NCBI GenBank assembly: GCA_003164215.1
Contig: PLSR01000010.1
Coordinates: 1 to 38,739, forward strand
Direction: 5' to 3'
From: Candidatus Kaiserbacteria bacterium
Lineage (GTDB): Bacteria; Patescibacteriota; Minisyncoccia; Phycocordibacterales; UBA2100
DNA length: 38,739 nucleotides
Every line of letters starts with the position of its first letter. The first letter of the stretch is position 1. Below the pieces are notes generated by a model, which searched no databases, was not told where the DNA came from, and was given only the letters and a program-made list of their open reading frames with translations. Both the position numbers and the translations under genes were made by a program. Positions 1 to 38,739 of this stretch are shown here, piece by piece.

Positions 1-3000
1 TTCCTCTTGCTCAACCAGGGCACTGCCTTCAGTACGACGTCAGCAAGTAACTTCCTCTCCTTGAACCAAGGTCTCGCGTTCAGTACAACATCGGTCAACG
101 CCTGGTCCGCACTTCAGAATTACTTCTCCACCACCTCCGCCAACGCCTTCCTCACCAACGCGACCTCGACCAACTTCTTTGCAACGACCGCGTCATCAAC
201 GAATCTCTTTTCGCAGGTCGCCAGCCTCGGTACGCTCACCACAGGCAACCTCGCCACCTTCAATAGCGGATTCCTCTCGCTCTCCTCCTCGACGGTGGTC
301 GGCACCTTCACCAACACCGGTCTTGCCATCCACGGCGGCGGCTTCATCTCGAACTCCTCCTCAACGATCGTCGGCGCCGAGACGGTCACCGGGCTCACAA
401 CATTCACCGGCGGCTACATCGACAACGCTTCTTCTACACACACCGCGCTCACGAACTTCACCAACGCATCATCCTCGCTTCTCACCGCGACCACCGGTTT
501 CTTCACCACCTCGACCTCCACGACCGCCAATGCCAACACCGCGAACTTCGGCGTCCTGAACGCCGGCACGCTCTCCTTGACCGGCCTCGGAACGTTCGCC
601 GCCGGATTCGTCTCGAACTCGTCTTCTACAGTAGTGGGAAACTTCACATCAACCGGCAACCTCGCCATCGGTGGCACCGGCACGTCGACCTATGTCGGCA
701 ATGTCACCGTCGGTGCCGCGAACTCCAACTTCTATCCGAACTCAGAACTCGTGATGACATCGAACGTGAATGCCTACGACCAGATGGTGTTGCAGAATCT
801 CAACAGTGGCGGTGGCGCATCTGCCGACCTCATTGTTGGAGCAGATAAGATGAACGATGCCTCCTACTACGGTGACTTCGGTTACAACAGCTCCGGCAAC
901 ACCGGACCCTTCGCGGCGAACGACACCTACCTCTATTCAAGCGACAGCGGACTCGATCTCGGCACTGCGTCTTCCACCATCGGCTCCGTCAATTTCTTCA
1001 CCGGCGGATTGCTCGCGGCGAACCAACGCGCGACGATCCTCAACAATGGCAACTTTGGCATTGGTGGTACGACGACCCCGGGATCGCTGCTTTCTCTTGG
1101 TGGCACATCGGGCAACGGCATCAACTTCTCTCTGGCTGCCACAAGCACCTTCTCAACGGGTGGCGGCATCAACATCACCTCCGGCTGCTTCTCGGTGAAC
1201 GGTACCTGTGTCGGCGGCGGCGGAACCGGGACCAACTACTTCACCAACTCCGGAAACTTCACCTCCCTGATCACCGGCACGAACCTCGGTATCGGTACCT
1301 CATCGCCATTCGCGCGCTTCTCTGTCGCCGGTGCGTCTCTTGGCACCGCTTCGCTCTTCACCATCTCGAGCTCGACCGCAACAGCGACGACGACCGTCTT
1401 CAATATCGACCAAAACGGCAACACCACGATCGGTGGCAACGGCTCCGTCCTCACGATCAATGGTGCGACAACGACCGCGGCCAACGGTTTCAACATCCTC
1501 ACTGGCTGCTTCAGTGTGAACGGCACGTGTCTCGTACCTGGCGCCGGATCGAATTACTGGACGTCGGCCAACGGTGACATTTACAACAACACCGGCACGA
1601 ATGTCGGCATCGGCACCGCATCGACCACGCCGTGGGGATTGCTTTCGGTCATCGCACCGGCAAACGCCATCAATCCTGAATTCATCGTCGGCTCGACGAC
1701 CGCGACGAGCTTCTTCGTCGGCAACACCGGCAACATCGGCGTCGGCACCTCATCGCCCTTCGCCACCTTGAGCGTCCAGCCTTCGACCGACGGCAACGCC
1801 TTCGCCATCGATAACGCGTCGGCCGGAACGGTGTTCCAGGTATCGACGGTCAACACTTCCAACAACATCTTCGAAGTTGCATCCTCGACGGGCTCTGCAT
1901 TCTTCGACATCACCTCTGCCGGCAATATCGGTATCGGCTCGACCACTCCGTGGGGCAACCTCTCGATCTCAAGCGTCAATTCCTCCGCGCCCGAATTCGT
2001 CGTCGGCTCATCGACCGCAACGAGCTTGTTCGTCGGCAATACCGGCTTCGTCGGTATCGGGACCACGACGCCCATCCACTCACTCGATATATACAATGCG
2101 AACGCTCCCACTGGTGGCGTCATCTCGCAGATGTTCGACAATGGCAATAACAATACAGCACTCCAGCTTGGGAATACATCGGCGTTGTGGCAATTCTCCG
2201 TACGAAATAGCACCGATGCTAATCCCGGAGGATTCAACTTTTACTCCTCTACTAACGGCGGTTCTTCATGGGTTAATGGACTCACATTGACAACGACCGG
2301 CTACGTCGGCATCGGCACGACCACACCATGGGGCATGTTCTCGATCGCGCCGGGCACATCGGCATCCACGTCGCCGCAGTTCGTCTCGTGGGTCACCGGC
2401 AGCTCCTCCCCGTCGTTCATCATCAGTAGTGCGAACAATAATGGATTCGTCGGTATAGGCACGTCGACACCGACGGCGCTCTTCGCTGTCCAAGGTACGA
2501 CCGGGCAGATCTTCGATGTCGCCAATTCCTCCGGCGGCTCGCTTCTCCACGTCAACTCGAGCGGCAACATCGGCTTTGGCACAACAACGGCGAACGCGAA
2601 CTTCGTCCTCAACGGCACGATCGTGAGCGCGGGCGGTAGCATCTTCCAGATCTCATCCTCGACCAACCAATCGATCCTCCTCGTCACCAACAACGGCCTC
2701 GTCGGCATCGGCACCTCGACTCCTAACCAAAAGCTCACGGTCAACGGCAACATCAACGTCTCCGCCGGCAGCTGCTTCATGGTCAACGGCGTCTGCATCG
2801 GTTATGTCACCAAGTTGATGGGCATTTATTCGAACTCCACAGCGGTCAACAGTGCGACCGTTACCTTCGGAGTCGGCGCGACTCCAAGCGGCGCGTTCAC
2901 CGCTAACCTCGTCCTTCCGGCAACGACGACGGAGATGGTCACCGAAGTGTGGGGCTCCGGCGGCGGCGGCGGTGCCGGATCGATCGCCGCGGGCGGTGGT

Positions 3001-4698
3001 GGTGGTGGTGGCGGCGGCGGCTATTCGCGCAATCTCTACACAAGCTTAATAACCAAGTACTACTACAACATTGGCGCAGGTCCGGCGAGCGGTACCGCCG
3101 GTAACTTAAGTAGCTTCGGTACGGGCCTCGCATCTACGACGGCCAACGGCGGATCTGCCGGTGGAGCCGCGAACACCGGCGGTGCGGTCGGCGGTGCGGG
3201 CGGCACCGCATCCGGTGGCATCCTCAACGTTACCGGTGGTTCTGGTGCGAGCTCCGCGTCTTCAACAGCGGCATCGAGCGGCGCGGGTGGTTCAGCGGCC
3301 GGTGGCGGCGGTGGCGGCGGGATCGGTGTTGCCACGGGAACCGGTAACGCAGGCACCGCGTTCGGCGGCGGCGGTTCCGGTGGCGGACACGGCAGTGCGA
3401 GCACTGCCGGTGCAGGCGGTGCAGGCGGCATCGTCATCACGGTTTATGCGACTTCATCACCGACCACGCTCGGCAATGACTACGCCGAAATGTACCCGGT
3501 CTCGAACCCCGGGGTCAACTCCGGTGACATCGTCGCTGTCGATGACACGATGCCGATCTCGATGACCTTCGCACAGGCAGGCAGTGGTCTACCGCTCGCG
3601 GGCATCGTTTCGACCCAGCCGGGTCAACTCTTGGGCGATCAAGGTGCCAACGGTGAACGCCCCATCGCGCTCTCGGGCCGCGTTCCGGTGTACGTTAGCC
3701 TCGAAGGTGGCCCGATCAATGTCGGCGATCGCATCGCGCCGTCGTCCGTGCCGGGCGTCGGCATGAAGGCGGGGCCGTTCGATGATTCGGTCGGCATTGC
3801 GCTCGAATCCTATGATGGCACTGCCAGTTCATCGGAGATCGAAGTCTTCATTGACCTCCAAAAGGGAATTGATATCAACTCCGTCGGCATAGGACTCCTC
3901 GGCAACAACATGACCTCGCTCTTCGCGTCGAGTACGGCAGCGAGTAGTTCCAGTCCGATAGACTTCATCGGCGGTGTGATGGATTCGATCGGCGCGCGCA
4001 TCGCGGCCTTGACCACGTCGACGGTTTCGACAAGCTCACCGCAAGCCACTTCGACGCCGTCCGATGTCTTCGCGAATGACTTCTTCCAGTCGATCCTCTC
4101 GCAGATCACGCAGTGGTTCGCGAGCGCGGGCAACGGCATCGGCGACTTCTTCGCGAACCGCGTCAACACTAAGGAGCTCTGCGTGAGCGACGACACCGGC
4201 AGCTCGACCTGTATCACCAAGGCTCAGCTCGACGCACTGCTCGCAGGCAATGCGTCAGGCAGCACGAGTAGCGAATCATCCAGTTCCGGCAGTTCGGGCG
4301 GCGGCTCAGGCGGAAGCGGCAGCAGCAGCGGGGGATCGTCGGACTCGACTTCGTCTCCGCCGGTGATCTCAGTCAGCGGCAATGATCCTGCAACGGTCGA
4401 CATTGGTGCTTCGTACACGGATCTCGGTGCGACCATTACCGGTCCGACCGCAGACTTGAATCTTGGTATTACCGCATCAGTCGACGGGGGAGCGACGACC
4501 ACGCTTGATCAGATCCAGATCGACACAACTGTCGCAGGCACGCATACAATCGTCTATACTGCGACCGACCAGAATGGTCTCACCGGAACCGCGTCGCGAA
4601 CGGTCACGGTCGTTGATCCGAATGCGGGAAGCGATGCGTCGTCGACCAGTAGCGCCTCTGATGCAAGCTCAACGGACGCCACCTCAACCACACCATGA
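1..4698 (+). CDS. Giant repetitive surface protein, 5' end outside the window
   Basis: The frame is open to the window edge, so the N-terminus and any signal peptide lie upstream; about 1,565 residues are visible. From codon 7 as residue 1: a Ser/Thr/Asn/Gly-rich part with repeated FSTTSAN and SSST motifs; about ten beta-type repeats with the core GIGTxxP (residues ~350-910), often followed by TPWG or SPFA; three Cys-pair motifs of the form GCFSVNGTC; a Gly-rich block (~980-1145) ending GGIVITVY; a segment starting LGNDYAEMYPV (~1157) that resembles the conserved stretch after S74-type repeats; and a C-terminal Ig-like domain (~1450-1540) resembling DUF5011. No C-terminal membrane anchor or LPxTG signal is visible. 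The repeats resemble those of tail-fibre and adhesin proteins. I infer a cell-surface fibre or adhesin; the partner is unknown. The last codons overlap the ORF-level ATG of the next reading frame. Confidence 0.75.
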   Translation, partial: FLLLNQGTAFSTTSASNFLSLNQGLAFSTTSVNAWSALQNYFSTTSANAFLTNATSTNFFATTASSTNLFSQVASLGTLTTGNLATFNSGFLSLSSSTVVGTFTNTGLAIHGGGFISNSSSTIVGAETVTGLTTFTGGYIDNASSTHTALTNFTNASSSLLTATTGFFTTSTSTTANANTANFGVLNAGTLSLTGLGTFAAGFVSNSSSTVVGNFTSTGNLAIGGTGTSTYVGNVTVGAANSNFYPNSELVMTSNVNAYDQMVLQNLNSGGGASADLIVGADKMNDASYYGDFGYNSSGNTGPFAANDTYLYSSDSGLDLGTASSTIGSVNFFTGGLLAANQRATILNNGNFGIGGTTTPGSLLSLGGTSGNGINFSLAATSTFSTGGGINITSGCFSVNGTCVGGGGTGTNYFTNSGNFTSLITGTNLGIGTSSPFARFSVAGASLGTASLFTISSSTATATTTVFNIDQNGNTTIGGNGSVLTINGATTTAANGFNILTGCFSVNGTCLVPGAGSNYWTSANGDIYNNTGTNVGIGTASTTPWGLLSVIAPANAINPEFIVGSTTATSFFVGNTGNIGVGTSSPFATLSVQPSTDGNAFAIDNASAGTVFQVSTVNTSNNIFEVASSTGSAFFDITSAGNIGIGSTTPWGNLSISSVNSSAPEFVVGSSTATSLFVGNTGFVGIGTTTPIHSLDIYNANAPTGGVISQMFDNGNNNTALQLGNTSALWQFSVRNSTDANPGGFNFYSSTNGGSSWVNGLTLTTTGYVGIGTTTPWGMFSIAPGTSASTSPQFVSWVTGSSSPSFIISSANNNGFVGIGTSTPTALFAVQGTTGQIFDVANSSGGSLLHVNSSGNIGFGTTTANANFVLNGTIVSAGGSIFQISSSTNQSILLVTNNGLVGIGTSTPNQKLTVNGNINVSAGSCFMVNGVCIGYVTKLMGIYSNSTAVNSATVTFGVGATPSGAFTANLVLPATTTEMVTEVWGSGGGGGAGSIAAGGGGGGGGGGYSRNLYTSLITKYYYNIGAGPASGTAGNLSSFGTGLASTTANGGSAGGAANTGGAVGGAGGTASGGILNVTGGSGASSASSTAASSGAGGSAAGGGGGGGIGVATGTGNAGTAFGGGGSGGGHGSASTAGAGGAGGIVITVYATSSPTTLGNDYAEMYPVSNPGVNSGDIVAVDDTMPISMTFAQAGSGLPLAGIVSTQPGQLLGDQGANGERPIALSGRVPVYVSLEGGPINVGDRIAPSSVPGVGMKAGPFDDSVGIALESYDGTASSSEIEVFIDLQKGIDINSVGIGLLGNNMTSLFASSTAASSSSPIDFIGGVMDSIGARIAALTTSTVSTSSPQATSTPSDVFANDFFQSILSQITQWFASAGNGIGDFFANRVNTKELCVSDDTGSSTCITKAQLDALLAGNASGSTSSESSSSGSSGGGSGGSGSSSGGSSDSTSSPPVISVSGNDPATVDIGASYTDLGATITGPTADLNLGITASVDGGATTTLDQIQIDTTVAGTHTIVYTATDQNGLTGTASRTVTVVDPNAGSDASSTSSASDASSTDATSTTP

Positions 4699-4720
4699 GT
4701 ATTAAAAAGTTTTTTAATCC

Positions 4721-4729
4721 TGATACAAT
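4721..4729 (+). promoter_or_regulatory. Extended -10 box for the serine hydrolase gene
   Basis: TGATACAAT gives a TGn-extended -10 (TACAAT at 4724-4729) lying 7 nt before the ATG at 4737. Transcription would begin at or next to the A of the ATG, so the mRNA would be leaderless. This argues for 4737 rather than the upstream in-frame ATG at 4695, which overlaps the previous stop. Confidence 0.6.
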
Positions 4730-4736
4730 CGTCGCT

Positions 4737-5717
4737 ATGAAGCCCTTCGTATATCGATTCTGGATACCGATCGTAACGGCGATCGTGGCGCTTGCGATCG
4801 GTATCTTGATCGGCGTCCTGATCCCCGTGCAAGCACCGTTCGATGTCACGCCAAATCAGTACGAGATTAACTCTGCGTACCACTTCATTAACCCGCTCTT
4901 ATCCTGCGGCGATGATAATTTCTCGCGCATACCGAACGGCCAAATCGCAGATCTCCAAAGTAGGGTCAGCGACTACATCTCTTCGCAACAGAGCGCGGGC
5001 ATACTCGATACTGCATCAGTCTATTTTCGCGAGCTCAACGGCGGACAATTCTTCTCGATCAATCCGGATATCCTGTTCGTGCCGGCGAGCCTTCTCAAGG
5101 TGCCGCTCGCGATGAGCGTCTATCTGCAAGCCGAACAATCGCCGAATTTGCTAAAGCAAAAAGTATCCTACGCCGCACCGTTCGCACCTGCGCAGGAATA
5201 TTTCACCGCACCGACCCTGGCCGCAAGCTCGACGTATTCGGTCGAACAGCTTATCGATGCGATGATCATCAACTCAGACAACAACGCCGCTTTACTTTTG
5301 ACGCACGTCATCAGCACCGCGAGTCTCGATCAATCGTATTCCGACCTCGGCATCACCGTTCCGCAGAACGCTCAATATTCGATGACGGTCGCGACCTACG
5401 CCGGTTTCTTCCGCGTGCTCTACAACGCAACGTACTTGAACCATGACGACTCGGAACACCTGCTCGGGCTTCTGTCGCAGTCGACGTTCCATCAAGGCCT
5501 TGTGGCCGGCGTGCCCGCAGGGGTCGTCGTTGCGCATAAATTCGGTGAACGCGGCTACAATAATCCGGCGATACCCGATCAGCTCCATGACTGCGGAATC
5601 GTGTACGCCAAGAAGCCGTACGTCATATGCATCATGACCCAGGGCACGGGCTACGACGCGATGGCTGGCATCATCGCCACCATTTCCAAAATGGCCTACG
5701 CCTACGGCGGCCCCTGA
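4737..5717 (+). CDS. Membrane-anchored serine hydrolase of the class A beta-lactamase/PBP fold
   Basis: 326 residues. An N-terminal membrane segment (~10-30) is followed by an extracytoplasmic domain with the three motifs of this fold: SxxK (S118-LL-K121), SDN (180-182) and KFG (268-270, standing in for KTG). The Glu-x-x-Leu-Asn omega-loop motif that beta-lactamases use for deacylation is not seen between the SDN and KFG motifs. I therefore favour a peptidoglycan DD-peptidase or other serine hydrolase over an antibiotic-destroying lactamase. The start at 4737 is chosen because a -10 box sits 7 nt upstream; the alternative start at 4695 adds 14 residues and overlaps the previous gene by 4 nt. 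Confidence 0.75.
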   Translation: MKPFVYRFWIPIVTAIVALAIGILIGVLIPVQAPFDVTPNQYEINSAYHFINPLLSCGDDNFSRIPNGQIADLQSRVSDYISSQQSAGILDTASVYFRELNGGQFFSINPDILFVPASLLKVPLAMSVYLQAEQSPNLLKQKVSYAAPFAPAQEYFTAPTLAASSTYSVEQLIDAMIINSDNNAALLLTHVISTASLDQSYSDLGITVPQNAQYSMTVATYAGFFRVLYNATYLNHDDSEHLLGLLSQSTFHQGLVAGVPAGVVVAHKFGERGYNNPAIPDQLHDCGIVYAKKPYVICIMTQGTGYDAMAGIIATISKMAYAYGGP

Positions 5718-5724
5718 CCAGATA

Positions 5725-5739
5725 CCATGGGCACCATGG
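5725..5739 (+). repeat. REP-like palindrome, copy 1 (reverse orientation)
   Basis: CCATGG-GCA-CCATGG, followed by CC. It is the reverse complement of the core of the other copies (loop TGC) and stands 55 nt upstream of the RAYT start codon. Confidence 0.8.
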
Positions 5740-5761
5740 CCAGCCTTGATGATATATCGGG

Positions 5762-5790
5762 TATACTTATTACATATGAATATAGAGGGG
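5762..5790 (+). promoter_or_regulatory. RAYT promoter and ribosome binding site
   Basis: TATACT at 5762-5767 is a good -10 box. It is followed by a leader of about 20 nt with the purine run GAGGGG at 5785-5790, ending 4 nt before the ATG at 5795. A purine-rich RBS is unusual in this window, where most core genes have none. Confidence 0.55.
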
Positions 5791-5794
5791 TCAT

Positions 5795-6439
5795 ATGTCT
5801 CGCAGAGACTATAAAGAATTTGCGGCGGGGGAATATCACCATGTTTTTAACCGAGGTAATAACAAATCGGACATTTTTCTCGATGGCGAAGACTACGACT
5901 TTTTCCTTACCCGCTTAGAAGAGGCACTATATCCGGGTCGTGGCCATGGTGCCCATGGCCATCACGCAAGAAGTCGACGCCGCCCGCTACCCGACGACGC
6001 ATTTTCGTTGATCGCATATTGTCTGATGCCGAATCATTTTCACCTGCTCATTCTTCAAAAAAACGACACCTCGATCAGTGTGCTCATGCTGAGACTCATT
6101 ACGGCCTACTCAAAGTATTTCAATAAAAAATATGCGCGGGTCGGATCGTTATTCCAGGATCAGTTCAAATCAACGCACATTGAGGACGATGCACAACTGG
6201 TGTATACATCAGCCTACATCCACTGCAATGCACCGGTTGCGGGACTGGTCAGAAGTCCTGGCGATTATGCATATGATAGTTACCGGGAGTATGTGACGGA
6301 GGGGGATTCGGCGGAAAAACTTTCGCAACCAAGTGAAATATTGGGACATTTTTCAGACGTCAGAAAATATGAAGAGTTCGTCTTTGAGCGCCTCGAGATC
6401 TTGAAACGTGATCAAGTGACATCTGATGAAGATGAGTAG
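5795..6439 (+). CDS. REP-associated tyrosine transposase (RAYT, Y1/IS200-like)
   Basis: 214 residues. Family features: YHHVFNRG near the N-terminus (residues 14-21), AYCLMPNHFHLLI with the HUH pair H81/H83, then a helix with candidate nucleophile tyrosines (Y105, Y108, Y113) and VGSLFQDQFKS. RAYTs are single-strand DNA endonucleases that act on REP palindromes and are domesticated relatives of IS200/IS605 transposases. Odd feature: residues ~47-68 (GRGHGAHGHHARS and a basic stretch) lie between the first helix and the HUH strand and are partly encoded by a REP palindrome (5939-5966), still in frame. The gene is surrounded by five more REP copies. The catalytic motifs look intact, so activity is plausible but not shown. 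Confidence 0.88.
   Translation: MSRRDYKEFAAGEYHHVFNRGNNKSDIFLDGEDYDFFLTRLEEALYPGRGHGAHGHHARSRRRPLPDDAFSLIAYCLMPNHFHLLILQKNDTSISVLMLRLITAYSKYFNKKYARVGSLFQDQFKSTHIEDDAQLVYTSAYIHCNAPVAGLVRSPGDYAYDSYREYVTEGDSAEKLSQPSEILGHFSDVRKYEEFVFERLEILKRDQVTSDEDE
5939..5966 (+). repeat. REP-like palindrome, copy 2, inside the RAYT gene
   Basis: Arms GTGGCCATGG and CCATGGCCA(T)CAC around a TGC loop. It is translated as GHGAHGHH within the RAYT, so the transposase gene carries its own presumed target. Confidence 0.85.
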
Positions 6440-6443
6440 CCTG

Positions 6444-6466
6444 TCCATGGTGCCCACGCCTGGCCA
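6444..6466 (+). repeat. REP-like palindrome, copy 3 (degenerate)
   Basis: Starts TCCATGGTGCCCA like the other copies, but the right arm is disrupted (ACGCC inserted before TGGCCA). It begins 5 nt after the RAYT stop codon. Confidence 0.6.
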
Positions 6467-6490
6467 TATCTTTATAACCATTGTCAATAA

Positions 6491-6515
6491 GGTGGCCATG
6501 GTGCCCATGGCCACC
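6491..6515 (+). repeat. REP-like palindrome, copy 4 (perfect)
   Basis: Perfect 11-bp arms, GGTGGCCATGG and CCATGGCCACC, around TGC. It abuts the RAYT 3' fragment at 6519. Confidence 0.9.
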
Positions 6516-6518
6516 ATC

Positions 6519-6596
6519 AGAAAATATCAAGAGTTCGTCTTTGAACGTCTTGAAATATTGAAGCGCGATCAAGCTTCTGATGATGAGGATGAGTGA
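6519..6596 (+). pseudogene. 3' fragment of a second RAYT copy
   Basis: The reading RKYQEFVFERLEILKRD continues to a TGA stop. It matches the last 25 codons of the RAYT (6362-6439) at about 21 of 25 residues, with the same length and an equivalent stop position. No start codon or upstream domain goes with it. It is either the remains of a second RAYT gene or a duplication of the RAYT tail carried with a REP. Several differences are at the DNA level only (for example GAGCGCCTCGAG against GAACGTCTTGAA), so the copy is not very recent. Confidence 0.8.
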
Positions 6597-6618
6597 TATG
6601 TATATCCACGCTGCCCGG

Positions 6619-6642
6619 GGTGCCATGGTGCCCATGGCCACC
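6619..6642 (+). repeat. REP-like palindrome, copy 5
   Basis: GGTG-CCATGG-TGC-CCATGGCCACC: as copy 4 but with one base missing in the left arm. Confidence 0.8.
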
Positions 6643-6668
6643 GCGACGTTTAGCCTCGACAACGCCGG

Positions 6669-6685
6669 CGCATGGTGCCCATGCG
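6669..6685 (+). repeat. REP-like palindrome, copy 6 (short arms)
   Basis: CGCATGG-TGC-CCATGCG, 7-bp arms. It covers the -35 position of the TATAAT box at 6699. The 305 nt from 6440 to 6744 hold only REP copies 3-6, the RAYT fragment and the promoter region of the next gene. Confidence 0.75.
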
Positions 6686-6698
6686 GATTTCTTTGAGC

Positions 6699-6746
6699 TA
6701 TAATCTAGTGATCTGATGACCCGAATGTCACATCATAATGTCACAT
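6699..6746 (+). promoter_or_regulatory. Promoter region of the NHL-repeat protein gene
   Basis: TATAAT at 6699-6704 has no clear -35; a REP palindrome occupies that position. A second possible -10, CATAAT at 6734-6739, lies 5 nt before the ATG at 6745. The 10-mer AATGTCACAT occurs twice (6724-6733 and 6737-6746) with a 13-nt period, which may be an operator or a chance duplication. Confidence 0.4.
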
Positions 6747-8610
6747 GAAGAACGTAACGAACATGAAAAAATTTCTCGCCCCGCTTTTGTCGCTCCTCAT
6801 ATTCATCGCTGTTGCGTGCTCCTTCCCACTTATGTCCTACGCAAACACCGTCGTCACCTTCGCGACAGTTGGCAGCGAACCAAATTCCATCGCGTTCGAC
6901 TCCTCCGGCAATCTGTATGTAGCGAATGAGGGTTCCGACACCATCTCCAAGGTCACACCAGGCGGCAGTGTGAGCACTTTCAGCGGTTTCTGTTCGCCAT
7001 ATGCTCTCGCCTTCGACTCGTCCGACAATCTGTATGTAGCGAACAGCGACAATAACGAGGGCTGCAACAACATATCAAAAATCATCCCGAGCGGCACTGT
7101 CACCCAGACCTGGGCGACTGTCGGCTACAACGACTCCGATGCTCTCACCGTCGACTCCTCCGGCAATCTGTATGTAGCGAATGAGGGTTCCGGCACCATC
7201 TCCATGGTCACACCAGGCGGCAGTGTCACCTTAAACTTTGCGACCGTGGGTAGCCATCCCCTCGCCCTCGCCTGGGACTCTTCCGGCAACCTCTACGTGG
7301 CGAACAACGGTAGTGGCACCATCTCCAAGATCATCTTCCCGCCCGCCACTGCTCCAGGAACTCCAACGTTCAGCAGCGTCACCGGCACCTCGCTCACGGT
7401 GAATTGGACGGCAGCTACCAACGCAACAAGCTCGAATATATATCGCTGTAGTGGCGCGAGCTGTACGCCGTCCCTCTATCAGAGCGGCGTCACCAACACG
7501 TACTACAACGAAACCGGCCTCACACCGGGGACGTCGTATACCTACTACATAGTCGGCGCGAATTCCTCAGGTACCGGGCCGGCCTCGGGCTCCAATTCAG
7601 TGACTACGCTCATATCCTCTTGCACCCTTTCCGCCTCGCCTCCTTCTATCCTGAATGGACAATCCTCCGTCCTCACGTGGACGAGCGCGAACGCGACTAC
7701 GGTCAGCATCGATCACGGGATCGGGACCGTCACACCGACTGCGGGCGGCACCACGTCGGTGTCACCTACGGTCTCGACGACCTACACCATGACAGCGACC
7801 GGCACTGGAACCGGGACATGTACCGCCACGGTGATCGTAGGAGCGCCAGTAGAACGCCCCAGCATGAATGAATTCTGGTCCGGATTCTTTCGCCTCCGAG
7901 GCGGACAACTTGTCATTGGTCCGCCTTCAATCAAATCGCAGATCTTTTTGACGACCACCGGCACAGGCAGCTGGACCGTTCCTTCTAATTGGAACAACGC
8001 GAGTAACACAATTCAGGTAATTGGCGGCGGTCAGGCGGGCTCAGACGCAGGGGGTGGAGCCGAGCCCGGTGGTGCAGGCGGAGACTATGCGGCGGTCACT
8101 AATTTAAAGTTTGCAAATCCAGGCACTACGGTCGCGACATACCAAGTTGGAGCTGGCGGAGCCTCCGGGAACGCTAATGGCGGAAGTACCTGGTTTAACG
8201 GCTCGACACTCGCTGGGTCAAGTGTTGGAGCTACAGGCGGAAATGCTCCAGGCACCGATGTCGGGAGCGTTACCGCTCTCGGTGGTGCCGGTGGGGGTGG
8301 CCCGGCAAATGGCGGTGGCGGTGGTGCAGGAGGACCACATGGCGCCGGCGCGGCAGGTGCTGCATCCGGTTCCGGTGGTGCCGGTGGGCAGGGCGATAAT
8401 GGGTTCGGCGGAACGGGCGGATCCACTTCTGGGGCCGCCGGGAATCCTGGTACCGAATGGGATAGTTCGCATGGAAGCGGCGGCGGCGGACATAGTGGTT
8501 CTGCCGGTGGGTCCGGCGGTCAGTATGGCGCTGGGGGGGGTGGTGCTAGTTCCACGACCGGCGGCGCTGGCATGCAAGGTATTATCGTCATTACGTATAC
8601 GCATTACTGA
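6745..8610 (+). CDS. Secreted NHL-repeat / FN3 / glycine-rich surface protein
   Basis: 621 residues. A signal peptide (hydrophobic ~10-30, possible cleavage after SYA) is followed by at least four NHL-type beta-propeller repeats with the motif FDSSGNLYVAN, a fibronectin-III-like domain (~205-290, SLTVNWTAA ... GLTPGTSYTYYIVG), an Ig-like domain (~295-370, LTWTSANATTVSI), and a Gly-rich module (~400-621) ending GIIVITYTHY. The Gly-rich module with its IVIT-type end also occurs in the giant protein at 1-4698. A partial propeller of about four blades would be unusual alone, so it may pair with another chain. An alternative start is the ATG at 6763 (MKKFLAPLL), which leaves a more typical signal peptide. 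Likely role: surface-exposed binding or adhesion (inferred). Confidence 0.75.
   Translation: MKNVTNMKKFLAPLLSLLIFIAVACSFPLMSYANTVVTFATVGSEPNSIAFDSSGNLYVANEGSDTISKVTPGGSVSTFSGFCSPYALAFDSSDNLYVANSDNNEGCNNISKIIPSGTVTQTWATVGYNDSDALTVDSSGNLYVANEGSGTISMVTPGGSVTLNFATVGSHPLALAWDSSGNLYVANNGSGTISKIIFPPATAPGTPTFSSVTGTSLTVNWTAATNATSSNIYRCSGASCTPSLYQSGVTNTYYNETGLTPGTSYTYYIVGANSSGTGPASGSNSVTTLISSCTLSASPPSILNGQSSVLTWTSANATTVSIDHGIGTVTPTAGGTTSVSPTVSTTYTMTATGTGTGTCTATVIVGAPVERPSMNEFWSGFFRLRGGQLVIGPPSIKSQIFLTTTGTGSWTVPSNWNNASNTIQVIGGGQAGSDAGGGAEPGGAGGDYAAVTNLKFANPGTTVATYQVGAGGASGNANGGSTWFNGSTLAGSSVGATGGNAPGTDVGSVTALGGAGGGGPANGGGGGAGGPHGAGAAGAASGSGGAGGQGDNGFGGTGGSTSGAAGNPGTEWDSSHGSGGGGHSGSAGGSGGQYGAGGGGASSTTGGAGMQGIIVITYTHY
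6898..6971 (+). repeat. NHL-unit DNA repeat, copy 1
   Basis: 74 nt that match 7153-7226 with 2 differences, far closer than the other NHL units of this gene, which points to recent duplication or gene conversion. Confidence 0.85.
7153..7226 (+). repeat. NHL-unit DNA repeat, copy 2
   Basis: Partner of 6898-6971, offset 255 nt (85 codons), in frame. One difference changes Asp to Gly, the other Lys to Met. Confidence 0.85.
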
Positions 8611-8619
8611 AGTCACTAC

Positions 8620-9234
8620 ATGAACAAACGCTTTCCACTATCTATTAGTATCGGAATATTGATCGTCGTCGTATTGGTCGTCGGTGTTGGTTTGTATTTG
8701 GTGAACAAACAATCTCCTGCTTCAGCTCCCGATTCAGATACCACGACTCTAGGAGCATTCGCGGATACCGTCGGATCAACGACGTCTGCAACGTCTTCAG
8801 CGGTCTCGATCACGACACCAGTGGTACAAGCGCCGCCGAATTCGAAGTTGTATCAAAGTAACGACTATCATTTCTCCGTCTATTATCCCGACCATCTTTC
8901 AGTGGATCAGCAAAGTGTTGGCAGCAATGCTGCCGTCATTCTTTTTAAAGACAAAGCCCTTAGTGAAGGTTTTCAGATCTTCGTCACACCATACGGGGAT
9001 TCGAAGATCACCGAGGCGCGATTCAAAATGGACGAGCCATCAGGGGTCATGAACAGCCCGCAAAATATTACGATCGACGGTGCTCCAGCGACCGAATTTT
9101 TGAGCACGAATCCCGCGATGGGCGCCTCACGCGAGATCTGGTTCCTCCATGGCGGCTATCTCTACGAAGTGACGACTCCCCAGCCGCTCGATCCCTGGCT
9201 TTTATCGATCATGCAGACCTGGAAATTCAACTGA
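8620..9234 (+). CDS. Membrane-anchored extracytoplasmic protein, unknown function
   Basis: 204 residues. A basic N-terminus and one membrane helix (~8-28) are followed by a Ser/Thr/Ala linker (~30-75) and a compact C-terminal domain (~78-204) that starts YQSNDYHFSVYYPDHLSV. That opening recalls the YGFSFKYP start of PsbP-like and similar small lipoprotein domains, but the resemblance is weak. It follows the NHL protein after 9 nt and is probably cotranscribed with it. No Shine-Dalgarno is seen. Confidence 0.7.
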   Translation: MNKRFPLSISIGILIVVVLVVGVGLYLVNKQSPASAPDSDTTTLGAFADTVGSTTSATSSAVSITTPVVQAPPNSKLYQSNDYHFSVYYPDHLSVDQQSVGSNAAVILFKDKALSEGFQIFVTPYGDSKITEARFKMDEPSGVMNSPQNITIDGAPATEFLSTNPAMGASREIWFLHGGYLYEVTTPQPLDPWLLSIMQTWKFN

Positions 9235-9280
9235 ATGATGGATTTCGTAAATCCATCATTCGTCGAGGCTAAGCCTCGAC
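9233..9280 (+). terminator. Two back-to-back hairpins after the 8620-9234 gene
   Basis: Hairpin 1: GAATGATGGATTT / AAATCCATCATTC, 13 bp perfect, loop CGT, overlapping the stop codon. Hairpin 2: GTCGAGGC / GCCTCGAC, loop TAA. No T-tract follows, so simple intrinsic termination is uncertain; mRNA 3'-end protection is another possibility. Confidence 0.55.
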
Positions 9281-9307
9281 TCACGACCGTAGGAAAATTC
9301 GCCATGA

Positions 9308-9313
9308 TATAAT
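9308..9313 (+). promoter_or_regulatory. -10 box for the GAPDH operon
   Basis: A consensus TATAAT lies 42 nt before the GAPDH ATG, giving an A/T-rich leader of about 35 nt with no Shine-Dalgarno. No clear -35 is seen. Confidence 0.5.
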
Positions 9314-9355
9314 GCCTGGCATATCGGCTAGTTTTTGATAGTAACGAATTATTTT

Positions 9356-10357
9356 ATGGCACGAGTAGCGATCAACGGTTTCGGACGCATCGGTAGGGGA
9401 TTTATGAGAAGCGCATTCGGGCGCGAGGGAGTCGAGATCGTCGCGATCAACGACCTCACGTCAGCGGAGAATCTCGCATACCTTTTGAAGTATGATTCCG
9501 TTTATGGTCGCGCGCCGTTCGAAGTCACTGCGGGAGATCATGCGCTCGTCGTTGGCGGCAAAGTGATCCCCGTATTGGCAGAGCGCGATCCGGCAAAACT
9601 TCCGTGGAAAGACATGAACGTCGATATCGTCGTCGAATCGACGGGATTCTTCACTGAAGGCGCGAAAGCACATGCGCACATTGAAGCCGGCGCGAAGCGC
9701 GTGGTCATCTCGGCGCCGGGCAAGGGCGACGTCGAGACGATCCTCATTGGTGCCAACGAAAACAAGTTCGCGACCTGCACGATAAGTTCCAACGCCTCGT
9801 GCACGACCAACGCCGCATCACCTTTGATCGGCATTCTTGATGAAGCGATCGGCATCGAGCGTGCGGTGTTGAATACAACGCATGCATATACCGCAAGCCA
9901 GGCATTAGTCGATGCGCCGAGCGCAAAAGATATGAAAGAGGGGAGAGCGGCAGCTTTAAATATCGTGCCGACCTCGACCGGCGCCGCGAAGGCAACGACC
10001 ATCGCCTATCCGCAACTCGCGGGGAAGTTCGACGGCATCAGCTTGCGCGTGCCCGTGCCAGCCGGATCGATCGTTGATGTGACCTTCGTGCCGAAGCGCC
10101 CGACGTCTGTAGATGAAGTGAATGGTGCTCTGAAAGCTGCAGCACAGAGCGACCGATGGAAGCGCGTTTTCGCGGTGACCGATGAGCCACTGGTATCACG
10201 CGATATCGTGGGGCTTCCGTTCGGTGCGATCGCTGACCTTGGTATGACTCGTGTCGTTGACGGGATGCTCGTAAAAGTGCTCGCCTGGTACGATAACGAA
10301 GCCGGCTATTCGCACACGCTCGTCGAGCATGTCACTGAAGTGGCAAAGCATCTGTAA
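9356..10357 (+). CDS. gap: Glyceraldehyde-3-phosphate dehydrogenase
   Basis: 333 residues, the normal family length. It interconverts glyceraldehyde 3-phosphate and 1,3-bisphosphoglycerate using NAD(P) and phosphate. Visible: Rossmann motif INGFGRIGR (~5-13), the catalytic Cys149 in SNASCTTN, the following HAYT with the partner His, and the C-terminal WYDNEAGYS motif. The start is the ATG of MARVAINGFG; seven upstream in-frame codons are not conserved in the family. It heads a carbon operon with rpiB, rpe and the two transketolase genes. Confidence 0.97.
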   Translation: MARVAINGFGRIGRGFMRSAFGREGVEIVAINDLTSAENLAYLLKYDSVYGRAPFEVTAGDHALVVGGKVIPVLAERDPAKLPWKDMNVDIVVESTGFFTEGAKAHAHIEAGAKRVVISAPGKGDVETILIGANENKFATCTISSNASCTTNAASPLIGILDEAIGIERAVLNTTHAYTASQALVDAPSAKDMKEGRAAALNIVPTSTGAAKATTIAYPQLAGKFDGISLRVPVPAGSIVDVTFVPKRPTSVDEVNGALKAAAQSDRWKRVFAVTDEPLVSRDIVGLPFGAIADLGMTRVVDGMLVKVLAWYDNEAGYSHTLVEHVTEVAKHL

Positions 10358-10364
10358 CAAAACA

Positions 10365-10862
10365 ATGACCATCTACTTCGCGTCTGATCACGCCGGATAC
10401 GACCTTAAGAACGAACTGCTCGCATTCGTGCGCGACGATCTGCGTTTTGAGGTGCACGATTGTGGTGCATACAAGAACGATCCCACGGACAACTATCCGG
10501 CGATCATTGCGTCGGCCGCGCGGTCACTCTCTCGTGATGTTGGGAGCGGCATGGAAAGTCGCGCCATCATCTTCGGTGCTTCCGGCCAGGGTGAAGCGAT
10601 CGTTGCGAACAAATTTCGTGGTGTGCGCGCAGTCGTGTATTACGGTCCGACAGGTCGTCAAATTGATGCATCCGGGAAAGAACTCGATATGATCGCATCT
10701 ACGCGCGAACATAATAATGCGAACGTACTTTCGATCGGCGCAAAATTTGTTTCAAGCGATGATGCCAAGCACATCGTGCACGCGTGGCTCTCGACGCCAT
10801 TCTCCAACGAAGAACGACATGCACGTCGCATCGCACAAATAGAGGAAGTCGCGCATGAATGA
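10365..10862 (+). CDS. rpiB: Ribose-5-phosphate isomerase B
   Basis: 165 residues. It interconverts ribose 5-phosphate and ribulose 5-phosphate in the non-oxidative pentose phosphate pathway. Visible: FASDHAGYDLK at the N-terminus, a conserved DCG, ASGQGEAIVANKFRGVRA, and REHNNANVLSIGA. The catalytic Cys of the E. coli enzyme (CGTG motif) is replaced; the sequence follows the SGNGEQ type known from Mycobacterium, where a Glu acts as the base, here E77. The start is the ATG 8 nt after the gap stop; it begins directly with the conserved strand (MTIYFASDHAG). The stop overlaps the start of rpe (ATGAATGA). Confidence 0.92.
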   Translation: MTIYFASDHAGYDLKNELLAFVRDDLRFEVHDCGAYKNDPTDNYPAIIASAARSLSRDVGSGMESRAIIFGASGQGEAIVANKFRGVRAVVYYGPTGRQIDASGKELDMIASTREHNNANVLSIGAKFVSSDDAKHIVHAWLSTPFSNEERHARRIAQIEEVAHE

Positions 10863-11553
10863 CGAGCGACACATCGAGATCGATCCGACCTGTGTGCCGC
10901 GCGGTATCGATGATCTGTGCGCCGCGATCGCGACGTCAAAAAGCCTCAGCGCGTCACTTCATATAGACGTAAACGATGGCTTATTTGCTCGTCCATTTAC
11001 GTGGCCGTATGTGGAGAAGGGGATGGTAGGGGAGTTTGACATTTCATTTCTTAATGATGCAATATTCGGCACACACCTGATGGTCTCGGATGCACGAGAA
11101 GTAGGGGAATTCTTCATAAAGGCTGGAGCGCGTTCTGTCATCGTTCATGTTGAATCCGTAGGTAGTGACGTCGACGCTGCACATGCAATGTGCGATGCGT
11201 GGCGCGTACTCGGTGTGCGTGAGATAGGTCTCGCAATACTTTTGGACACACCAACGGAAGATCTGAATTCCCTACTTCCCTTCTTTGATTTTGTACACCA
11301 GATGACGATAGCGACGATCGGTGCCCAAGGTGCCGCCTTCGAACCGCGTTCGATAGATCGTATCCGCGATCTCCACACTCGACTCCCCGACTTCCCCATC
11401 GCCGTCGATGGTGGCGTCTCTGCCACTAACATCGCGAGCTTGGTACAGGCCGGAGCGACCCGCTTTTCGGTAGGGTCGGCGATCATGCGTGCCCCTGATC
11501 CCGCGCTCGCTTATACAGATATCAAGTCGACCGCAGAAAATGCGCTACAATAG
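10855..11553 (+). CDS. rpe: Ribulose-phosphate 3-epimerase, divergent
   Basis: 232 residues, TIM-barrel family. It interconverts ribulose 5-phosphate and xylulose 5-phosphate. Conserved elements: HIDVNDG (metal-binding His and catalytic Asp), HLMV, an LLDTPTEDL strand, VDGGVS with the second catalytic Asp, and GSAI at the phosphate-binding end. The usual MTVNPGFGGQ segment reads MTIATIGAQGAAF, and the N-terminus is longer than usual, so it is a divergent member. It overlaps rpiB by 8 nt, and its position between rpiB and transketolase supports the assignment. Confidence 0.82.
   Translation: MNDERHIEIDPTCVPRGIDDLCAAIATSKSLSASLHIDVNDGLFARPFTWPYVEKGMVGEFDISFLNDAIFGTHLMVSDAREVGEFFIKAGARSVIVHVESVGSDVDAAHAMCDAWRVLGVREIGLAILLDTPTEDLNSLLPFFDFVHQMTIATIGAQGAAFEPRSIDRIRDLHTRLPDFPIAVDGGVSATNIASLVQAGATRFSVGSAIMRAPDPALAYTDIKSTAENALQ
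11546..11551 (+). promoter_or_regulatory. -10 box for the transketolase pair
   Basis: TACAAT inside the last codons of rpe, 6 nt before the transketolase ATG at 11558. It predicts a second, leaderless transcript start within the operon. Confidence 0.5.
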
Positions 11554-11557
11554 TTGA

Positions 11558-12442
11558 ATGGAGCCTTTGACCGAAGCCGAAGTGCGCGAGCTTTCCTCGA
11601 AAGCGAACGCGATACGACAGACGATCATCGAAATGCTCGTCGCTGCGGGCTCGGGCCACACCGCGGGCCCTTTGGGCATGGCCGATATCTTTACTGCGCT
11701 CTATTTCCGTGTCTTAAAGCATGATCCGAAGAATCCTGATTGGCCCGAGCGCGATCGCCTCATTCTCAGCAACGGCCACATCGTCCCCGTTCGCTATGCC
11801 ACGATGGCACAAGCCGGCTATTTCCCTGTTGAAGAATGCCTGACCCTGCGTAAATTCGGCTCACGGCTCCAGGGTCATCCTGAACGCGAACGATTGCCCG
11901 GTCTCGAGACGACTTCCGGTCCTTTGGGTGAAGGTCTCTCGCAAGCATCCGGCATCGCCTATGCATTGCGTATGGATCATGACTCCAACCCTTCGACAAG
12001 CTCAGGGCAAGCTCGCATTTACTGCATCATGGGCGACGGTGAGCAAGACGAAGGAAATGTATGGGAAGCGTTCATGTTCGCCGGCAAATATAAGCTTGCC
12101 AATCTCACCGCGATCATCGATCGCAACAACATTCAGATCGACGGGTACACCGAGACGATCATGCCGCTCGAACCGCTTGCCGATAAATATCGTGCCTTCG
12201 GTTGGCACGTGCTCGAGGTCGACGGTCACAACATCCCCCAGTTCATCGCCGCCTGCGAAGAAGCAAAAGCGATCTACGAGAAACCGACCGTGATCATCGC
12301 ACACACGATCCCGGGCAAAGGAATTCGCGAGATCGAACGCGATTATCGCTGGCACGGCAAACCGCCTTCTCCGGAAGAAGCGAAATTATTCCTGCATGAA
12401 CTTCGCACGATGGAAGGCAAAGTCGAGAGCGAACACCAATAG
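11558..12442 (+). CDS. tkt: Transketolase, N-terminal (TPP-binding) subunit
   Basis: 294 residues, corresponding to the first half of a full transketolase. It binds thiamine diphosphate: SGHTAGPLGMADI near residue 33, SNGH, TTSGPLGEGLSQASGIA, and the TPP motif GDGEQDEG at 159-166 ending in the Asn of RNNIQIDG. It would pair with the C-terminal subunit encoded next, as in the split transketolases of archaea and many CPR bacteria. Odd: residues 144-152 (NPSTSSGQA) extend the loop just before the TPP motif and are encoded by a palindromic repeat (11989-12007). Confidence 0.95.
   Translation: MEPLTEAEVRELSSKANAIRQTIIEMLVAAGSGHTAGPLGMADIFTALYFRVLKHDPKNPDWPERDRLILSNGHIVPVRYATMAQAGYFPVEECLTLRKFGSRLQGHPERERLPGLETTSGPLGEGLSQASGIAYALRMDHDSNPSTSSGQARIYCIMGDGEQDEGNVWEAFMFAGKYKLANLTAIIDRNNIQIDGYTETIMPLEPLADKYRAFGWHVLEVDGHNIPQFIAACEEAKAIYEKPTVIIAHTIPGKGIREIERDYRWHGKPPSPEEAKLFLHELRTMEGKVESEHQ
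11989..12007 (+). repeat. Intragenic palindromic repeat translated as PSTSSGQ
   Basis: CCCTTCGACAAGCTCAGGG, with arms CCCT/AGGG around a GC-balanced core. From memory, this unit is scattered in many unrelated metagenome-derived genomes and appears in proteins as STSSGQ, LRQAQG or FDKLRA depending on frame. Here it sits in frame in the transketolase N-subunit. Confidence 0.7.
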
Positions 12443-12443
12443 T

Positions 12444-13439
12444 ATGTTGAATCCAGAACTACATCTGCGTGAAGACCTTTTTGAAGCGACGACGCAATCT
12501 GCAACGCGCGACGGCTTTGGCCATGGGCTTGTCGAAGCGGCCGATGCTGATCCGCGTATCGTCGCACTTTCTGCCGATCTCACCGAATCCACGCGCACGG
12601 AGGAGTTCAAGAAGAAATATCCGGAGCGATTCATCGAAGTCGGTGTCGCAGAACAGAACATGGCGGCCTTGGGCGCTGGCTTTGCGGAAGCGGGCAAGAT
12701 TCCCTTCATCACGAGCTACGCCGCGTTCAATCCCGGCCGCAACAACGAACAGATCCGCACGACGATCTCTTTAAATAATGTGCCGGTGAAGGTCTGCGGC
12801 ATGCATGCAGGCGTATCCGTCGGCCCCGATGGTGCCACACACCAGGCACTCGAAGATATCGCCTTGATGCGCGTTCAACCCAACATGACCGTAATCGTGG
12901 CGTGCGATGCCGAAGAGGCGCGCAAGGCAACGATCGCCGCGGCGAAGACTGGCGGACCGGTCTATCTGCGATTTGGACGCGAGAAGACGCCGGTCATGAC
13001 GACCGCCAAAACGCCATTCGAAATAGGGAAGGCGAACGTGATGTGGAAAGCCGAGAATTCGCAGGTCGCGATATTTGCGACCGGGGCCTTACTGCACAAC
13101 GCGCTCCTTGCCGCACGCGAATTGGAAAAAAAGGGAATTGCCGTCACTGTCATCAACATACATACGATAAAGCCGCTGGATCGCGAGACGATCATCCGCG
13201 AAGCGAAATCTGCCGGGGCAGTCGTCACTGTCGAAGAACATCAGATCGCCGGCGGCTTGGGCGGTGCGATCGCGGAATTATTGGCGTCTGACTTCCCTCT
13301 TCCGATTGAATTTATCGGCGTTCACGATCGCTTCGGCCAGTCCGGCGAGCCCAAAGAATTGATCGAACACTACGGCATGGGCGTCTCGCATATTGTCGAA
13401 GCAGTGAAGCGTGCGGCTGGCCGTCGCGTGCACGTATGA
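12444..13439 (+). CDS. tkt: Transketolase, C-terminal (pyrimidine-binding) subunit
   Basis: 331 residues. It has the pyrimidine-binding domain with the cofactor-activating Glu70 in VAEQNM, then TSYAAFNPGR, HAGVSVGPDGATHQ and EDIALMR typical of transketolase, and a C-terminal domain with EEHQIAGGLGGA. The start at 12444 follows the N-subunit stop by one base (TAGTATG); an upstream in-frame start would overlap it by 47 nt. The 3' end overlaps the next gene by ATGA. Confidence 0.95.
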   Translation: MLNPELHLREDLFEATTQSATRDGFGHGLVEAADADPRIVALSADLTESTRTEEFKKKYPERFIEVGVAEQNMAALGAGFAEAGKIPFITSYAAFNPGRNNEQIRTTISLNNVPVKVCGMHAGVSVGPDGATHQALEDIALMRVQPNMTVIVACDAEEARKATIAAAKTGGPVYLRFGREKTPVMTTAKTPFEIGKANVMWKAENSQVAIFATGALLHNALLAARELEKKGIAVTVINIHTIKPLDRETIIREAKSAGAVVTVEEHQIAGGLGGAIAELLASDFPLPIEFIGVHDRFGQSGEPKELIEHYGMGVSHIVEAVKRAAGRRVHV

Positions 13440-14683
13440 GTTTGGAAAAACCATCCAAAGAATCATCCAGACGGGATTTTTTACGACAGGCACTTGTTGC
13501 CGCGGGGATCGTTGTCGCCACAGGGGTGGGAGCAAATTTCATACCTGATGCCGAGAGCAAAAAGATAGCAACTCAAGAAACCCCCAAAGCGAAGAAAATT
13601 GAACCGGCCGAACCATACGACCAAGAGGCGTTCCTCAAATTCGAGAAGGATCCACGCACTTATGATATGGGAGAGCTCGCGGGGACGAAATGCGGCGGTC
13701 TCTTTGCCGAATATTCTATCGGAGAGACGCGACGTGTGCGTCCGCAGGAAGATATCGATTTTCGCTATCAGATCGCGGCACTCTGGAGAAAGAAGCTTGA
13801 CCTCGTCGACAAGAAAGACGTTGGAATGTATCCCGCGATCATTGAGGAAGCGAGAGAAATGTTCTGTAACTATGATCCATCTCGTATCCATCGCACGACG
13901 TTGAACGATTATCGCGGCGATGTCGACCGAGCTATCGCAGAAGTGCGCGAACATGCGGATCTCGACAAAATACGCACTATCGGCGCATTCGCACATTTCG
14001 GTGAATCGCAGATGGCGCTTCTGAAAGCACTTGAGAAACAGATCGGCGCAGATGAATTGATTGCGTACTCGCTGACTGAATTGATGCCGACGGGGGAAGG
14101 ATCCGCGCGCGAGGGCGTGCTCTTTCTCGATTTCCTCCTCCGTAATGCCGGAAGTGAATTCTTCGACCTCGTACCTTCGTATGATAGTTGGATCTCCTCG
14201 GGCGCGTACCAACTGACCGGAGGCGCCGTGAATGAATTGGGAAATGAAAAGGCCGGCGCGTCGCGCATTCAACAGGCAGTTCTTGCTCCGAATATGCATG
14301 AGATCCCAAAGTCTGTCGTTGAATTGCGGGGAGCGCAGCAACATAAGGCTGCGTATCTTTTTGCGATCGATAATCTTGCGTTGGCTATTCGAGATCTCGG
14401 CGAACGAAAGTCAAAGAAATTTCTCGAGCTCTCATCGCAGTGGCCCGGTGGCCTCGTCGTGGAGTATATCGCGTGCGCGCACCATGAGCCCGTCGAAGCA
14501 CGACAGGCATTTGAAGCTTTTGTGGATCATTTTATCGCGAGTAACGAGGCTCCAAGATCGCATGGGCATAAACACCCCATTCGTCCGTTCTCCGATTTCT
14601 GCGCAGACAAACCACACATCGGCGAATACTGTGTGAAGACCAAAAGTAACGTAGCCGGCCTCAAAGAATGGATGTCGTCTTAG
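13436..14683 (+). CDS. Tat-exported protein, unknown function
   Basis: 415 residues. The N-terminus carries a twin-arginine signal SSRRDFLRQA (R12, R13) and a hydrophobic stretch to ~33, so export in folded form is predicted. The mature part is mainly helical with a Lys/Pro/Glu-rich linker. The segment ~180-265 (FGESQMALLKALEK, then AYSLTELMPT, then a GAYQLTGGAV stretch) resembles the layout of lysozyme-like transglycosylase domains (E-S near a helix start, then YSLTE, then G-YQ), but this is only an impression. There are several Cys and His residues near the C-terminus (HGHKHP, FCADKPHIGEYC). It overlaps the transketolase gene by 4 nt, so it is translationally coupled to a metabolic operon with no obvious functional link. 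Confidence 0.65.
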   Translation: MSLEKPSKESSRRDFLRQALVAAGIVVATGVGANFIPDAESKKIATQETPKAKKIEPAEPYDQEAFLKFEKDPRTYDMGELAGTKCGGLFAEYSIGETRRVRPQEDIDFRYQIAALWRKKLDLVDKKDVGMYPAIIEEAREMFCNYDPSRIHRTTLNDYRGDVDRAIAEVREHADLDKIRTIGAFAHFGESQMALLKALEKQIGADELIAYSLTELMPTGEGSAREGVLFLDFLLRNAGSEFFDLVPSYDSWISSGAYQLTGGAVNELGNEKAGASRIQQAVLAPNMHEIPKSVVELRGAQQHKAAYLFAIDNLALAIRDLGERKSKKFLELSSQWPGGLVVEYIACAHHEPVEARQAFEAFVDHFIASNEAPRSHGHKHPIRPFSDFCADKPHIGEYCVKTKSNVAGLKEWMSS

Positions 14684-14699
14684 GGCGAACGTAGAGACT

Positions 14700-14708
14700 T
14701 GCTATACT
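14700..14708 (+). promoter_or_regulatory. Extended -10 box for the 50-aa membrane protein
   Basis: TGC-TATACT, 10 nt before the ATG at 14719. Confidence 0.5.
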
Positions 14709-14718
14709 GACTCAACTC

Positions 14719-14871
14719 ATGAATAAGAACCCGCTCATGCAAAAAGTGAATTTCTTCGTCTCGATCGCGTTCATTGCGGTATTTGGATTTTTCCTTACGA
14801 TAAAGATCGAGCAGGCGATACAGCTCCTGAACCCGATCTCTGCTGATGCGGCAGCCATGACGGAGAATTAG
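14719..14871 (+). CDS. Small single-pass membrane protein (50 aa)
   Basis: Translation MNKNPLMQKVNFFVSIAFIA and onward, with one hydrophobic helix at ~11-29 and a short polar tail rich in Ala and Asp. Support for a real gene: a TG-extended -10 box 10 nt upstream, a strong hairpin 11 nt after its TAG, and a membrane-protein composition. Function unknown; an alternative is an ordinary intergenic transcript. Confidence 0.55.
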   Translation: MNKNPLMQKVNFFVSIAFIAVFGFFLTIKIEQAIQLLNPISADAAAMTEN

Positions 14872-14881
14872 GATGGATAAG

Positions 14882-14927
14882 GAACAAAGCTCAGACCTTG
14901 GGATCCCTTAAGGTCTGAGCTTTGTTC
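14882..14927. terminator. Bidirectional terminator between convergent genes
   Basis: An 18-bp perfect inverted repeat, GAACAAAGCTCAGACCTT with its complement, around a 10-nt loop. It ends 12 nt before the stop of the minus-strand kinase and serves both directions. Confidence 0.8.
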
Positions 14928-14939
14928 AGCAGTCTTTGT

Positions 14940-15926
14940 TCAATCTAGTGGCGTCGCATTGAAATCCGCCGGACGATTCGCATACCATTGCTCGATCTCA
15001 TCGCGGCTCATGAGCTTCGTTTGCGCGCCAACACCTTGCACCACCGATGCCGCATTGATGACGCCGCGCAGCAGTGCTTCGCGCGAAGGCAAACCGAGCT
15101 CGATGAAAGCGACGGTCGTCGAGGCAGTCGCGTCCCCTGCACCCGTACGAGAAACCGGCGGGGCGGGATCCGGATACATTGGCACGTGCCACGCGCCGTC
15201 ATCGTCGAGAATGTTGGAACCTTTCGGACCATCGGTGACGACGACGATCTTCGGACCCAAGGCGCGAAGACTTTCCATAAGTTTTTTTACATCTTCCTCG
15301 GTCGATTTAAGGATCGTCTGTGCTTCTTCCTTATTGCAGAAAAATATCGCGGTCACCGCATAAATGTCTTTGAGCTCTTCGGCGCCGAGTTTGATCTGGA
15401 AAGTCCCGGGCTGGAAAACGAGCTTGGTCTCCGGGTGTGCGGCGCAATATGCGGCCACTTCGTGGTGGAAATCTTTCGCGGTCTCCGAGATCGAGGAGAA
15501 GTACAAATATTTCGGCGGTTCGGCGAATACAGGGAGATGGTAATCGTAGCTTTCGTGCTTGATCAGGATCGTGCGCTCTGGGCCGTACATCAATACATAG
15601 TGATAGTTGGTCTTCTTACCGTTCTCTTTCGTCACGTATTCATCCGCGACTCCTTGTGTACGTAAGGTCTCGAGACAATGTGCGCCGTTCTCGTCGTCGC
15701 CGATCCAGGTCACGAAAGCAGAGGAAAGCCCGATGCGATGCGCGGAGACGGCCGCATTCGCCGCGTTGCCGACGGCGCGGATCTCCGTGACGCTTTCATA
15801 GGGGACTTTATCGCCGAAGCGGACGCAGAGCTCGCGCACGCCATGATCCATTAATTCTTCCGCATCCTTTAGCTTTATAAACGCATCGGTCGTGATATCG
15901 CCGATCGCCACGAAATCGTATTGCAT
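14940..15926 (-). CDS. PfkB/ribokinase-family carbohydrate kinase
   Basis: 328 residues. It is an ATP-dependent sugar or nucleoside kinase of the ribokinase fold: N-terminal VAIGDITTDAFIKL, substrate-binding GNAANAAVSAHRIG, WIGDDENG, ATP-site VTDGPKGS, and the catalytic signature RTGAGDATAS with the base Asp. The substrate cannot be read from sequence; by context (next to aldolase and the pentose phosphate genes) a fructose 6-phosphate or ribose-type substrate is possible, and adenosine is another option. The ATG at 15926 lies 8 nt after an extended -10. Confidence 0.88.
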   Translation of the reverse strand: MQYDFVAIGDITTDAFIKLKDAEELMDHGVRELCVRFGDKVPYESVTEIRAVGNAANAAVSAHRIGLSSAFVTWIGDDENGAHCLETLRTQGVADEYVTKENGKKTNYHYVLMYGPERTILIKHESYDYHLPVFAEPPKYLYFSSISETAKDFHHEVAAYCAAHPETKLVFQPGTFQIKLGAEELKDIYAVTAIFFCNKEEAQTILKSTEEDVKKLMESLRALGPKIVVVTDGPKGSNILDDDGAWHVPMYPDPAPPVSRTGAGDATASTTVAFIELGLPSREALLRGVINAASVVQGVGAQTKLMSRDEIEQWYANRPADFNATPLD

Positions 15927-15934
15927 ATCGAAAA

Positions 15935-15943
15935 ATTATAGCA
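15935..15943 (-). promoter_or_regulatory. Extended -10 box for the PfkB kinase
   Basis: On the minus strand TGC-TATAAT, 8 nt before the ATG; predicts a leaderless or nearly leaderless mRNA. Confidence 0.65.
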
Positions 15944-15979
15944 TGTGTGAACCATACAAAGGCCAGAAGTTTAGTCTTT

Positions 15980-15996
15980 GGAGGATCTGATCCTCC
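15980..15996. repeat. Short palindrome between kinase and aldolase genes
   Basis: GGAGGATC-T-GATCCTCC lies in the gap between the two divergent genes, upstream of both -10 boxes. It may be an operator or a weak hairpin; no protein partner can be named. Confidence 0.5.
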
Positions 15997-16018
15997 AGAA
16001 GGTACCAAGCATAATCTA

Positions 16019-16027
16019 TGGTATTAT
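16019..16027 (+). promoter_or_regulatory. Extended -10 box for the aldolase gene
   Basis: TGG-TATTAT, 7 nt before the ATG at 16035. Confidence 0.6.
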
Positions 16028-16034
16028 TTTTTCC

Positions 16035-16898
16035 ATGCAAACACTCAAAGAGGCGGTGGAAGCCGCGTGGGAAAAGAAGATCGCGCTGGGGCATTTTAAT
16101 CTCTCAGATTCGAATCAATTCAATGCGGTATTGGCCGCTGCGGCGGCCGCAAGTATGCCGGTCTTGGTCGGCGTTTCGGAAGGTGAACGGAAATTCTTCG
16201 GCGTACGCAACGTGGCCGCGCTCGTGCGCGCCGCGCGCGAAGCGGGGATACAAGTTTACCTGAATGCCGATCACACGTATTCACTTGATGCCTGCAAGGA
16301 AGTCATAGACGCTGGGTTCGATTCGGTCATTTTCGACGGCAGTCACCTGCCGATGGAAGAAAATATTGCGACGACTCGTGCGGTCGTCGAATATGCGCGT
16401 TCCAAAAGCAACGGCGGTCACGAGATCCTCGTCGAAGGCGAGATCGGCCGCATTGGTACATCAAGCAAGCTCCTCGACGCGCCGCCCGAAGACATGGACA
16501 AAAATTTGACCGATCCGGAAGAGGCCGCACGATTCGTGCGCGAATCCGGGGTTGATATGTTGGCACCCGCTGTCGGCACGATGCATGGGCGCCTCGTCGG
16601 CGGAGGCGAGCCGAAGATCGACCTCGCACGCATTGAAGCAATTCGGAGCGCCGTCGGCATCCCGCTCGTCTTACATGGCGGCTCCGGCTCGTCCGATACG
16701 GATCTTGCAACAGTAGGGAAGTTGGGCTGCTCGATCGTTCACATCAATACCGACATTCGTGTCGCCTATCGCAAAGGCATCGAAGCATCGCTTGCGGCCG
16801 ACGCCAAAGAGATCGCGCCCTATAAATTCCTTGCGGAAGGCGTTGCTGGAGTCGAGCAGATGACGGAGAAATACATTCGATTGTTCGCGGGGGTGTAA
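16035..16898 (+). CDS. fba: Class II fructose-bisphosphate aldolase family protein
   Basis: 287 residues. Zn-dependent aldol cleavage of fructose 1,6-bisphosphate or a related ketose bisphosphate. Visible: GHFNLSD near the start, NADHTYS (catalytic Asp and Zn-binding His), FDGSHLP, VEGEIG (Zn-site Glu), PAVGTMHG (Zn-site His), LVLHGGSG (Zn-site His and phosphate loop), and HINTDIR. The start at 16035 is set by the -10 box 7 nt upstream and by the usual N-terminus of the family; 19 upstream in-frame codons run through the promoter. Tagatose-bisphosphate aldolase cannot be excluded. Confidence 0.92.
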   Translation: MQTLKEAVEAAWEKKIALGHFNLSDSNQFNAVLAAAAAASMPVLVGVSEGERKFFGVRNVAALVRAAREAGIQVYLNADHTYSLDACKEVIDAGFDSVIFDGSHLPMEENIATTRAVVEYARSKSNGGHEILVEGEIGRIGTSSKLLDAPPEDMDKNLTDPEEAARFVRESGVDMLAPAVGTMHGRLVGGGEPKIDLARIEAIRSAVGIPLVLHGGSGSSDTDLATVGKLGCSIVHINTDIRVAYRKGIEASLAADAKEIAPYKFLAEGVAGVEQMTEKYIRLFAGV

Positions 16899-16912
16899 AG
16901 CACTCGCACCTC

Positions 16913-16941
16913 TTGCGATTATCTCGGACATTGTCTACGCT
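16913..16941 (+). promoter_or_regulatory. Promoter for the response regulator gene
   Basis: TTGCGA (-35), 17 nt, TACGCT (-10), then 7 nt to the ATG at 16949. Confidence 0.5.
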
Positions 16942-16948
16942 TGTGGTA

Positions 16949-17317
16949 ATGATAAAGGTACTGGTAGCCGAAGATGATGAAGTCCTTGCATCGCTCTTGG
17001 TCAGAGCCCTCGTCAATGAGCATTTTGATGCACACGCCGCATACGATGGGATACAGACGGAGATCGAGATCAAGACGTGGTACCCCGACATTGTGCTGCT
17101 CGACTTGTTGATGCCCAACAAGGACGGTTTCGGCGTGCTCTCGGATGTTCGGGCCGATTCGCAGACCCTCAAGCTTCCCATCGTTGTCTTCAGTAACCTC
17201 GGAGAATCTGAGACCATCGCGCGAGTGAAGAAATTCGGCGTGACCGAGTATTTCATCAAGGCGAACACGACTCCGCGCGAGGTGATAGCGAAGATCAAGA
17301 CCATGTTCCCGGGATAG
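16949..17317 (+). CDS. Stand-alone response-regulator receiver domain
   Basis: 122 residues, one CheY-like domain only, no output domain. Acidic pocket D9/D10, phospho-acceptor D52 in DIVLLDLLMPNKDG, Ser82 at the switch position (Thr/Ser), and Lys104 in FIKAN. It would take a phosphate from a histidine kinase, but no kinase is encoded in the window. It could act in chemotaxis-like, pilus or phosphorelay signalling by protein contact. The upstream in-frame start at 16913 is rejected because the -35/-10 pair lies inside it. Confidence 0.9.
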   Translation: MIKVLVAEDDEVLASLLVRALVNEHFDAHAAYDGIQTEIEIKTWYPDIVLLDLLMPNKDGFGVLSDVRADSQTLKLPIVVFSNLGESETIARVKKFGVTEYFIKANTTPREVIAKIKTMFPG

Positions 17318-17353
17318 GTTGTCCGTCTTTGTCCGGATAGATAAATGATTTGT

Positions 17354-17359
17354 TACTAT
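17354..17359 (+). promoter_or_regulatory. -10 box for the 59-aa membrane protein
   Basis: TACTAT, 6 nt before the ATG at 17366. Confidence 0.4.
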
Positions 17360-17365
17360 AGAGTC

Positions 17366-17545
17366 ATGAGGCCACTGCGAAATATCGCGATAGGAGTGAA
17401 TGCGCTCTACATCTTGTGGATGATCTACAACGGCATTGATGAAGGATTCCAGGCGGCCAGTATTGTGCAGATGGTATCGGCTATTGGCATGATATGTCTC
17501 CTAGTCCTCAATATATTCTTGTTGTGGAACGGTCGACAACTTTGA
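17366..17545 (+). CDS. Small two-helix membrane protein (59 aa)
   Basis: It starts MRPLRNIAIGVNALYILWMI. Two hydrophobic helices (~6-20 and ~30-52) flank a polar turn (YNGIDEGFQ), with a basic N-terminus and NGRQL at the end. An upstream in-frame ATG at 17345 is less likely because a -10 box lies between the two. Function unknown. Confidence 0.6.
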   Translation: MRPLRNIAIGVNALYILWMIYNGIDEGFQAASIVQMVSAIGMICLLVLNIFLLWNGRQL

Positions 17546-17557
17546 ACGAGTAGAATT

Positions 17558-17566
17558 TGATATACT
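17558..17566 (+). promoter_or_regulatory. Extended -10 box for the cupin gene
   Basis: TGA-TATACT, 6 nt before the ATG at 17573. Confidence 0.6.
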
Positions 17567-17572
17567 TTCGGT

Positions 17573-18064
17573 ATGGCTTCATCAAAGTACATCAAAAATA
17601 TCAGTGACATCGAATGCAAGCCGTTTCCCTTCCCGATGCCGGAAGAAGTGAAGGTAAAATATGAGGGCGCAACGATGGGGCAGATCTCTGCGCTCATCGG
17701 CGCGCAGAAGCTCGGCTACAACATTACGAAAGTGCCGCCCGGCAAACGCGCCTTCCCGATCCACAATCACCATGTGAACGAAGAGATGTTCTTCATCCTC
17801 GAAGGCGAGGGGCAAGTCCGCATCGGCAATGAGGTGTTTCCGATCAAGCGCGGCGATGTGATCGCGTGCCCGCCGGGAGGCAAAGAGCTCGCGCACCAGA
17901 TCGTGAATAATTCATCAGATGAGCTCGTTTATCTTTCGGTCAGCACGAAGCTCTCGCCCGAGATCGCGGAGTATCCGGATTCGGGGAAGTTCGGCGTCTT
18001 ATCTTCCGATGTACGCTTCCTCGGAAAGCTCGACCAATCGCTCGGGTATTGGGACGGGGAATGA
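17573..18064 (+). CDS. Cupin-domain protein
   Basis: 163 residues. A single conserved beta-barrel (~55-130) with the two cupin motifs: FPIHNHHVNEEMFFILEGEGQVRIG (broken here as HNHH then E, the metal ligands) and GDVIACPPGGKELAHQIVN (third-position His). The family includes isomerases, dioxygenases and sugar-binding proteins, so the reaction is not predictable. The C-terminal ~30 residues (PDSGKFGVLSSDVRFLGK, ending YWDGE) recall the end of small cupins that bind sugar or aromatic ligands. It is probably monocistronic; bL25 has its own promoter 35 nt after the stop. Confidence 0.88.
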   Translation: MASSKYIKNISDIECKPFPFPMPEEVKVKYEGATMGQISALIGAQKLGYNITKVPPGKRAFPIHNHHVNEEMFFILEGEGQVRIGNEVFPIKRGDVIACPPGGKELAHQIVNNSSDELVYLSVSTKLSPEIAEYPDSGKFGVLSSDVRFLGKLDQSLGYWDGE

Positions 18065-18076
18065 GCCCCGGCCCGC

Positions 18077-18104
18077 TTGCAAATGAGCAATTATTCCGTA
18101 TACT
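18077..18104 (+). promoter_or_regulatory. bL25 promoter
   Basis: TTGCAA (18077-18082), 16 nt, TATACT (18099-18104), then 7 nt to the ATG at 18112. The -35 region reads GCTTGCAAATGAGC, nearly the same as in the bL31 promoter. Confidence 0.7.
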
Positions 18105-18111
18105 GGCCGCC

Positions 18112-18744
18112 ATGTTAGTCCTTGAAGTTAAACCGCGCGGCGATAAGGAATCGCCGGAATTGCTCCGCAGTGGCGGCCTCATTCCTGCTGTATTGTACGG
18201 CCCGAAGGAAGCGGCAGTTTCTATCAGCGTTGACGCACGAAAGTTGGAAAGCACCTGGCACGAAGCGGGTGAGACCACTGTCATTACCTTGAAGGGCGCC
18301 GGCGCCGATAAAGACACCTTGATCCACGACGCACAGATCCATCCTGTCACGGGCAAGCTCGTGCATGTCGATTTCTATGTGCTCGAGAAAGGCAAGAAGA
18401 TCGAGATCGCCGTTCCGCTTGAATTCATTGGCGAAGCGCCGGCTGAAAAGCTCGGTCATATCGTCGTGAAGTCATTGCATGAGATCGAGATCGAAGTCGC
18501 GCCGGCGGAATTGCCGCGCAGTCTCGATGTCGATCTTTCCGTGCTCGTCGATCTGGAGAGTCGCATCACTGCAGCCGACATCAAACTCCCGCCGAGTGCC
18601 ACACTTGTCACTGATCCTGAAGAGATCGTCGCCTCCGTCACTGAATTCCACGAAGAGAAGATCGAGGAGCCGGTGGCTGTTGCCGCTGATGCCGCCCCTG
18701 CGACCGACGCGGCCGCGCCTGCTGCAGAAGAAAAGAAAGAATAA
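18112..18744 (+). CDS. rplY: Ribosomal protein bL25 (CTC family)
   Basis: 210 residues. It binds 5S rRNA in the large subunit. N-terminal L25 domain (~1-90): LEVKPRGDK, LRSGGLIPAVLYGPKE, and HDAQIHPVTGKLVHVDFYVL; then a TL5/CTC-type beta domain (~95-185) and an Ala/Glu/Lys-rich tail. The start at 18112 is chosen because the promoter lies immediately upstream and the conserved strand begins at residue 2; the longer frame from 18049 overlaps the cupin gene. Confidence 0.95.
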   Translation: MLVLEVKPRGDKESPELLRSGGLIPAVLYGPKEAAVSISVDARKLESTWHEAGETTVITLKGAGADKDTLIHDAQIHPVTGKLVHVDFYVLEKGKKIEIAVPLEFIGEAPAEKLGHIVVKSLHEIEIEVAPAELPRSLDVDLSVLVDLESRITAADIKLPPSATLVTDPEEIVASVTEFHEEKIEEPVAVAADAAPATDAAAPAAEEKKE

Positions 18745-18791
18745 TTCACCCGCGTGTGGATGATCACGGAGGTGCCGTAGTCATCTCCTGG

Positions 18792-18797
18792 TATACT
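18792..18797 (+). promoter_or_regulatory. -10 box for the lytic transglycosylase gene
   Basis: TATACT, 15 nt before the ATG at 18813, giving a leader of about 9 nt. Confidence 0.5.
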
Positions 18798-18812
18798 GTT
18801 TCGATACTCTGT

Positions 18813-20105
18813 ATGCGCCACACCCGCGCCGGCATATATCTCATATTTTTTTTGTGCACACTATCGCTGTTCGTATTTCATAATGCATATGCGGACGTGA
18901 CCGCCGACCAGCGCGCGGCGCTTCAAGCACAGCTTGCACAGGTGCAGGCGCAGATCACGCAGAATCAGGCAAAGCTTGCCGATGAACAGTCACAAGAGGC
19001 CTCTCTCCAGACGACGCTTTCCGTCCTTGATTCGCAGATCACCGAGGCCCAGCTCGAGATCAAGCAACGCAATCTGACGATCCAGGAATTGAAAGACGGT
19101 GTTTCTCAAGATAACCTCGGTATCACCGCACTCGATTCCAACGTCGCGGCGAGCCAGGCATCGCTCGCGCAGATCATGCGCGACACACAGCATATGGATG
19201 ACACGTCGTTCGTCGAACTCGCGCTCGGCGGCTCGCTCACGGATCTTTTCCAAGATGCGGATGATTTTGCCGCGATCAAAAAAGCGATGGCAAGTTCTTT
19301 CACACAGATAGCCGCACAGCGTTCGGATCTCTCGACGCACGAATCAGCGTTGCAAGACCAGCAGCAAGAACAGAGCGATCTCTTACAACTGCAGGTCGTC
19401 CAGCAGAAATCGCTCCAAAGTATCGAACAGCAGAAACAAAGTCTCCTCGCACAGACCAAAGGCCAGGAATCCGCGTACAAACAGGTCATCTCCGATCAGC
19501 AAAAGAGCGTCGCGCAGATCGAAGCGACGCTTTTTAGTCTTGCCGATACCAATAAATCTGTCTCATTCGGTGACATCTACAGCTATGCGAAGGAAGCGGG
19601 AGCGGCGACTAATGTGCGACCGGCTTTGATCCTCGGAATTCTGTCGGAAGAGTCCGGCCTCGGTCAGAACGTCGGCACGGGAAATTGGATGACCGATATG
19701 AGTCCCGCTAATCAACCGCTTTTCCAAGCAATTTGTCAGGGGCTGGGGCTTGATCCCAACACACAAAAAGTCTCCGCGCGCCCGTGGTATGGCTGGGGCG
19801 GTGCGATGGGCCCGGCGCAATTCATTCCGTCGACGTGGGATCAATATGCGGACCGTATTTCGAATATCACCGGCCAAACACCGCCCAATCCATGGGATCC
19901 GCGCACTGCCACGTTCGCGACCGCGCTCCTTATGATGGACAACGGTGCCGATGCGCAGACACCGGCGGCTGAGCGCCTTGCGGCCTTGCGTTACCTTGCA
20001 GGCTGGGCTCATGCTAATAATCCTTCATATGCCTTTTACGGCAACGACGTGATGGCACTCGCCGCGAAGTACCAAGCTCAGATCGATGAGGTCAATGGAT
20101 CATAA
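18813..20105 (+). CDS. Exported coiled-coil lytic transglycosylase
   Basis: 430 residues. Signal peptide 1-27 (cleavage near AYA-DVT), then a long coiled coil (~30-250) rich in Gln, Ala and Leu, similar in layout to EnvC/PcsB coiled coils that dock on FtsEX, then a lysozyme-like domain (~260-425). The catalytic Glu is probably E280 in SEESGLG; GWGGAMGPAQFIPSTWDQY is typical of the MltB/SLT_2 branch. It would cleave glycan strands in division or wall remodelling. No ftsEX is in the window, so the FtsEX link is an inference from architecture. The start at 18813 gives a clean signal peptide. Confidence 0.85.
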   Translation: MRHTRAGIYLIFFLCTLSLFVFHNAYADVTADQRAALQAQLAQVQAQITQNQAKLADEQSQEASLQTTLSVLDSQITEAQLEIKQRNLTIQELKDGVSQDNLGITALDSNVAASQASLAQIMRDTQHMDDTSFVELALGGSLTDLFQDADDFAAIKKAMASSFTQIAAQRSDLSTHESALQDQQQEQSDLLQLQVVQQKSLQSIEQQKQSLLAQTKGQESAYKQVISDQQKSVAQIEATLFSLADTNKSVSFGDIYSYAKEAGAATNVRPALILGILSEESGLGQNVGTGNWMTDMSPANQPLFQAICQGLGLDPNTQKVSARPWYGWGGAMGPAQFIPSTWDQYADRISNITGQTPPNPWDPRTATFATALLMMDNGADAQTPAAERLAALRYLAGWAHANNPSYAFYGNDVMALAAKYQAQIDEVNGS

Positions 20106-20108
20106 ATC

Positions 20109-20139
20109 GCTCCAGGGCTTGCAAATGGAGCCCTTTTTT
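20109..20139 (+). terminator. Terminator overlapping the bL31 promoter
   Basis: GCTCC (20109-20113) can pair with GGAGC (20127-20131), or GGGCT with AGCCC, followed by CCTTTTTTC. The same bases hold the -35 box of the next promoter. Confidence 0.6.
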
Positions 20140-20147
20140 CGTATAGT
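20119..20147 (+). promoter_or_regulatory. bL31 promoter
   Basis: TTGCAA (20119-20124), 17 nt, TATAGT (20142-20147), then 8 nt to the ATG at 20156. Confidence 0.7.
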
Positions 20148-20155
20148 GTGCCCAC

Positions 20156-20419
20156 ATGAAAAAAGACCTACATCCGGAAAGCTATCGCCAAGTCATCTTC
20201 GACGACTCCACGTCGGGTAAGCGTTTTTTGATCGGCTCGACCGTCGAGACCACCAAGACCGACAAATGGGAGGACGGCAAAGAATACCCGGTTTTCCAGG
20301 TCGAAATTTCCAGCGCCTCGCACCCGTTCTATACCGGCCAGTCGAAGACGATCGACACCGCCGGCCGCGTTGAGAAATTCAAGACGCGCGCCGCGGCAAA
20401 GAAGACGGCGAAGAAGTAG
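20156..20419 (+). CDS. rpmE2: Ribosomal protein bL31, type B (zinc-free)
   Basis: 87 residues. Part of the large subunit and bridges to the small subunit. [20 protein letters not shown] and [20 protein letters not shown] are typical; no Cys ligands are present, so it belongs to the zinc-independent type B form. A Lys/Ala tail follows. It has its own promoter, and a 108-nt inverted repeat lies just downstream. Confidence 0.95.
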
Positions 20420-20430
20420 TTTTGCGAGTC

Positions 20431-20538
20431 CCGCGGCGGCATGCGTATTGTGCCGTCGCTATCTGGCGCTACTGCGCCAGCGCTCTGTCTCGGCCTCGAC
20501 AGGCCTGCGAAGACGGCAAAATACGCATGCCGCCGCGG
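20431..20538. repeat. Long inverted repeat with inner hairpin between rpmE2 and prfA
   Basis: The 27-nt arms 20431-20457 and 20512-20538 are complementary at 26 of 27 positions (core CGGCGGCATGCGTATT). Inside, CTGGCGC-TACT-GCGCCAG (20463-20480) forms a second hairpin, and a GC-rich stretch follows. No coding frame fits. It might be a terminator, a decayed small mobile element or a structured RNA. It ends 16 nt before the prfA -10 box. Confidence 0.85.
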
Positions 20539-20553
20539 TCCTCTTGTTTGAGG

Positions 20554-20559
20554 TAAAAT
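20554..20559 (+). promoter_or_regulatory. -10 box for prfA
   Basis: TAAAAT, 6 nt before the ATG at 20566; the -35 is weak. Confidence 0.45.
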
Positions 20560-20565
20560 TACGGT

Positions 20566-21576
20566 ATGTCCGAACCTGCAAAAATAAATCCTGACGATTA
20601 CGCCGATGACCGGCGGGTTTCGTATTTGGTCGTCGAATGGAAACGTCTCACGCAGGCCGAGATCGACGCGCAGGAATTGCTTGAGGTCGATCCGGCGATG
20701 AAAGAGCTCGCGGAGAAGGAGATCGCCGATATCAATGTGCAAAAAGAAACGTTGATGAAGGATATGGAGCGTATTGTCGGTTCTGGTGAGCAGGAGCGCG
20801 AGTGGCCGAATGAGATCGTGCTCGAAGTGCGCGCGGGCGTCGGCGGCGACGAAGCATCGCTCTTTTCTGAAGAGCTCGCGGGCATGTATCTGCGCTATGC
20901 CGAGAGCCGCGGCTGGAAGACGAAATCGCTCGATGAATCGCGCTCCGCACAAGGTGGTTACAAAGAAGCGCAATTCGAGATCAAAGGCGAGGATTGCTAT
21001 CGTGCCTTACGGTTCGAGACGGGCGTACATCGCGTGCAACGCGTACCGGAGACTGAGAAAGCCGGCCGCATTCACACCTCAACGGCATCCGTCGCGATCC
21101 TTCCGATCTACAAGCGATCGAAGATCGTCATCAATCCCGGCGATATTGAGATCGAATTCTCGCGCTCCGGCGGCGCCGGCGGTCAAAATGTGAACAAGGT
21201 AGAGACGGCCGTCCGCCTCATTCACAAGCCGACCGGTATTGATGTGCGGTGCACGTCGGAACGCAGCCAACAGCAGAATCGCGAGAAGGCGATGCAGTTG
21301 CTCGTCTCAAGGCTCCAGCAAATGAAGAACGAAGAGGAGGATCGCGCACGTTCGGCCGACCGCAAGTCGCAGGTCGGCACCGGCGACCGCTCAGAGAAGA
21401 TCCGCACCTATAATTTCCCGCAAGACCGCATCACCGACCACCGCATCCGGCAGTCATGGTCGAATATCGAGGGTGTCATGGCCGGCCGCATCGGTCCGAT
21501 CCTTGAGGCCCTTGATAAAGCCGAGACGGAAGGGGATTTGGCCGTGGAAGGCGGAGTGGTTGCAGAAGACGATTGA
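20566..21576 (+). CDS. prfA: Peptide chain release factor 1
   Basis: 336 residues. It reads UAA and UAG stop codons and releases the peptide. The PxT-type codon-recognition motif is PET (161-163), and the catalytic GGQ is at ~205-207 in [28 protein letters not shown] and DRITDHR are also family marks. The N-terminal domain is about 25 residues shorter than in E. coli. Its presence with TGA used as a stop implies that RF2 is encoded elsewhere. Confidence 0.96.
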
Positions 21577-21588
21577 TTTTGCTAGTAT
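21560..21588 (+). promoter_or_regulatory. rpsB promoter within the end of prfA
   Basis: TTGCAG (21560-21565), 17 nt, TG-extended TAGTAT (21583-21588). The leader to the ATG at 21634 is about 39 nt without a clear Shine-Dalgarno, so this gene is not leaderless; a ribosomal-protein leader is possible. Confidence 0.6.
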
Positions 21589-21633
21589 TCACGGGCTCGC
21601 ATTGCGGGCCTTATTTTTAGTCTTTTGGTTAGC

Positions 21634-22359
21634 ATGGCTACAGAAACGACAATAGAATCCCTTTTTGGTGTAGGTGCGCATTTCGGTTATGGCCGCGCAC
21701 GCCGCCATCCGACGGCGACCCCGTTCCTTTTTGGTACCAAAGATCGCACCGACATTTTCAATCTTGATGAGACCATTCCCCGCATCGACGCTGCAGCTGC
21801 CTTCGCAGCTTCGCTTGCCGCTTCCGGGCGTCAGCTGCTCTTTGTGGGTGGTAAACATGAGGTCTCCGCGATCGTCCGTTCGAATGCTGAACATGCTGGC
21901 CAGCCGTACGTCGCAGGTCGCTGGATCGGCGGATCGTTGACCAATTTCAAGAATATTCGCAAGCGAATCGACCTTCTCGAGAAGCTTATGGCCGAGCGTG
22001 AGTCGGGCGAGCTCGAGAAGTACACCAAGAAGGAACGGCTCTTGATCGATCGTCAGATCGACGAACTGCTCGCACGCTTTGGCGGCTTGGTAAAGATGAC
22101 GGATCTCCCGGCGGCACTTTTTGTCATCGACACGCGTCATGAAGATACGGCGGTCAAAGAAGCGAATCAGCTCAACATTCCGATTATCGGGCTTGCGAGT
22201 TCGGATTGCGACTTCTCGCTCATCAAGTATCCGATTCCTGCCAACGACACGTCGATCAAGAGCGTCGGGTTCATCGCCGACATCATCGCGCGTGCCTATG
22301 AGGCGGGGAAGCGGGCTCCGGCCGCCGCTCCTGCTGCGGCTCGACCCGCGCACGCATAA
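21634..22359 (+). CDS. rpsB: Ribosomal protein uS2
   Basis: 241 residues. Small-subunit protein. GVGAHFGYGRARRHPTATPF (with a shifted HxG motif), FVGGKHEVSAIV, and VAGRWIGGSLTNFKNIRKRI are typical of the family, as is PAALFVIDTRHEDTAVKEAN and the C-terminal SDCD. An Ala/Pro tail replaces the usual C-terminal extension. The start at 21634 (MATETTIE) is chosen over 21625 because it leaves a normal N-terminus. It is followed by tsf, the common bacterial order. Confidence 0.96.
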   Translation: MATETTIESLFGVGAHFGYGRARRHPTATPFLFGTKDRTDIFNLDETIPRIDAAAAFAASLAASGRQLLFVGGKHEVSAIVRSNAEHAGQPYVAGRWIGGSLTNFKNIRKRIDLLEKLMAERESGELEKYTKKERLLIDRQIDELLARFGGLVKMTDLPAALFVIDTRHEDTAVKEANQLNIPIIGLASSDCDFSLIKYPIPANDTSIKSVGFIADIIARAYEAGKRAPAAAPAAARPAHA

Positions 22360-22386
22360 CCCCTTATCAACGCACCATGAGTGCGG

Positions 22387-22392
22387 TATAGT
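22387..22392 (+). promoter_or_regulatory. -10 box for tsf
   Basis: TATAGT, 34 nt before the tsf ATG; a leader of about 28 nt, A/T-rich, without a Shine-Dalgarno. Confidence 0.5.
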
Positions 22393-22426
22393 GAGGGGAA
22401 CAGTTATTTGTATTTGTTAATTTTGT

Positions 22427-23008
22427 ATGATAACCACAGAGGAAATTAAAGCGTTGCGCGATGTTACCGGCGTTTCGATCATGCAGTGCAAGAAGGCACT
22501 GGAAGAAGCGGGGGGAGACATGGAAAAAGCAAAAGTCATTCTTCGCAAAGCGAGCGCAATGACAGCTTTGAAGAAAGCTGATCGCGAACTCGGTGCGGGC
22601 GTCGTATCGGCCTATGTGCATGCGGGCGGAACGGTTCTCGGGGCAGTCGTTCTCGCGTGCGAGACCGATTTCGTTGCCAAGAATGAAGAATTCCCGAGAC
22701 TCGCTTACAATATCGCGATGCAAGTCGCGGCGATGAATCCGCTCTTTAAGACGCGTGACGATGTGAAGGAATCCGACATAGCAGCCGCGCGCGCGGTCTT
22801 CGAGGAAGAGGCGGTGAATGTCCCGGAGGCGAATCGCACGAAGGCGATCGAGGGAAAGATCGATTCATATCTGCGTGAGCGTGTCTTACTTGAACAGCCG
22901 TTCGTGAAGGACCCGTCGATCACCATCGGCGAGCTCATCAGTACGGCGGTGCAGAAATTCGGCGAGAAGGTTGAGCTCGTGCGCTATGAACGACTCTCGG
23001 TTCGCTAA
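22427..23008 (+). CDS. tsf: Elongation factor Ts
   Basis: 193 residues. Nucleotide exchange factor for EF-Tu. The UBA-like N-terminus EEIKALRDVTGVSIMQCKKALEEAGGD is followed by ACETDFVAKNEEF, the EF-Tu contact loop, and a C-terminal segment with LLEQPFVKDPSITI. It is shorter than the 283-residue E. coli protein, keeping one core subdomain as in many small EF-Ts. The adjacent gene at 23015 follows after 6 nt. Confidence 0.95.
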   Translation: MITTEEIKALRDVTGVSIMQCKKALEEAGGDMEKAKVILRKASAMTALKKADRELGAGVVSAYVHAGGTVLGAVVLACETDFVAKNEEFPRLAYNIAMQVAAMNPLFKTRDDVKESDIAAARAVFEEEAVNVPEANRTKAIEGKIDSYLRERVLLEQPFVKDPSITIGELISTAVQKFGEKVELVRYERLSVR

Positions 23009-23014
23009 CGCCGT

Positions 23015-23401
23015 ATGATGACCTTTTCAATAGTCATCTTCGGCATTTCTCTCGTTGCGATCGGCGGACTCTTTGTGTTGAAACATTGGGAGGTCGGGAC
23101 GGGACGCACGCTCGCACCGGCGGTGCGCCACAATGCCGATCATCAGGCGCTCGAACTTAAAAATAGATTGCTTCACCTTCGCTATGATCTCGCGCGCGTT
23201 CCGCCGTTTCTGGTGTTGTACGCGCGGTATCTCGTGCATGAAGGTGCCTTGGGGGTCGCAGCGTTCGCGCAGATGTCGGAACGTCAGGCGCACCGTCTCG
23301 CAGACCTCGTATCGCACAAGCACGGCTTCGTACCGCGCGAGACTCGATCGGAATTCTTGCGGCAGGTGAGCGAGCATAAGAATGGGGGGATTGAGCGCTA
23401 A
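23015..23401 (+). CDS. Small membrane-anchored protein, unknown function
   Basis: 128 residues. One N-terminal helix (~3-23) is followed by a basic, helical cytoplasmic or external domain (LKNRLLHLRYDLARVPPFLVLYARYL and onward, rich in Arg, His and Leu). It is probably cotranscribed with tsf. Its stop codon lies inside the left arm of a 126-nt inverted repeat. An alternative start is the second ATG at 23018. Confidence 0.6.
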   Translation: MMTFSIVIFGISLVAIGGLFVLKHWEVGTGRTLAPAVRHNADHQALELKNRLLHLRYDLARVPPFLVLYARYLVHEGALGVAAFAQMSERQAHRLADLVSHKHGFVPRETRSEFLRQVSEHKNGGIER

Positions 23402-23520
23402 ATATGTGTCATCGTGGAGCTTTACGTTCGTGGTGGAGATGTTCCGCATCACCACTACTGTATGTCGTTCACGTTTTGTTGTTTGCTGCGCGAGGCTCCA
23501 CAATGACACGTATTTAGCGC
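23395..23520. repeat. Long inverted repeat covering a gene end
   Basis: Arms 23395-23420 and 23495-23520 (26 nt) match at 24 of 26 positions (core GTGTCATxGTGGAGC, outer GCGCTAAATA). The 74-nt interior has a shorter repeat (GGTGG against CCACC). The left arm contains the TAA stop of the 23015 gene. It sits 51 nt before tRNA-Thr and might act as a terminator. Confidence 0.8.
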
Positions 23521-23522
23521 TC

Positions 23523-23551
23523 TTGAAGTAGGGCCGGAAAAAAGGCACAAT
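23523..23551 (+). promoter_or_regulatory. Possible tRNA-Thr promoter
   Basis: TTGAAG, 17 nt, CACAAT, about 20 nt before the tRNA 5' end. Moderate match. Confidence 0.4.
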
Positions 23552-23571
23552 ACGCGAACATACGAATAACA

Positions 23572-23644
23572 GCCGCCTTAGCTCAGTTGGTAGAGCAACG
23601 CTTTTGTAAAGCGAAGGTCCCCAGTTCAAGTCTGGGAGGCGGCT
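23572..23644 (+). tRNA. trnT: tRNA-Thr (anticodon UGU)
   Basis: 73-nt cloverleaf: acceptor GCCGCCT/AGGCGGC, D-arm GCTC...GAGC, anticodon loop TTTGTAA-type with TGT at 23605-23607, T-arm CCCAG/CTGGG with TTCAAGT. Position 27-43 (A-A) is a mismatch in the anticodon stem. CCA is not encoded (TCCG follows). The 3' half is repeated in inverted form 20 nt downstream. Confidence 0.95.
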
Positions 23645-23683
23645 CCGAGTAAGCAAGGCGTAACGAGGAGCCGCCTCCCAGAC
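23630..23683. repeat. Inverted copy of the tRNA-Thr 3' end
   Basis: GTCTGGGAGGCGGCTCC (23630-23646, T-arm, acceptor strand and two 3' bases) is followed 20 nt later by its perfect complement (23667-23683). The 17-bp hairpin would compete with the tRNA cloverleaf in the primary transcript, or mark the end of the transcript. Confidence 0.85.
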
Positions 23684-23695
23684 TGGGAGGGGGTC

Positions 23696-23764
23696 GGGGA
23701 ACGGAAGTTCCCCGTGGAGGAAGGCAGGCCGCTTTGCGGCCGTTGGAAACCGAGTGGTTTCCAA
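23696..23764 (+). repeat. Cluster of three tight hairpins after tRNA-Thr
   Basis: A: GGGGAAC-GGAA-GTTCCCC (23696-23713), with a GNRA-type loop. B: GGCCGC-TTT-GCGGCC (23727-23741). C: TTGGAAACC-GAGT-GGTTTCCAA (23743-23764). No T-tract follows; the next gene (minus strand) ends at 23848. The rest of 23645-23847 shows no coding signal. Confidence 0.75.
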
Positions 23765-23847
23765 GATGTCTGCGGAGGCGCCGCTATACGTACCAACAAA
23801 AGCAGGTATTCCTGTGTTTAATTTTTTATTTGCGCGGGGCAATGTTG

Positions 23848-24555
23848 CTACTTCTTCGTGCTCGTCGCCGCCGTCGATGTCGCGATCTTCAAAGTCGAAA
23901 GCTGCGGCAAAATATTTTCGATATCGCTGACGCTCTGATACCCATGATAGACCTTTCCGTTGATGACGACCGCCGGAAGCTGATCGCTCACGTTATCTAT
24001 TGAGATCAGGGTCTGCAGCGCACCGACATCGAGGTTGTAATCGAAGGAATACACGCGCAGTTCTGGATATGTTTCGGAGAGCGATGTGAGCGCATAGCCC
24101 TGTTTCTCGCAATCCGTACAATCGCCTTTGTTCGAATAGAAATACAAAATGAAAACAGGATTGAGATTGCACTTTGCCGCGAGCTGCTGCATGAGGAGAT
24201 AATCCTTGATCTCAAGAATGGAATAGAGGCGCTTCAGGCGTGTGACTTCGTCTTGATTGGATGAACCCTGTGCTTCCATGTATGAAAGCTGATCACCGAG
24301 GGAAGTCATCTCGCTCGGAAGGATCGTGTTCTCCGCTACGTCCGAGCACGAATGTTCCTGCAAGAGATCGAATTGCGTTTCCAGAGAAAGGATATCGGTC
24401 GAGATATCGTCTTGCGTTGCGCGGATATCGGCGATGCGTTGGTTATTGAAATAATTGCTCGCGTAGAATGCGGTCGCGAAGATCAACGCTGTGATGAGGA
24501 AGGCAATAATATAGGTGCCCCAACGTGCTTTCCTGCTTCCCGATACTGGATTCAT
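23848..24555 (-). CDS. Membrane-anchored thioredoxin-like protein
   Basis: 235 residues. Membrane helix ~14-35, a helical or coiled segment (~40-120), then a thioredoxin-fold domain with a CxxC pair (C146-TD-C149 in NKGDCTDCEKQG) and the cis-Pro segment LPAVVINGKVYHG (~193-205). It probably acts outside the membrane in thiol-disulfide exchange, with two further Cys (C70, C129) that could pair. The C-terminus ends in a Thr/Ala/Ser/Lys tail. It lies 17 nt after the glycosyltransferase gene and is likely cotranscribed with it. Confidence 0.78.
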   Translation of the reverse strand: MNPVSGSRKARWGTYIIAFLITALIFATAFYASNYFNNQRIADIRATQDDISTDILSLETQFDLLQEHSCSDVAENTILPSEMTSLGDQLSYMEAQGSSNQDEVTRLKRLYSILEIKDYLLMQQLAAKCNLNPVFILYFYSNKGDCTDCEKQGYALTSLSETYPELRVYSFDYNLDVGALQTLISIDNVSDQLPAVVINGKVYHGYQSVSDIENILPQLSTLKIATSTAATSTKK

Positions 24556-24572
24556 AGAGATACGGCTTGGAG

Positions 24573-25802
24573 CTATCGCCAGCGAACGCCTGTTTTAAAG
24601 GCTGCGCGTACTGCGGCGGTACCGAGCCAGACAGGGGCTAAAAGGCTGTAAAAGAGGACGAAGAGCGCCGTGCCCATCGGCGGACGATGTTTGCCCGTAC
24701 CAATGTATGTTCCCACCGTTATAAGTGCAACGACGATCGATACCGATACCAGAACGATCATCCAAAGGGCGCTTGTGTCGATGTAGAAGGCATTGAAGGA
24801 AGGGTGGAAGCTGAAGCCGAGTATTTCGATCTTCACGACCTGATGCATCAATGTTTGCAGGAGTGAAAGAACCAAGTGCACGAAGAAATATACGGCGATG
24901 CCGATAGAAAGGAGCGCCGTTGGAAGAATAATGACTCCCAAGTTGCCGTACTTCTTGCTGGCGAACATATGACGATAATCGACGCCATTACGGAGGAACC
25001 CGTATGACCAGCGAACGCGTTGGCGAAACAAGGCCGGAAGCGTACGGGGTGTTCCCGTGAGCACGATGGCACTCGGAGCATTCGCGATCATGTACCCCGC
25101 ATCCTGAATGCGCAGTGCCATCTCAAGATCCTCCGTCGAATGGCCGTGTTTCCAACCACCGGTCGAGCGCACGACAGAAGCGCGGAAGATCGAAAATGGT
25201 CCTGGAGTTATATATGCGGAGCCAAGCGACGCAAGGGTAAAGCGAACGAAGATACCGAGGCGATACTCAGCTTCCTGCATGTGCTGAAGGAGGTTCTCGG
25301 GTTTTTTCGTCTGGATCCCCGGTGTTACGGCTGCGATAGACTGATTTTCGAAAATAGGTGCAATTTTGCGAAGCGCTCCAGGGGTGACCACCGAATCGGC
25401 ATCGAGACAGCCGATGAGTTCAGCGTCGGTCATAGAGAGCGCAAGATTCATCGCGCTGTGCTTGCCACCGTTCTCTTTATGGAGCACGTGTATGCGCGGA
25501 TCGGTGCCGAACGCATTGGCGACCGCAAGTGTATTGTCCCGCGAGCCATCGTCGACTACGTACACCTCAAGTTTATCGTGTGGGTAATCGAGTGACAGAA
25601 GCGAGGTTACCGTCGCTGCCAGCGTTTTTCCCTCATTGAAACAAGGGACGACAATAGCGACCTTTGGCTCATATACATTCCCTTGCGTAGCGCTTACGAT
25701 CGAACCGCCCGAAGAATGACGTCGGAGGAATGAGACCAGCATAAATACCTCGAAGTACAGCGAGATGAAAAGAAGCACATACATGACGATTCCGTCGCTC
25801 AT
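24573..25802 (-). CDS. Processive family 2 glycosyltransferase, membrane-bound
   Basis: 409 residues. One N-terminal helix (~5-25), a GT-A domain with VVDDGS (D84, D85), DAD (134-136), TED (223-225) and QRVRW (261-265), then three or four C-terminal helices. This D,D,D,QxxRW set marks processive beta-glycosyltransferases of the cellulose/hyaluronan/poly-GlcNAc synthase type. It likely makes an exported polysaccharide; the sugar is unknown. The ATG at 25802 follows an extended -10 by 9 nt and the gene is divergent from pheS. Confidence 0.88.
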   Translation of the reverse strand: MSDGIVMYVLLFISLYFEVFMLVSFLRRHSSGGSIVSATQGNVYEPKVAIVVPCFNEGKTLAATVTSLLSLDYPHDKLEVYVVDDGSRDNTLAVANAFGTDPRIHVLHKENGGKHSAMNLALSMTDAELIGCLDADSVVTPGALRKIAPIFENQSIAAVTPGIQTKKPENLLQHMQEAEYRLGIFVRFTLASLGSAYITPGPFSIFRASVVRSTGGWKHGHSTEDLEMALRIQDAGYMIANAPSAIVLTGTPRTLPALFRQRVRWSYGFLRNGVDYRHMFASKKYGNLGVIILPTALLSIGIAVYFFVHLVLSLLQTLMHQVVKIEILGFSFHPSFNAFYIDTSALWMIVLVSVSIVVALITVGTYIGTGKHRPPMGTALFVLFYSLLAPVWLGTAAVRAAFKTGVRWR

Positions 25803-25811
25803 AATGAATGC

Positions 25812-25820
25812 ATTATACCA
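25812..25820 (-). promoter_or_regulatory. Extended -10 box for the glycosyltransferase gene
   Basis: On the minus strand TGG-TATAAT, 9 nt before the ATG. Confidence 0.6.
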
Positions 25821-25855
25821 AGAAAACGCTTGTTTTAAAAGCTACAACGACGGAG

Positions 25856-25861
25856 TATACT
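25856..25861 (+). promoter_or_regulatory. -10 box for pheS
   Basis: TATACT, 6 nt before the ATG at 25868; predicts a leaderless pheS mRNA and argues against the longer frame from 25808. Confidence 0.6.
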
Positions 25862-25867
25862 GGTGAT

Positions 25868-26599
25868 ATGCCGCGTGGCCATATACATCCGATCTCCTCA
25901 TTAATACGCGAAGCCAACCGTATTTTCCATGAAGTGGGATTCGCGTTCGCCGATGGCCCTCTCCTGGAAGACGAATGGCATAACTTCGACGCCTTGAATG
26001 TCCCGAAGGATCATCCGGCGCGCGATATGCAGGATACGTTCTTCATTAAGGATGAACCGGGGATGGTCTTGCGCACGCACACCTCGAACGTGCAGATCCG
26101 TTATATGGAATCGCAGATGAAAAAGGGCATTGAGCCGCCGTATCGCATCATTGTGCCCGGCAAAGTCTTTCGCAACGAGGCGACCGACATGACGCACGAG
26201 GCGGAATTTTTCCAAATGGAAGGTTTAGTCGTCGGCACCGATGTGACTCTCGCGCATCTCAAAGGCACGCTCGCGCGATTTTTCAAAGAACTTTTCAAAG
26301 GTGCGTCCGTCGAAATCCGTTTCCGCCCGAGCTTCTTCCCGTTTACCGAGCCATCTGTCGAAGTTGACATGCGGTTGGTCGGCGAGAACGTGCCTGAGAA
26401 GTTGCGTGACAAGTGGATCGAGATGATGGGCGCGGGAATGATCCATCCGAATGTATTGAAAAATGCGGGTGTCGACCCGACGAAATACCAGGGGTTCGCC
26501 TTCGGCATGGGGCTCGATCGCTTGGCGCTTTTGCGCTGGGGCATCGATGATGTTCGTCTCATGCACTCGGCTGATCTGCGATTTATTAATCAATTTTAA
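25868..26599 (+). CDS. pheS: Phenylalanyl-tRNA synthetase alpha subunit, without N-terminal coiled coil
   Basis: 243 residues against about 330 usual. It starts at MPRGHIHPISSL, the beginning of the class II catalytic core; the N-terminal coiled coil that contacts tRNA in other bacteria is missing. Catalytic marks: FNFDALNVPKDHPARDMQDTF-like segment (here HNFDALNVPKDHPARD), motif 2 FRNEATDMTHEAEFFQMEG, and motif 3 GMGLDRLALLRWG. With PheT it charges tRNA-Phe. The start is supported by the promoter 6 nt upstream. pheT is two genes downstream. Confidence 0.95.
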   Translation: MPRGHIHPISSLIREANRIFHEVGFAFADGPLLEDEWHNFDALNVPKDHPARDMQDTFFIKDEPGMVLRTHTSNVQIRYMESQMKKGIEPPYRIIVPGKVFRNEATDMTHEAEFFQMEGLVVGTDVTLAHLKGTLARFFKELFKGASVEIRFRPSFFPFTEPSVEVDMRLVGENVPEKLRDKWIEMMGAGMIHPNVLKNAGVDPTKYQGFAFGMGLDRLALLRWGIDDVRLMHSADLRFINQF

Positions 26600-26601
26600 T
26601 T

Positions 26602-26931
26602 ATGGAAAAACTCAATCTCAACAGGCAGCCGGGCAAAATGGAAGCGGCGAATGATAACGAATCGGACCCACAGCTGCGCGAGTTGGAAGCGGCGCTCGCG
26701 GCAAATTTCGAAGCATCAACCAAGTCGGGAGATTTGCACTTAGCGAACGACTCAGAGCAAGTGAGCATCGCAAAAACAGCGTATCAGAATTTCTTGCGCA
26801 CCAATCCCGATGTGCTCCGAAAAGCATTGGACACAAAAGCAAATAGCAAAGACGCATTTCAGCAGCAACTCTATGCATTAGCCCGCGAGGTAGATGCTAT
26901 CGAGAAACAACCAACCGAATTGGCTGCGTAG
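26602..26931 (+). CDS. Small acidic protein inserted between pheS and pheT
   Basis: 109 residues, helical, rich in Glu, Ala, Asn and Gln (LRELEAALAANFEASTKSGD; AYQNFLRTNPDVLRKALDTK). No signal peptide or membrane helix. It begins 2 nt after the pheS stop and ends one nt before the pheT ATG, so it is cotranscribed with and possibly coupled to the synthetase. I do not recognise the family. Confidence 0.6.
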   Translation: MEKLNLNRQPGKMEAANDNESDPQLRELEAALAANFEASTKSGDLHLANDSEQVSIAKTAYQNFLRTNPDVLRKALDTKANSKDAFQQQLYALAREVDAIEKQPTELAA

Positions 26932-26932
26932 T

Positions 26933-28783
26933 ATGAAGATCTCTCGCAACTGGCTCCAAACTTTTTTCGATGCGCCATTGCCGGATGCGGCGATCTTAGG
27001 CGATGCGCTCACGTTCCATGTTTTTGAAATAGACGGAATAGAGAATATCGGCGGTGATGACGTTTTGGATGTGAAAATAACGGCCAATCGCGGGCATGAT
27101 TGTCTTTGTCATTTTGGGATTGCAAAAGAACTTTCGGCAATATTGAACATACCGCTCAAAAAATATCCACACACAATGCCGATCGATGAATTGCAAAAAA
27201 GAAAAACAACTGCCGTCTCTGTTTTGATCGAAGATCCAGTACTTTGTCCGCGCTATATCGCAGGATATATAAAGGACGTGAAAGTCGGGCCATCTCCTGA
27301 CTGGCTCAAGAAAAGCCTCGAAGCGATCGGACAGCGATCGATCAACAATGTTGTCGACGCGACGAATTATGTGATGTTCAATATCGGGCAGCCGCTTCAT
27401 GCGTTCGATGCCGGGAAACTTACTGCACAGGCCGGGAATTATGCGATCAATATACGTAGGGCGCGGGAAGGAGAAAAGATCATCGCACTCGATGAAAAAG
27501 AATACGTGCTCTCTAATTCTATGCTCGCCATCGTCGATGTGAATGGTGCCCATTCACAGGGCGGTGAAGCGATCGGTATTGCCGGCGTGAAGGGCGGCAT
27601 GCCGGCGGGGATCACGGAGGCGACGACCGACATCATTATCGAGTCTGCGAATTTCAACGGCGCGTCCGTTCGCAAGACTGCGCAGGCCCTGAAACTTCGC
27701 ACCGATGCATCAACGCGATTCGAACAAGTCATCTCACCGGAACTCGCGGGGTATGGCATGCGCGCGGTCGTTGAGCTTATCCAAAAACTGGCCGGAGGCG
27801 AGCTCGTTGGCTTTGTCGATGAATATCCGGTGCCACAAGAGGGGAGAACAGTTGCGGTGTCTCTTTCTCGAATCAATGCCGTGTTGGGAACGAAATTCGG
27901 TGCGACCAATGTAACGGACGTTTTCCAACACCTCGGACTTCCATTCTCACAAGAAGGGGAAGTGTTCACCGTCACGCCTCCTTTCGAACGCCTCGATCTC
28001 ATTATTCCCGAAGATCTCATTGAAGAGGTCGGCCGGATCATCGGCTACGACAAGATCCCCGATATCGAGCTTCCCGCGCCATCGCGGCCTCCCGCCGTCA
28101 ACCCGAATTTCTACGCCGCTGAAAAGATCCGCGAGGAATTGATGTCGCAAGGATATTCGGAGATTTTTACTTCAGTATTTAGGGACACGGGTGAACGATC
28201 TGTTCAAAATAAAATTGACAGTGACAAACCCTATTTGCGAAATAATTTACAGCCCGCGCTCGCAGAAGCCTGGATGAGTAATTCTCTCTGGAAGGATTTG
28301 CTCGGTATTAAAACAGTAAAGATCTTTGAAATAGGGCCTATCTGGAAAGATGGTCAGGAGGTAATCGTGGTGGGCACAGCTGAAGGTGAACGAATATCAA
28401 ATATGAAGGGTTCTGAAACCTTGAAAACATCAGAAGAGCCTCTTAAAGTAAATGTTCCTGTTGACTCTTACGACAACCTCCCTCTTTCAAGCGCAACGCG
28501 TTACCAATCATTCTCTAAGTACCCGTATATTGTTCGTGATATCGCGATGTGGACTCCTTCTGGGACAAAAGCAGACGATGTTCTCACTTTGATCAAACAG
28601 AACGCGGGAGCACTTTTGGCACGTTGCGAAAAATTCGATGAGTTCACCAAAGGGGATAAAACCTCGTATGCCTTCCGCCTCATTTTCCAATCATTTGAAA
28701 GAACGCTCACCGACATAGAAGTGAATGCGATCATGGAAAAGATGACTGTCATATTGAAGGAAAAAGGATTCGAGATCAGATAA
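26933..28783 (+). CDS. pheT: Phenylalanyl-tRNA synthetase beta subunit, without EMAP-type domain
   Basis: 616 residues against about 800 usual. MKISRNWLQTFFDAPLPDA runs within about 25 residues into VKITANRGHDCLCHFGIAKEL, so the tRNA-binding OB-fold (EMAP-II-like) domain normally inserted there is absent. The B3/B4 editing-type region, a B5 segment and the catalytic-like core are recognisable, and the C-terminal ferredoxin-like anticodon-binding domain is present (~525-616, SKYPYIVRDIAMW ... FRLIFQSFERTLTD). The start at 26933 is chosen because it follows the previous stop by one base and begins at the conserved N-terminus. Confidence 0.95.
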   Translation: MKISRNWLQTFFDAPLPDAAILGDALTFHVFEIDGIENIGGDDVLDVKITANRGHDCLCHFGIAKELSAILNIPLKKYPHTMPIDELQKRKTTAVSVLIEDPVLCPRYIAGYIKDVKVGPSPDWLKKSLEAIGQRSINNVVDATNYVMFNIGQPLHAFDAGKLTAQAGNYAINIRRAREGEKIIALDEKEYVLSNSMLAIVDVNGAHSQGGEAIGIAGVKGGMPAGITEATTDIIIESANFNGASVRKTAQALKLRTDASTRFEQVISPELAGYGMRAVVELIQKLAGGELVGFVDEYPVPQEGRTVAVSLSRINAVLGTKFGATNVTDVFQHLGLPFSQEGEVFTVTPPFERLDLIIPEDLIEEVGRIIGYDKIPDIELPAPSRPPAVNPNFYAAEKIREELMSQGYSEIFTSVFRDTGERSVQNKIDSDKPYLRNNLQPALAEAWMSNSLWKDLLGIKTVKIFEIGPIWKDGQEVIVVGTAEGERISNMKGSETLKTSEEPLKVNVPVDSYDNLPLSSATRYQSFSKYPYIVRDIAMWTPSGTKADDVLTLIKQNAGALLARCEKFDEFTKGDKTSYAFRLIFQSFERTLTDIEVNAIMEKMTVILKEKGFEIR

Positions 28784-28843
28784 AAGGTTTGAAACCTTTT
28801 CTCTCGCCGTCGCTCGGAGGAAATAAAAACAAGTTTTTATTTC
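28782..28843. terminator. Two A/T-rich hairpins after pheT
   Basis: AAAAGGTTT-G-AAACCTTTT (28782-28800) overlaps the pheT stop; GAAATAAAAAC-AA-GTTTTTATTTC (28820-28843) follows, flanked by CGCCG and CGGCG. The T-rich right arms suggest transcript ends. Confidence 0.5.
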
Positions 28844-28871
28844 GCTCCTCGCTCGGCGTGATAAAACAAAA

Positions 28872-28894
28872 CCGCCGCGTCTCTGACGCGGCGG
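28872..28894 (-). terminator. Terminator of the exported ClpP-like gene
   Basis: CCGCCGCGTC-TCT-GACGCGGCGG, 10-bp stem; on the minus strand it is followed by TTTTGTTTTATC. It ends 25 nt from the gene's stop. Confidence 0.85.
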
Positions 28895-28919
28895 AGTACG
28901 AATACAAACCGCAAGTTCA

Positions 28920-29474
28920 TTAGGCATGCCTGCACACAGGCCAAAACCCTGCTGCCTCGCTCGCTGTCATATAGGTAACGCCATCGATGGGAAATCCACC
29001 GTTATCGTAAACCCAGTCCTTAACGTCCTGGGCTTGCGGTGGCACTCCCCGTGGATCAGTCGCATCGGGAATGACCACTGCGGTGACCACGTTCGTGCGA
29101 GGGTCAATAATCGGATATCGCATGCGATGGAAAAGAAATATCGCGTTCTCGGTAACGCAGGCATTGGGTCGCACGAGGTCGGCGAAGCTCGCACAGGCCG
29201 ATGCGCACGGTCCATCGAACTGGATGTACATGTGGTGGCTCCGCACCCATTTCGCGGCTCCGACGAAATCAACGACCGCACCGCCGTCGTTATGCTTGAT
29301 AACGCACGGGTCCGCGCAGGACTCGATGAAATCTCGAAATGCGTGTTCTCCGGCCACCGTCGAACCGACCTCGATCTGTGCATGCGCCGTACTCGACGTC
29401 CACATCGCGCCGAGAACAAGTAGGAACACGATAAATAGTCTGTTGATTCGCCGATTTGTTGCTCTATCCCACAT
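28920..29474 (-). CDS. Exported ClpP/crotonase-like protein
   Basis: 184 residues. Signal peptide 1-32 (basic N-terminus, hydrophobic core, AHA cleavage). The mature segment contains YIQFDGPCASACASFADL (Ser92 in the position of the ClpP-type nucleophile) and a following FLFHRM with His116, a layout I recall from periplasmic ClpP-like proteins of proteobacteria (COG3904 type). Six Cys residues could form disulfides. It starts after a good Shine-Dalgarno (GGGAGGT, 5 nt before the ATG), unlike the neighbouring core genes, and has its own terminator. Possible acquisition by transfer. Proteolytic activity is not established. Confidence 0.65.
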   Translation of the reverse strand: MWDRATNRRINRLFIVFLLVLGAMWTSSTAHAQIEVGSTVAGEHAFRDFIESCADPCVIKHNDGGAVVDFVGAAKWVRSHHMYIQFDGPCASACASFADLVRPNACVTENAIFLFHRMRYPIIDPRTNVVTAVVIPDATDPRGVPPQAQDVKDWVYDNGGFPIDGVTYMTASEAAGFWPVCRHA

Positions 29475-29600
29475 GTCTACCTCCCGTCATCCGGACGAAA
29501 CGTCAGCTGCTCAATTCCTGCCGTTGAAAGTAACACGATACTTATATTATGGCAATGTTTTTGATGCGGGCGCCGGCTTTCATTCCGGCTCGAAATCTGC

Positions 29601-29645
29601 TACAATATGGGTATAAAACCGGTGAGGTTTTTTATTTTGTATACT
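29601..29645 (+). promoter_or_regulatory. gyrB promoter region
   Basis: TATACT at 29640-29645 lies 7 nt before the gyrB ATG. A second -10, TACAAT at 29601-29606, would start a longer transcript running through a small hairpin, AAAACC-GGTGA-GGTTTT followed by a T-run, which could attenuate it. Confidence 0.5.
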
Positions 29646-29652
29646 CAAAAAT

Positions 29653-31692
29653 ATGGCTGAAAAACTGGCAAAAAAGATTGAAAAGAAAAGTAGCTATGGC
29701 GCGGCCGATATCACGGTTCTTGAGGGGCTGGAAGCGGTACGCCGCCGACCGGGAATGTACATCGGCACGACCGGAAGCGATGGACTTCACCACCTGGTAT
29801 GGGAGATCTTCGATAACTCGCGCGATGAAGCGATGGGAGGCTTCTGCGACGATATCGAGGTGGCACTTTTGCCTGATAATCGTGTGCGCGTCGCCGATAA
29901 CGGGCGCGGTATCCCCGTCGACATCCATCAGAAGACGAAAGTCTCCGCGCTCGAGACGGTGCTTACGATCCTCCACGCCGGCGGCAAATTCGGCGGCGAG
30001 GGATACAAAGTCTCCGGGGGGCTCCACGGCGTCGGTGCCGCGGTGGTGAACGCCTTATCAGTCTCCATGCGTGCGGAAGTCCATCGCGATGGCGCGTATC
30101 ACGTGCAGGAATACAAGAATGGCGGCAAGCCGCTCGGCAAAACGAAGAAGATCGGGCCATCGAAATTGCATGGCACGATCATCACATTCGAACCGGACGC
30201 ATCAATCTTTCCCGACCGCACCTTCGATTGGGATACGATCGTGGCACATATGCGTCAGCAAGCCTATCTCGTGAAGGGGATGCGTGTATCGATCCTCGAC
30301 TTACGTAATGCCGAAAAATTTGACGACGAAAGCGTCTACTATCTCCGCGAGCTGAAGATCGATGCGCCGTCGGTCACGTTCTATTTCGAGGGCGGATTGC
30401 GTAGCCTCGTCGCATTTCAAAATCGCCACCAGGAGCCGGTGCACAAGACAATTTTCTATGTCGAAAAAGAGCAGGATGGTGTGACGGTAGAAGTCGCGCT
30501 GCAATATGTCGACGACATCACCGCGCGTCTCTCTGCTTTTGCCAACAACATCTACACCGCTGAGGGCGGCATGCATGTGACGGGTTTCAAAACCGCGCTC
30601 ACGCGAACCTTGAATGCGAGCGCCAAGGCGAGCAAAGATGTCGATAACTTCACCGGCGATGACGTGCTCGAAGGACTGACCGCGGTCGTTTCCGTGAAGC
30701 TTCGCGAGATCCAGTTCGAGGGTCAAACGAAGGCGAAGCTTGGCTCGGTGGAAGCGCGTGGTGCGACCGACGCCGTTTTCAGCGAAGCATTCAGCACGTT
30801 CCTCGAGGAACATCCAGAGGAGGCGCGCAGTATTCTCGGCAAGGCAACGCTCGCGATGAAGGCCCGCAAAGCAGCGAAGGCCGCCAAAGACAGCATCATG
30901 CGTAAGGGTGCCTTGGACGGCATGACCTTGCCGGGCAAGCTCGCCGATTGTCAGACCAAAGATGCATCTGAATCTGAAATATTCATCGTGGAGGGGGATT
31001 CGGCAGGCGGTACCGCGAAGACAGGCCGCGATCGTCGCACACAGGCCGTGTTGCCGTTGCGCGGAAAGATCCTCAACATCGAACGTGCACGTCTCGACAA
31101 AATGCTCGCCTCGGAGCAGATCAAGAATCTCGTCGTCGCGATGGGCACGGCGATCGGCGATATCTTCGATATCGAAAAACTTCGCTATCACAAAATAATC
31201 ATCGCGACCGATGCTGACGTTGACGGGGCGCACATTCGCACGCTCTTGCTCACACTTTTCTACCGACATTTCCGTCCAGTCATCGAAGGCGGGTACCTCT
31301 ATATCGCTCAGCCGCCGCTTTTTAAGATCAAGAAAGGAAAGGAGGTCATGTATGCATATTCCGACGTGGAACGTATCGCATTCGTCGGCGAGGAATTACC
31401 GATCGAGGTGGGTTCGGATAACGCGAGCGAAGAAGAGACGGAAGCCGAAGAAACGGATACGAAAAAGAAGTCCGCCAAAGTCTCTGTTCAACGCTACAAA
31501 GGCCTCGGAGAAATGAATTCAGAAGAATTGTGGGAGACGACGATGGATCCGAATCGCCGCATCTTGAAGCAGGTCACCGTGGTCGATGCGCAAGATGCCG
31601 ATTTCGTCTTCGACATGCTCATGGGCACTGATGTCCCGGCTCGTAAATCATTCATCCAATCGCACGCCAAGGAAGCGACGCTCGATATTTAA
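29653..31692 (+). CDS. gyrB: DNA gyrase subunit B
   Basis: 679 residues. ATPase and DNA-passage subunit of gyrase. GHKL ATPase: WEIFDNSRDEAMGG, DNGRGIPVDIH and GGLHGVGAAVVNALS. Toprim: EGDSAGG (Glu447) and DADVDGAHI (D520, D522, D524 bind Mg). PLRGKILNIE and a C-terminal QRYKGLGEMN complete the set. An acidic/Lys insert (~590-612, EEETEAEETDTKKK) precedes the last motif. No gyrA or dnaA lies beside it and I see no DnaA-box cluster, so it is not evidently at an origin. ParE is the alternative, but the sequence reads as GyrB. Confidence 0.92.
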   Translation: MAEKLAKKIEKKSSYGAADITVLEGLEAVRRRPGMYIGTTGSDGLHHLVWEIFDNSRDEAMGGFCDDIEVALLPDNRVRVADNGRGIPVDIHQKTKVSALETVLTILHAGGKFGGEGYKVSGGLHGVGAAVVNALSVSMRAEVHRDGAYHVQEYKNGGKPLGKTKKIGPSKLHGTIITFEPDASIFPDRTFDWDTIVAHMRQQAYLVKGMRVSILDLRNAEKFDDESVYYLRELKIDAPSVTFYFEGGLRSLVAFQNRHQEPVHKTIFYVEKEQDGVTVEVALQYVDDITARLSAFANNIYTAEGGMHVTGFKTALTRTLNASAKASKDVDNFTGDDVLEGLTAVVSVKLREIQFEGQTKAKLGSVEARGATDAVFSEAFSTFLEEHPEEARSILGKATLAMKARKAAKAAKDSIMRKGALDGMTLPGKLADCQTKDASESEIFIVEGDSAGGTAKTGRDRRTQAVLPLRGKILNIERARLDKMLASEQIKNLVVAMGTAIGDIFDIEKLRYHKIIIATDADVDGAHIRTLLLTLFYRHFRPVIEGGYLYIAQPPLFKIKKGKEVMYAYSDVERIAFVGEELPIEVGSDNASEEETEAEETDTKKKSAKVSVQRYKGLGEMNSEELWETTMDPNRRILKQVTVVDAQDADFVFDMLMGTDVPARKSFIQSHAKEATLDI

Positions 31693-31813
31693 TCCATATG
31701 CTTCAAAATCACCGCATCGAAACCTGGTCGAGTTTTATCGAGGGTTAGATCTAATCCCTTTCCGCAGCAACGTATTGTTCGCGCTGCAGTGACACCACAG
31801 AAAGGGAAGAGCG

Positions 31814-32611
31814 ATGCTCATGCTCGAAGGAGACCGCCACGGTCTTGTACTCGAATGGAAAGACACATCAATTATCATTCATGATCCATCGCGTCCCGCA
31901 CGGATCGTCATGTCGATCCCGCACGATGGGCTCATTACAAACGACCTCGAAGGATTCTGCAAATCGCGCAGTAGTGGCTTTCGAGGACGCGACAAGCATG
32001 TATGGCCTGTCGCAAAAGATGTGCTCTGTGGCGCATACGATTGTGGTCTGCGAATGAGCGCTGTACGTTTTCTCATACCGCGTGCGTTCGTCGACGCGAA
32101 CCGGGAAGAGCCGTCTGCCGTGAATATTGATCCGGATACGCGCGGGCAGACCGCCTTCGATGACCTAAGACTCACGGGCGTCTATCGACACTATCATGGA
32201 GAGATAGAACGACTCGTCAAAGCCGCGGTCCAAATGCACGGGAAAGATAAGGTGTTGCTGCTTGATATGCACGGGTTCGGGAAGCAGCCGACATTCGCTC
32301 CGCCGCAAGGCTATGACCTGATCCTCGGGACAGCGAATCGCGCGACCATTCATTACGGGGAAGTGGATCGCGAGTTCGCCTCATTCATGGAGGAACGGAA
32401 ATATCGCGTGTTCTTGCCGAGCGATAAGCCCATCACACTACAGGGAGACCCCTACAGCGCGGGCCATATAACGCGATTGTACGCCCGCACCTTCCGGATC
32501 AATGCGATGCAGATCGAAATATCGCCCACATTTCGTTCGAAAGATGCACAAGAAAAAGGAGAAAAGCTCGCGAAGGATATTGCGGACTTTCTCGCTGTTC
32601 ATTACCGCTGA
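31814..32611 (+). CDS. N-formylglutamate amidohydrolase-like protein
   Basis: 265 residues. Metal-dependent hydrolase family (PF05013 type): SIPHDGLI (34-41), HVWPVAKDV, RFLIPRAFVDANR (85-97), YRHYHGEIERLV, LLDMHGFG (149-156) and DLILGTANRATIHY. In the histidine pathway the family removes formylglutamate; in CPR genomes without hut genes the real substrate is unknown, and other amidohydrolase roles are possible. No hut partner is seen here. It is single, with its own terminator; the A/G-rich AGGGAAGAG just upstream of the ATG could be a weak Shine-Dalgarno. A second in-frame ATG at 31820 is also possible. Confidence 0.82.
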   Translation: MLMLEGDRHGLVLEWKDTSIIIHDPSRPARIVMSIPHDGLITNDLEGFCKSRSSGFRGRDKHVWPVAKDVLCGAYDCGLRMSAVRFLIPRAFVDANREEPSAVNIDPDTRGQTAFDDLRLTGVYRHYHGEIERLVKAAVQMHGKDKVLLLDMHGFGKQPTFAPPQGYDLILGTANRATIHYGEVDREFASFMEERKYRVFLPSDKPITLQGDPYSAGHITRLYARTFRINAMQIEISPTFRSKDAQEKGEKLAKDIADFLAVHYR

Positions 32612-32614
32612 AAC

Positions 32615-32648
32615 GAAGCGCCCGGCACTGCAGTGCCGGGCGCGCTTC
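32615..32648 (+). terminator. Terminator of the amidohydrolase-like gene
   Basis: GC-rich stem GAAGCGCCCGGCACTG paired with CAGTGCCGGGCGCGCTTC (2-nt bulge), followed by TTTAT. Confidence 0.85.
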
Positions 32649-32667
32649 TTTATCCGCGGTGGTAAAA

Positions 32668-32697
32668 CAAAAGACCGGCTTTGCGGCCGGTCTTTTG
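32668..32697. terminator. Bidirectional terminator between convergent genes
   Basis: 12-bp stem, CAAAAGACCGGC with GCCGGTCTTTTG, loop TTTGCG-type; T-rich on both strands. Confidence 0.85.
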
Positions 32698-32715
32698 TTG
32701 GAATGCTGCGAGAGA

Positions 32716-33741
32716 TTAGTACGTGTACGGGTACGTCTGGTACTGGGAATACGGATTGTAAGAATTGTAATTGTAATTGTAGTTGTAATTATATCCGTAG
32801 CCGTAGTTCGGCGTCTGCAATCCGCTCATGAGCTGTGACGCGTAGTTGTTGCTTTGATTTTCGTCGTTGGCCGAGAGCGCGACACTGAAGACACCACCGG
32901 TCGCTCGCGAGAATCGAAGCGTATTGACGATGTAACCGCCGGGGGCAAGCGGAGCCTGTGCGCTCGACGTATACGGAGCCGCCGATCCGCCGTAGCCGTA
33001 TGAGTAGGATGTGGTCGGGTACTGCGCCGTGAAGGAATATGAACCGCTTCGCGAGCCGCCTACGTTATTGACACTGAAGGTGACAACGCCGTTGCCATAT
33101 TGATCGATGTTCGCGGAGATGACGTGCACGGAGAGATCTGCGGGGCCGTTATACGCGTATGAACGAGGACTTGAGGTAACCGTTGAAACGGGCTTCGTTG
33201 TTGTCGTTGTCTGTGTGCCGGATGCCGGCTGTGTGTTGGCGATGCCAGAGCCGGGATGGATCGTCATCGTCGCACTGCCTTCTACCTGTGTGCCAGATGT
33301 CGGGACGAAGAGGACCGAGAAGGGAACACTTGCCGAAGTCGTGCCGGAGAGAAGCGGCAACACTTGAATGCTTTGATCAGTCGGCGTGATCTGGAATGCC
33401 GCGCCGCACGGAATGCCGCTCGCGGTATTGTTCGCCGTATTGATCACTGCGAATTGAAAACCGGACTGGCATTGATAGAGGAACGCGTAACTACCACTCG
33501 CCGTCGTCGTGTAATCCCATGAGACCGTGACTGGTGCGCCGGACGCGGCATCGCTCGGAGCATTGACCTTGATAGAAGGACCGCTCGAAGGGAGGATCGA
33601 CGAGAACCATCCACTGCTCAACTCCGCTACATGGACCAAACCCCACACGATTATGATAACGAGAATGATAAGTCCGATAATGGCGAGGATATTCGAGAGC
33701 AAGCTCGCTTTTTCCCCGGACGGTGCCGCGTGATCTGTCAT
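32716..33741 (-). CDS. Membrane-anchored surface protein with Tyr/Asn-rich tail
   Basis: 341 residues. Membrane helix ~15-38 (no cleavage site), then Ser/Thr/Gly/Ala-rich beta domains: an Ig-like part (~55-165), a Thr-rich linker (~170-195), and a CARDB-like beta domain (~200-300; DLSVHVISANIDQYGNGVVTFSVNN). The C-terminal ~40 residues are almost only Tyr, Asn, Gly, Gln, Pro and Ser (NYGYGYNYNYNYNYN and following), encoded partly by a hexanucleotide repeat. Such tails can be adhesive or self-assembling. It is divergent from a sortase, but no sorting signal is visible in it. The start is set by a -10 box 6 nt upstream. Confidence 0.7.
   Translation of the reverse strand: MTDHAAPSGEKASLLSNILAIIGLIILVIIIVWGLVHVAELSSGWFSSILPSSGPSIKVNAPSDAASGAPVTVSWDYTTTASGSYAFLYQCQSGFQFAVINTANNTASGIPCGAAFQITPTDQSIQVLPLLSGTTSASVPFSVLFVPTSGTQVEGSATMTIHPGSGIANTQPASGTQTTTTTKPVSTVTSSPRSYAYNGPADLSVHVISANIDQYGNGVVTFSVNNVGGSRSGSYSFTAQYPTTSYSYGYGGSAAPYTSSAQAPLAPGGYIVNTLRFSRATGGVFSVALSANDENQSNNYASQLMSGLQTPNYGYGYNYNYNYNYNSYNPYSQYQTYPYTY
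32756..32791. repeat. Hexanucleotide repeat in the Tyr/Asn tail
   Basis: About five units of ATTGTA/ATTGTAA-type sequence (plus strand), encoding alternating Asn-Tyr on the minus strand. Copy-number change would lengthen or shorten the tail without a frameshift. Confidence 0.8.
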
Positions 33742-33747
33742 GGCGGG

Positions 33748-33775
33748 ATTGTCGCATATATAAATACATTGTCAA
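33748..33775 (-). promoter_or_regulatory. Promoter of the Tyr/Asn-tailed protein gene
   Basis: On the minus strand TTGACA, 16 nt, GACAAT, then 6 nt to the ATG at 33741. Its -35 forms part of the inverted repeat TTGTCAA...TTGACAA (33769-33792) shared with the divergent sortase promoter. Confidence 0.65.
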
Positions 33776-33785
33776 GTGTCGTCTA

Positions 33786-33814
33786 TTGACAAATGCATGT
33801 TAATGCGTTATTAT
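33786..33814 (+). promoter_or_regulatory. Sortase promoter
   Basis: TTGACA (33786-33791), 17 nt, TATTAT (33809-33814), one of the best consensus promoters in the window, 12 nt before the ATG at 33827 (leader of about 6 nt). Confidence 0.8.
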
Positions 33815-33826
33815 CCTAGCACTCCT

Positions 33827-34540
33827 ATGACGACCATAACAAGCCATAAAACGAATCGAAAACCGCCTGTACCGGTCTTTTTGTCGGCCATCGTGCTGCT
33901 TTTCTTCTGCACGCTTTCAACGGCGGATTCGATCGGTTTCGTTCCGGATTACATTGACGGTTCCACTCCGGTCACCGCAAGTGGTACTCCGACGACCGGA
34001 AATGACGCGGTCGCGCTCTCATCCTTGCCGCAACTCGGCGAGACGAACCCATCTCCGGCGCAAACAGTCACGCCGACCGGCATCGAGCCGACGCGTCTCA
34101 TCATTTCGTCCGTCAGCATTGATCTGCCGGTGCAGAATCCCTCCACGACCGACGTGAACACGCTCGATAATCTTTTGAAGAACGGCCCGGCGCATTACAT
34201 CAATTCCGCCGACCTCGGCCAGGCGGGCAATCTCATCATCTTCGCGCATAGCTCGCACCTGCCGATCGTCGTCAACAAAATGTACCAAGCATTCAACAAG
34301 ATCCCCGATCTCAACGCCGGAGATTCGATCACGATCGTCGGTTCCGATGGCAAAAATTATCTCTACAGCGTCGTCTCGGTCGTGAAGGCCGACGTCAACA
34401 ACGGCACGACCATCGACACCTCGCCGACGCATGGCACCAACCTCACCCTCGTCACCTGCGATACCCTCACGGGCGTCTCGGCGCGCTTCGTTCTCACGGC
34501 GACGTTCATCGGCGTATCCAATAGCTCGAACGGGCAATAA
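33827..34540 (+). CDS. Sortase
   Basis: 237 residues. N-terminal membrane helix (~15-35), a linker, and a sortase beta-barrel (~85-230) with catalytic His141 (IFAHSSH), Cys211 in TLVTCD, and Arg220 (ARFVLTA). Sortases join surface proteins carrying an LPxTG-like signal to the wall or to each other, as for pili. No substrate with a recognisable C-terminal signal is in the window; the subclass cannot be set from sequence reading. The start at 33827 is chosen because the promoter covers the upstream in-frame ATGs. Confidence 0.9.
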   Translation: MTTITSHKTNRKPPVPVFLSAIVLLFFCTLSTADSIGFVPDYIDGSTPVTASGTPTTGNDAVALSSLPQLGETNPSPAQTVTPTGIEPTRLIISSVSIDLPVQNPSTTDVNTLDNLLKNGPAHYINSADLGQAGNLIIFAHSSHLPIVVNKMYQAFNKIPDLNAGDSITIVGSDGKNYLYSVVSVVKADVNNGTTIDTSPTHGTNLTLVTCDTLTGVSARFVLTATFIGVSNSSNGQ

Positions 34541-34593
34541 TCGCTCGAATAGGTTCGACTGGGGCCCAAAAAAACGTAATTCACTTCGCATCC

Positions 34594-34621
34594 TTGCGCG
34601 CCTCATGAACCCTGCCATAAT
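34594..34621 (+). promoter_or_regulatory. Promoter of the 34628-36045 gene pair
   Basis: TTGCGC, 16 nt, TG-extended CATAAT, then 6 nt to the ATG at 34628. Confidence 0.55.
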
Positions 34622-34627
34622 GCGGGC

Positions 34628-35785
34628 ATGAGTTTAGAACGTGCCTACCGAATGAGAGTTGCGCATGCTGAGGCGGAAAAGCGCGAAAATATTCGCCACC
34701 CGATTTCGGGAGATGAAATGGAACTCGGAGAGCATGACCTCACGCTCGCTGAGATCATGCAAGATAAGGAGAAACAGGAATTCTTCATCAACCGATATCT
34801 CTATAGTGAAAAACCGGACGATGCCCGTGAGATAGCGGACGCGCTCGCTGACGGTACCATGTTGTCCCAAAAGCAAACTACGTTGCTTGAAACGGTGCGC
34901 GAGAAATTTAATATTCGCATGGCGGAAGTCGAAAAGGTGACGGAGCGGTTCACTCCCGAAGAGGTGACACGCGTCGCAGAGATTGATCCGCGTATCAAAG
35001 AGATCCTCGGAAAAATAGGTCCGGAAAAAGCTGCAGAATTTCTCGCGACGCAATTCCAAGGACTTGCGGTCTCAGATAAACGAGCATTCAACCGCATGGT
35101 GAAATCCATGCGCACCGTGCACGAGGTAAGCACGGGCAAAGACGCCGTTGCACTCGATAAGGAGATCACAGAAACGCTCAGCAGTCACCGGATCTCCGAG
35201 GCGGATTATTTCAAGGCTGCGACAAGCGGATTGACCGTAGAGACCAAAGCGAACCTCGACAAACTCGTTGCAGAACAATTCGGCTGGTTCAGGAAATCTG
35301 TGGATTGGGCGACGGGCGGTGGCCTGCGGCACCGTGGCGGACGGGAGCTCTACATGCAACTTGAGGAACAGCAGAAACTTGTTGCCGAATGCGACAAACA
35401 TCGCAAATCTATCGGGAAGGTCTTACAGGGCACGCTCACCAGTGACGTGAATCTTGCGATCCAGAAGTACATGATGGAAGGAGGGAATTTGGAAGAAAAG
35501 AAGCCGAAAAATACCGTGGAGACGATCGCCGACTACAAGAGCATCAAGGACGATCTCAATTCGACGCAATCTCGTTATGACCAATATCTCCAGAGTGAAA
35601 TGAAACGCAGGCGCATCAACAACATAGCGCAGCAGCCGGCGATCTTGGATGAGATAAAGGAGAAGTTCGCCGACCAGGAATTTAAAAAACAAAAGCGCTA
35701 TACGGCGATCGGTGCCCTCGGCGCTCTACTTGCTTTTCTCTTCAGGGGTAGGACGAAGGACGACATTAAGAATTCGCTCAAATAA
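34628..35785 (+). CDS. Helical protein with C-terminal membrane segment, unknown
   Basis: 385 residues, highly charged and almost all helical, with coiled-coil-like stretches (EKRENIRHPISGDEMEL; LLETVREKFNIRMAEVEKV; SKIDDLNSTQSRYDQYLQ-like region). Near the end a short hydrophobic stretch (YTAIGALGALLAFLF, ~360-375) followed by a basic patch could anchor it. No signal peptide. It is followed after 2 nt by another small gene. I do not recognise the family; a cytoplasmic, membrane-tethered scaffold is one possibility. Confidence 0.65.
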   Translation: MSLERAYRMRVAHAEAEKRENIRHPISGDEMELGEHDLTLAEIMQDKEKQEFFINRYLYSEKPDDAREIADALADGTMLSQKQTTLLETVREKFNIRMAEVEKVTERFTPEEVTRVAEIDPRIKEILGKIGPEKAAEFLATQFQGLAVSDKRAFNRMVKSMRTVHEVSTGKDAVALDKEITETLSSHRISEADYFKAATSGLTVETKANLDKLVAEQFGWFRKSVDWATGGGLRHRGGRELYMQLEEQQKLVAECDKHRKSIGKVLQGTLTSDVNLAIQKYMMEGGNLEEKKPKNTVETIADYKSIKDDLNSTQSRYDQYLQSEMKRRRINNIAQQPAILDEIKEKFADQEFKKQKRYTAIGALGALLAFLFRGRTKDDIKNSLK

Positions 35786-35787
35786 GT

Positions 35788-36045
35788 ATGAATCAAGAAG
35801 AATTACTTTCGGAAATGGAACGCCTCGTTGAAGCGGGGGATGAAAAAGCATTCGAACGTTTTGTGCTGGATCATTTCACCGAATTCCCCGAAGACGTGCA
35901 GGGAAAGCTCCTCTTGAATTTTTATACGGAAACAGTTGAAAAGCAGGCAGGGGAGGCAGTGATCGCTGATATTCAAAAGGAAGGCTTGGATGCTATTGCA
36001 AAAATCGATGAAATTGAGAGATCGGCCGGTGTTTCTGAGCAGTAA
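35788..36045 (+). CDS. Small acidic helical protein, unknown
   Basis: 85 residues, acidic: MNQEELLSEMERLVEAGDEK and a following FERFVLDHFTEFPEDVQGKL. No membrane segment. It starts 2 nt after the 34628 gene and is probably made from the same mRNA, so the two may act together. Confidence 0.65.
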   Translation: MNQEELLSEMERLVEAGDEKAFERFVLDHFTEFPEDVQGKLLLNFYTETVEKQAGEAVIADIQKEGLDAIAKIDEIERSAGVSEQ

Positions 36046-36075
36046 CCTGCCTATGGGCGACGGGGTATACAGATA

Positions 36076-36104
36076 TTGACAAATGTGTTGAAATAGTATA
36101 TAAC
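36076..36104 (+). promoter_or_regulatory. Promoter of the 89-aa membrane protein
   Basis: TTGACA, 17 nt, TATAAC. The leader of about 48 nt has a small hairpin (GCGAA-ACCA-TTCGC) and GAGGCGG as a possible Shine-Dalgarno before the ATG at 36159. Confidence 0.7.
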
Positions 36105-36158
36105 TCCGGGTAGCGAAACCATTCGCAGCGAAATTCGATAGCGAAAGTGAGGCGGAAA

Positions 36159-36428
36159 ATGTCGAACGATTCACCGAGTGCTTTTGGAAGTGGTTTCGGC
36201 ACTGTCCTCGGCGTCGCCGCAGGCTTACTGTTCCTCTATTGCGTAGCGAGCGCCGCCCGATACGTGTACAACCATGCCGACGACCTGTCCTGGCAACGGC
36301 CGGAATACACCTATTCTGCCGGACGGTATGTCGGACAGGTGCGGCCCATCCGTCAATCGCCGGCATATCGCATCGACGATCCGAACGCGGACAACGTCCC
36401 GCCCGGATTCCACGTCACTCACGAGTGA
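36159..36428 (+). CDS. Small single-pass membrane protein (89 aa)
   Basis: Membrane helix ~13-33 (GTVLGVAAGLLFLYCVASA), then a polar region rich in Tyr, Arg and Pro, ending in HVTHE. The ATG at 36159 is preferred over a GTG at 36147 because the purine-rich GAGGCGG is correctly spaced to the ATG. Own promoter and own terminator. Unknown function. Confidence 0.65.
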   Translation: MSNDSPSAFGSGFGTVLGVAAGLLFLYCVASAARYVYNHADDLSWQRPEYTYSAGRYVGQVRPIRQSPAYRIDDPNADNVPPGFHVTHE

Positions 36429-36448
36429 CCAATGGCGACAAGATCTTC

Positions 36449-36486
36449 CATCGGCGGAGCCCCTCATGGCCCCGCCGATGTCTTTT
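36449..36486 (+). terminator. Terminator of the 89-aa protein gene
   Basis: CATCGGCGG / CCGCCGATG, 9-bp stem, then TCTTTTT: a textbook intrinsic terminator. Confidence 0.9.
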
Positions 36487-36495
36487 TATAGTGAC

Positions 36496-36524
36496 TTGAC
36501 AAAACATATATATTGATATAAAAT
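36496..36524 (+). promoter_or_regulatory. Promoter of the four-helix membrane protein
   Basis: TTGACA, 17 nt, TAAAAT. The leader has a hairpin (GTTCC-ATCC-GGAAC) and the Shine-Dalgarno GAGGAG, 6 nt before the ATG at 36580. Confidence 0.75.
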
Positions 36525-36579
36525 ACTAGCTAGGTTCCATCCGGAACAATAAACAACCACAAGATTCGAGGAGATCGTC

Positions 36580-37053
36580 ATGGACGACGTATCGACAAGG
36601 CGGCCAGGCGGTCTCTGGCATTTGCTTCTGCACCGCCGAGCCCACCCGTCATGGCAACAGCGGGTCGTGGACTGGGGGTATACGACCTCCGTAATATTCA
36701 CGATCCTTCTGTTTCTCAATATCCTGATCCCGGGTGTCTTTGCACCGTATAGGTACTGGATCGGGCTCGTCTACCTGATCTTTCAGCTGTCGGAGATCGC
36801 CGTCCGTGACCCGCTCGACATGAGCGAAGTTATGGAGGACCACATCTTCTCCGCGATACCCGCCATTCTGGCGCTCGTTCTGACGGCTCTTCATCTGTGG
36901 TCGACGAATGGGATCTTCACTCCCGACGGCCTCCGAACCTTGAATTTCTGGCATGCGGTAGCGTGGACAGATTTCATTTTTGGCCTTTGGATGTCGATGC
37001 GGATACTTTCAACTCCGTATCGCCGCGACGAAAGTCGGGCACCGCACTCTTAA
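36580..37053 (+). CDS. Four-helix membrane protein, unknown
   Basis: 157 residues, basic N-terminus (MDDVSTRRPGGLWHLLLHRR), then four hydrophobic helices (~32-55, 58-76, 90-107, 122-142) and a polar tail (RDESRAPHS). Trp, Phe and His are frequent. It could be an ion-channel-like or transport-associated protein, but there is no recognisable motif. It has a strong Shine-Dalgarno, its own promoter and a downstream terminator. Confidence 0.65.
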   Translation: MDDVSTRRPGGLWHLLLHRRAHPSWQQRVVDWGYTTSVIFTILLFLNILIPGVFAPYRYWIGLVYLIFQLSEIAVRDPLDMSEVMEDHIFSAIPAILALVLTALHLWSTNGIFTPDGLRTLNFWHAVAWTDFIFGLWMSMRILSTPYRRDESRAPHS

Positions 37054-37086
37054 ACAAAGAAGACGGTGCTCCAAAAGGCTCTTTGA

Positions 37087-37120
37087 GGGCGGGGAATACA
37101 CACCCCGCCCCTTCCCTTTT
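37087..37120 (+). terminator. Terminator of the four-helix protein gene
   Basis: GGGCGGGG / CCCCGCCC, 8-bp stem, then CTTCCCTTTT. Confidence 0.85.
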
Positions 37121-37126
37121 ATATAC

Positions 37127-37154
37127 TTGACAAATAATTATTATTTGTTACAAT
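37127..37154 (+). promoter_or_regulatory. Promoter of the coiled-coil anchored protein
   Basis: TTGACA, 16 nt, TACAAT. It is followed by a leader of about 80 nt. Confidence 0.75.
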
Positions 37155-37161
37155 ACACCCA

Positions 37162-37218
37162 GATCTGATGGATCAACCCACAGACCCTGTGTGGCCCGGG
37201 TTCCGGCCACGTGATCTT
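37162..37218 (+). other. Structured 5' leader, possible three-way junction
   Basis: AGATC (37162-37166) can pair with GATCT at the far end of the segment; inside are CCACA-GACCC-TGTGTGG and GTGGCC-CGGGTTCC-GGCCAC. The layout suggests a folded leader that could control expression of the downstream gene. The Shine-Dalgarno (AGAGAGG) lies after it. Not matched to a known riboswitch. Confidence 0.5.
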
Positions 37219-37244
37219 CACAGTCAACATAGAGAGGCTATATC

Positions 37245-38018
37245 ATGACCGACTCGAATCAAGCGGCGGCTCCGGCTCATGTCACCCTGACCATCAAGCG
37301 CCACCACTTCCGGTGGGGGGTTATGGCTATCGTCATCCTGGTCGGGGCGGCCGTCATCGGCGCGTTCTACGCGGGCGGCGGTAAGGTGCCGAATCTCCCG
37401 ACGTTCACGGGTCTCGCTCAGAACGAGCAGGCCCAGAATGGCGAGAGTCAACAGACCACCGATAGGTTCGGTCCCGATGGAAAGCTCCAGCGAACCGAGA
37501 CCCAAACCGTCCGCTACGACCCTCTCGACAAGCTGACTGCCGCCATCACGGCGACGACTCAGAATGTCGACAACGCCACCGCGGCGATGAAGAAGTCCTC
37601 TGCGGAGACAAACGACTCCGTGAAGGTTCTTACCGGTCAGGTCAAAGATCTGGGCGGCAAGATTGACGGCATCGCGGGCAACGTGTCCGCCCTCGGCGAC
37701 CGCGTCACGAAGCTCGAGACGCAGCCCGTTGCTCCGGCTCCCGCTCCGATGGCAGCCCCGGCTCCCGCTCCGACGACTGTTCCGGCTCCTGCTCCGAAGA
37801 CCGGACCGCAGGCGTCGGCAGAAGCATCTGCGGATACCGACATCGTCCTGCCGAAGCACTTTCATGTGACCTCGGTCGGCGACGATGCGAACCAGGCGAA
37901 GATGCAGTCCTGCAAAGGGCGGCTCGTTCCCGACCTGACCGCAAAGCCGAAGACCGACGGCAGCCTCGACAAGAGTGGCAAGCCGATCAAGTTCTATCCG
38001 AACCGTTGCGAAGCGTAA
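37245..38018 (+). CDS. Membrane-anchored coiled-coil protein with Pro/Ala linker
   Basis: 257 residues. Single helix (~25-42), then a polar region, a coiled coil (~88-158; LTAAITATTQNVDNATAAMK ... VSALGDRVTKLE), a Pro/Ala-rich linker (~160-192), and a small C-terminal part with two Cys (C221-type and C255-type, KMQSCKGRLV and NRCEA). It starts with a good Shine-Dalgarno. Likely extends from the membrane; partner unknown. Confidence 0.68.
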   Translation: MTDSNQAAAPAHVTLTIKRHHFRWGVMAIVILVGAAVIGAFYAGGGKVPNLPTFTGLAQNEQAQNGESQQTTDRFGPDGKLQRTETQTVRYDPLDKLTAAITATTQNVDNATAAMKKSSAETNDSVKVLTGQVKDLGGKIDGIAGNVSALGDRVTKLETQPVAPAPAPMAAPAPAPTTVPAPAPKTGPQASAEASADTDIVLPKHFHVTSVGDDANQAKMQSCKGRLVPDLTAKPKTDGSLDKSGKPIKFYPNRCEA

Positions 38019-38035
38019 TTCGCAGGTTCGACAAC

Positions 38036-38063
38036 TGGCGGGGGATCGAGAGATTCCCCGCCA
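38036..38063 (+). terminator. Terminator of the coiled-coil protein gene
   Basis: TGGCGGGGGATC-GAGA-GATTCCCCGCCA, 12-bp stem with one G-T pair. The T-tract is weak (CAACTTCTTA). Confidence 0.75.
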
Positions 38064-38146
38064 CAACTTCTTAAACACATTGCACATCTCTGTCATCTCG
38101 TGAGCTATCGCGGACTGACAGACCTGTACAAGGTCGAACGAACAAT

Positions 38147-38152
38147 GGAGGA
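38147..38152 (+). promoter_or_regulatory. Shine-Dalgarno of the secreted Cys-rich protein
   Basis: GGAGGA, 4 nt before the ATG at 38157. It decides that start over the longer frame from 38100. No convincing promoter is seen nearby. Confidence 0.8.
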
Positions 38153-38156
38153 ATTC

Positions 38157-38630
38157 ATGTCGTTCAAGTTCTTTTTAGCTACAATAGCCGCAAGTTCCGG
38201 CATTGCGTTGGCGTCCGCAACTCCCTCATTTGCATACGAAGGGGGTGATTGCACGACGAGTCACGCGTGTCATGTCCTCAGTGCAGGACGCGAGCGGGGC
38301 CGTACGCCGACGTGGTGCATCAGCATTCCTTTTGAGAAGAAGGGATCGGGCGAGATCGCGATGTTCGTGCTGCGGCACTTTGACCCTGACCGGATCCAAG
38401 ATCTGGATGCTCAAATCGCTGAGCCCGGCAATCTCATCTTCGCCGACTCGAAGATAACGGGTCCGAACGACGACTTCTGCCGTGGGCCGACCTACTTGGC
38501 CGGTGCGGGCGCCGTCGTTCTCTGCGACAAGAAGTTCGGAAGCGGATGGATCATGGGGGAGTCGCTCCAATACGCGATCAAGCATGGGCGCCCGCCGAAT
38601 GATCAGCCAGTCCATGTGGGGCGGTTCTGA
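38157..38630 (+). CDS. Secreted cysteine-containing protein, unknown
   Basis: 157 residues. Signal peptide 1-26 (MSFKFFLATIAASSGIALAS, cleavage near SFA-YEG). The mature part has five Cys (GGDC, HACH, PTWCI, DDFC, VVLC) and no membrane anchor, suggesting a disulfide-bonded extracellular protein. No family is recognised. Confidence 0.65.
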   Translation: MSFKFFLATIAASSGIALASATPSFAYEGGDCTTSHACHVLSAGRERGRTPTWCISIPFEKKGSGEIAMFVLRHFDPDRIQDLDAQIAEPGNLIFADSKITGPNDDFCRGPTYLAGAGAVVLCDKKFGSGWIMGESLQYAIKHGRPPNDQPVHVGRF

Positions 38631-38664
38631 AGAATGGAGCCACCGCATGTGCAGACGATTTGTA

Positions 38665-38699
38665 CGGGCACGGCTGATACGCTGTGCCCGTCTCTTTTC
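38665..38699 (+). terminator. Terminator of the secreted Cys-rich protein gene
   Basis: ACGGGCAC / GTGCCCGT, 8-bp stem with further inner pairs (GC/GC), then CTCTTTTC. The last 40 nt of the window show nothing more. Confidence 0.8.
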
Positions 38700-38739
38700 C
38701 CAAACAGGTAACTTCGAGGCCCAAAACAGAATCTAGGAG

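Follow-up and report, generated by a model that had tools for sequence, protein, structure and literature searches.

The RAYT Locus and Its Hairpins

The window, by which is meant the whole stretch of 38,739 nt of Candidatus Kaiserbacteria DNA that was analyzed, contains an intact gene for a RAYT, a domesticated transposase, and this gene is accompanied on both sides, and internally, by copies of a single short palindrome (Table 1). Matches to CCATGGTGCCCATGG with no more than two mismatches start at 5725(-), 5944(+), 6445(+), 6496(+), 6623(+), and 6670(+); all six fall within 961 nt, where shuffles of the window give an expectation of 0.05. Four of the matches are exact, that at 6670 differs in its outer stem, and that at 6445 is decayed, such that the preliminary description of six same-core palindromes, five outside the gene and one inside it, stands for number and placement and is narrowed to four copies as regards exactness. 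The upstream copy at 5725 is in inverted orientation with respect to the gene and the in-gene and downstream copies are in the forward orientation, and the gene is flanked in this way by copies of one palindrome, a property by which RAYTs are recognized. A hairpin of this system has the sequence GGTGGCCATGGTGCCCATGGCCACC, and the copy at 6491-6515 is predicted to fold as single-stranded DNA with an energy of -12.8 kcal/mol (z -4.3). Differences in arm length had earlier been read as a processing series, which is unsupported because perfect arms range from 4 to 12 bp across the genome without order; the variation resembles outer-stem drift.

The diverged duplicate of the RAYT 3' end is most simply explained as the remnant of a second RAYT, the older copy having been deleted up to a REP. 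The locus is bordered by genes for large secreted-looking proteins, namely a repetitive protein and, at 4695-5717, a protein with a beta-lactamase fold on one side (from 7-4698 onward) and an NHL-repeat/fn3 protein on the other (6745-8610).

Table 1. Features of the RAYT locus, in window coordinates
Feature	Position	Strand	Description
REP copy 1	5725..5739	-	Exact match to the 15-mer, opposite in orientation to the gene; perfect arms of 6 bp; 55 nt before the start codon
RAYT (TnpA-REP-like Y1 HUH transposase)	5795..6439	+	214 aa, intact reading frame
REP copy 2	5941..5961	+	Exact; arms of 9 bp; within the RAYT gene and in frame with it
REP copy 3	6445..6459	+	Decayed: 2 mismatches, perfect palindrome lost; 5 nt past the stop codon
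REP copy 4	6491..6515	+	Exact, 11-bp perfect arms (longest), GTGG foot, CCAC end
Diverged duplicate of RAYT 3' end	6517..6594	+	81% to 6360-6437; tblastn hit; begins beside REP copy 4, between two REPs
REP copy 5	6622..6638	+	Exact core, 7-bp arms
REP copy 6	6669..6685	+	Outer stem of class B (CGCATGG-TGC-CCATGCG); arms of 7 bp

The Transposase

The earlier identification of the gene as a RAYT is borne out by profile searches, in which its product matches the Pfam family Y1_Tnp (PF01797) at 5e-10, over the cut-off, and the NCBIfam family NF047646 ("REP-associated tyrosine transposase") at 1e-14, although the latter value lies below that model's cut-off. The HUH motif is formed by N80-H81-F82-H83 (at about 6032-6043) and the predicted catalytic tyrosine is Y141 (at about 6215-6217), HUH and tyrosine being nearly invariant across 112 relatives. 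The tyrosine motif reads Y141-IHCN, with NA at the place where 102 of the 112 relatives carry NP, and the gene thus combines an HUH motif with a tyrosine motif of the class-2 Y---NP type, as RAYTs do. The only solved structure matched by a profile of 48 relatives is 4er8 (E. coli TnpA-REP); the same structure, with its REP hairpin, is the best fold match of the AlphaFold2 model (mean pLDDT 91.7), followed by IS200/IS605 transposases.

Low copy number and low identity among the RAYT genes of one genome are likewise typical of RAYTs and are seen here. The window's genome contains four RAYT loci, and the other three are just 32-36% identical to the window RAYT, hence there are no recent gene copies. 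Two of these other RAYT genes (L021, G000:C21; L023, G000:C20) are enclosed by direct repeats, which measure 134 nt (86%) and 101 nt (89%), an arrangement that the window RAYT does not share.

Dispersal of the Hairpin in the Genome and Genus

The 13-nt core CATGGTGCCCATG occurs exactly 15 times in the 1.0-Mb genome (reversed control, 0), eight of the copies ending in CC..GG (class A) and seven in GC..GC (class B; GCATGG-TGC-CCATGC), and the 15-mer has 20 genome matches when up to two mismatches are allowed (control, 1). These counts remove the caveat attached to the preliminary description, that the core might be found nowhere else in the genome. The copies are mostly intergenic and most palindromes stand alone, away from any RAYT gene; a dispersed palindrome situated mainly between genes is what is expected of a RAYT system, though the copy number is low. 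A GT[AG]G foot is present, as GTGG, in four of nine class-A copies and in none of class B. Two-mismatch matches in rplC and ppdK were not accepted as REPs, since by eye they look like ordinary conserved coding sequence.

An exact, in-frame 15-mer also lies in the gene for the ATP synthase delta subunit (atpH; L005:1301-1678, G000:C10:12494-12868), and was considered as a possible demonstration of an empty site. An alignment with the homologs of 29 further genomes of the genus gives the impression of substitution and not of insertion, and the atpH gene of one of the other species, G034, has a version of the 15-mer with two mismatches at the same codons; the locus therefore proves nothing about insertion, its 15-mer may be a REP or a chance match, and the comparison yielded no clean empty site.

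Among 35 other species of the genus, the exact core is absent in 32, occurs once in each of two, and occurs 17 times in G034, where all 17 copies are of class B. No class-B RAYT was found in the G034 assembly for these hairpins, and the RAYT neighborhoods that were fetched, covering part of ten RAYT matches, carry other palindromes. The suggestion that copies might occur as REPIN pairs finds no echo in the window's genome, among whose hairpin copies no REPIN-like inverted pairs were found, and is met in three relatives (G034, G033, and G044), in which inverted REP pairs do occur.

Some other arrangements of class-B copies were noted. In the window's genome, two inverted class-B REPs lie 784 nt apart and enclose small ORFs (L220:1566-2362, G000:C25); a hidden RAYT was considered between them, and small ORFs alone were found, one of them RelE/YafQ-like by eye. 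In G034, class-B REPs in back-to-back arrangement, together with another hairpin, CGTAAGGTTTCGCCTTACG, lie directly upstream of members of a repeated surface-type protein family (L060, L065, L069). These were considered as the end of an insertion sequence joined to the core, and were instead recognized as promoter regions of the repeated family with a second hairpin; CGTAAGGTTTCGCCTTACG is related to a palindrome near a RAYT of the same genome (G034:C29, L214).

Pairing of Palindrome and Transposase

The three nearest RAYTs are 49, 47, and 45% identical to the window RAYT and come from G033, of the same genus, and from G044 and G058, of other families of the order. Each is flanked by a palindrome of its own, in which the GG-TGC-CC center is shared, the stem is different, and the upstream copy is inverted. 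In searches of these three genomes, the G033 palindrome was found at 7 places and the G044 palindrome at 8, each in its own genome only (reversed controls, 0). The other three RAYTs of the window's genome also have different palindromes, and the association of each RAYT with its own REP family, a further mark of RAYTs, is thus observed. Flanking palindromes that contain GGTGCC are almost limited to the clade of the window RAYT (6/14 vs. 1/79, p = 2.5e-5), a clade taken from a tree in which its support is moderate.

The dispersal of the core, taken together with palindromes that are particular to each genome and share a center, argues that the locus is a REPtron, in which one HUH/Y1 transposase (RAYT) is paired with a family of REP hairpins specific to it, and we consider this very probable. 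The earlier proposal of a RAYT with its cognate REP is upheld in the same way, homologous RAYTs carrying their own variant palindromes and the core being dispersed genome-wide. Counted against the REPtron reading are the lack of a clean empty site, the class-B cores of G034 with no matching RAYT found, the foot in only four of nine class-A copies, and the low copy number. From these comparisons of sequence, we infer that the RAYT probably moves the hairpins. It would recognize the single-stranded hairpin through the GG-TGC-CC center and the stem and, by means of Y141, would cut beside it; the cut strand would be rejoined elsewhere, allowing hairpins of roughly 20-25 nt to spread singly through the genome, and copies landing in the RAYT gene would survive only in tolerant loops.

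Occurrence in Patescibacteria

Relatives of the window RAYT were found in 45 of 60 genomes searched in the window's order (own genome included), and a scan of sequenced genomes provided 80 further RAYT loci, mainly from Patescibacteria (Zambryskibacteria, Doudnabacteria, Yanofskybacteria, Daviesbacteria, Woesebacteria, and others) and some from Cyanobacteria and Chloroflexota. The same palindromic core is present on both sides, within 150 nt, of 52 of 112 distinct RAYT genes, compared with 0 of 288 shifted control windows from the same loci. RAYT/REP pairs are therefore common in Patescibacteria, each gene with its own hairpin, and the initial impression that such a set is unusual in a CPR-like genome has to be given up, both for the order and for Patescibacteria in general, in which palindrome-flanked RAYTs are widespread. 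A literature search of incomplete coverage found no report of RAYT/REP pairs in Patescibacteria.

In-Frame Hairpins in RAYT Genes

Without breaking the reading frame, the copy at 5941-5961 encodes about residues 49-56, before the HUH strand. In the AlphaFold2 model, residues 51-60 (pLDDT 57) are the least certain inner stretch, situated between the helix of residues 31-45 and the strand of residues 70-77. With at most one mismatch allowed and the first 20 and last 60 nt of each gene excluded, 18 of 64 RAYTs carry their own flanking palindrome inside their own gene, as against 16 matches in 3920 when palindromes were compared with RAYT genes other than their own. Mapped on the window protein, the centers of these in-gene palindromes lie at residues 52-69 and 152-154, and the remainder, toward the C-terminus and not counted as inner sites, at 190-214. 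The two inner host loops are situated before the HUH motif and after the helix of the catalytic tyrosine; this grouping into two stretches was recognized post hoc, and its nominal probability needs care. The loop before the HUH motif comprises 4-5 residues in cyanobacterial RAYTs and 16-38 in most of those from Patescibacteria. We infer that the in-gene copies arrived by RAYT-driven movement of the hairpin and that they persist since the two loops tolerate in-frame insertions.

It might instead be supposed that the RAYT gene retains its internal palindrome as a functional element, serving in expression control or as a docking or donor site, that is updated in step with changes in the flanking hairpins. 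Such a role would accommodate the use of the same two loops by many RAYTs with differing stems, the single codon phase common to 10 of the 14 first-site copies, and the length of the host loop, which is long (16-35 residues) in all first-site carriers, no short-loop RAYT having a copy. Most RAYTs nevertheless have no in-gene copy, and first-site carriers are scattered: a tree computed with the loop columns left out, a quick one with many weak forks, needs at least 13 changes to account for them. In the homolog L072, moreover, the in-gene copy lies one codon from that of the window in the opposite orientation and in another codon phase, which argues for separate arrivals, and the host loop is poorly ordered in the model. 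We regard a retained working part as unlikely. Similarly doubtful is the wider proposal that RAYTs in Patescibacteria repeatedly take up their own hairpin in two fixed loops, that the hairpin embedded there has a function (in self-recognition, self-limitation, or as a cis donor for new REPs), and that the long loop before the HUH motif was built by such insertions.

Fossil REPs were also sought in long loops without a recognizable copy, of which 22 of 65 fall in the top decile of hairpin propensity; they are not claimed here, because the short-loop control (8 of 28) is also above expectation. REPs were rejected as the cause of long second loops, since carriers at that site have loops of ordinary length. 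In 28 RAYTs (L085, L130, L134, and others), the second loop (residues 148-160) is lengthened to at least 16 residues, mostly 26, and holds no recognizable REP.

Comparison With Known Systems

REPtrons have been described by Quentin et al. (2018; PMC6006769), who do not mention Patescibacteria; their account includes "double foot" REPs, whose ends are GT[AG]G and C[TC]AC, and a subclass, 2.4, with in-frame REPs inside the RAYT gene, generally between HUH and tyrosine. The window system has in common with subclass 2.4 the NH[IFV]H and Y---NP-type motifs, flanking REPs, and an in-frame in-gene REP, and the double foot is seen in some copies of the window's genome (e.g., GTGG...CCAC at 6491-6515). 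In-frame REPs in RAYT genes are thus already published, and it is their position that differs: the copy at 5941-5961 and those of its relatives among the 18 of 64 are at sites other than the published ones, before HUH or after the tyrosine helix. The variable insertion between β3 (HUH) and αC that characterizes the subclass was not found, the HUH-tyrosine distance being 61 in the window's clade and 60-62 in all 112 RAYTs. Compared with published REPtrons in general, the window differs in the site of the in-gene copy, in its perfect hairpin with a TGC loop, and in its host group. REPs in coding regions have been recorded in a survey of GTAG and CGTC repeats, in which two Xanthomonas species had different REPs at about the same site of recB (PMC3733652).

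Corneloup et al. (2021; PMC8266576) describe in vitro cleavage and co-evolution in two proteobacterial groups of TnpA-REP, namely groups 2 and 3 (subclasses 2.2 and 2.5; E. coli, Stenotrophomonas, Marinomonas). These share with the window system an HUH/Y1 enzyme and a cognate palindrome that change together, and group 3 also has perfect palindromes. Their REPs have a conserved GTAG foot and number hundreds to thousands of copies, whereas the foot is inconsistent in the window's genome, the copies total 15-20, and what is conserved, within a small clade, is the GG-TGC-CC center.

The TnpA proteins of the IS200/IS605 family (ISDra2, IS608) have the same Y1 HUH fold and use imperfect or perfect single-strand hairpins, as the window RAYT probably would. 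The palindromes could accordingly be the subterminal ends of an insertion sequence of this type, in which gene and ends move together, and the position of the gene between palindromes that are inverted upstream and forward downstream, along with the duplicated RAYT 3' end, would fit such an element. The tyrosine motif of the RAYTs is however YIHxN[PA] (YIHCN in the window) and not Y---Q (PMC6006769), no TnpB gene adjoins, the low identity among the RAYTs of the genome leaves no recent or near-identical copy of the gene, and in place of a moving unit of gene plus ends there are mostly solitary, dispersed hairpins, such that an insertion sequence is very improbable. Least credible of all, at next to no probability, is that the palindromes have nothing to do with the RAYT and lie near the gene by chance, as hairpins that act as transcription terminators or as binding sites for proteins, for although several copies do lie near gene ends (e.g., L006, L007), this is already contradicted by genome comparisons, the core being missing from most other species of the genus, the palindrome changing with the RAYT around a constant center, one copy lying within the reading frame, and flanking on both sides being specific to RAYT genes.

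Significance

How REP hairpins spread and why bacteria retain RAYTs are open questions that have been studied mainly in a few proteobacteria. Patescibacteria, a large and little-studied group, offer many natural pairs of RAYT and hairpin in genomes of about 1 Mb and at low copy numbers. As the stem varies between related RAYTs while the center stays constant, the rules of recognition should be readable from such pairs and testable by stem swaps. The in-frame copies in two protein loops may furthermore serve as a natural insertion assay, each recording a hairpin in a gene that still reads through.
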